Notes under the pieces: generated by a model
The model's input: the letters and a program-made list of their open reading frames with translations, nothing else
What the model was told of the DNA's origin: nothing
Database searches by the model: none
Shown: positions 1-35,914 of the stretch, piece by piece
How the letters are laid out: the number at the start of each line of letters is the position of its first letter
Numbering within the stretch: position 1 is the first letter of the stretch
Assembly (NCBI GenBank): GCA_017631435.1
Contig: JAGBTG010000042.1
Location: 80,028-115,941, forward strand
Reading direction: 5' to 3'
Source: Bacteroidales bacterium
Lineage (GTDB): Bacteria; Bacteroidota; Bacteroidia; Bacteroidales; UBA932
Length of the DNA: 35,914 bases
Made by a program: the position numbers and the translations under genes

Positions 1-2
1 GA

Positions 3-2270
3 TTCAGGAAAGAGCAGCAGGTGAGCAGTGTATGGGCCAACAAGCTTGCGGTGGAAAGGGATATAGGTCTTGAGTTGCAGTTGCGTTCAATTGAGGCAAA
101 ACTTGTAAGGGATCCTATAATTGGGGCTATGCTCTCATTGCCTCAGGAGAGGTACAACCTTATCCAGAGCAGGATGGAGGAACTGTATCTGAAAGGTGTA
201 AGCCAGAAGTATGAGATAAGCATTACAATATGCAGACCGAATGATATGCTGCTCGACAGCAAATGGCAGAAGATGGTAGACTGCTCCTCGTTTTACCAGG
301 ATCTTCTCCAGGGAGGTGTGCCCCTTACCGATGGGTCAAATTTCTTCTTCCTCAACAATTACAACGGAAGGGTAAGCTACTTGGGTGTCCTTTCTTACAA
401 TACGCTACAGGGCCCTATAACAATGTACATTGAACTGGAATCGAGGTATACCAGGGATGCTATGGGGTACACTGCTGTGCTGTTCGGTTACAAGGCATCG
501 GACAATGTTAACATGCCGCAGGCATATTCATATGCAAAATACATAGACAACAGGCTGGTAATCTATAAAGGAAGTTATGTATATCCGATGGTCTGCAATC
601 CCGATGATTATGCATTTGGCACATCGGTGGTGAAAGAGGAAGATCATCTGCATTTTGTAACCAGATCTGACAATGACAATATAATTATCATAACCCGTGA
701 GAAAAGGAATGTATACCATTATCTTGTCTCATTCTCTTATCTGATGCTTTTCTATTCAGGTGTGGCTTTCATGTTCGTAAACGGAAGGAAACTGGGAAAG
801 AGAAGCCTGAGGATAAGATTGCCAAAAAACTCTTTCAGAAGGAAAATTACATACCTCATCACTTCGTCATTGGTAGTTTCCCTTATCTGTATGGGATTTG
901 GAAGTGTGTTGTTCTGCCTCAACTACTATCGGGAAAACAACCGTACCCAAATGGGTGAGAGGATGCAGACTGTGCAGCAGACTCTCAATGACCTGTGCAA
1001 GTATGCCGAGAGCTACAGCCAGATAAATACTTCCAGTGTATTCCAGGCTCTGGAGAGGATTTCAAAGAATACACAGGCTACAATCAACCTGTTTGACCCG
1101 CATGGACGACTTATCCGCTCTACCCAACCGGAACTGTTTGACAGATATCTTCTGGCTACCAGAATCAATCCGCAGGCATATTATCAGCTTGTGCATGAGA
1201 ATAGGATGCAGGTAATGGCCAGTGAGAGGCTGGGTGAACTTGAGTACTCCTCATTATATGCACCTATATATAATGTGGAGGGGAAATTGGTGGCCATTGC
1301 CAATATACCGTATTTTGCAAAGGATTCGTATATTGCAGGAGATGTTTCATCCATTCTGGCTACCATTATAAATATATATATCCTGCTGGTGCTGGCTGCA
1401 ATTTTTGGAGGAACGGCACTGGCCAACCAGCTCTCAAAACCATTGGCGGAGATTGGACGCAAGATGAAACTTATTGATGTTTCAAAGAAGGCCGAGCATC
1501 TGAATTACCGCAATAAGGATGAGCTGGGTGAACTTGTAGGGGCCTACAACAAGATGGTGGATGCCGTTGAGGAGAGTTCCCGCAGGCTGGCACAGACAGA
1601 AAGGGAGCAGGCCTGGAGCGAGATGGCCCGACAGATAGCCCACGAGATAAAGAATCCTCTTACCCCTATGAGGTTGAGTATCCAGCATCTTATCCGCCTG
1701 AAACAGCGTGGAGTTGAGGGTTGGGAAGATAAGTTTGAGGATGTTGCATCATCAATACTTGAGCAGATAGATATCCTTTCAGAGACGGCATCCGAGTTCT
1801 CAAGTTTTGCAAAATTCTACTATGAGGAGAACTCCGTGGTGGATTTGGCTGAACTTATAAACGACCAGAGGGTGTTCTTTGATACCAGGGACAACATAAA
1901 GATCATCTATACCTATACACACAGGGATTGTATGGTGCAAGTGCGCAAGGGGCAGATCATAAGGGTGCTTGTAAACCTTGTCTCCAATGCCATACAGGCG
2001 GTGGAGGATAAGGGAGGCTACATAAGGATTTCCCTTGCCCAGGAGGATGGATGTTATACCGTATCCATTGAGGACAACGGCCCGGGTGTAAAACCGGAAG
2101 ATGAGCAGAAGCTCTTCAAACCAAACTTTACAACCAAGAGCAGCGGTACCGGACTTGGACTTGCCATTTGCCGCAACATCATTGAACAGAGTGGAGGCAA
2201 GATCTCATACAGGAGGTCTGATCTTGGCGGCGCATGTTTCTCTTTCTGGCTACCGGTGTATAGGGGTTAG
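3..2270 (+). CDS. NtrY-like sensor histidine kinase (5' partial)
   Basis: This is a membrane sensor histidine kinase that would phosphorylate a response regulator, not present here. The frame is open to the left edge, so the true start lies outside; residue numbers count from an in-frame GTG at 21. Hydrophobic segments lie near residues 233-254, 277-300 and 441-464, with a probable extracytoplasmic sensor region between the last two. A HAMP-like linker follows (about 465-525). The H-box ARQIAHEIKNPLTPM has the phospho-acceptor His541. The ATPase domain shows the N-box NLVSNAIQA (Asn656), G1 EDNGPGV (Asp685) and G2 GTGLGLAI (about 709). HAMP followed by AHEIKNPLTP is typical of the NtrY group. 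Its partner gene is probably just left of the window. Family assignment is firm; the signal sensed is unknown. Confidence 0.9.
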   Translation, partial: FRKEQQVSSVWANKLAVERDIGLELQLRSIEAKLVRDPIIGAMLSLPQERYNLIQSRMEELYLKGVSQKYEISITICRPNDMLLDSKWQKMVDCSSFYQDLLQGGVPLTDGSNFFFLNNYNGRVSYLGVLSYNTLQGPITMYIELESRYTRDAMGYTAVLFGYKASDNVNMPQAYSYAKYIDNRLVIYKGSYVYPMVCNPDDYAFGTSVVKEEDHLHFVTRSDNDNIIIITREKRNVYHYLVSFSYLMLFYSGVAFMFVNGRKLGKRSLRIRLPKNSFRRKITYLITSSLVVSLICMGFGSVLFCLNYYRENNRTQMGERMQTVQQTLNDLCKYAESYSQINTSSVFQALERISKNTQATINLFDPHGRLIRSTQPELFDRYLLATRINPQAYYQLVHENRMQVMASERLGELEYSSLYAPIYNVEGKLVAIANIPYFAKDSYIAGDVSSILATIINIYILLVLAAIFGGTALANQLSKPLAEIGRKMKLIDVSKKAEHLNYRNKDELGELVGAYNKMVDAVEESSRRLAQTEREQAWSEMARQIAHEIKNPLTPMRLSIQHLIRLKQRGVEGWEDKFEDVASSILEQIDILSETASEFSSFAKFYYEENSVVDLAELINDQRVFFDTRDNIKIIYTYTHRDCMVQVRKGQIIRVLVNLVSNAIQAVEDKGGYIRISLAQEDGCYTVSIEDNGPGVKPEDEQKLFKPNFTTKSSGTGLGLAICRNIIEQSGGKISYRRSDLGGACFSFWLPVYRG

Positions 2271-2333
2271 GTTTATTTTAGTAATATTACTGATAGAAAT
2301 CGTTATGGGGTATATAAATTTGTCTCCAATGAA

Positions 2334-2861
2334 ATGAACAATAAAGGAATTAAAGCAATAATCCAGCTATTAAAGTTAGTGCTGCTTCAATTGTTGTGCT
2401 TGTTATTGTCACTGCCAATAAATGCTATTGTTGGACTTGTGTTGACCTCATTGGTGGACAATGCAGATTTGATATATGCTTTCATTTCTGTAATTTTTTC
2501 TTGTGCCTTCTTAATTTTTCTTTGCTATAGACTTCTTAGATGGACAGTGAGGAATACTGTCTGGAGTTTTATATTAGGGCAGATTATAACATGGACAATA
2601 TTTATAGCAGACTATTACTATTCATTTTCTTTATTGGAAACATTGATGGAATTTATCCCTATTCCCTTTAACTACATCATAATTCTCTTCAACAATATAG
2701 TTAATATAATCTTTATTGTTTGCTTGGCCAAAGGAATTGAAGCAAAAACGGCAACCAAAAAGGCTGCCGTTTATTTTTATTTCTGTCTCAAGAAGATCTG
2801 TACTGGAACTCCGTTGAAGTTGAAATGCTCTCTAAGCCTGTTCTCAAGGAAGCGTTTGTAA
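2334..2861 (+). CDS. Hypothetical multi-pass membrane protein, doubtful 3' end
   Basis: No family is recognised. The ORF encodes about 175 residues; roughly the first 135 form about four hydrophobic segments (for example around residues 10-40, 48-65, 80-95 and 112-132). It is clearly more AT-rich than its neighbours. The last 28 codons lie antisense over the 3' end of der, and the hairpin terminator at 2746-2772 sits inside the reading frame. A normal gene would stop before its terminator, so the stop may have been lost, or the gene may be a decayed remnant. It starts 63 nt after the kinase gene. The hydrophobic pattern supports a real membrane protein, but the C-terminal tail is probably not native. 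Confidence 0.45.
2746..2772. terminator. Bidirectional hairpin terminator (der operon end)
   Basis: The arms AAACGGCA and TGCCGTTT flank an 11-nt loop, with A-runs on the left and T-runs on the right, so it can work in both directions. On the minus strand it lies 4 nt beyond the der stop codon and probably ends the engB-prs-nadE-der transcript. Confidence 0.7.
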
Positions 2862-4090
2862 GGCTCCCTTATGTACTGAGGGAGGTTACAGAAGAACGCA
2901 AATGATGGGCTTGGGCTTGGAAGCTGAGTGATGTACTTGATCTTGATGTACTTGCCTTTCCATGCAGGTGGAGGGTAGTTCTCAATCTCAGGAAGCATTG
3001 CCTCGTTCAGCTGTGAAGTTGGTATCTTGCGTGAGTAGTTGTCATAAACCTCGGTTGCAGCCTTGAGAACGTCAAAGATTCTCTGTTTGTTGATAACTGA
3101 TGTAAAGATGATTGGAACATCGGTAAATGGAGCAATTCTGTTGAGGATATCCTCCTTGAATTTCTTCATTGTGTTGGTGTCCTTCTCAATGGTATCCCAT
3201 TTGTTCACTACAATCACCACACCTTTCTTGTTTTTCTGGATGAGGTTGTAGATTGCCATGTCCTGGGCCTCAACTCCGGCCTGGGCATCAATCATGAGGA
3301 TACATACATCAGAGTTCTCAATTGAACGTACGGCACGCATAACAGAGTAGAACTCAAGGTCTTCCTTAACCCTATTCTTCTTTCTGAGTCCTGCGGTGTC
3401 TACAAGCATGAAGTCGTAGCCGAACTTGTTGTATCTGGTTGCAATTGAATCTCTGGTTGTACCTGCTATATTGGTTACAATGTTGCGGTCCTCGCCAAGG
3501 AGGGCATTGGTCATTGATGATTTTCCTACATTAGGTTTTCCTACAATGGTGATTCTTGGGATGGTCTCATCCTCGTGGTCTATCACTACATTGTTGTCGT
3601 CGGGAAGAAGGGAGCAGATTTTGTCCAACAGGTCGCCTGTGCCGCCGCCGCTTGCTGCTGCAATGCAGAAAGGCTCGCCAAGGCCAAGGGCGTTGAACTC
3701 GTATGCGCCGTACATCTTGTCGCCGGTGTCAATCTTGTTTACTGCAAGGATTACAGGTTTCTTGCATCTGCGGAGGATTGAGGCAATCTCGGAATCGTAA
3801 TCGGTAATGCCGGTTGCCACCTCGCACATGAAAAGGATAACGTCTGCCTCCTCAATGGCAAGGGTTACCTGTTTGCGGATCTCGCCCTCAAAAATATCGT
3901 CCGAGTTGCTGGTGTAACCGCCTGTGTCAACTACAGAGAACTCTTTGCCGCACCACTCGCTCTTGCCGTAGTGCCTGTCTCTGGTTACACCTGCAGTTTC
4001 ATCAACAATGGCCTGTCTCATACCTACAAGCCTGTTGAAAAGGGTTGATTTGCCTACATTAGGTCTTCCTACAATTGCTACAATTCCCAT
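2777..4090 (-). CDS. der: Ribosome-assembly GTPase Der (EngA)
   Basis: Der is a double GTPase needed for late 50S ribosomal subunit assembly. Both G domains are complete. Domain 1 has GRPNVGKS (residues 8-15), DTGG (56-59) and NKID (118-121). Domain 2 has GKPNVGKS (184-191), DTAG (231-234) and NKWD (296-299). A KH-like C-terminal domain fills about 350-437. The length of 437 residues is normal for the family. It is the last gene of a minus-strand operon, starting 12 nt after the small Cys-tailed protein, and is followed by a hairpin terminator. The ATG start fits directly with the N-terminal beta strand before the first P-loop. Confidence 0.97.
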
Positions 4091-4102
4091 ATAATCTCCA
4101 AT

Positions 4103-4345
4103 TTATGAGCAGCCCATACCGCAACTTCCGCAGTCTGAGTTGCACTCTCCACTATTATTTTTGCTTTTCTTGCCCCAAAGTTTCTTCTCTTCCACTTTGG
4201 CGCACTGGATTCCCCGCTTGCGCATCTCCTTGTTATGCTCAATTTCGGTATCGGGGAACTTACCGTCTTTCTTGAATATGATGTTGAAGCAGAGCCCTAT
4301 AACGCAGAGCCCAACAATGAACAGTGTAAACAGGAACAGTTTCAT
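4103..4345 (-). CDS. Small membrane protein with Cys-rich tail
   Basis: This 80-residue protein has one N-terminal hydrophobic segment (about residues 2-24), a basic and polar middle containing KEMRKRGIQC, and a C-terminal tail ending CNSDCGSCGMGCS. The tail has four closely spaced cysteines plus one more at about residue 48, which suggests metal or Fe-S binding. Short proteins with one TM helix and a C-terminal Cys cluster include the NqrM type, but similarity is not strong enough to assign that name. It sits 3 nt after nadE and 12 nt before der, so it is co-transcribed and very likely real. Function is unknown. Confidence 0.75.
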   Translation of the reverse strand: MKLFLFTLFIVGLCVIGLCFNIIFKKDGKFPDTEIEHNKEMRKRGIQCAKVEEKKLWGKKSKNNSGECNSDCGSCGMGCS

Positions 4346-4348
4346 CGT

Positions 4349-5191
4349 TTACAAAAGCCACTTGTCCTTAAGTCCAAGAGGTTTCTCGCTAATGTTGAAA
4401 ATAGGAGGAATCTGGGCAGCCTTGAATGCAGCCCCTCTCTTGAGCCTTACAATTTTCTCAACAACATCTTTGTCTGCCCCCTCAGCAATCACCTGCTCAG
4501 GGGACTTGCCACCCTCCTGCATTGCATAAAGGATAGCATCCAGAACCGGATAGTCAGGAAGTGAATCTGTATCCTTCTGACCCTCCCTCAACTCCGCAGA
4601 CGGAGCCTTGGTAATGGTTGATACAGGAATCACCACGCCGTTTCTGTTAATATAGTTTGCAAGTTCGTATACTTCACATTTATAGAGATCTGCAATCACC
4701 ATAGCGGCGCCTGCAAGATCTCCATATAATGTGCCGTAACCGGTGCTCAGCTCACTCTTGTTTGAAGTGTTGAGCAGGATTGCACCGAATTTATTTGAGT
4801 AGGCCATAAGGAGGGTACCCCTGATTCTGGCCTGAAGGTTCTCTTCAGCAACATTCCATTTGTTCTCTGCACCAAATACAGGGGCAAGCTCTTTCATGAA
4901 CTTGTTCCATATCTTCCCGATAGGTACAATGTCATAGCTCATCCCAAGGTTGTCTGCAAGATCAACTGCATCCTGCACTGAGTGCACTGTAGAGAACTCG
5001 CTAGGCATAAGGAAGCCATGCACATTCTCCTTGCCAAGGGCCTCAACGGCCAAAGCGGCAACAACGGCAGAATCTATTCCTCCCGACAGTCCAAGGCAAA
5101 CCTTAGAAGCGCCGATTGAACGGATGAAATTGCGCAACCCTGCAACAAGGGTCTCATGTACATCTTCTATCTGTAATTTTGGTGACAGCAT
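4349..5191 (-). CDS. nadE: NAD synthetase, synthase domain only
   Basis: This enzyme makes NAD from deamido-NAD, ATP and a nitrogen donor. The PP-loop ATP pyrophosphatase motif SGGIDS is at residues 36-41, and the family block LNTSNKSELSTGYGTLYGD follows around 140-160. At 280 residues it contains only the synthase domain; the N-terminal nitrilase-like glutaminase domain of two-domain enzymes is missing. The synthase blocks nevertheless resemble the two-domain type, including PSAELREGQKDTDSLPDY and the C-terminal IPPIFNISEKPLG. No room exists upstream for a glutaminase, since the prs stop is 19 nt away. It is therefore probably ammonia-dependent, or uses a separate glutaminase. It is in an operon with prs, which makes the PRPP used in NAD synthesis. 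Confidence 0.92.
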   Translation of the reverse strand: MLSPKLQIEDVHETLVAGLRNFIRSIGASKVCLGLSGGIDSAVVAALAVEALGKENVHGFLMPSEFSTVHSVQDAVDLADNLGMSYDIVPIGKIWNKFMKELAPVFGAENKWNVAEENLQARIRGTLLMAYSNKFGAILLNTSNKSELSTGYGTLYGDLAGAAMVIADLYKCEVYELANYINRNGVVIPVSTITKAPSAELREGQKDTDSLPDYPVLDAILYAMQEGGKSPEQVIAEGADKDVVEKIVRLKRGAAFKAAQIPPIFNISEKPLGLKDKWLL

Positions 5192-5210
5192 AACCTGAAT
5201 GTTTTACTAT

Positions 5211-6161
5211 TTAGAATACAAATGAACCGCTGATTGATTTGTCAGTGTAAACTTTGTTGATGATGTCTGCGAACAGGTCAGCAACAGAGATTACCTTGAT
5301 CTTTGATGTATCCTGACCCTCTTTGGCTCTTAGAGGAATGGTGTCGGATACTACAAGCTCGCAAAGCTCTGATTTTGCAATGTTCTCATAAGCAGCACCG
5401 CTCAATACAGGGTGAGTAGCTACGGCTCTTACGCTAAGGGCACCTTTCTCCTTAAGCATGTTGGCAGCTTTGCAAAGGGTACCTGCTGTATCAACCATAT
5501 CGTCTACGATAACAACGTTTCTTCCCTCTACATCACCAATGGCAGTCATTGAACCTACAACATTTGCCCTCTCCCTTGATTTGTGGCAAACGATAAGCGG
5601 ACAGCCAAGGATTCTTGAGTATGCATTTGCCCTCTTTGCACCACCCATGTCAGGAGCTGCAATGGAAAGGTTCTCAATGTTCAGGCTTCTCAAATAGTTA
5701 AGGAACAAGCCACTTGCGTACACGTGATCAAATGGAACATCAAAGAAGCCCTGAATCTGGTCTGCGTGGATATCTGCAGTCATAACGCGGTCGCAACCTG
5801 CAGCTGTAAGCATGTTGGCAACAAGTTTGGCGCCGATTGAAACTCTTGGACGGTCTTTTCTGTCCTGTCTTGCCCAACCGAAATAAGGCATAACTGCTAC
5901 AACTTTGTAAGCAGAAGCTCTCTTTGCAGCGTCAATCATAAGAAGAAGCTCAAAAAGGTTCTCTACAGGTGGGAAGGTAGACTGTACGATGAATACGGTT
6001 GCACCTCTGACGCTCTCGTCAAAAGCTGGCTGGAACTCACCGTCGCTGAAAACGTTGACGATAGATTTTCCCAAATCAAGTTTTAGGGCCTTTGCAATTT
6101 TCTCGGCAAGATACTGAGATCCTCTACATGAGAAAATTTTAATCACATGATTATGATCCAT
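5211..6161 (-). CDS. prs: Ribose-phosphate pyrophosphokinase
   Basis: Prs transfers pyrophosphate from ATP to ribose-5-phosphate to give PRPP, the precursor of nucleotides, histidine, tryptophan and NAD. At 316 residues it is the usual class I length. The catalytic flexible loop region is at residues 93-106 (YFGWARQDRKDRPR), a metal-site segment TADIHADQIQGFF is near 128-140, and the PRPP-binding loop VVIVDDMVDTAGTL is at 216-229. It begins 3 nt after the engB stop codon and is followed by nadE after 19 nt, so the three are one transcript. The functional linkage of PRPP and NAD synthesis fits the pairing. Confidence 0.97.
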   Translation of the reverse strand: MDHNHVIKIFSCRGSQYLAEKIAKALKLDLGKSIVNVFSDGEFQPAFDESVRGATVFIVQSTFPPVENLFELLLMIDAAKRASAYKVVAVMPYFGWARQDRKDRPRVSIGAKLVANMLTAAGCDRVMTADIHADQIQGFFDVPFDHVYASGLFLNYLRSLNIENLSIAAPDMGGAKRANAYSRILGCPLIVCHKSRERANVVGSMTAIGDVEGRNVVIVDDMVDTAGTLCKAANMLKEKGALSVRAVATHPVLSGAAYENIAKSELCELVVSDTIPLRAKEGQDTSKIKVISVADLFADIINKVYTDKSISGSFVF

Positions 6162-6164
6162 AGT

Positions 6165-6761
6165 TTATAGTGTATTTAAAATAGTTTGTATATACTCAAG
6201 TACTTCTTCCCTTCCAATATGTTTCTCGGAAGAGGTTACGAATACCGGCGGAAGCTCCTCCCAATACTGCAACAGCTCTTGCTTGTTCTCTTCAATCTGC
6301 TTTTCAAGTGCAGTCTTGCTCAACTTGTCGGCTTTTGTGAAGATGATGGAGAACGGAATTCCTGCAGCGCCAAGGCTCATGAGGAACTCAAGATCTATTT
6401 TCTGTATAGGATGCCTGCTGTCCAGCAGTACAAAAAGGAGTGCCATCTCCTCAGATTCGTTTATGAACTCGTTGATCATCTTGTGGAGCTTCACCCTGCC
6501 GGCCTGCGATATTTTGGCATAGCCATAGCCCGGGAGGTCTACAAGGTACCATGAGTCATTGATGAGGAAATGGTTTACAAGGAGTGTCTTGCCGGGGGTA
6601 GCAGAGGTCTTTGCAAGCCCTTTGTGGTTGCATAAGGAGTTGATAAGCGAAGACTTGCCTACGTTTGACCTTCCAATGAAGGCGAACTCAGGGAATTTAG
6701 CCTTTGGCTTGTCTTTCAGTTTCTGGGAACTGCCGGCAAAAATGGCCTTGGTAATTTTCAT
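6165..6761 (-). CDS. engB: Ribosome-biogenesis GTPase EngB (YihA/YsxC)
   Basis: EngB is a small GTPase of the TrmE-Era-EngA-EngB group needed for 50S assembly. At 198 residues it is standard. It shows GRSNVGKS (residues 30-37), the ATPGKT switch I region (55-60), DLPGYGYA (75-82) and a TKAD guanine-specificity motif near 144. The reading frame stays open upstream to 7097, but that extension is antisense to xseA and unlike the family. The ATG at 6761, giving MKITKAIFAGS, is the right start and lies 23 nt downstream of a TACCTTTG promoter box. It is the first gene of the engB-prs-nadE-small protein-der operon. Confidence 0.95.
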   Translation of the reverse strand: MKITKAIFAGSSQKLKDKPKAKFPEFAFIGRSNVGKSSLINSLCNHKGLAKTSATPGKTLLVNHFLINDSWYLVDLPGYGYAKISQAGRVKLHKMINEFINESEEMALLFVLLDSRHPIQKIDLEFLMSLGAAGIPFSIIFTKADKLSKTALEKQIEENKQELLQYWEELPPVFVTSSEKHIGREEVLEYIQTILNTL

Positions 6762-6783
6762 AAAATGTTCCGGTATTAGGCTA

Positions 6784-6791
6784 CAAAGGTA
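6784..6791 (-). promoter_or_regulatory. Bacteroidetes-type -7 box for the engB operon
   Basis: On the minus strand this reads TACCTTTG, a full match to the TAnnTTTG -7 element, 23 nt before the engB ATG. No clear TTTG -33 element was found at 19-21 nt upstream. The box forms most of one arm of the inverted repeat at 6786-6810. Confidence 0.55.
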
Positions 6792-6810
6792 CAATAATTT
6801 TTTGTACCTT
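6786..6810. repeat. Inverted repeat in the engB/xseA divergent promoter
   Basis: AAGGTACAA and TTGTACCTT are perfect 9-bp arms separated by 7 nt, centred in the 66-bp gap between the divergent engB and xseA genes. The left arm overlaps the engB -7 box. The right arm reads TACCTTGT on the plus strand, an imperfect -7 box for xseA. It may be an operator or simply two facing promoters. Confidence 0.6.
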
Positions 6811-6827
6811 GTGCGAAAAATAAGACA

Positions 6828-8024
6828 ATGGAAGAGAAGTTGACATTGCTGGATTTGCAGGAGAAGATAAAAAGGGGGATTGAAGGGGCGGTTCCCGGTG
6901 CAGTATGGGTTACTGCGGAGATTGGGGAGCTCAATAACCACTATAGCGGCCATTGCTACTTGGATCTTATAGATTATAAGGAGGGGGGACGCGGAGTGGC
7001 GGCCAAGGCAAGAGGTGTAATATGGAGCAATGTATGGCGCATGCTCAAGCCGTATTTTGAAACAACATCGGGTGTGAGGCTGGAGAAAGGGCTGCATGTG
7101 CTGCTTAAGGCGCAGGTGAGCTTTTCACCGGTTTACGGGTTGTCACTCAATATATTGGACATAGATCCGGCTTTTACTGTCGGCGAACTTGAATTGCGGA
7201 GGCAAAAGGCAATTGAACGGTTGAAGGGAGACGGATGCATGGAAATGAATCCCTCGCTGCAGTTGCCGGCACTGCCCCGCAGGATAGCGGTGGTTTCTGC
7301 CGAAACGGCTGCCGGTTACAGGGATTTCATGAAACAGCTGCACCAGAATGAGAACGGGTTCAGGTTCTGTACGGAACTGTTTGCAGCACAGATGCAGGGA
7401 GACGATGCGCCGCAAAGCATTGTATCTGCCCTGGAGAGGATAGCGGAGAGGGCTGATGAATTTGATGTGGCAATAATAATAAGAGGTGGTGGTGCTGCCA
7501 TGGATCTTGTGTGCTTTGATGACTACAACCTTGCACTCAACATAGCCCAGTTCCCTCTGCCTGTGATTACAGGAATAGGTCATGACCACGATTTCCATAT
7601 TGCCGATATGGTTGCCCATACCTGGCTGAAGACCCCTACGGCTGTGGCAGACTTTTTTGTGGGACTTTTTGTGGAACAGGAACAATATATAATGTATTTG
7701 TTTCAGAGAATTTCATTAACTTTAACACAAAAAATTTCAGTGGAGCGGCAGAAGCTTGCCTTGTTGCACAATTCGGTTGTACAAGGTGCAGCCAATCTTG
7801 TTTCCAATGGCCGCAGGACACTGGATATGCTGCAGTTGAGGATAAATGCGGCAAATCCTGCCAAGATATTGGGCAACGGTTTTGCCATTGTGGCTGTTGA
7901 TGGGAAAAGGGCCTCTGTGGAGGATATCCGTGAGGGGTGCAGGGTAAGGATGGTGCTGGCAGATGGCACGGTGGAATTCACGGTTGGAGAGGTTTCTTCT
8001 GTGGAAAAGAGGATGGAACAGTAA
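6828..8024 (+). CDS. xseA: Exodeoxyribonuclease VII large subunit
   Basis: XseA is the catalytic subunit of exonuclease VII, which degrades single-stranded DNA to oligonucleotides in complex with XseB. The N-terminal OB-fold domain (about residues 1-110) contains VWVTAEIGELN and a GHCYLDL segment. The catalytic core has the family signature IIRGGGAAMDLVCFDD followed by ITGIGHDHDFHIADMVAH and a TPTAVADFF segment. The C-terminal helical stretch is shorter than in E. coli (398 against about 456 residues), as in many Bacteroidetes versions. It is the first gene of a long plus-strand run and is followed by xseB after 24 nt. The start at 6828 gives the expected N-terminus. Confidence 0.95.
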   Translation: MEEKLTLLDLQEKIKRGIEGAVPGAVWVTAEIGELNNHYSGHCYLDLIDYKEGGRGVAAKARGVIWSNVWRMLKPYFETTSGVRLEKGLHVLLKAQVSFSPVYGLSLNILDIDPAFTVGELELRRQKAIERLKGDGCMEMNPSLQLPALPRRIAVVSAETAAGYRDFMKQLHQNENGFRFCTELFAAQMQGDDAPQSIVSALERIAERADEFDVAIIIRGGGAAMDLVCFDDYNLALNIAQFPLPVITGIGHDHDFHIADMVAHTWLKTPTAVADFFVGLFVEQEQYIMYLFQRISLTLTQKISVERQKLALLHNSVVQGAANLVSNGRRTLDMLQLRINAANPAKILGNGFAIVAVDGKRASVEDIREGCRVRMVLADGTVEFTVGEVSSVEKRMEQ

Positions 8025-8048
8025 ATTGTCGGGAAGAAAATATTGATT

Positions 8049-8240
8049 ATGGAGAATAAATTGAGTTATGAGGAGGCTCTGGCACAGTTGCAGGAGCTGG
8101 TAAAGGTGATTGAGGCCCCGGATGCACAGATTGCCGGGGTGGAGAAGGAACTGAAGAAGGCTATGGAGCTGCTGGATTTTTGCCGCAAGGAGCTTGATGG
8201 CTATGAAAATGATTTCAATAGAATATTAAACAAACAATAA
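8049..8240 (+). CDS. xseB: Exodeoxyribonuclease VII small subunit
   Basis: XseB is the small helical subunit that binds the coiled-coil arm of XseA. This 63-residue protein has the family pattern LSYEEALAQLQELVKVIE near the N-terminus and heptad-like helices to the end. The ATG at 8049 is preferred over a TTG two codons upstream. It lies 24 nt after xseA and 2 nt before glgB, so exonuclease VII and the glycogen genes appear to share a transcript. Confidence 0.93.
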   Translation: MENKLSYEEALAQLQELVKVIEAPDAQIAGVEKELKKAMELLDFCRKELDGYENDFNRILNKQ

Positions 8241-8242
8241 TT

Positions 8243-10222
8243 ATGATATACCATACTGACCCCTATCTGGAACCGTTTGCACGTGCCATCAAGGGAAGGC
8301 ACGAGAGACTGCTGATACGAAAAGGAGAGATTGCAGGATTCGGCAAGCCTATAAAGGATGCCATCAATAACCATCTGTATTATGGAGTGCACAGGGAAGG
8401 TGACAAGTGGGTGTTCAGGGAGTGGGCTCCCAATGCCACTTCCATATATGTTAAAGGTGATTTCAACAACTGGGAACTCTCTCCAGGTTACAGGATGACC
8501 AATAAAGGTGGCGGTGTATGGGAACTGGTGCTTCCAAAAAGGGCAGTCAGGCATGGAGACCTGTTCAAATGGCATATTTTCTGGGATGGAGGAGACGGTG
8601 AGAGGCTCCCTTCGTATGCCACAAGGTGTGTGCAGGATGAGGTTACGCATACTTTCAGCGCTCAGGTATGGGCCCCTTCAAAAGGGTACAAATGGAAGAA
8701 TCCGCGCGCTCCTAAAGTTGAGAATCCCCTTATTTATGAGACACATATAGGAATGGCCGGTGAAGAGCCTGCCGTTGCCACATTCAAGGACTTTACAAAA
8801 AATGTGCTTCCACGCATTGCCAAACTTGGTTACAATACCGTGCAGATTATGGCTTTGCAGGAGCACCCTTATTACGGGTCGTTCGGATACCAGGTTTCAA
8901 ATTTCTTTGCTTTGAGTTCCCGCTTTGGAACACCGGAGGAGTTCAAGGAACTGGTGGACAAGGCGCATAAATTGGGCATTGCAGTGATCATGGACATTGT
9001 CCATTCGCATGCAGTGAAAAATGAACTTGAGGGTTTGAGCAATTTTGACGGCACCTCTACATTGTATTTCCATTCAGGTGAAAAGGGAAACCATCCGGCA
9101 TGGGATACCCGCTGTTTTGATTACGGCAAGGATGAGACCCTTTATTTCCTCCTTTCAAACTGCAAATACTGGATGGAGGAGTACAATCTTGACGGTTTCC
9201 GTTTCGACGGCATTACCAGCATGCTTTACTGGGACCACGGCCTTGGCCGTGCCTTTGGTGGATATGAAGATTACTTCAACGGTAATGTGGATGTGGATGC
9301 CCTTGTATATCTGGGGCTTGCCAATGATATGATAAAGGAGATCCACCCCGATGCATTTACCATAGCAGAGGATATGAGCGGAATGCCCGGCCTTGCTGCA
9401 CCTATACATCAGGGCGGTTGGGGATTTGACTACAGGATGAGTATGGGTGTTCCCGACAACTGGATCAAATGGATAAAGGAGGTTCCCGACGAGAACTGGA
9501 ATGTCTGCGACATGTGGTGGCAACTCACCAACAAGAGGGCTGATGAGAAGACAGTGAGTTATGCCGAGTGTCACGACCAGGCGATGGTGGGCGACAAAAC
9601 CATCATTTTCAGACTGATGGATGCCCTGATGTACACACATATGGACTTGGGTATGCAGAGTCTCGACGTAGACAGGGCAATGGCACTGCACAAGATGATA
9701 AGGCTGGTTACAATAGCAACAGCCGGCAACGGGTACCTGAACTTTATGGGTAACGAATTCGGACACCCTGAGTGGATAGATTTCCCAAGGGAAGGAAACG
9801 GCTGGTCGCATGCTTATGCAAGAAGGCAGTGGAGCCTGGCAGACAGCCCTTTCCTCAGGTACGGCAAGCTGCTGGCATTTGACAAGAAGATGATACACCT
9901 GTTCAGGGAGAACAATATACTTTCGCATGCTCCAATCTCAATCTACAATGATGAGCCCAAGCAGATTCTGGTAATGGAGAGGGGTGAGTTTGTGTTCGTG
10001 TTCAATTTCAGCCCTGCAGAATCTTACAACGACTACCGCATAAATATCTTTGGAGGGGAGTATTCTATGGTTCTGGATACAGACTGGAAAGAATTTAACG
10101 GGTATGAGAGAAACAGGAAAAAACAGGTGCATTACACGCAGGAAGATGCTCAGGGGACGTTTTTGACCCTGTACCTCCCTGCAAGGACCGCTTTTGTCCT
10201 TAAACGTAAATTAGTTAAATAG
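8243..10222 (+). CDS. glgB: 1,4-alpha-glucan branching enzyme, eukaryote-like GH13
   Basis: This enzyme moves short alpha-1,4-glucan chains to alpha-1,6 positions during glycogen synthesis. A CBM48-like N-terminal domain (FREWAPNATSIYVKGDFNNW, near residues 54-73) is followed by the GH13 barrel. Catalytic residues are visible: Asp322 in DGFRFDGITSMLY, Glu376 in TIAEDMSGMPG and the transition-state Asp445 in AECHDQAMVGD. These motifs, and GYQVSNFFA upstream, match the GH13_8 group of eukaryotic-type branching enzymes rather than E. coli-type GlgB. At 659 residues it is close to the eukaryotic enzymes in length. It starts 2 nt after xseB and precedes the debranching enzyme by 43 nt. Confidence 0.95.
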   Translation: MIYHTDPYLEPFARAIKGRHERLLIRKGEIAGFGKPIKDAINNHLYYGVHREGDKWVFREWAPNATSIYVKGDFNNWELSPGYRMTNKGGGVWELVLPKRAVRHGDLFKWHIFWDGGDGERLPSYATRCVQDEVTHTFSAQVWAPSKGYKWKNPRAPKVENPLIYETHIGMAGEEPAVATFKDFTKNVLPRIAKLGYNTVQIMALQEHPYYGSFGYQVSNFFALSSRFGTPEEFKELVDKAHKLGIAVIMDIVHSHAVKNELEGLSNFDGTSTLYFHSGEKGNHPAWDTRCFDYGKDETLYFLLSNCKYWMEEYNLDGFRFDGITSMLYWDHGLGRAFGGYEDYFNGNVDVDALVYLGLANDMIKEIHPDAFTIAEDMSGMPGLAAPIHQGGWGFDYRMSMGVPDNWIKWIKEVPDENWNVCDMWWQLTNKRADEKTVSYAECHDQAMVGDKTIIFRLMDALMYTHMDLGMQSLDVDRAMALHKMIRLVTIATAGNGYLNFMGNEFGHPEWIDFPREGNGWSHAYARRQWSLADSPFLRYGKLLAFDKKMIHLFRENNILSHAPISIYNDEPKQILVMERGEFVFVFNFSPAESYNDYRINIFGGEYSMVLDTDWKEFNGYERNRKKQVHYTQEDAQGTFLTLYLPARTAFVLKRKLVK

Positions 10223-10265
10223 AAATTTTTGTTGTAATTTCGCACGCAAAATATCTACACATCAT

Positions 10266-12194
10266 ATGGCATACTTGGAATTTAACAAAGAGGAGCTGGT
10301 AAACCTTGAGTATTCTTTGGAGCGTGAGATTCTGCTCAGCAATAGGGCAGGAGGCTACGTGAATACAACCATCGTAGGTTGTAACACCAGAAAGTACCAT
10401 GGGTTGCTGGTTGTTCCAATTGAGAACTTTGGAGGAGACAAGCATATTCTCCTATCTACATTGCACGAATCCCTGATACAGCACGGACAGAGTTTCAACT
10501 TGGGTATCACATCTTATGGAGATGTATACGAACCAAGGGGACACAAGTACATTGTAGACTTTGAAATGGACTACGCTTCAACCATTACCTACAGGGTTGG
10601 AGGTATGAAGTTCAGCAAAACCATCATGTTCTTGAGGGATACAGAAGAGGTTCTGATAAAATACACACTTTTGGAGGCTCACTCGCCTACAACCCTAAGA
10701 ATCAAACCTTTCTTGGCATACAGGAATATCCATGCCCTTACAGCGGCCAACACTTCTGCAAACACCAGATACAATGCGGTTGACAACGGAGTGGCTTTCA
10801 ACCTTTATGAGGGCTTCCCTACACTTAACCTTCAGTTGAACAAGAAGAACGAGTGGATTGCTTCACCAGACTGGTACAAGGGAATTGTATACAAGGAGGA
10901 GAGCAGAAGAGGATTTGAGTGCAAGGAGGACCTTTTTGTTCCTGGATACTTTGAGTTGCCAATCAAGAAAGGTGAGAGCATTATCCTTTCTGCATCAACC
11001 GGAGAGGCGGTTCCTGCAAAATCACTCAAGACCAGATTTGAGAAAGAGGTTCTTAAGAGGGACAACACCAGAAGCAACTATGAGGCATGCCTTAAACTTG
11101 CTGCAGGACAGTTTCTTATCAAACATGCCGGTGAGTACAGCGTATGTTCGGGCTACTCATGGGATTATGAGAGCTTGAGGGAGTCATTCATTGCCCTTCC
11201 AGGCCTTACCCTTTACAACAACGGGGATACAGAGAGATTTGAGAAGGTGATTGACAGTACAATCAAACGCCATAGGGACAATATGCTTGGAGAGAGTGAG
11301 TGTCCCGACAGCGGCCTGTGGTTCATCAGGGCTATCCAACAGTATGTGGATTATGGTGCAGATGCCGCTCAGGTATGGAAAAAATATGGCAAATGGCTTG
11401 TAGATATAGTTGAGTCATTCCTTAACAACAGCAGGGAGAGCGTAAGGCTTCACGAGAACGGTCTTTTGTGGGCGCAGAAATATGGTGTGGCACTTACATG
11501 GATGAACACCTATGTAGACGGCAGGCCAGTAAGCGAGCGCTGCGGTTACCAGGTAGAGGTGAATGCCCTATGGTACAACGCGCTTTGTTTTGTAAGGGAT
11601 CTTGACTTGAGATTCGGTAAAGGCAAACTTGTACAGAAAACAGACAATATTATATATAAGATAAGGGAGAACTATACCAGAGTGTTCTGGTGTGAGGAGA
11701 GAAACCATCTTGCAGACTACGTTGATGACAAGGGTCAGAATGTGTTTACAAGACCAAACCAGCTTATTGCTTGTTGTGTTAAATATTCTCCGCTTGATGA
11801 CGAGACCAAGATGGCTGTACTTACTGCTGTGAAGAGAGAGCTTCTAACAGTAAGGGGTATCAGGTCACTTTCTCCTAAGAATCCTTTGTACAGGGGAGTA
11901 TATGAGGGTGACCAGGGCAGCAGGGACATTGCACATTTCAATGGTTGTGCGTTCCCATGGCTTCTTGGACCATATATTGAGGCAAACCTTGCACTTACAG
12001 GCAAAAGCTTTGTGAGGAAGGCCAAGGAGTTGCTTGATGCATTTGAGGAGGATATGGAGGTACACGGCATTGGCTCAGTGGCTGAGATTTATGACGGTGA
12101 CCCTTCACACAAACCTCACGGATGTATCTCTTCTGCAATCAGTGTTGCAGAGATATTGAGAGGAAAGAGCATGTTGAACAGAATTAAAAAGTAA
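10266..12194 (+). CDS. Glycogen debranching enzyme, amylo-alpha-1,6-glucosidase (GH133)
   Basis: This 642-residue protein removes alpha-1,6 branch glucose from glycogen. An N-terminal beta-rich domain has EILLSNRAGGYVNTTIVGC and RKYHGLLV (about residues 20-48), the hallmark of the bacterial and archaeal debranching family. The C-terminal (alpha/alpha)6 barrel shows CSGYSWDYES, CPDSGLWFIRAIQQYVDYG, CGYQVEVNALWYNAL and the C-terminal KPHGCISSAISVAEILR. It lies between the branching enzyme and a glycosyltransferase, as expected in a glycogen gene cluster. The next gene begins about 6 nt after its stop. It lacks the N-terminal GH13-type transferase half of eukaryotic debranching enzyme. Confidence 0.93.
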   Translation: MAYLEFNKEELVNLEYSLEREILLSNRAGGYVNTTIVGCNTRKYHGLLVVPIENFGGDKHILLSTLHESLIQHGQSFNLGITSYGDVYEPRGHKYIVDFEMDYASTITYRVGGMKFSKTIMFLRDTEEVLIKYTLLEAHSPTTLRIKPFLAYRNIHALTAANTSANTRYNAVDNGVAFNLYEGFPTLNLQLNKKNEWIASPDWYKGIVYKEESRRGFECKEDLFVPGYFELPIKKGESIILSASTGEAVPAKSLKTRFEKEVLKRDNTRSNYEACLKLAAGQFLIKHAGEYSVCSGYSWDYESLRESFIALPGLTLYNNGDTERFEKVIDSTIKRHRDNMLGESECPDSGLWFIRAIQQYVDYGADAAQVWKKYGKWLVDIVESFLNNSRESVRLHENGLLWAQKYGVALTWMNTYVDGRPVSERCGYQVEVNALWYNALCFVRDLDLRFGKGKLVQKTDNIIYKIRENYTRVFWCEERNHLADYVDDKGQNVFTRPNQLIACCVKYSPLDDETKMAVLTAVKRELLTVRGIRSLSPKNPLYRGVYEGDQGSRDIAHFNGCAFPWLLGPYIEANLALTGKSFVRKAKELLDAFEEDMEVHGIGSVAEIYDGDPSHKPHGCISSAISVAEILRGKSMLNRIKK

Positions 12195-12200
12195 AGAGTG

Positions 12201-13520
12201 ATGAAAGTTTTGATGTTTGGATGGGAGTTCCCTCCACATATTGCCGGTGGTTTGGGTACTGCATGTTACGGACTTACAAAAGGTCTTGCAAAACATGATG
12301 TTGAGGTTCTGTTTGTTATGCCTTCAGCTTCTGGCGATGAGGACCAGAGTGCTGTAAAGATCATAAACGCAAGTGATATCTCGGTTGCTGAGGTTTGGGG
12401 AAAGACAGACTTGAGCAGACTTGAAAGTTTCTTGGATAAAGTAAGTTTCTTCAAGGTATCTTCAGGCCTTGTACCTTATATTGATCCTGAACTGTTCTCT
12501 TCTATGGTAGAGACTACCGAGCAGAGAAACCGTTGGGAGGAGTACGAGCAGTTCAAGATTCACTATGGCGGAAAATACAAGTTCTCCGGCAAATATGGCG
12601 CGAACCTTATGGAGGAGGTGCAGAGATATGCAATGGTGGCAAGTGCAATTGCACTTGAGAATGACTTTGATGTTATCCATGCACATGACTGGCTTACATA
12701 TGCAGCAGGTATTGCTGCCAAGAAGATATCGGGAAAACCGCTTGTAATCCATGTGCATGCAACTTCATTTGACCGTGCAAGTGACAATGCAATTGATACA
12801 AGGGTATTTGCACTTGAGAAGATGGGTATGGAGGCTGCAGACAAGATTATGGCTGTAAGTAACCTTACCAGAAATATAGTTATCAACAAATACGGCATTG
12901 ATCCTTCAAAAGTTGTGGCTGTACACAATGCAGTTGACTTTGATGAGTTCAAGCAGATGGAGGTAAAGAGGGGAGTGGATGACAAGATTGTCACTTTCCT
13001 TGGCCGTATCACCTACCAGAAAGGACCTGAGTATTTCATTGAGGCTGCAAACAAGGTTCTCAAGAAATGCGACAATGTGAGGTTTGTTATGGCAGGTAAC
13101 GGTGACCTTATGAACCGTTCCATCAGACGTGTTGCAAAATTGGGCATTGCAGACAAGTTCCATTTTACAGGTTTCTTGCGCGGAGATGATGTAAAGAAGA
13201 TGTTTGCATACTCTGATGTATATATAATGCCTTCAGTTTCTGAGCCTTTTGGTATTTCACCACTTGAGGCGATGAAATCGAATGTACCAAGTATCATCTC
13301 AAAACAGTCTGGTGTGGCTGAGGTATTGAGCTATGCAATCAAGACCGATTTCTGGGATATTGATGCAATGGCAGATGCAATTTACGGTCTGCTCAAATAT
13401 CCTGCATTGGCATCAATGAGTGCCAAATGTGGTGTTGAGGAGGTAAATAACCTCAAATGGGAGAATGCCGCCCTTAAGATGATTGATGTATATCAGGAGG
13501 CTATAGATAACTTAAAGTAA
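12201..13520 (+). CDS. GT4-type glycosyltransferase, glycogen-synthase-like
   Basis: This GT-B fold glycosyltransferase probably elongates or primes an alpha-glucan, judging from its neighbours. The N-terminus MKVLMFGWEFPPHIAGGLG has the nucleotide-sugar/acceptor loop GGLG. The C-terminal half has FLGRITYQKGPEYFIEAA and the donor-binding EX7E motif in SEPFGISPLEAM (Glu348 and Glu356). The ATG at 12201 is preferred to an adjacent GTG at 12198. At 439 residues it is close to GlgA in size. A second glycogen-synthase-type domain is fused to phosphorylase two genes downstream, so this one may have a different acceptor. The GT-B family is firm; donor and product are inferred. Confidence 0.88.
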   Translation: MKVLMFGWEFPPHIAGGLGTACYGLTKGLAKHDVEVLFVMPSASGDEDQSAVKIINASDISVAEVWGKTDLSRLESFLDKVSFFKVSSGLVPYIDPELFSSMVETTEQRNRWEEYEQFKIHYGGKYKFSGKYGANLMEEVQRYAMVASAIALENDFDVIHAHDWLTYAAGIAAKKISGKPLVIHVHATSFDRASDNAIDTRVFALEKMGMEAADKIMAVSNLTRNIVINKYGIDPSKVVAVHNAVDFDEFKQMEVKRGVDDKIVTFLGRITYQKGPEYFIEAANKVLKKCDNVRFVMAGNGDLMNRSIRRVAKLGIADKFHFTGFLRGDDVKKMFAYSDVYIMPSVSEPFGISPLEAMKSNVPSIISKQSGVAEVLSYAIKTDFWDIDAMADAIYGLLKYPALASMSAKCGVEEVNNLKWENAALKMIDVYQEAIDNLK

Positions 13521-13545
13521 GAAACGAATAAAAAATATAACATAT

Positions 13546-14754
13546 ATGGAAAAGTCACTTTGTCTTTATTTTCAAGTGCATCAGCCAGACAGGCTAAGAT
13601 TGTATAGATTTTTTGATATAGGCAATGATTCTCAGTATTTTGATGAGTTTGCCAACAGAACTATCCTTAAGAGAATCGCTCAGCGCTGCTACCTTCCTAT
13701 GAATGAGGTTATCTATGACCTTATCCAGAAGCACGGCAAGAACTTCAAGGTTGCTTTCTCTATCTCGGGCGCCGCTTTGGAGCAGTTTGAGCAGTACGCT
13801 CCTGAGGTTTTGGAGAGCTTCAAGAAATTGGCTTCTACCAAATGTGTGGAGTTCCTGGCAGAGACTTATTCCCATAGCCTTGCTTCTTTGAAATCCGAGA
13901 AGGAGTTCAAGAACCAGGTTAAGGAGCACAGTGCAGCTATCAAGAAACATTTTGGTGTAAAACCAAAGACTTTCAGAAACACTGAGCTTATCTATTCAGA
14001 TACTATCGGTGAGACAGTAGCAGCAATGGGCTTCAATACAATGCTTACAGAGGGTGCTAAGCACATTCTAGGATGGAAGAGTCCTAACTTCTTGTATACC
14101 AATGCAATCAATCCTAAATTGAAACTTCTTCTAAAGAATTTCAACCTAAGTGATGACATTGCTTTCCGTTTCTCGGACAGAAGCAATCCCAACTGGCCTG
14201 TAACCAGCGACAAATATGCTGCATGGTTGGCAGAGAGCGCAAAAGAGGCAGACATCATCAACCTGTTCATGGATTATGAGACATTTGGTGAGCACCAGAA
14301 TGCTTCTACAGGTATCCTTGAGTTCATGAGAGCTTTGCCTGATGCAGTGCTTGCAAATACAGAGCTTAAATTTGTTACCCCTTCTGAGGCTGCTGCAAAA
14401 CACCAGCCGGTAGCACCTCTTCACGTTCCATATGCAATTTCATGGGCAGACGAGGAGAGAGATACAAGTGCATGGTTGGGTAACGAGCTTCAGAATGAGG
14501 CATTTGAGAAACTTTACTCTTTGGAGAAAGGGGTAATGGCAGCTAAAGATGAGGAGCTTCTTGCAGATTACAGAAAATTGCAGGAGAGCGACCACTTCTA
14601 TTATATGTGTACAAAATTCTTCTCAGATGGAGCTGTACACAAATACTTCAACCCATATGACACTCCATATGAGGCATTCATCAACTATATGAATGTATTG
14701 AGCGATTTTGCTCTTAGAGTGGAAAAAGCAAATAACAAACCTAAAAAAAAATAA
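13546..14754 (+). CDS. GH57 alpha-amylase/glucanotransferase family protein
   Basis: GH57 enzymes include alpha-amylases, 4-alpha-glucanotransferases and branching enzymes. This 402-residue protein has the N-terminal HQPDR motif (residues 12-16), Glu147 in FRNTELIYSD at the nucleophile position and Asp243 in FMDYETFGEH at the acid/base position. It has no signal peptide, so it acts in the cytoplasm, probably on stored glycogen or maltodextrins. It sits between the GT4 protein (25 nt gap) and the synthase-phosphorylase fusion (101 nt gap with a hairpin). Whether it hydrolyses or transfers cannot be told from sequence. Confidence 0.92.
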   Translation: MEKSLCLYFQVHQPDRLRLYRFFDIGNDSQYFDEFANRTILKRIAQRCYLPMNEVIYDLIQKHGKNFKVAFSISGAALEQFEQYAPEVLESFKKLASTKCVEFLAETYSHSLASLKSEKEFKNQVKEHSAAIKKHFGVKPKTFRNTELIYSDTIGETVAAMGFNTMLTEGAKHILGWKSPNFLYTNAINPKLKLLLKNFNLSDDIAFRFSDRSNPNWPVTSDKYAAWLAESAKEADIINLFMDYETFGEHQNASTGILEFMRALPDAVLANTELKFVTPSEAAAKHQPVAPLHVPYAISWADEERDTSAWLGNELQNEAFEKLYSLEKGVMAAKDEELLADYRKLQESDHFYYMCTKFFSDGAVHKYFNPYDTPYEAFINYMNVLSDFALRVEKANNKPKKK

Positions 14755-14778
14755 ATTAATACTTAAGAAGTAAGCGGA

Positions 14779-14828
14779 TTTGACTCAAAAGGACAGGATT
14801 TTCAAAGATTCTGCCCTTTTGAGTCAAA
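14779..14828 (+). repeat. Strong intergenic hairpin inside the glycogen operon
   Basis: TTTGACTCAAAAG and CTTTTGAGTCAAA are perfect 13-bp arms; the stem extends inward to 17 of 18 paired positions with a loop of about 14 nt. No long T-run follows, only TTTGAGTTAAAAA. It lies between the GH57 stop and the fusion gene start and could be a partial terminator, an RNA-stabilising hairpin or a processing site. Confidence 0.7.
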
Positions 14829-14855
14829 TTTGAGTTAAAAAACAGAACGATAAGA

Positions 14856-17800
14856 ATGGTAATTGAGAAAGTAATCAAACCCGATTATCTGTTTGAATCG
14901 AGCTGGGAGGTGTGCAACAAAGTGGGAGGAATCCACACCGTAGTTGCCACAAAGGCACTCAAGCTTTCCGGAGACTACGGCAGGAACCATATAATGATTG
15001 GCCCTGATGTGTGGAGAGACGAGAAGCCTAATCCTGAGTTTACTGAAGATCCAATCCTGTTCAGGGCTTGGAAGAAGCAGGCGGTTTCAGACGGATTGCG
15101 AGTGAGAGTGGGAAGATGGAATGTGCCGGGAAATCCAATAGCCATACTGGTTGACTTTACATCGTTCATTGCCAAAAAGGATGAAATCTGTGCCCGGATG
15201 TGGGAGCAGTTCGGATTGGATTCCTTAAGTGGGCAGTGGGACTATTATGAGTCACTCCTTTTCGGTTATGCCTCCGGCATGGTGATAGAGAGTTTTGTGA
15301 ATTTCAACTTACAGCCGCACCATAAAGCAGTAGCCCAGTTCCATGAGTGGATGACAGGCGCAGGTGTGCTGTATTTGAAGGGGAAGAACCTTTCTATTGG
15401 AACTGTCTTTACAACACACGCGACGGTTGTGGGCAGATGTCTGGCATGCAACAACATGCCACTTTATGATTCTCTGCATGACTACAATGCAGATGAAAAG
15501 GCAAAGCAGTTTAATGTAACAGCAAAACACTCACTGGAGAAGTGTGCAGCAGTCCAGGCAGATGTGTTCACTACTGTAAGTGACATTACTGCAATTGAGT
15601 GCAGGCAGTTCATTGGCCGCGAGGTGGATATCATCACCCCTAACGGCTTTGACAGCAGCTTTGTACCGGCTCCTGAGGCATTTGATGCCTGCAGGGCACA
15701 GGCAAGGGAGAAGCTTCTTGCAGTTGCTTCAAAAATGCACGGAGTGCAGTACCCGGATGATACGGTGATTGTAGGAATCGGCGGAAGATATGAGTACAAG
15801 AACAAGGGAATAGACATTTTCCTTGATGCACTGGGCAGAATACGCAACAGCAGATACAGTGGCAGGAAGGTTCTTGCATTCATTATGATTCCCGGTTGGA
15901 ACAATGGTCCCGACAAAGAATTGTTGGCCAAAATCAATGGAGAGGGTAATGGTGATTATACCACCAACATTACCCATCACATGATGGAGCCCCAGTGGGA
16001 TGCGATATCGGGAAAAATGAGATACTATGGATTTGATGCCCGTAATGACAATGTGGGTGTGGTGTTTGTCCCTAGCTATCTTACAGGCAATGACGGTATT
16101 TTCAACATGAAATACTATGATTTGCTTATTGGTATGGACCTTACAGTATTCCCTTCATACTATGAGCCTTGGGGATACACTCCACTTGAGTCCTTGGCAT
16201 TTGGTGTTCCTACGGTAACTACTACCTTGGCAGGTTTTGGCCTATGGGTTAAGGAGTACTGCAAAGGTGAACATCCGGGCATAGAGGTTCTTGAGAGGAA
16301 CGATGCCAATTATGATGCAGTTGTTGAGGGGGTAATTGCCAGAGTGATGGAGATTGCTGCCCTTGATGCAGATACAATGAAAAAATACAGGGAAAATGCG
16401 GCAGAAGTGTCTGGCATTGCCCTTTGGAAAAACAATATTGAATACTATGTGAAGGCATATTCTGCAGCACTTGACAAAGTGGTGGCAAGAAACGGTGCTT
16501 TCCCTCAAATTAAAGAAACAAAAGAGATGACTTATCAGAGATACAGAGTGAACTCTCCAGAGTGGAGAACTCTATTGATCAACAAAGACCTTCCGGCAAA
16601 ACTTAAACACCTTGATACAATTTCAAAGAACTTGTGGTGGTGCTGGAACCAGGATGCAATTGAACTGTTCAAAATGGTAGATGCCCAGCTTTGGAACAAA
16701 GCGAACGGCAACCCTATTGCAATGTTGGACATGGTTGACCTTAAGAGATACAAAGAGTTGGCACAGGATGAGGCGTTCCTTGCAAAATTGGATTCTGTTT
16801 ACAAGGAGTTCAAGAAATACATGGATGCAAAATCAAAACCTGTTACCCCTCAGATCTCATACTTCTGTATGGAGTACGGTTTGGATACATCATTGAAGAT
16901 CTATTCAGGCGGTTTGGGTATCCTTGCAGGTGACTACCTTAAAGAGGCAAGTGACATGAACGTTAACATGAACGCTGTAGGATTCCTTTACAAATACGGA
17001 TACTTTACCCAGCAGCTTTCAGCACAGGGCGAGCAGGTTGCAAACTATGATCCACAGGATTTCACCAAGACCCCTGCAACTCCAGTAATGGATGCCAACA
17101 ACAACTGGGTAACCATCTCTGTTGCATTCCCTGGCAGAAACATTTATGCAAGAGTATGGAAAGTGGCAGTAGGTAGAATTGACCTTTACCTTTTGGATTC
17201 AGACATTGACCAGAACCTTCCTGAGGACAGATGTGTAACCCACCAGCTTTATGGTGGTGACTGGGAGAACCGTTTGAAACAGGAGCTTCTATTGGGTATC
17301 GGAGGTATCAGGGCTTTGAGAGCGTTGGGCATTGATTCAGAGGTTTACCACTGCAACGAGGGTCACGCAGCATTTATTGGCCTTGAGAGAATGAGAGAGT
17401 ATGTACAGGACAAAGGCCTTTCTTTTGACGAGTCTTTGGAGGTTGTAAGAGCTTCTTCATTGTACACCACCCATACTCCTGTAGCAGCTGGTCATGATGC
17501 ATTCTCTGAGGATATGTTGAGAACTTACATTTCACACTACCCTTCAAGATTGAACTGCGACTGGACTACCCTAATGGCTTTGGGTAAGATTGACCCTAAC
17601 AACTACAACGAGAAATTCTCAATGAGTAACCTTGCTGCAAACTTGAGCCAGGAGGTTAACGGTGTAAGCTGGCTACACGGTAAAGTGAGCCAGGATATCC
17701 TTGGCAACTTGTGGCCAGGCTACCTTCCTGAGGAGAACCATGTAGGTTACGTTACAAACGGTGTACACTATCCAACCTGGACTGCTCCAGAGTGGAAAGA

Positions 17801-19091
17801 GGTTCACGCTGAGGTATTTGGCGAGGAGTTCAAGACTCACCACTATGACAAGAGCTGCTTTGGCGGTATCAGAAAAGTTGCTGATGAGAAGATCTGGGGT
17901 ATCAGAACTGCCCTTAAATCAAAACTGATTGCAAAAGTAAAGGAGGTAATCTCAAACCCTTCTGCAACCAACCACTACTCACCAGCTCAGATTGTGAAGA
18001 TTAAGGAGACTCTAAGGGACGATATCCTTACTATCGGTTTTGCAAGACGTTTCGCTACATATAAGAGAGCTCACCTGTTGTTCAGAAACTTGGACAGACT
18101 TAACGAGATTGTGAACAACCCTGAGCATCCTGTACAGTTCCTGTTTGCAGGTAAGGCACACCCTGCCGACAAACCTGGTCAGGATCTAATCAAACACATT
18201 GTTGAGGTTTCAAAAATGCCTCAGTTCATTGGTAAGATTGTATTTGTACCTAACTACGACATCACCATTGCAAAACACCTTGTACAGGGCGTTGATATCT
18301 GGATGAATACTCCAACCCGTCCTCTTGAGGCTTCAGGTACTTCTGGAGAGAAAGCTGTAATGAACGGTGTAATGCACTTCTCTGTTCTTGACGGATGGTG
18401 GGTTGAGGGTTACAAAGAGGGCGCTGGCTGGATGCTTCCTATGGAGAGATCATACGATAACCAGGGATTCCAGGATGAGCTTGATGCAGCAACCATCTAC
18501 AACATCATTGAGGGCGAGATTGCTCCAATGTACTATGACAAGGATGATAACGGCATCTCAAAACTATGGATTGAGACCATCAAGAACTGTGTTGCTGAGG
18601 TTGCATGCAACTTTACAACCAACAGAATGATGGAGGATTACATCAGACAGTATTACCTTCCTCTTGCAAAGAGATCTGGCAAGATGGTTGCAAAAGAGTT
18701 TGCAATGGCCAGGGAGATTGCAGCATGGAAGAACAAGATGAGAATTGAGTGGCCTATGATTGAGGTTCTTGAGTCTACAAATGTTGACAATCTGTCGGGA
18801 GCATTGCTATTGAACAATGAGTATTGTGCTGAGATGAAATTGTCTGTAGGCGAGATTGATCCTAATGATATTGGAATTGAGATTCTTCTTGCAGAGCCTG
18901 ACAAGAAAGGCAAACTTTGCATCAAGGAGACATTTGAGTACAAGGTTAAAGAGAGCAAGGACGGCGTTGCAACTTACAAATGCAAGATTGTTCCCGACAA
19001 GACCGGTGCATACCATACTGCAGTAAGAATGTATGCAAAGAACAAACAGCTTCCACACAGACAAGACTTTGAGTTGGTAAAATGGTTGTAG
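14856..19091 (+). CDS. Glycogen synthase (GT3-like) fused to alpha-glucan phosphorylase (GT35)
   Basis: This 1411-residue fusion combines a synthetic and a degradative domain. Residues 1 to about 550 resemble animal and fungal glycogen synthase, with ESSWEVCNKVGGIHTV near the N-terminus and the donor-site EX7E pair Glu437/Glu445 in PSYYEPWGYTPLESLAF. From about residue 558 an alpha-glucan phosphorylase follows, with an N-terminal NLWWCWNQDAIELF block (about 591), the IYSGGLGILAGDYLK segment and the pyridoxal-phosphate lysine Lys1166 in GTSGEKAVMNG. The fusion is open throughout, with no frameshift. Fused proteins of this kind are known in Bacteroidales. An internal ATG (residue 558) sits exactly at the junction. 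The ribF start codon overlaps its 3' end by 10 nt. Inferred role: glycogen synthesis from UDP-glucose and phosphorolysis to glucose-1-phosphate. Confidence 0.93.
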   Translation: MVIEKVIKPDYLFESSWEVCNKVGGIHTVVATKALKLSGDYGRNHIMIGPDVWRDEKPNPEFTEDPILFRAWKKQAVSDGLRVRVGRWNVPGNPIAILVDFTSFIAKKDEICARMWEQFGLDSLSGQWDYYESLLFGYASGMVIESFVNFNLQPHHKAVAQFHEWMTGAGVLYLKGKNLSIGTVFTTHATVVGRCLACNNMPLYDSLHDYNADEKAKQFNVTAKHSLEKCAAVQADVFTTVSDITAIECRQFIGREVDIITPNGFDSSFVPAPEAFDACRAQAREKLLAVASKMHGVQYPDDTVIVGIGGRYEYKNKGIDIFLDALGRIRNSRYSGRKVLAFIMIPGWNNGPDKELLAKINGEGNGDYTTNITHHMMEPQWDAISGKMRYYGFDARNDNVGVVFVPSYLTGNDGIFNMKYYDLLIGMDLTVFPSYYEPWGYTPLESLAFGVPTVTTTLAGFGLWVKEYCKGEHPGIEVLERNDANYDAVVEGVIARVMEIAALDADTMKKYRENAAEVSGIALWKNNIEYYVKAYSAALDKVVARNGAFPQIKETKEMTYQRYRVNSPEWRTLLINKDLPAKLKHLDTISKNLWWCWNQDAIELFKMVDAQLWNKANGNPIAMLDMVDLKRYKELAQDEAFLAKLDSVYKEFKKYMDAKSKPVTPQISYFCMEYGLDTSLKIYSGGLGILAGDYLKEASDMNVNMNAVGFLYKYGYFTQQLSAQGEQVANYDPQDFTKTPATPVMDANNNWVTISVAFPGRNIYARVWKVAVGRIDLYLLDSDIDQNLPEDRCVTHQLYGGDWENRLKQELLLGIGGIRALRALGIDSEVYHCNEGHAAFIGLERMREYVQDKGLSFDESLEVVRASSLYTTHTPVAAGHDAFSEDMLRTYISHYPSRLNCDWTTLMALGKIDPNNYNEKFSMSNLAANLSQEVNGVSWLHGKVSQDILGNLWPGYLPEENHVGYVTNGVHYPTWTAPEWKEVHAEVFGEEFKTHHYDKSCFGGIRKVADEKIWGIRTALKSKLIAKVKEVISNPSATNHYSPAQIVKIKETLRDDILTIGFARRFATYKRAHLLFRNLDRLNEIVNNPEHPVQFLFAGKAHPADKPGQDLIKHIVEVSKMPQFIGKIVFVPNYDITIAKHLVQGVDIWMNTPTRPLEASGTSGEKAVMNGVMHFSVLDGWWVEGYKEGAGWMLPMERSYDNQGFQDELDAATIYNIIEGEIAPMYYDKDDNGISKLWIETIKNCVAEVACNFTTNRMMEDYIRQYYLPLAKRSGKMVAKEFAMAREIAAWKNKMRIEWPMIEVLESTNVDNLSGALLLNNEYCAEMKLSVGEIDPNDIGIEILLAEPDKKGKLCIKETFEYKVKESKDGVATYKCKIVPDKTGAYHTAVRMYAKNKQLPHRQDFELVKWL

Positions 19092-19990
19092 CAGCAACAG
19101 GCTTTTTTGACGGAGTACATAAAGGACACAAAAAAGTACTTTCTCTCCTGTGCAATATTGCAGCACAGGAGGGAAAAAAAAGTGCGGTCATAACTTTCTG
19201 GCCTCACCCAAGGAATGTATTGCAGCAGCAGGCTTATAGCCTGCGGCTCCTTACATCCATTGAGGAGAAGAAGCAACTTGTTAAGGCATTGGGAGTGAAC
19301 AAGTTCATAACCATACCTTTTGGCAAGGAGTTCAGCCGCAATACAACAAGGGAGTTCCTGAAGAACTACCTTAAGGACAAATACGGGGTTTCTACACTCA
19401 TCATTGGCTATGACCACCGTTTCGGGTGTGACAAGGTGTCGCACGAGGAGATGATTGAAATGGCCAGGGAGATAGGAATACGGATTGTAGAGGTAAGCGA
19501 GTTTATTCAGGACGACAACGTGATAAGTTCCACCAAGATAAGGAACTTGTTGCAGGAAGGGAAGATTGAGAGGGCAAATGACTTTTTGGGATACAGGTAC
19601 GGCCTCAAGGGTGTAGTGGTATCGGGGCAGAAGGTGGGGAGGACCATAGGTTTTCCTACAGCCAACATGCAACTGTACGAGCCGCTCAAGCTCATTCCGG
19701 CCGATGGAGTCTATAGTGTTTTTGTTGAGGTTCTGGGAAAGGTTTATATTGGAATATGCAATATAGGCACCAGGCCTACTGTTGGCGAGAACAACGAAAG
19801 GACAATAGAGACCCATATTCTCAACTTTGAGGAGGATATTTATGGACTCGACATTAAGATTGAATTTGTTGGGAACATAAGGGCCGAGAAGAAATTCCCG
19901 TCATTGGATGCCTTGAAGGAGCAGTTGGGCAAGGACAAGGATTATGCGTATAATCTTTTGAAAGACAAAATTGTTAAAAAACTTAGATAG
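19082..19990 (+). CDS. ribF: Bifunctional riboflavin kinase/FAD synthetase
   Basis: RibF phosphorylates riboflavin to FMN and adenylates FMN to FAD. The N-terminal FAD synthetase domain begins at once with GFFDGVHKGH (residues 7-16), the nucleotidyltransferase HIGH-like motif, and has ISSTKIR at 148-154. The C-terminal riboflavin kinase domain has GRTIGFPTANM (186-196) and a GVYSVFVEV strand (209-217). The length of 302 residues is normal, and the very short N-terminus before the first motif is usual in this phylum. The ATG lies inside the last codons of the fusion gene, so translation is likely coupled. The next gene follows after 2 nt. Confidence 0.96.
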   Translation: MVVAATGFFDGVHKGHKKVLSLLCNIAAQEGKKSAVITFWPHPRNVLQQQAYSLRLLTSIEEKKQLVKALGVNKFITIPFGKEFSRNTTREFLKNYLKDKYGVSTLIIGYDHRFGCDKVSHEEMIEMAREIGIRIVEVSEFIQDDNVISSTKIRNLLQEGKIERANDFLGYRYGLKGVVVSGQKVGRTIGFPTANMQLYEPLKLIPADGVYSVFVEVLGKVYIGICNIGTRPTVGENNERTIETHILNFEEDIYGLDIKIEFVGNIRAEKKFPSLDALKEQLGKDKDYAYNLLKDKIVKKLR

Positions 19991-19992
19991 TT

Positions 19993-20559
19993 ATGAAGCT
20001 TCTTGATTCTGATTTACTGGGTATTTTGTTGGCGTTGGCCACATTTATTGTGCCGGCTGTTTCCGGTGTGTTGGAAAAGAAGCGCAAGGAGAAGAAGAGA
20101 AGGGAGGCAGAGCTTTATCCACAGGCTCAGCCGGAGAATCCTCATGAAGAGGATGCCGCAGAATCTGATGAAGAGGCGCCATCCTTGAATGAGGAAATGG
20201 AGGAACTGTTCAATGTACTTATGGGCAAGGAGGCTGCGCAGGATGAAGAGATTCTTCCCGACAGCAAGCAGGAGTCCCAGCAGCAGGAATTCCAGTATCA
20301 GGAGCCTGTGCGGGGAGAAGATCATGTACAGTGGGAACCTGCAAAGGGTGAGACTGATGAGCTTCCCGCAGAGGAGATTCCTGAGCCTATGCACCGCATG
20401 GTGGAGGAGCAGGTTAAACCTCAGACAGAACAGATGGAGGCAATGGCACAGCCGGAGCCCCGTGAGGAGAATTCTTTTAAGAAAAGGATTAAAGGCAACC
20501 CTAAAGAGGCTATAGTCCTTTCGGAGATACTCACTCCAAAATTTAAGGAATACAATTGA
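19993..20559 (+). CDS. Hypothetical membrane-anchored acidic protein
   Basis: No named family is recognised. The 188-residue product has one N-terminal TM segment (about residues 8-26), then a strongly basic cluster KKRKEKKRREAE (about 29-40), then a long low-complexity acidic and Gln/Pro-rich stretch (about 43-160). A short ordered-looking C-terminus ends GNPKEAIVLSEILTPKFKEYN. The positive patch after the TM helix predicts a cytoplasmic tail. It lies 2 nt after ribF and 23 nt before greA, so it is co-transcribed. The likely globular part is only the last 25 residues or so, which may be a docking peptide. Confidence 0.75.
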   Translation: MKLLDSDLLGILLALATFIVPAVSGVLEKKRKEKKRREAELYPQAQPENPHEEDAAESDEEAPSLNEEMEELFNVLMGKEAAQDEEILPDSKQESQQQEFQYQEPVRGEDHVQWEPAKGETDELPAEEIPEPMHRMVEEQVKPQTEQMEAMAQPEPREENSFKKRIKGNPKEAIVLSEILTPKFKEYN

Positions 20560-20582
20560 AAATTAGAAAATTAAAAAATATT

Positions 20583-21059
20583 ATGTCAGGAAAAGTACAC
20601 TATTTCACAGAAGAGGGTCTGGAGAAAGTGAAGGCTGAGTTGGCCCACATGATCTCTGTAGAAAGACCGGCCATTTCAAAAGCGATTGCAGAGGCAAGGG
20701 ACAAGGGAGATTTGTCTGAGAATGCTGAGTATGATGCAGCAAGAGAGGCACAGGGCCTTTTGGAGCTTAAGATTTCGCAGTTGCAGGACATCATTGCAAA
20801 TGCAAGGGTAATTGACGAGTCAAAGATCAACACAGACCAGGTTCAGCTATTGAACAAGGTGAAGATCAAGAACCTTGCAAATGGTGCAATTATGGAGTAT
20901 ACTATTGTAGGTGAGACTGAGGCTAACCTTAAAGAGGGCAAATTGGCTGCGCAGACTCCAATCGGAAAGGCACTTATCGGGAAGAAGAAAGGAGAGGTTG
21001 TTGAGGTGAGTGTTCCTAGCGGAATCATCAAATTTGAGATTGTTGACATTTCAATCTAA
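20583..21059 (+). CDS. greA: Transcription elongation factor GreA
   Basis: GreA inserts its coiled-coil tip into the RNA polymerase secondary channel and stimulates cleavage of backtracked transcripts. The ATG at 20583 gives MSGKVHYFTEEGLEKVKAEL and 158 residues, the normal size; an upstream in-frame TTG is not needed. The coiled-coil tip motif GDLSENAEYDAAREAQ with its acidic residues is intact, and the C-terminal FKBP-like domain ends with GEVVEVSVPSGIIKFEIVDI. It is followed after 5 nt by the HIT gene. Confidence 0.96.
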   Translation: MSGKVHYFTEEGLEKVKAELAHMISVERPAISKAIAEARDKGDLSENAEYDAAREAQGLLELKISQLQDIIANARVIDESKINTDQVQLLNKVKIKNLANGAIMEYTIVGETEANLKEGKLAAQTPIGKALIGKKKGEVVEVSVPSGIIKFEIVDISI

Positions 21060-21064
21060 GAGTT

Positions 21065-21466
21065 ATGGCATCTATTTTCAGCAGAATCGTAAACGGTGAG
21101 ATTCCTTCGTGGAAGGTTGCGGAGGATGAGAACTACTATGCTTTTTTGGATATCAATCCATTGGCAAAAGGACATACGCTTGTAATCCCAAAACTTGAGG
21201 AGGACTATATCTTCAATCTTCCTGCCGAGACTTATACCGGCTTGTGGGAGTTTGCCCGCAAGGTGGCAAAGGCCATTGACATTGCAGTGCCAAGCAAGAG
21301 GGTAGGTGTGGCTGTACTTGGAATGGAGGTACCTCATGCACATATCCACCTTGTGCCGCTCAACAGTGAGCAGGACCTTGATTTCAGGAAGGAGAAGCTG
21401 TCGCTTACAAAAGAGGAGTTTGCAGCAGTTGCTGAAAGTATATCAAAAGCATTTTCAACACTTTAA
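21065..21466 (+). CDS. HIT family nucleotide-binding protein
   Basis: HIT proteins hydrolyse or transfer nucleotides at phosphoramidate or dinucleotide bonds. The catalytic triad motif HAHIHLVPL is complete at residues 91-99, and the N-terminal FSRIVNGEIPSWKVAED block matches the HINT/protein kinase C-interacting group. At 133 residues it is slightly longer than HINT1. It lies 5 nt after greA and 3 nt before the lipoprotein gene. The physiological substrate is unknown. Confidence 0.94.
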   Translation: MASIFSRIVNGEIPSWKVAEDENYYAFLDINPLAKGHTLVIPKLEEDYIFNLPAETYTGLWEFARKVAKAIDIAVPSKRVGVAVLGMEVPHAHIHLVPLNSEQDLDFRKEKLSLTKEEFAAVAESISKAFSTL

Positions 21467-21469
21467 CCA

Positions 21470-22624
21470 ATGAGAAAACTAGCAGTATTGGGCCTTGCTG
21501 CACTTATGGCAGTGGGCTGTTCAAAAAATAACGGTGCGCAGATAAGTGCACAGATTGAGGGTGCGGGCAACGCTGAGGTTGTTCTGTACCAGTTGGCGGT
21601 AAACCAGGTAAAGACAGTAGATACAATCAAGACCGGTGCAGACGGCAAGTTCAGCTATACAGTGGCAATGCCTGAGGCGGCTCCTGATTTCTACTACCTT
21701 ACCTATAAAGGCAACAAACTTGCTTCATTTGTGCTTAAGGCCGGTGATAAGGTAAGCGTTAAAGTTGATACTTTGGGTGCCGGACTTGCAATTGAGGGCT
21801 CGGAGGAGTCATTGCTTCTTGGCCAGTACGAGAAGGGGCTTGCAACCGTATCTGCACAAATGGCGCAGATGTCAGAGCAGATGAATGCCGCAATTGAGAA
21901 GAAGGACCTTGCAGCCGCAGAGGAACTAAAAATAAAGATGGGCAAGAGTTATGTAAACTACAGAAGGGACCTTATAAAGACAATTATGGAGAACCCTTAT
22001 TCATTTGCAAACATCAATGCCTTGTACCAGCAGATTGGCCAGCAGCTTCCTGTATTTTCGTCTGAGAACGACTATCTTCTTGTGGAGAGGGTACACGATT
22101 CATTGGCTACCCTATATCCGTCATCTGTATATCTTCAGTCATTGAAGGAACAGATCAGTGGAGCAAAAAATGCAATTGCATTGGCAGAGAAAATTTATGA
22201 GGCTGAGACAAAATCTTTCCCTAACCTTTCTCTTCCCGACATCAATGCAAAGAATGTAGATCTTTCATCACTTGAGGGCAAACCGTTCATCCTTATGTTC
22301 TGGACAATCTCAGAGCCAAGCCAGAAGATGTTCAACAATGACCTTAAGGAGCTTTACAGAAAATACCGCAGCAGCGGACTTGAGATTTATCAGGTGAGCC
22401 TTGATGAGGACAAGACCGCATGGGCATCGGCCGTTAAGGACCAGCAGTTGCCTTGGATAAGCGTTTGTGACGGTAAAGGACCTGCGTCGCCTGCAGTAGT
22501 GGCTTACAATCTCCTAACCGTGCCAACTATGTTCGTGTTCAATGCTAAGGGAGACTTGGTGGCAAACGGCAACCTTACAGACAAAGGTGAGCTTGAGAAC
22601 GCAATCAGAAAGGCTATAAAATAA
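21470..22624 (+). CDS. Thioredoxin-fold lipoprotein with SxxS in place of CxxC
   Basis: The protein has a lipoprotein signal peptide with lipobox AVGC (Cys17), so it is membrane-anchored outside the cytoplasm. Residues about 25-120 resemble the DUF4369 domain often found before thioredoxin-like domains in Bacteroidetes. A helical, Lys/Glu-rich linker follows (about 120-240). The C-terminal thioredoxin-like domain has the AhpC/TlpA pattern, with ILMFWTISEPSQKMF where the CxxC normally lies: Ser281 and Ser284 replace both cysteines. The cis-proline region LTVPTMFVFN is kept. Thiol-disulfide exchange is therefore unlikely, and a binding or chaperone role is more plausible. It is the last gene of the plus-strand run, followed by a terminator. 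Confidence 0.9.
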   Translation: MRKLAVLGLAALMAVGCSKNNGAQISAQIEGAGNAEVVLYQLAVNQVKTVDTIKTGADGKFSYTVAMPEAAPDFYYLTYKGNKLASFVLKAGDKVSVKVDTLGAGLAIEGSEESLLLGQYEKGLATVSAQMAQMSEQMNAAIEKKDLAAAEELKIKMGKSYVNYRRDLIKTIMENPYSFANINALYQQIGQQLPVFSSENDYLLVERVHDSLATLYPSSVYLQSLKEQISGAKNAIALAEKIYEAETKSFPNLSLPDINAKNVDLSSLEGKPFILMFWTISEPSQKMFNNDLKELYRKYRSSGLEIYQVSLDEDKTAWASAVKDQQLPWISVCDGKGPASPAVVAYNLLTVPTMFVFNAKGDLVANGNLTDKGELENAIRKAIK

Positions 22625-22672
22625 AACTTGATCTGGGTAGCGTAGAGGCAAAAGCCCGCTCATATAACGATA

Positions 22673-22707
22673 AAACCCCGTCAGAGAGTATTCTGATGGG
22701 GTTTCTT
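22673..22707 (+). terminator. Rho-independent terminator after the greA/lipoprotein run
   Basis: AAACCCCGTCAGA pairs with TCTGATGGGGTTT (13 positions, one G-T wobble) around a 6-nt loop, followed by CTT. It ends the plus-strand run 48 nt after the lipoprotein stop. Confidence 0.8.
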
Positions 22708-22768
22708 GTATTATAAAAGTAACTTTTGGGTCATTGTATCTGCCACACAGTTCCACCCCCTGTTTTAA

Positions 22769-22800
22769 AGGCCGCGGCCCCGTCTTAAGGGACGGAGCCT
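22769..22800. terminator. Hairpin terminator for the tsaB transcript
   Basis: AGGC and GCCT with inner arms CCGTC and GACGG form a GC-rich stem with unpaired bases between. The plus strand is followed by ATTTTT. On the minus strand it lies 24 nt past the tsaB stop and ends with GGCCTTTA. It can act in either direction. Confidence 0.55.
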
Positions 22801-22824
22801 ATTTTTGGGGGGCAGGTTGGTATG

Positions 22825-23523
22825 TTACAGCAGTTTCTTTGGCTTGCCGGCTACGAAGTCTTTCAGGTAGAACGGCTCAAAGTAGGCGATGTCTTCAAAG
22901 TCGCCGGCCTCAAGCTTGGATGAAGCGATTGCTCTCATACCGTTTGCGTGAGGGCTCTGTGGTGCAAAGAAAGCGTTTGGGTTGTCTCCAACCAGCTCCT
23001 TGAACTTTTCGGCTCCGTTGCCGGTAAAAAGGACCGGACCGGCAGCAAGTTCTGCTGCGTAGCTGTTTTCATCAAGTATTTTTGCCTCAACAGGGGTGAG
23101 TTGCTCCCCTTTGGAGTTGAAGTTTGCGGTATATACCTCCATGCGGCGGGCATCAATCATCGGGATGATGAGGAAATCTCCCTCTCCGGTGTAGAGGTTG
23201 TTGTCAATTGCCAGTTGGGCGATGGTTGCCAGGGTGCATGCCGAGATTAGGGGCTTGCCGGCTCCGTAGCAGAGTCCTTTGGCTATTGATACGCCTACCC
23301 TCAGACCTGTATATGAGCCTGGGCCCTTGCTTACAGCAACAGCGCTGCAGTCTGCCATTGTGATGCCGTTTTCTGCAAGGATATCTGTTACGTATCCACC
23401 TATGACGGATGCGTGGGCTTTGGGTTCGTTAATGTATTTCTCAGCAATTGTTTCTGAGTTTTTTGCAAGCGCTACCGAGCAGGCGTCTGTAGCGGTTTCT
23501 ATAAGCAATATGTATTTGTCCAT
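22825..23523 (-). CDS. tsaB: tRNA threonylcarbamoyladenosine biosynthesis protein TsaB
   Basis: TsaB is the scaffold partner of TsaD and TsaE in making the t6A37 modification of ANN-decoding tRNAs. The ASKHA fold N-terminus ILLIETATDACSVAL (residues 5-19) and the motif KGPGSYTGLRVG (66-77) are clear. The length of 232 residues is normal. The frame is open further upstream to 23604, but the correct ATG at 23523 overlaps the last base of the adaptor gene's stop codon (TAATG), so translation is coupled. Placement after tolC-like and adaptor genes looks like a stable chromosomal arrangement and does not imply a functional link with export. Confidence 0.95.
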   Translation of the reverse strand: MDKYILLIETATDACSVALAKNSETIAEKYINEPKAHASVIGGYVTDILAENGITMADCSAVAVSKGPGSYTGLRVGVSIAKGLCYGAGKPLISACTLATIAQLAIDNNLYTGEGDFLIIPMIDARRMEVYTANFNSKGEQLTPVEAKILDENSYAAELAAGPVLFTGNGAEKFKELVGDNPNAFFAPQSPHANGMRAIASSKLEAGDFEDIAYFEPFYLKDFVAGKPKKLL

Positions 23524-24752
23524 TACTGTTTTGTTTCTCTTACCTGTGAACCGTTGTAAAGGTCTCTGCTGATTGCGGTGTAAGGGGCTGTAACTATGCG
23601 GCATGCTGTATCAAGACCGCTAAGCACCTCAATCCTGTTCATGTCCTGTATTCCGGTTTGAATGCACCTGGCCTTTACTGTTCTGCTGGTGCTGTCGTAT
23701 ACGAATACCTGTTGCAGGATAGTGTTGCCGAGTGTGTCCACAAGACCTTTTCTGGTGGTTATAGACTGCAAAGGTATTGTAATTATGTCATTTTTCTTAA
23801 TTGTACAGATAGAAACTGTTGCACTCATCCCCGGACGGAGAGGAATTGGGCTCTCTTCAAGCAGGTGTGCGTAGGATGCGGGGTCTATGTTTACCTTTAC
23901 TTCAAAGTTGGTGGCCTGGTCGGCAGTGATTGTGCCGCCGGAGTTTTTTGAGGAGTTGGCAACATGGGTTACAGTGCCGGTAAATTTGCGGTTGGGGTAT
24001 GCATCTATCTCAATGGTGGCTGTGTCTCCTGCACTCAGGCGGATGATGTCCATCTCGTTGACATCCACAAGCACCTCCATACGGCTCAGGTCTGCAATTC
24101 TTAGCATCTCGGTACCGGCCATCTGCGATGTACCCACAACCCTCTCGCCAATCTCTACGCTCAACTTGGATATTGTGCCGTCCATAGGGGAGTAAATATT
24201 GGTTTTGGTAAGGTTCTCCTGTGCCTCCTTGAGGGAAGCCTCCGCGCTGAGAACATTGTACTCCGCAGCGGTAAGCTGGCTTTTGGCTATCTCGTATTCT
24301 GCAGTTGACTTTTCCCATTCAGCGGCTGATATGGTCCCCTTCTCATAAAGTGACCTGTTGCGTGAGTGGTTCAGGCCGCTTTGGATGAACTGCGCCTGCT
24401 GTTGTGCGTATTGGGCCTTCACTGCATTGAGCGAAGCCTCGGCGCGGTCCCTTGCAGAGATGTACAGGTCCTGCTTTATCTGCAGGATAAGGTCTCCCTT
24501 CTTTACAGCATCGCCCTCTTCAAAGTTGAGCATTATAATCTCGCCTGAAACGTCGGGACTGATTTTTACCTCAGTTACAGGCTGTATCTTTCCGTTTGCG
24601 GGGATAGACTCCTCTATGCTTCCCACAAGAGGCTTTTCAAGTGTTACCCCAATCCCTTCCGGGGTATTGCTTTTGCCTATAGCAATGAGGATTATTATGA
24701 GTGCCGCTGCGGCAATGAGGACAATCTTTCTTTTGTTTTTCTTTGGTGCCAT
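23523..24752 (-). CDS. Periplasmic adaptor (membrane fusion) protein, MacA/HlyD-like
   Basis: Adaptors of this type join an inner-membrane transporter to a TolC-like channel. The ATG at 24752 gives MAPKKNKRK and 409 residues; an upstream open extension is antisense-like and rejected. One TM anchor lies at about residues 10-27. A lipoyl-like half motif (SPDVSGEIIMLNFEEGDAVKKG) precedes a coiled-coil hairpin (about 95-185), then the second half IYSPMDGTISKLSVEIGERV and beta-barrel and membrane-proximal domains. This domain order matches MacA-type adaptors. It follows the tolC-like gene by 14 nt and overlaps tsaB by 1 nt. No macB-like permease gene is adjacent; the nearest ABC protein is the C39 exporter upstream. 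Confidence 0.92.
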   Translation of the reverse strand: MAPKKNKRKIVLIAAAALIIILIAIGKSNTPEGIGVTLEKPLVGSIEESIPANGKIQPVTEVKISPDVSGEIIMLNFEEGDAVKKGDLILQIKQDLYISARDRAEASLNAVKAQYAQQQAQFIQSGLNHSRNRSLYEKGTISAAEWEKSTAEYEIAKSQLTAAEYNVLSAEASLKEAQENLTKTNIYSPMDGTISKLSVEIGERVVGTSQMAGTEMLRIADLSRMEVLVDVNEMDIIRLSAGDTATIEIDAYPNRKFTGTVTHVANSSKNSGGTITADQATNFEVKVNIDPASYAHLLEESPIPLRPGMSATVSICTIKKNDIITIPLQSITTRKGLVDTLGNTILQQVFVYDSTSRTVKARCIQTGIQDMNRIEVLSGLDTACRIVTAPYTAISRDLYNGSQVRETKQ

Positions 24753-24766
24753 ATATGTTTGGGCTG

Positions 24767-26116
24767 TTATAGTGTAAGTGGCAAGTTCCTGTAGTGGTCC
24801 AGTATCTTCTGCTGGAAAATATACTGGTACTTGCATTGTATGTATTCAGATTCTGCCTTGAGAAGGTTGGCTTTTGCTACAGAGTAGTCTGTGGCACCAA
24901 CCATTCCAAGATTGAATTTCTCTTCAGTCTGGGAAAAGGATTCCTTGGCAGCCTCTTTATTGGCCTGAGCTGCCTTCAGCTTTTCGTAACTTCCTTGAGC
25001 CTCATTATATGCAAGCCTTATCTGCTTTTCCAGCTGCTGGCCTGCCATGTCAACTCCAATTTCAGATTTTACCACATTTGCCCTGGCATTGCGGATTGAG
25101 ATGCTGTTTCTCCAGTTGTTGAAGATTGGAATGCTCAGGCTTAACCCCACAGAAGGGTTGCGGTTGTTGTTGAACTGGGTGAAGAATGCAGAGTTCTGGC
25201 TGTCGCTGTAGTAAGTTCCGTATCCTGCACTCAGCGAGAGGGTAGGGAGTGCTGCCCCTTTCTGTATCTTGTGCTGGAGCCTGCTTTGCTCCAATGCCAG
25301 TTCCGCTTTCCTTATATTCGGATGGTTGGAGGCGGCCTCTACAGTTTCCTGCAGGGTGGCTGCAAGGCAGGCAGCGTCAGAGTCTGTCTCTTGTGGAATC
25401 TCTATTTCAAATGATGCCGAATCCGGCAGGTTGAGCATCTGTGCCAGTTCAAGCAGTGCGGTGGAGGTGTTGTTGCGGGCAGTGGCCAGCTGCACGTTTC
25501 CGTTGGCCAGTTGGGATTTCATCTCAAGCAGTGCGCTGTAGGGCTGGCTTCCTGAGTTTACAAGATCCTCAGTCTTCCTTACCTGTGCCTGCAGGCTATT
25601 GAAGTTTGCATCTGCACTTTTCTCCATCTCCATGTTGAGGAGTACCTGCAGGTAGCCTCTGGCTATTGAAATGGAAATTTCATCCTCCAGAGCCTCAATG
25701 TTCACATTGGCAATCTCCAGTTGCTTGAAACTGCTTTTGAGGGTATTGAGCTTGCGCATTCCCTCAAAGAGAGGAACTGATGCCGAAAGGTTCATTGATG
25801 AACTCTGCGACAGTTTGTTCTCTACAATTTCAAGATCGTTGAGGTTTACCGAGCGGCCCCAGCTCATGTTGTGCCCCATGGAGGCATTTACAGAGGGGAG
25901 ATACTCCATCTTTGAACCGGTTACATTGTTGCGGGCAATCTCAATGTCCTGCTGCATCTGCCGTATCTGCAGATTATGTTCCCTCGCATATGAAATGCAT
26001 TTCTCCAAAGACCATTTTTCTGCTGGTTTTCCCGTTTCCTGGGCCATTGAGAGGTATGGCAGCAGCAAGGCTGCAAGCGCAAGGGCGCACAAATGTTTCC
26101 GGTATCCTGTATACAT
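24767..26116 (-). CDS. TolC-family outer membrane efflux channel
   Basis: This 449-residue protein forms the outer-membrane duct for type I export or efflux. It has a cleavable signal peptide with a likely cut after Ala25 (LSMA|QETG). Two TolC repeats are visible: WSLEKCISYAREHNLQIRQM with AGYGTYYSD in the middle, and long helices rich in Gln/Glu/Asn (about 150-230 and 350-430) that build the periplasmic tunnel. It lies 91 nt after the second peptide gene, with a strong hairpin in between. A TAACTTTG box (26121-26128) is only 4 nt before the ATG, so either it is chance or the transcript is leaderless. Confidence 0.94.
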   Translation of the reverse strand: MYTGYRKHLCALALAALLLPYLSMAQETGKPAEKWSLEKCISYAREHNLQIRQMQQDIEIARNNVTGSKMEYLPSVNASMGHNMSWGRSVNLNDLEIVENKLSQSSSMNLSASVPLFEGMRKLNTLKSSFKQLEIANVNIEALEDEISISIARGYLQVLLNMEMEKSADANFNSLQAQVRKTEDLVNSGSQPYSALLEMKSQLANGNVQLATARNNTSTALLELAQMLNLPDSASFEIEIPQETDSDAACLAATLQETVEAASNHPNIRKAELALEQSRLQHKIQKGAALPTLSLSAGYGTYYSDSQNSAFFTQFNNNRNPSVGLSLSIPIFNNWRNSISIRNARANVVKSEIGVDMAGQQLEKQIRLAYNEAQGSYEKLKAAQANKEAAKESFSQTEEKFNLGMVGATDYSVAKANLLKAESEYIQCKYQYIFQQKILDHYRNLPLTL

Positions 26117-26143
26117 ATTGCAAAGTTAAACAAATATTGAAAA

Positions 26144-26196
26144 GGAGGGGCAAGGGATGCCAAAATGTTGCGGTGTAAACAGCTCCTTGCCCCTCC
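26144..26196 (-). terminator. 12-bp hairpin between the peptide genes and tolC-like gene
   Basis: GGAGGGGCAAGG and CCTTGCCCCTCC are perfect 12-bp arms around a 29-nt loop. On the minus strand the stem is followed by TTTTCAATATTTG, like a terminator; on the plus strand no T-run follows. It lies 11 nt past the peptide B stop and 27 nt before the tolC-like start. It may end the exporter/peptide transcript or reduce read-through into tolC. Confidence 0.65.
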
Positions 26197-26207
26197 ATAT
26201 TAGCCGG

Positions 26208-26381
26208 TTACAGTGTTCCAGGAGAGGTCAGCATCCTCTTCATTCTTGAGGCCAGCCAAATCATCTTGGCAATTGACCCTATGCACTCGGCAATGAATTC
26301 CACAACTTTTGCAGTTGCCTCATCCTTTCCACCAAACACCAAAGCTGCGGCTTTGGAATCAATTTCAATAAAAGCGTTCAT
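26208..26381 (-). CDS. Double-glycine leader peptide B (candidate secreted peptide)
   Basis: This 57-residue precursor is read directly from the sequence. The leader MNAFIEIDSKAAALVFGG ends in Gly17-Gly18, with Val at -4 and Ile at -12 in the usual hydrophobic positions and Ala where Leu is common at -7. Cleavage would release a 39-residue peptide starting KDEATAK and ending SPGTL, with a predicted amphipathic helix (Val26, Phe29, Cys33, Ile37, Ile41, Ala44), one cysteine (Cys33), one Trp and net charge about +2. It has an excellent ribosome binding site and starts 12 nt after the peptide A stop codon. No known bacteriocin family was recognised. It lies in the C39 exporter cassette, which predicts processing and export by that transporter. 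Confidence 0.75.
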   Translation of the reverse strand: MNAFIEIDSKAAALVFGGKDEATAKVVEFIAECIGSIAKMIWLASRMKRMLTSPGTL

Positions 26382-26384
26382 GGT

Positions 26385-26393
26385 TACCTCCTT
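26385..26393 (-). promoter_or_regulatory. Strong Shine-Dalgarno site for peptide B
   Basis: The minus strand reads AAGGAGGTA directly after the peptide A stop codon (TGA) and ends 3 nt before the peptide B ATG. So strong a site is unusual in Bacteroidetes, where most genes lack one, and it supports the 57-codon gene as really translated. Confidence 0.75.
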
Positions 26394-26555
26394 TCAAAAT
26401 CTGTTCCACCCTTTTTTCAAACCACGGATAATCTCATCCTTGTACTCTTTCAGGAATCTTAGGGCCCTGTCAATGCATTCTCCAAGGTTAAATTCATACA
26501 CTACAGCGGTTCCGCCCCTGATTTCCCGAAGTTCCTTTTCAAAACATCTTTCCAT
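26394..26555 (-). CDS. Double-glycine leader peptide A (candidate secreted peptide)
   Basis: This 53-residue precursor is read directly from the sequence. The leader MERCFEKELREIRGG fits the classical C39 signal closely: Glu at -8, Leu at -7, Ile at -4 and Gly-Gly at -2/-1. An in-frame stop lies three codons upstream of the ATG, so this start is fixed. The 38-residue product begins TAVVYEFNLGEC and ends KKGWNRF. It should form an amphipathic helix (Ile28, Leu32, Leu35, Ile42, Leu46, Trp50, Phe53), with one cysteine (Cys27) and net charge about +2. It lies 60 nt after the exporter gene. No named family was recognised; bacteriocin, signalling or other roles are all possible. Confidence 0.78.
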   Translation of the reverse strand: MERCFEKELREIRGGTAVVYEFNLGECIDRALRFLKEYKDEIIRGLKKGWNRF

Positions 26556-26615
26556 AATACTTCAAATTAAATCCCTACCGATCAGTGCTGCGTAGGTTAC
26601 CACTTTGAGCCAGCT

Positions 26616-28715
26616 CTATTTCAATTGTACAACGTTGTCTGCAATGACGGCGCCATCCCTTTTGTGGGAAACGGCAATTATTGTCTTGCCGCACTCCCTC
26701 AAGCGGTGTATGCACCTGGCCGCACACTCCTCACTTTCATGGTCCATTGAGGAGGTAGCCTCATCAAAAATGTATATCCTGGGGTCTTTGTAGAGGGCCC
26801 GTGCAATCCCAATTTTCTGGCATTCTCCTCCCGACAGTCCCATTCCTCCGTTCCCCGCATTGGTAAGGAGCCCCTGAGGAAATCTGGAAATCATCTCCTC
26901 CATTTTCAGTTCCCTGCATATTCCAAGGATCTTCTCCATGTCGGGATCCTCTTTCCCGAGAGTTATGTTCTCCAGAATTGATGTGTTGAGGATGGCAGGG
27001 CGCTGGTCTACATAGGCAACCATATCCCTCCATTCACTCGGGTTGAACTGGGAAATGCTGATTCCCCCATAACTGATGGTCCCCTCCAGCAAGGGATAGT
27101 CGCCCATTATGAGTTTGAGCAGGGTGCTTTTGCCCCGTCCGCTCTCTGCATCAATCCGGGTAATCTTACCCTGTTCAATAACCATGGATGTGCCGTCAAA
27201 CAGTATCTCCCTTCCGGGATACCTGAATTTGATGGAATCAACGGCTATATCCCCTTCAATCCCTTTGGGAGAGATCTTTTCCTTCCCATCCCCCTCATCT
27301 TTTAAGGAGAGTATTTCATAGATTCTCTTTCCTGCTACCGAGGCTTTGGCCATGGCATTTACAGAAGATGTCATATCATCCAGCGGAACAGTGAAGAAAG
27401 AGCACAGCGAGTAGAATCCCACCAGTTGCCCGAGTGTTATCTCTCCCCTGAATACGTAGAACGTTCCAACGGTGAGGACAAGGCATACCAGCATCCTGGA
27501 TACCCCCTGTACCGCAGTTTCAAACAGGTTTGCCGCACCTGCCGATTTCTGCAATGCAGATGAGAGGACTGCATATCCTGATTCCAGTCTTCTTGTGGCA
27601 AATTCACCGGCATTGTAGTGCCTGAGCACTCCGGCTGCATCAACACCTTCCAGCAGGGCACTCTCAAAATCGGCACTGGCCTTGGCCAGGTTCTTGCCCA
27701 ATTTCCTGTTTATTCTTCCCGACAGCCTGTACAGAACCCAGTATGCCGGAATGAAGCACAGTACCATGGCTGCCAGGCGGATATTGTATCCCACCATTAC
27801 TGCAACTGCTGCGGCAATGGTGAAAGCGCCGGTAACCATCCCTATAATCCCGGTTGTTATGAATGAGCGTACAAGGTGTATGTCATCACTGCGGGAGGAG
27901 ATGTCTCCAGCAGTGTGGCTGCTGAAGAAGGCAGGAGGAAGCCTGAACAGCTTTCCTGTGTATGCTGCCAACATGGTATATTCAATCTTTATGCTGCTTC
28001 TGATTATATATTTTGTGGCACTGTATCCGACAAACAGCGACAGGAGCATGAGCAGGCATACGGCGGGGCATGCAACTGCCATGAGTCCTGGATCCCCTTT
28101 GGGTACAACCACATCTATGATCTGTTGGAGCAGCAGGGTAGTGGCCATGGCGGTACAGATGCATATTATGGTGCCGCACAGGGCAATTAGAATCTCCTTC
28201 ATGTTCCCCCTGAAAAGGGCAAGAAGGAACTCCCTGTAGCCGCCTGCGCCTGTATCTGAGGGGAGGTTGGCCGACGGTACAATCCTTATGATATACCCGC
28301 TCCACATGTTGCAGAACTCCTCAGCCGGGATCTTCTTCATATCCCCCTCAGCCGGGTCCATAACCTTCACATGTTTGCGTGAAATTCCATATATCACCAC
28401 ATAGTGCAGGTATCCCTGGTGGTCCTTTATGTGTGCTATGGCTGGGAGGGTGAATTCTCCAAGGGTGTGGATATGTTTCTCCTTGGATTTGTAGCAGTTG
28501 GCCTCAAATCCGAGTGATGAGGCTGCATCAAGGATTCCCTGCAGGGATATTCCGTCGGGAGTACAGCCACATAAAATTCTTGTGTGGGCAAGGGAGAGCT
28601 GTACCCCGTAGTAGGCTGCCACGGAGGCCAGGCAGGCTGCCCCGCAGTCATACTTGTAGTGCTGTCTGATTTTTGTCTTCCCCTCAAGAAGCAAGTGCTG
28701 TGCGAACGTCTCCAT
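26616..28715 (-). CDS. Peptidase-containing ABC exporter (C39 peptidase, PCAT)
   Basis: PCATs cut double-glycine leaders and export the released peptide across the inner membrane. The N-terminal C39 domain (about residues 1-150) is complete: oxyanion Gln18, catalytic Cys24 in YDCGAACLAS, His104 in LHYVVIYG and Asp120 in VMDPAEG. Six TM helices fill about 160-450. The nucleotide-binding domain has Walker A AESGRGKST (523-531, with Ala where the first Gly is usual), Q-loop Gln571, signature LSGGE (627-631), Walker B IYIFDE (647-652) and H-loop His684. The 699-residue length is normal. It has its own putative promoter upstream and is followed by the two double-glycine peptide genes. Confidence 0.96.
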   Translation of the reverse strand: METFAQHLLLEGKTKIRQHYKYDCGAACLASVAAYYGVQLSLAHTRILCGCTPDGISLQGILDAASSLGFEANCYKSKEKHIHTLGEFTLPAIAHIKDHQGYLHYVVIYGISRKHVKVMDPAEGDMKKIPAEEFCNMWSGYIIRIVPSANLPSDTGAGGYREFLLALFRGNMKEILIALCGTIICICTAMATTLLLQQIIDVVVPKGDPGLMAVACPAVCLLMLLSLFVGYSATKYIIRSSIKIEYTMLAAYTGKLFRLPPAFFSSHTAGDISSRSDDIHLVRSFITTGIIGMVTGAFTIAAAVAVMVGYNIRLAAMVLCFIPAYWVLYRLSGRINRKLGKNLAKASADFESALLEGVDAAGVLRHYNAGEFATRRLESGYAVLSSALQKSAGAANLFETAVQGVSRMLVCLVLTVGTFYVFRGEITLGQLVGFYSLCSFFTVPLDDMTSSVNAMAKASVAGKRIYEILSLKDEGDGKEKISPKGIEGDIAVDSIKFRYPGREILFDGTSMVIEQGKITRIDAESGRGKSTLLKLIMGDYPLLEGTISYGGISISQFNPSEWRDMVAYVDQRPAILNTSILENITLGKEDPDMEKILGICRELKMEEMISRFPQGLLTNAGNGGMGLSGGECQKIGIARALYKDPRIYIFDEATSSMDHESEECAARCIHRLRECGKTIIAVSHKRDGAVIADNVVQLK

Positions 28716-28731
28716 ACCTGAACCTTTTTTG

Positions 28732-28763
28732 CAAAGGTGGGAAGGGCTGGAGATTTATGCCAA
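28732..28763 (-). promoter_or_regulatory. Putative promoter of the exporter/peptide cassette
   Basis: On the minus strand, CACCTTTG (28732-28739) matches the -7 element TAnnTTTG with one change, and TTGG (28760-28763) matches the -33 TTTG with one change, at a spacing of 20 nt. It lies 16 nt before the exporter ATG. Read-through from cvpA is the alternative source of transcription. Confidence 0.4.
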
Positions 28764-28768
28764 CTTTT

Positions 28769-28783
28769 GAGTAAAATTTACTC
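28769..28783. promoter_or_regulatory. Palindrome upstream of the exporter promoter
   Basis: GAGTAAAATTTACTC has perfect 7-bp arms around one base, placed 5 nt upstream of the putative -33 element. It is a candidate operator site; no regulator gene is adjacent. Confidence 0.3.
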
Positions 28784-28795
28784 CAAGAATTTTTT

Positions 28796-29290
28796 TTAAG
28801 AAAAGATTTTATGCAAAAAAGGGAAAAAATCCTGCGTGAAATGCATCAGGAAGCCATATCCCTTTGATGAGGCAAGCAGTTCCTGAGGTATTATCTTTAA
28901 TGTGCCGTTGAGGTAATTTACAATGTATGCCACAATTCCAAGGATGATGATGGCCTTGAGCGCCCCAAACAGCAGGCCCAGGATGCGGTTCAGCCAGCCC
29001 AGCATTGAGAGTTTGATGAGCCCTTCAAGTACTTTGCCCATGATTTGGGCAAGGATGAGGACAAGGATGAAAATTACAATGAACATTATTATGTGCAGGG
29101 TGTTCTGGGTAATATCCAGGTTGACCCACCCAGAGACCTTTCCGGTAAGGAATCCTGTGAACTTGAATGCACACCAGGTGCCCAGAAGTATGGCGGCAAT
29201 GCTCACGAACTGATTGATGAATCCCTTGAAGATTCCCATGATTCCAGCTATTGCAATGAGGGCAATGATGATGATGTCAAGTGTTTCCAT
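28796..29290 (-). CDS. CvpA family membrane protein
   Basis: CvpA-family proteins are small inner-membrane proteins first linked to colicin V production in E. coli and now often linked to envelope stress tolerance. This 164-residue protein has four hydrophobic segments (about residues 5-20, 25-45, 65-85 and 105-130) and the family pattern LDIIIIALIAIAGIMGIFKGF at the N-terminus. It diverges from ileS with an 80-bp gap and is 80 nt upstream of the C39 exporter. Being next to a peptide exporter may be chance, since cvpA is a common core gene. Confidence 0.88.
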   Translation of the reverse strand: METLDIIIIALIAIAGIMGIFKGFINQFVSIAAILLGTWCAFKFTGFLTGKVSGWVNLDITQNTLHIIMFIVIFILVLILAQIMGKVLEGLIKLSMLGWLNRILGLLFGALKAIIILGIVAYIVNYLNGTLKIIPQELLASSKGYGFLMHFTQDFFPFLHKIFS

Positions 29291-29313
29291 ATTTGTCAGA
29301 TATTAAATTTCTT

Positions 29314-29321
29314 CAAATGTA
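29314..29321 (-). promoter_or_regulatory. -7 box for cvpA
   Basis: The minus strand reads TACATTTG, a full match to TAnnTTTG, 23 nt before the cvpA ATG. No clear -33 TTTG was seen at the expected spacing. Confidence 0.5.
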
Positions 29322-29333
29322 ACCAATAAATGT

Positions 29334-29341
29334 TATCTTTG
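29334..29341 (+). promoter_or_regulatory. -7 box for ileS
   Basis: TATCTTTG is a full match to TAnnTTTG, 29 nt before the ileS ATG. The -33 region is weak. No T-box or other leader structure was seen in the short leader. Confidence 0.5.
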
Positions 29342-29370
29342 CGGATTAAAATTTAAAAATTATCTCAAAA

Positions 29371-32300
29371 ATGGGTTTCGCTGAATATAAAAATCTTGAT
29401 TTAGTAGAGATTAACCGCAGTGTTCTTGAGAAATGGAAAGCAGAACAGTGCTTTGAAAATAGCCTTAAGGCAAGAGAGGGAGCAAAGAAATTCGTGTTCT
29501 TTGAGGGACCTCCTTCTGCAAACGGTATGCCTGGTATCCACCACGTGATGGCCAGGGCAATCAAAGATGCGTTCTGCCGTTTCAAGACACAGAGCGGATA
29601 TCTTGTGCAGAGAAAGGCAGGATGGGATACACACGGCCTTCCTGTTGAGCTTGGCGTTGAGAAGATGTTGGGCATTACTAAAGAAGATATCGGGAAGAAG
29701 ATTACTGTAGACGAATATAATGATGCCTGCCGCAAGGAGGTGATGAAATATACCAAGGAGTGGGTTGCCCTTACCGAGAGGATTGGTTATTGGGTGGATA
29801 TGGACAATCCTTACATTACTTATGACAACAAGTATATTGAGACTCTTTGGCATCTTTTGAAGGATATCTACGGAAAGGGCCTTCTATATAAAGGTTATAC
29901 AATCCAGCCTTATTCGCCTGCTGCAGGTACAGGCTTGAGCTCGCACGAGCTTAACCAGCCAGGTTGCTACCGCGATGTTAAGGATACAACTGTTGTAGGA
30001 CAGTTCAAGATAAAGAATCCTAAGGCGGAGATGGCGCAGTGGGGTACACCTTATTTCCTTGCATGGACAACAACTCCATGGACTTTGCCTTCTAATGTGG
30101 CTCTTTGTGTGGGTCCTAAGATTGAGTACGTTGCTGTACAGACATACAACTCATATACAGGTGAGAAGATGACAGCCGTTCTTGCAAAGAACCTTCTATA
30201 TTCACACTTCAACAGGAAAGCAGAGGAGATTGCACTTGAGGATTACAAGCCTGGTGACAAGCTTGTTCCGTTCAAGGTGGTTGCAGAGTACATGGGACCG
30301 GATTTGGTTGGCATGGAGTATGAGCAGCTTATCCCTTGGGTGAAACCTGTTTCAGTTGATGCAGACGGCAAATGGAGCGATGCTTCAGACAAGGCGTTCC
30401 GCATCATTCCTGGTGATTATGTAACTACAGAGGACGGTACCGGTATCGTTCACATTGCACCTACTTTTGGTGCTGACGATGCTTTTGTGGCAAAGGCTGC
30501 AGGTATCCCTTCTTTGTTCATGATAAACAAACTTGGCGAAACCCGCCCAATGGTTGACTTTACCGGCAAGTTCTACTTGATGGAGGAGCTTGATGAGGAG
30601 TTTGTAAAGACTTGTGTAAATGTTGAGCTTTACAAGGAGTACCAGGGCAGATGGGTTAAGAATGCCTACGATCCGCAGTTCACTGTAAACAATGTGTTTG
30701 ATGAGAAAGCTGCGGCTGCAGCTGAGAACTTGGATATCTTCATCTGTCTTATGATGAAAGGTGCCAACAAGGCATTCAAGATTGAGAAGCATACCCATAA
30801 CTACCCTCACTGCTGGAGAACCGACAAGCCGGTGTTGTATTATCCGTTGGATTCATGGTTCATCAGAACCACTGCTGTGCAGGATGAGCTTATTGCATTG
30901 AACAAGACCATCAACTGGAAACCTGAGAGCACCGGTACAGGCCGTTTTGGCAAATGGCTGGAGAACCTTCAGGACTGGAACCTTTCACGTAGCCGCTATT
31001 GGGGTACACCTCTTCCTATCTGGAGAACAGAGGACAAGAAGGAGGAGAAGTGCATAGGTTCTGCTCAGGAGCTTTACAATGAGCTTGAGAAATCTGTTGC
31101 TGCAGGCTTTATGGCTTCAAACCCATTGAAAGACAAAGGTTTTGTACCAGGAGACTTTTCTAAGGAGAACTATAATAAGATTGACCTTCACAGACCGTAT
31201 GTAGACGGCTATATCCTTGTTTCAGAGAGCGGACAGCCTATGAAGAGGGAGCTTGACCTTATAGATGTATGGTTTGATTCGGGTGCAATGCCATTTGCAC
31301 AGGAGGGCTTGGAGAACCTTGGCAAGGAGCAGTTTGGCCAGACCGCAGACTTTATTGCTGAGGGTGTTGACCAGACACGCGGATGGTTCTTTACACTTCA
31401 CGCAATCTCTACAATGGTGAACAAACGCATTGCATACAAGACAGTGCTTTCAAACGGTCTTGTGCTTGATAAGGTAGGCAACAAGATGAGTAAGAGACTT
31501 GGCAATGCCGTTGATCCGTTCAAGGCATTGGACGAGTACGGTGCAGACTCATTGAGATGGTATATGCTTACCAATGCACAGCCTTGGGACAACCTCAAGT
31601 TTGATTTTGCAGGTGTTGATGAGGTTAAGAGAAAATTCTTTGGAACCCTTTACAATACATACTCATTCTTTGCGTTGTATGCAAATGTGGACGGATTTGA
31701 CAACAAGGCTCCACAGGTACCTGTAGAGAACCGTCCTGAGATTGACCGATGGATCATCTCTTATCTCAATACTTTGGTTAAAGAGGTTAAGGCATGTTAT
31801 GAGGATTATGATGTAACAACTGCCGGCAGAAAGATTCAGGACTTTGTTTGCGACCATTTGAGCAACTGGTACGTACGTCTTAACAGAAAACGTTTCTGGG
31901 GCGGTTCAATGACAGAGGACAAGCTTGCAGCTTACCAGACATTGTACTCTTGCCTTGAGACAGTGGCTGTGCTTGCTGCACCTATTGCTCCATTCTTCAT
32001 GGAGAGACTGTTCCTTGATTTGAACGCAGTTTCAGGTATGCATTCAGAGAACTCTGTACACCTTGTGCTTATGCCTGAGGTTGAGGAGAAATATATTGAC
32101 AAGGATCTTGAGGAGAGAATGGCTCTTGCACAGTTGAGCACCTCAATGGTACTTGCACTGAGAAAGAAAGTGAACATTAAGGTAAGACAGCCTCTTGCCA
32201 AAATCATAATCCCTGTACTTGATCCTAAAATCCAGGAGCAGCTTGAGAAGGTGAAGAACCTTGTCTTGAACGAGATCAACGTTAAGGAGGTTGAGTTCAT

Positions 32301-32853
32301 TACAAATACAGAGGGTCTGATTACCAAGAAAATCAAACCTAACTTCAAGACTTTGGGCAAGAAGTACGGCAAGATGATGAAAGATATTGCCGCTGCCTTT
32401 GCACAGTTCTCACAGAGCGACATCTCTGCAATTGAGGCATCTGAGAACTATGCATTTGCATTGCCTGCAGGTGAGGTTGTGCTTGAGAAGGCAGACTATG
32501 AGATAACCTCGGAGGATATGCCGGGCTGGTTGGTTGCAACAGAGGGCAAGCTTACCGTAGCAATGGATATCACCATTACCGATGCTCTCAAGAAAGAGGG
32601 TGTGGCACGTGAACTGATAAACAGAATCCAGAACCTCAGAAAAGAGAAGGATTTTGAGATTACAGACAAAGTTGAGGTTGCAATTGTGAAACGTGAGGAT
32701 GTGGCAGAATCCCTTGCAGAGTACGCTACATACGTATGTGAGCAGACTTTGTGCGGAAACATCTCTCTTGTTGATACTCTTGAGGGTGCAGAAGAGGTTG
32801 AGTGGGAGAATGGCGAGATGTTGCACATATCAATTAAGTTGTTAACTTTGTAA
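29371..32853 (+). CDS. ileS: Isoleucyl-tRNA synthetase, eukaryote-like type
   Basis: IleRS charges tRNA-Ile. At 1160 residues it is longer than the E. coli type (about 940) and resembles the eukaryote-like group. The HIGH-type motif appears as GPPSANGMPGIHHVMAR (GIHH at 55-58) and the KMSKS motif as KMSKR (705-709). A CP1 editing domain lies between them with TPWTLPSNVALCV and EDGTGIVHIAPTFGADD. The long C-terminal part contains the anticodon-binding domain and an extra region ending in a beta-rich tail. The C-terminal zinc-finger cysteines of the E. coli-type enzyme are not evident. Enzymes of this group are often naturally insensitive to mupirocin (family knowledge, not tested here). Confidence 0.97.
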   Translation: MGFAEYKNLDLVEINRSVLEKWKAEQCFENSLKAREGAKKFVFFEGPPSANGMPGIHHVMARAIKDAFCRFKTQSGYLVQRKAGWDTHGLPVELGVEKMLGITKEDIGKKITVDEYNDACRKEVMKYTKEWVALTERIGYWVDMDNPYITYDNKYIETLWHLLKDIYGKGLLYKGYTIQPYSPAAGTGLSSHELNQPGCYRDVKDTTVVGQFKIKNPKAEMAQWGTPYFLAWTTTPWTLPSNVALCVGPKIEYVAVQTYNSYTGEKMTAVLAKNLLYSHFNRKAEEIALEDYKPGDKLVPFKVVAEYMGPDLVGMEYEQLIPWVKPVSVDADGKWSDASDKAFRIIPGDYVTTEDGTGIVHIAPTFGADDAFVAKAAGIPSLFMINKLGETRPMVDFTGKFYLMEELDEEFVKTCVNVELYKEYQGRWVKNAYDPQFTVNNVFDEKAAAAAENLDIFICLMMKGANKAFKIEKHTHNYPHCWRTDKPVLYYPLDSWFIRTTAVQDELIALNKTINWKPESTGTGRFGKWLENLQDWNLSRSRYWGTPLPIWRTEDKKEEKCIGSAQELYNELEKSVAAGFMASNPLKDKGFVPGDFSKENYNKIDLHRPYVDGYILVSESGQPMKRELDLIDVWFDSGAMPFAQEGLENLGKEQFGQTADFIAEGVDQTRGWFFTLHAISTMVNKRIAYKTVLSNGLVLDKVGNKMSKRLGNAVDPFKALDEYGADSLRWYMLTNAQPWDNLKFDFAGVDEVKRKFFGTLYNTYSFFALYANVDGFDNKAPQVPVENRPEIDRWIISYLNTLVKEVKACYEDYDVTTAGRKIQDFVCDHLSNWYVRLNRKRFWGGSMTEDKLAAYQTLYSCLETVAVLAAPIAPFFMERLFLDLNAVSGMHSENSVHLVLMPEVEEKYIDKDLEERMALAQLSTSMVLALRKKVNIKVRQPLAKIIIPVLDPKIQEQLEKVKNLVLNEINVKEVEFITNTEGLITKKIKPNFKTLGKKYGKMMKDIAAAFAQFSQSDISAIEASENYAFALPAGEVVLEKADYEITSEDMPGWLVATEGKLTVAMDITITDALKKEGVARELINRIQNLRKEKDFEITDKVEVAIVKREDVAESLAEYATYVCEQTLCGNISLVDTLEGAEEVEWENGEMLHISIKLLTL

Positions 32854-32871
32854 TAACAAAATCAGATAGTT

Positions 32872-33252
32872 ATGAATACAGAAGAGAAAGTAAGGTATAG
32901 CGATGCGGAGCTGCAGGAGTTCAAGGAGCTGATTCTTCAGAAACTTGAGACAGCAAGGCAGGACTACGAGGAGTTGAGGGCTGCAATTACCCACAGCTCA
33001 AGCAATGGTGTTGAGGATACATCTCCAACATTCAAAGTTCTTGAGGAGGGCGCATCTTCACTTTCTAAAGAGGAGTCGGGCCAGTTGGCACAGAGACAGT
33101 ACAAGTTCATCCAGAATCTTGAGGCTGCCCTTATAAGAATTGAGAACAAGACCTATGGCATTTGCAGAGAGACAGGCAAACTTATCCCTAAGGAGAGACT
33201 TATGCTTGTACCTCATGCAACCTTGAGTGTAGAGGCTAAAAACAAGAGGTAA
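32872..33252 (+). CDS. DksA/TraR family protein without zinc cysteines
   Basis: DksA-type proteins bind the RNA polymerase secondary channel and adjust transcription. This 126-residue protein has a long helical N-terminal region (about 8-90) with KVRYSDAELQEFKELI and a C-terminal globular end containing YGICRETGKLIPKERLMLVPHA. The four zinc-finger cysteines are reduced to one: Cys98 remains, while Thr101, Ser119 and Ala122 occupy the other expected positions. This is typical of Bacteroidetes members, so structure is probably held without zinc. It lies 18 nt after ileS and 3 nt before lspA and is probably co-transcribed. Confidence 0.9.
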   Translation: MNTEEKVRYSDAELQEFKELILQKLETARQDYEELRAAITHSSSNGVEDTSPTFKVLEEGASSLSKEESGQLAQRQYKFIQNLEAALIRIENKTYGICRETGKLIPKERLMLVPHATLSVEAKNKR

Positions 33253-33255
33253 TTT

Positions 33256-33873
33256 ATGAGATTGTCCAAAGGTGGCTGGATTTCTCTGTTGGTAATTTTA
33301 TTGCTGGTAACAGACCAGGTAATAAAATTTGCAGTAAAGCTGAACATGACAATAGGGGAGAGTATCCCTGTATTTGGAAACTGGTTTCAGATCTGCTTCA
33401 TAGAGAATAACGGCATGGCGTTTGGGATGCAGTTTGGAGGCTCTATTGGAAAACTTGCCCTGAGCCTGTTCAGGGTAGTGCTTATAGGATTCCTTATTGT
33501 ATATCTCAGAAGACTGATAAAAAGGGAAGACACCCCCACAGGGGTACTTGTGGGGCTTGCCCTTGTCCTTGTAGGGGCAATAGGCAATGTAATAGACTGC
33601 CTGTTCTACGGAGAAATATTCAGTGCATCAACATACACCCAGGTAGCCCAGCTGTTTCCTCCCGACGGAGGCTACACAAGCTTCCTCTACGGTAAAGTGG
33701 TTGACATGTTCTATTTCCCGATAATTGACACTACATGGCCCCAATGGATGCCGTTCTGTGGAGGGGAACATTTCATCTTCTTCAGTCCGATATTCAATTT
33801 TGCAGATGCCTGCATTTCGGTCTCAGTAATTTACATGCTGATATTCCAGAGAAAGTTCTTTACAAAAGAGTAA
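33256..33873 (+). CDS. lspA: Lipoprotein signal peptidase II with a long loop insertion
   Basis: LspA removes signal peptides from diacylglyceryl-modified prolipoproteins. The 205-residue protein has four TM helices, DQVIK near the N-terminus (Asp20), GNVID (Asn111, Asp114), and the two catalytic aspartates as Asp150 in GKVVDMF and Asp184 in FNFADACIS. Compared with E. coli LspA (about 164 residues) an extra stretch of roughly 28 residues (about 120-147) lies between the GNVID motif and the catalytic VVD segment, and another short insertion lies around 155-172. Such longer forms occur in Bacteroidetes. The lipoprotein gene at 21470 shows that substrates exist. Confidence 0.95.
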   Translation: MRLSKGGWISLLVILLLVTDQVIKFAVKLNMTIGESIPVFGNWFQICFIENNGMAFGMQFGGSIGKLALSLFRVVLIGFLIVYLRRLIKREDTPTGVLVGLALVLVGAIGNVIDCLFYGEIFSASTYTQVAQLFPPDGGYTSFLYGKVVDMFYFPIIDTTWPQWMPFCGGEHFIFFSPIFNFADACISVSVIYMLIFQRKFFTKE

Positions 33874-33876
33874 AAA

Positions 33877-33911
33877 ATAAGAGGCTGCTTTTGGGTAAGC
33901 CTCTTTTTTTT
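33877..33911 (+). terminator. Terminator 1 after lspA
   Basis: AAGAGGCT pairs with AGCCTCTT around an 11-nt loop and is followed by a run of Ts, a typical rho-independent terminator for the ileS-dksA-lspA transcript. Confidence 0.85.
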
Positions 33912-33920
33912 GTGAACAAA

Positions 33921-33950
33921 GTGCCCATCGGGACGCGTCCCAGTGGGCAC
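33921..33950 (+). terminator. Hairpin 2 after lspA
   Basis: GTGCCCA pairs with TGGGCAC, and inner GGGAC with GTCCC, giving a stem with almost no loop, followed by TTTTTC. It may be a back-up terminator or a cruciform-forming element. Confidence 0.6.
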
Positions 33951-33962
33951 TTTTTCTCTATT

Positions 33963-33996
33963 TGCCCTTTAGGACAACGTCAAAAAGGGCATTTTT
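33963..33996 (+). terminator. Hairpin 3 between lspA and the sigma factor
   Basis: TGCCCTTT pairs with AAAGGGCA around a 13-nt loop and is followed by TTTTT on the plus strand. It lies 8 nt beyond the minus-strand sigma-factor stop and lacks a T-run in that direction. Confidence 0.6.
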
Positions 33997-33999
33997 GAT

Positions 34000-34491
34000 T
34001 TATTTCTTTATTTTCTCAATAAGTTTCTGTCGGGAAAAATGGATTCTGCTCTTAACGGTGCCAAGGTGGAGACCCAATTCATCTGCAATCTCCTGATACT
34101 TGTAACCGCTGTCGTGCATCTGGAAAGGTATTCTGAATTCTGGCTCCAATGAGTTCACCATTGCGGTAAGCTCCCTGAAATTGTAGTCGCTCTCGGGATT
34201 TGCCTCGGATGGGCGGCTAGTAAGGACAAAGTCCTGTACATCCTTGTTGAAGATTGCCTGCTTCTTTACTCTCCTGCGGTAATCGTTAATAAAGGTGTTT
34301 TTCATGATTGTATACATCCAGGCCTTGATGTTGGTCTGCTCATCAAATTTGTCCTGGTTGTAGAGGGCTTTGAAATAAGTTTCCTGAACCAAATCTTTTG
34401 CATCATCCATGTCTGCTGTAAGACTGTAAGCATACCTGGTAAGAGACGGCTCCAAGCTAATGATCTCCTGGTTGAAATTAGCATTACCCAT
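34000..34491 (-). CDS. ECF-type RNA polymerase sigma factor
   Basis: This 163-residue ECF sigma factor directs RNA polymerase to a small regulon. Region 2 includes TRYAYSLTADMDDAKDLVQ and TNIKAWMYTIMKNTFINDYRRR (about residues 18-76). Region 4 contains LEPEFRIPFQMHDSGYKYQE followed by the helix-turn-helix IADELGLHLGTVKSRIHFSR (about 118-157). No anti-sigma gene is adjacent on the same strand, so it may be constitutively active or regulated otherwise. It runs convergent to lspA, with hairpins between, and divergent from tRNA-Ser. Its targets are not known from this window. Confidence 0.94.
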   Translation of the reverse strand: MGNANFNQEIISLEPSLTRYAYSLTADMDDAKDLVQETYFKALYNQDKFDEQTNIKAWMYTIMKNTFINDYRRRVKKQAIFNKDVQDFVLTSRPSEANPESDYNFRELTAMVNSLEPEFRIPFQMHDSGYKYQEIADELGLHLGTVKSRIHFSRQKLIEKIKK

Positions 34492-34765
34492 AATTCCAAA
34501 ATTTTAATAGAATAACCCAATAAGTGTTTTAAAGTTTAAAATGTCTTGTAGTTTTTTAAGTTATTGGTAAGCCGGCTTTTCTTATTGCGAATGTAGCGTT
34601 TGATTTTGGCAGAATTATTAACGGAAAATTGCGTTATTGTTAAGATTTTGTGAAATTGTGACACAAAAGTTACGAAATGTAAAAGTGGATTTTTAGGCAT
34701 TTTCCCCTTATTCCCGACAGTTCTTACCTTATTCCGCAGAAAAAATCAATTTTCTTGAAAATAAA
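34492..34765. other. AT-rich gene-free gap before tRNA-Ser
   Basis: No ORF with coding character was found here. The gap probably holds the sigma factor's promoter and leader on the minus strand, but no full-match TAnnTTTG with a proper -33 partner was found. The nearest is AACTTTTG, with one mismatch, around 34663-34670. Confidence 0.4.
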
Positions 34766-34796
34766 TTTGGAGAAACAAAAATAATTCCTACCTTTG
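34766..34796 (+). promoter_or_regulatory. Consensus Bacteroidetes promoter for tRNA-Ser
   Basis: TTTG (34766-34769), 19 nt, then TACCTTTG (34789-34796) fit the Bacteroidetes vegetative promoter exactly in sequence and spacing. The tRNA begins 27 nt after the -7 box. Confidence 0.85.
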
Positions 34797-34823
34797 CAAT
34801 CCCAAAGCAAACGCGGAGGATTT

Positions 34824-34908
34824 GGAGAGGTGGCAGAGTGGTCGATTGCGGCGGTCTTGAAAACCGTTGATCTGAGAGGATCCGGGGGTTCGAATCCCTC
34901 CCTCTCCG
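34824..34908 (+). tRNA. tRNA-Ser (anticodon UGA)
   Basis: This is an 85-nt class II tRNA that decodes UCA and related serine codons. The acceptor arms GGAGAGG and CCTCTCC pair perfectly. The anticodon loop reads CTTGAAA, giving anticodon TGA. A long variable arm is present (GATCTGAGAGGATC region), and the T-arm has GGTTCGAATCC. The discriminator base is G, as in serine tRNAs. The 3' CCA is not encoded and must be added after transcription. Confidence 0.97.
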
Positions 34909-34910
34909 CT

Positions 34911-35033
34911 GAAATGAACCGGAAGATGAAAATCTTCCGGTTTTTTTTTGTTTTGTGCCGGCCGTTGCAAGCTTGCTTGCAAAAGGACGGTCAAAACAAA
35001 AAAAGGTGTGCTACAAGCACACCGGTTCATTTC
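34911..35033. repeat. Nested inverted repeats just after tRNA-Ser
   Basis: Outer 12-bp arms GAAATGAACCGG (34911-34922) and CCGGTTCATTTC (35022-35033) enclose the tRNA terminator, 13-bp arms TTTTTTTGTTTTG (34943-34955) and CAAAACAAAAAAA (34992-35004), an inner TTGCAAGC/GCTTGCAA pair (34965-34982) and the hairpin GTGTGCT-ACA-AGCACAC (35007-35023). The whole block is roughly symmetrical. No ORF was recognised. It could be a MITE-like remnant, a tRNA-linked attachment region or an RNA structure. Confidence 0.65.
34917..34949 (+). terminator. Terminator of tRNA-Ser
   Basis: AACCGGAAGAT pairs with ATCTTCCGGTT around a GAAA tetraloop and is followed by nine Ts, a textbook rho-independent terminator beginning 8 nt after the tRNA. 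Confidence 0.92.
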
Positions 35034-35060
35034 TGCAAGGGCCTCTCCGGCAAGGAGAGA

Positions 35061-35193
35061 GGGAATGCGGAGCCCGTAAGGGCGAGCCCAATCCCCCGCG
35101 ACGAGCGGCAGAGGGAATGCCGACCCCCGGGAGGCCCAATCCCTACATAGGAGGGAATGCCGGGAGGCCCAATCCCGACATAGGATGGAATGC
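35061..35193. repeat. Imperfect GC-rich direct repeats
   Basis: GCCCAATCCC occurs three times (35086, 35134, 35167) and GGGAATGC three times (35061, 35113, 35153), with a fourth variant TGGAATGC at 35186. The last two units are 33 nt apart and nearly identical. Units vary in length and have no unique spacers, so this is not a CRISPR array. It lies in a stretch without recognisable genes (34909-35279). Confidence 0.7.
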
Positions 35194-35221
35194 GCAGCCT
35201 CAATCTCTCCATTTTTGCAGA

Positions 35222-35263
35222 AAAAGAGGCTTAAGTGATTTATTGTCAACTTAAGCCTCTTTT
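35222..35263. terminator. Bidirectional terminator before the small membrane protein
   Basis: Perfect 15-bp arms AAAAGAGGCTTAAGT and ACTTAAGCCTCTTTT surround a 12-nt loop. On the minus strand it lies 16 nt after the stop codon of the gene at 35280-35525, and the T-run supports termination in both directions. Confidence 0.8.
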
Positions 35264-35279
35264 CTTTTGAGTGCCTGGT

Positions 35280-35525
35280 TTAAGGGAGACTCACAAAAAT
35301 AATAACCAGAGTAATGATGATAATGATTATACATTGAAGTGTCATTATCCATTTTAGGGAATAATCTTTTTTTGATTTGCTTAATATCAACCATGCCGGT
35401 GTAAAAAGAATAATTCCTAATGGAACAGATATAAAAAGAATTAAAAAGCCAGTAGAAATTGCAATTATGGACAATATTGCAATTACAACACCAAATACAA
35501 TTTTTTCAAGTTGTTCTCTGCTCAT
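35280..35525 (-). CDS. Small hydrophobic membrane protein
   Basis: No family is recognised. The 81-residue product has a short polar start (MSREQLEK), two or three hydrophobic helices (about residues 9-28, 29-48 and 58-80) and a basic loop SKSKKDYSLKW between them. It has a candidate promoter (TACATTTG) about 32 nt upstream and a terminator close downstream, so it appears to be a single-gene unit. The composition is AT-rich. Confidence 0.7.
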   Translation of the reverse strand: MSREQLEKIVFGVVIAILSIIAISTGFLILFISVPLGIILFTPAWLILSKSKKDYSLKWIMTLQCIIIIIITLVIIFVSLP

Positions 35526-35556
35526 TTATTCTTCCCGATAAGAATGACTATGTATA

Positions 35557-35588
35557 CAAATGTAATAAAAATAAACAAGCCCCGCAAC
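35557..35588 (-). promoter_or_regulatory. Putative promoter of the small membrane protein gene
   Basis: On the minus strand TACATTTG (35557-35564) fits the -7 consensus, and GTTG (35585-35588) fits TTTG with one change at a spacing of 20 nt. Confidence 0.5.
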
Positions 35589-35684
35589 CTCATCCCGAGA
35601 CCACAGGGCTTGCCCGACTTAACCTAACTTAAAAAACTATTTCACTTATGTAAACAAGTGTTGCAGCAAAAAGTTCAGGTGATA

Positions 35685-35914
35685 TCAGATTTTTCCTTCC
35701 ATAAAATCCAATGTCTCATTCATCCACCGTTCAAAATCTACCACCATGGGAGACTGACTACCACCATGCCCGGCTTTATCATAAACAGATAGCTTTTTAT
35801 TCACTTTTTCCGGCAATGCGTTGTAGATCTTTTCAGACATCCATACAGGGGTCCTGTCGTCATTCTTCCCGACAATCAACAATACAGATTTCCTGAATTT
35901 TGGGGCGATATGAA
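35685..35914 (-). CDS. Alpha/beta hydrolase, C-terminal end (5' partial)
   Basis: Only the last 76 codons are inside the window; the frame is open to the right edge. The pattern KSVLLIVGKNDDRTPVWMSE carries the usual acid-loop aspartate (GKNDDRTP), and KAGHGG carries the catalytic histidine, as in peptidase S9 or dienelactone-hydrolase-like alpha/beta hydrolases. The C-terminal helix FERWMNETLDFM is typical. The nucleophile and signal peptide would lie outside the window, so the substrate is unknown. Confidence 0.8.
   Translation of the reverse strand, partial: HIAPKFRKSVLLIVGKNDDRTPVWMSEKIYNALPEKVNKKLSVYDKAGHGGSQSPMVVDFERWMNETLDFMEGKI

Follow-up and report, generated by a model that had tools for sequence, protein, structure and literature searches.

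A conserved pair of double-glycine peptide genes beside a C39 exporter in gut Bacteroidales, with a predicted pseudoknotted leader RNA

Do the two tiny genes that follow a C39 exporter gene in a Bacteroidales genome encode real peptides, and if so, what kind of system do they form? The locus lies within a stretch of 35,914 nucleotides (hereafter, the window) from an incomplete assembly (G000, 88% complete), and its genes are arranged on the minus strand in the order cvpA, PCAT, pepA, pepB, TolC, adaptor and tsaB. A preliminary description had picked out the exporter and the two peptide genes, which stand, but had missed the neighbouring TolC and membrane-fusion protein (MFP) genes, a leader RNA and a Shine-Dalgarno (SD) sequence before pepB. 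The upstream flank of the cassette is a cvpA-like gene (28796..29290, minus strand, PF02674) and the downstream flank of the locus is tsaB (22825..23604, minus strand, TIGR03725, E = 1e-47). The gap between cvpA and PCAT (28716-28795) contains a palindrome, GAGTAAATTTTACTC, which is possibly an operator. By eye, two ORFs distant from the cassette resemble a sensor histidine kinase (21-2270, at the far end of the window) and an ECF sigma factor (34000-34491).

The exporter gene (26616..28715, minus strand) encodes 699 amino acids that comprise, according to Pfam, a C39 peptidase domain (PF03412, E = 2.6e-31), an ABC membrane domain (ABC_membrane) and an ATPase domain (ABC_tran); the product thus combines a C39 domain bearing Cys, His and Asp with transmembrane and ATPase domains, as defines a PCAT. 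Across 59 aligned PCATs (one from the window, 34 from same-genus loci, four others from L105-L108 and 20 from other genera), Cys24 was present in 58 sequences, with a gap in the remaining one, and His104 and Asp120 were present in all 59, which bears out the intact catalytic triad proposed from the window. pepA (26394..26555, minus strand) has 53 codons for a 15-residue double-glycine leader and a 38-residue mature peptide with G45xxxG49, and pepB (26208..26381, minus strand) has 57 codons for an 18-residue double-glycine leader and a 39-residue mature peptide with A31xxxG35. The gene coordinates, codon numbers and mature lengths given previously were all correct, as were the leader residues (Glu-8, Leu-7 and Ile-4 in pepA, Val-4 in pepB, and a terminal GG in both). 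Glycines occupy positions -2 and -1 in 35 of 35 pepA and 35 of 35 pepB precursors; for 13 of the 70, the start codon was chosen by hand from the in-frame ATGs. Each mature window peptide carries a net charge of +2, and among the 35 precursors of each type the mature charge ranges from -2 to +5 for pepA and from +1 to +6 for pepB. Cysteine is not conserved (zero or one in 33 of 35 pepA and in all 35 pepB sequences), and the maximal helical hydrophobic moment exceeded that of shuffled sequences (mean z of 2.3 for pepA and 1.6 for pepB).

We then compared the locus across relatives. PCAT was found in 34 of 36 same-genus relatives, and the peptide pair follows it in all 34 loci, so that with the window the arrangement occurs in 35 of 37 genomes of the genus; in the other two, G001 and G009, the searches at the thresholds applied detected neither PCAT nor either peptide gene. 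TolC lies 3' of the cassette in 33 of the 34 same-genus loci (it was undetected in L087), and both TolC and MFP were found in 32, the L098 sequence ending beforehand. The complete order cvpA-PCAT-TolC-MFP-tsaB is kept in 26 of the 34; in L077, L102 and L103, cvpA and ileS sit past tsaB, and in the remaining loci a contig ends or a flank gene was undetected. A search for homologous loci lacking the small ORFs or carrying broken frames did not refute the pair.

A similar arrangement was observed beyond the genus. A pepB profile trained on the genus matched 130 of 398 genomes of the family, including 37 of 39 from the genus, in 10 of 25 genera, and a wider pepA profile matched 166 of 299 family genomes in 12 of 25 genera, some of the pepA-positive genomes having contributed training rows to that profile. 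Both peptides were located 3' of PCAT in 20 of 20 loci from nine other genera, all chosen for having a pepB match (pepA of L139 and L140 and pepB of L153 were spotted by eye), and 19 of these loci keep the cvpA-PCAT-TolC-MFP-tsaB order, L145 being the exception. In one more distant genome, G548, no PCAT was recognised within 14 kb of the peptides. Among 78 named loci, 22 have both peptides, and for 12 of those 22 a source is stated, namely the gut of a ruminant (cattle, buffalo, deer, yak or goat). The cassette usually occupies one fixed chromosomal site in gut Bacteroidales. For 34 pepA and 27 pepB pairs with more than 60% identity (the window being in one of the 61), dN/dS was mostly 0.1-0.3, with a range of 0 to 0.76 and undefined values in nine saturated pairs, which indicates that purifying selection acts on the peptides within species groups. 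Synteny and low dN/dS together bear out the two genes as real.

The TolC-family outer membrane channel gene (24767..26116, minus strand, PF02321, E = 4.6e-56) and the adaptor gene of the RND_mfp/MacA type (23523..24836, minus strand, TIGR01730, E = 6.2e-53) would complete a secretion unit. We correlated pairwise sequence distances over 31 genomes, three of the 34 having been dropped because a gene was missing. The distances of PCAT, TolC, MFP and mature pepA intercorrelate at 0.89-0.94, and those of TsaB correlate with the same four at 0.70-0.79. Since CvpA, which is not part of the export machine, reaches 0.78-0.86 with them, and pepB only 0.80-0.85 (0.83 with CvpA), much of the correlation reflects shared phylogeny. 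Between pepB and TolC we recognised by eye a terminator-like hairpin (26140..26196, minus strand) with 12-bp arms at 26185-26196 and 26144-26155 followed by TTTT. Downstream, TAACTTTG (26121..26128, minus strand), a TAnnTTTG-type box 4 nt ahead of the annotated TolC ATG, fits what we take to be the Bacteroidetes -7 box, TAnnTTTG; such a box occurs 3' of pepB in 23 of 23 among the sequences listed. Because of the hairpin and the box, TolC may have its own promoter. In several relatives the box (26114-26128 in the window) lies similarly near the TolC ATG, a proximity that possibly reflects a leaderless mRNA or a true start further downstream.

We further analyzed the helix-pairing potential and family membership of the peptides. 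Every row of the wide alignments (39 pepB, with 19 from the genus and 20 from other genera; 38 pepA, with 18 and 20) has a small-xxx-small, or GxxxG-like, motif at one position, 31/35 in pepB and 45/49 in pepA, and no other position exceeds 45% in any of the four alignments examined (L097 and L098 were excluded from alignments A1 and A2). It is a short motif that we could not make out in the pepB-like peptides of distant loci. Neither window peptide passes the cut-off of any family profile, so that the earlier statement that no known family was recognised holds. Weak matches among relatives were to ComC (PF03047) in one of 38 pepA rows (E = 3.1e-5), BlpC (NF033215) in one of 33 pepA rows (E = 4.4e-4), a CTB family bacteriocin in three of 33 pepB rows (best E = 0.0085) and Bacteriocin_IIc in one of 39 pepB rows (E = 0.05). 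Profile searches of the PDB at E up to 10 gave 16 and 8 matches, with no bacteriocin among them. pepA presumably resembles plantaricin J and pepB plantaricin K, and we claim no homology.

Among known systems, the closest in anatomy are the class IIb two-peptide bacteriocins such as plantaricin S, plantaricin JK and EF, and lactococcin G, which are known mainly from Gram-positive bacteria. As in those systems, two different adjacent double-glycine leader genes accompany a PCAT (35 of 35 same-genus PCAT loci including the window), and the peptides are small, amphipathic and mostly cationic, each with a GxxxG-like motif. Such motifs occur in all class IIb bacteriocins so far characterised, as stated in the available part of PMC6382864. 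Unlike class IIb systems, the present one has a Gram-negative host, an adjoining TolC and MFP, a leader RNA pseudoknot, no adjoining immunity candidate outside one genus (g45), no PDB relative and a near-universal presence in its genus. Judged by its anatomy, the locus is predicted to work like a class IIb two-peptide system. We do not claim membership of that class, because the window's pair has no dedicated immunity gene next to it, kinship with a known bacteriocin family is unproven and the activity is a prediction.

CPBP/Abi proteins serve as immunity proteins for some class IIb bacteriocins. In g45, the gene of an Abi-like CPBP membrane protein lies between pepB and TolC in 11 of 11 loci examined (13 genomes of this genus have a pepA match), as detected with PF02517 in two loci (E = 2.4e-15 and 1.5e-14) and by tblastn in nine, and this gene suggests self-protection. 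In the other non-g45 loci, either the PCAT-TolC gap was too short for a CPBP gene or tblastn of the locus was negative.

Two further systems were considered. Bacteroidetocins, as far as the consulted part of PMC6671954 describes them, share the phylum, the double-glycine leader, a PCAT and the lack of an obvious immunity gene; however, they are single peptides with at least two cysteines, accompanied by a transmembrane protein and mostly also by a thiol oxidoreductase, unlike the cysteine-poor pair here, and we recognised neither kind of gene in the cvpA-tsaB interval of the window. Colicin V and class II microcins are likewise exported as double-glycine peptides by a PCAT, an MFP and TolC (CvaAB-TolC; for colicin V, PMC10352776), but as one peptide, and the adaptor here is instead of the RND_mfp/MacA kind. 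The sections available of a Bacteroidales RiPP survey (PMC10352776) and the Hungate1000 survey (PMC13289728) cover other systems, and in the literature partially covered we recognised no description of this peptide pair.

The gap between PCAT and pepA is predicted to hold a new cis-acting RNA element composed of a covarying hairpin and a pseudoknot (26574..26616, minus strand), whose 3' end lies 18 nt ahead of the pepA start codon. Hairpin P1 (26607-26616, minus strand; 3 bp in the window) has the final nucleotide of the PCAT stop codon as its first base, and the pseudoknot stems are P2 (26601-26604 with 26584-26587) and P3 (26592-26596 with 26574-26578), both on the minus strand. In an alignment of 71 such gaps (A9; the short sequence L260, of 72, was omitted), 77.6% of the cells were paired, compared with 62.6 ± 0.8% in shuffles (0 of 500 reached the observed value), a count biased in favour of the structure, which was picked from the same alignment. 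Covariation was 0.438, compared with 0.196 in shuffles and at most 0.159 in slid versions, and two-sided changes were found in 14 of 14 pairs; the paired share was 67.5% for P1, 80.2% for P2 and 85.5% for P3. An H-type pseudoknot of 4 + 5 bp, any such knot within 78 nt being accepted, was possible in 69 of 71 sequences (not in L138 and L146) versus 406 of 2840 dinucleotide shuffles.

Pseudoknot geometry alone was rejected as a signature, since its 91 matches in the window are not special compared with 82-104 in shuffles; geometry combined with a GGYGGnA-type consensus gave three matches versus 0, 1 and 1. Seven loci that have no cassette, distant pairs or another PCAT (L170, L190, L278, L275, L279, L280 and L188) gave no match at the peptides. 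A covariance model covering P1 and P3 (without the pseudoknot), applied to 20 genomes with 150 candidates scored per genome, matched at pepA in 16 of 17 genomes with the system (G005 was missed); 15 of these 16 had given training rows, and the untrained G135 scored E = 0.19. No match was obtained in G009, G001 and G066, and three more weak matches (E = 0.66-0.80) occurred in G034 and G063. Among Rfam covariance models, nothing overlapped 26556-26616 in the window at E up to 5, and no description of the pseudoknot turned up in the literature searched. The position of the RNA suggests control of pepA and pepB relative to the exporter. In the P1 hairpin (columns 22-35 of alignment A9) the loop is often self-complementary (GCGC, CCGG, TATA), which could permit kissing loops or point to a DNA operator.

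A second candidate control element is the sequence ahead of pepB, AAAGGAGG. In 42 of 68 loci a GGAGG-type motif lies ahead of a candidate start of pepB, as it does in 29 of the 45 loci (counted by eye) with a single candidate pepB ATG. Elsewhere it was found at pepA in 4 of 72 cases, PCAT 9/62, TolC 4/32 and MFP 1/46, and at the flank genes TsaB 4/60, CvpA 0/57 and IleS 2/66; before pepB of g45 it occurred in none of the seven loci listed. According to the part of PMC9976891 consulted, ribosomes of Bacteroidia miss SD sequences as bS21, bS18 and bS6 sequester the 16S rRNA tail, and ribosomes without bS21 gain function. An SD sequence before pepB is odd for Bacteroidales, and it may equally serve translational coupling. 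Along with the leader RNA, it makes translational control accessible to experiment in a phylum in which SD sequences are as a rule disregarded by the ribosome.

We assign a probability of roughly 0.55 to the reading that the locus encodes a mostly vertically inherited, two-peptide, helix-pairing and membrane-active agent exported by PCAT-MFP-TolC. PepA and PepB would be synthesised with double-glycine leaders, the C39 domain would cut after GG and the mature peptides would leave through PCAT-MFP-TolC. Once secreted, the amphipathic, mostly cationic helices of PepA and PepB would pair by way of the one small-xxx-small face conserved in each and would act on a membrane like class IIb bacteriocins, probably against close relatives, and the RNA pseudoknot and the SD sequence would tune peptide translation separately from the exporter. 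The motif, synteny, TolC and adaptor genes and the g45 CPBP gene agree with the hedged proposal, already made, of a class IIb-like pair or signal in an undescribed secreted-peptide system. However, many bacteriocins are patchy in distribution, and the near-universal, syntenic distribution observed here argues against such an agent, as do the shortness of the motif, the absence of a PDB relative and the lack of an adjoining immunity candidate outside g45, although bacteroidetocin regions have no obvious immunity gene either; the CvpA and pepB correlations, which show shared phylogeny, lower our confidence slightly. That same distribution, mostly at one site and under purifying selection, would suit a core physiological pair working on the envelope, the biofilm or the host surface of the producer itself, as would the lack of an adjoining immunity candidate outside g45 and the role of cyanobacterial double-glycine proteins in biofilm formation (reported in the portion of PMC4997328 consulted). 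We regard this account as possible, if unlikely, since the g45 CPBP gene suggests self-protection and the cassette is dispensable, being absent between cvpA and TolC in three genomes.

Double-glycine leaders also serve pheromones, and the ComC and BlpC matches and purifying selection within species groups would fit peptides sensed by the same species. Signalling nevertheless has little support and seems doubtful: no kinase, response-regulator or receptor gene was recognised from cvpA to tsaB in the window, a signal would not require two peptides conserved together, both bearing a helix-pairing motif, and the single-row matches may stem from the leader. That the small ORFs are spurious parts of an ordinary efflux operon is highly improbable; TolC-MFP is indeed also found without the cassette, but conservation, double-glycine leaders, synteny and low dN/dS in both peptides speak against it. 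More speculatively, the class IIb-like agent may be a near-core, family-wide two-peptide weapon or toolkit whose peptide genes are governed by pseudoknotted leader RNAs of a new class and whose PepB dosage is set by SD-dependent translation, perhaps on bS21-poor ribosomes, which would couple secretion to ribosome state, an extension that we consider tentative and rather unlikely. For ruminant-gut Bacteroidales, a widespread two-peptide system would bring a new set of molecules of gut antagonism or communication into view.

Loci without the cassette and loci in distant genomes were also inspected. TolC-MFP comes straight after cvpA in G009, G066 and G065, which implies that the cassette is dispensable and that TolC-MFP can stand alone. 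An adaptor match was obtained in 6 of 16 peptide-negative genomes; G072 and G082 have TolC-MFP-tsaB with cvpA undetected, and in G076 a divergent pair lies where the contig ends. A different contig of G009 (L171) gave no peptide match. In the ileS-cvpA interval of the G009 locus (L275, 3859-6737 in reverse-complement coordinates), integrase-like and ATPase-like ORFs were noticed by eye.

An order-wide pepB search matched 13 of 295 genomes. Three belong to family f1, the window's own genome included, nine matches were discarded as chance because they fell inside ORFs of at least 325 aa, and G548 has a genuine-looking peptide pair. Three distant pepA-like sequences used as queries matched 6 of 295 genomes, four strongly (L281-L284) and two weakly; a pepB-like partner is present in L281, L282 and L284, and none was found in L283 under the filter applied. 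Divergent A-like/B-like double-glycine pairs occur in other Bacteroidales (L170, 4328-4663; L190, 3942-4602; L281, L282 and L284) and in genus g41 of the same family (L278, 37-455), and in L190 and L284 (G049) a PCAT lies about 1.5 kb from the pair.
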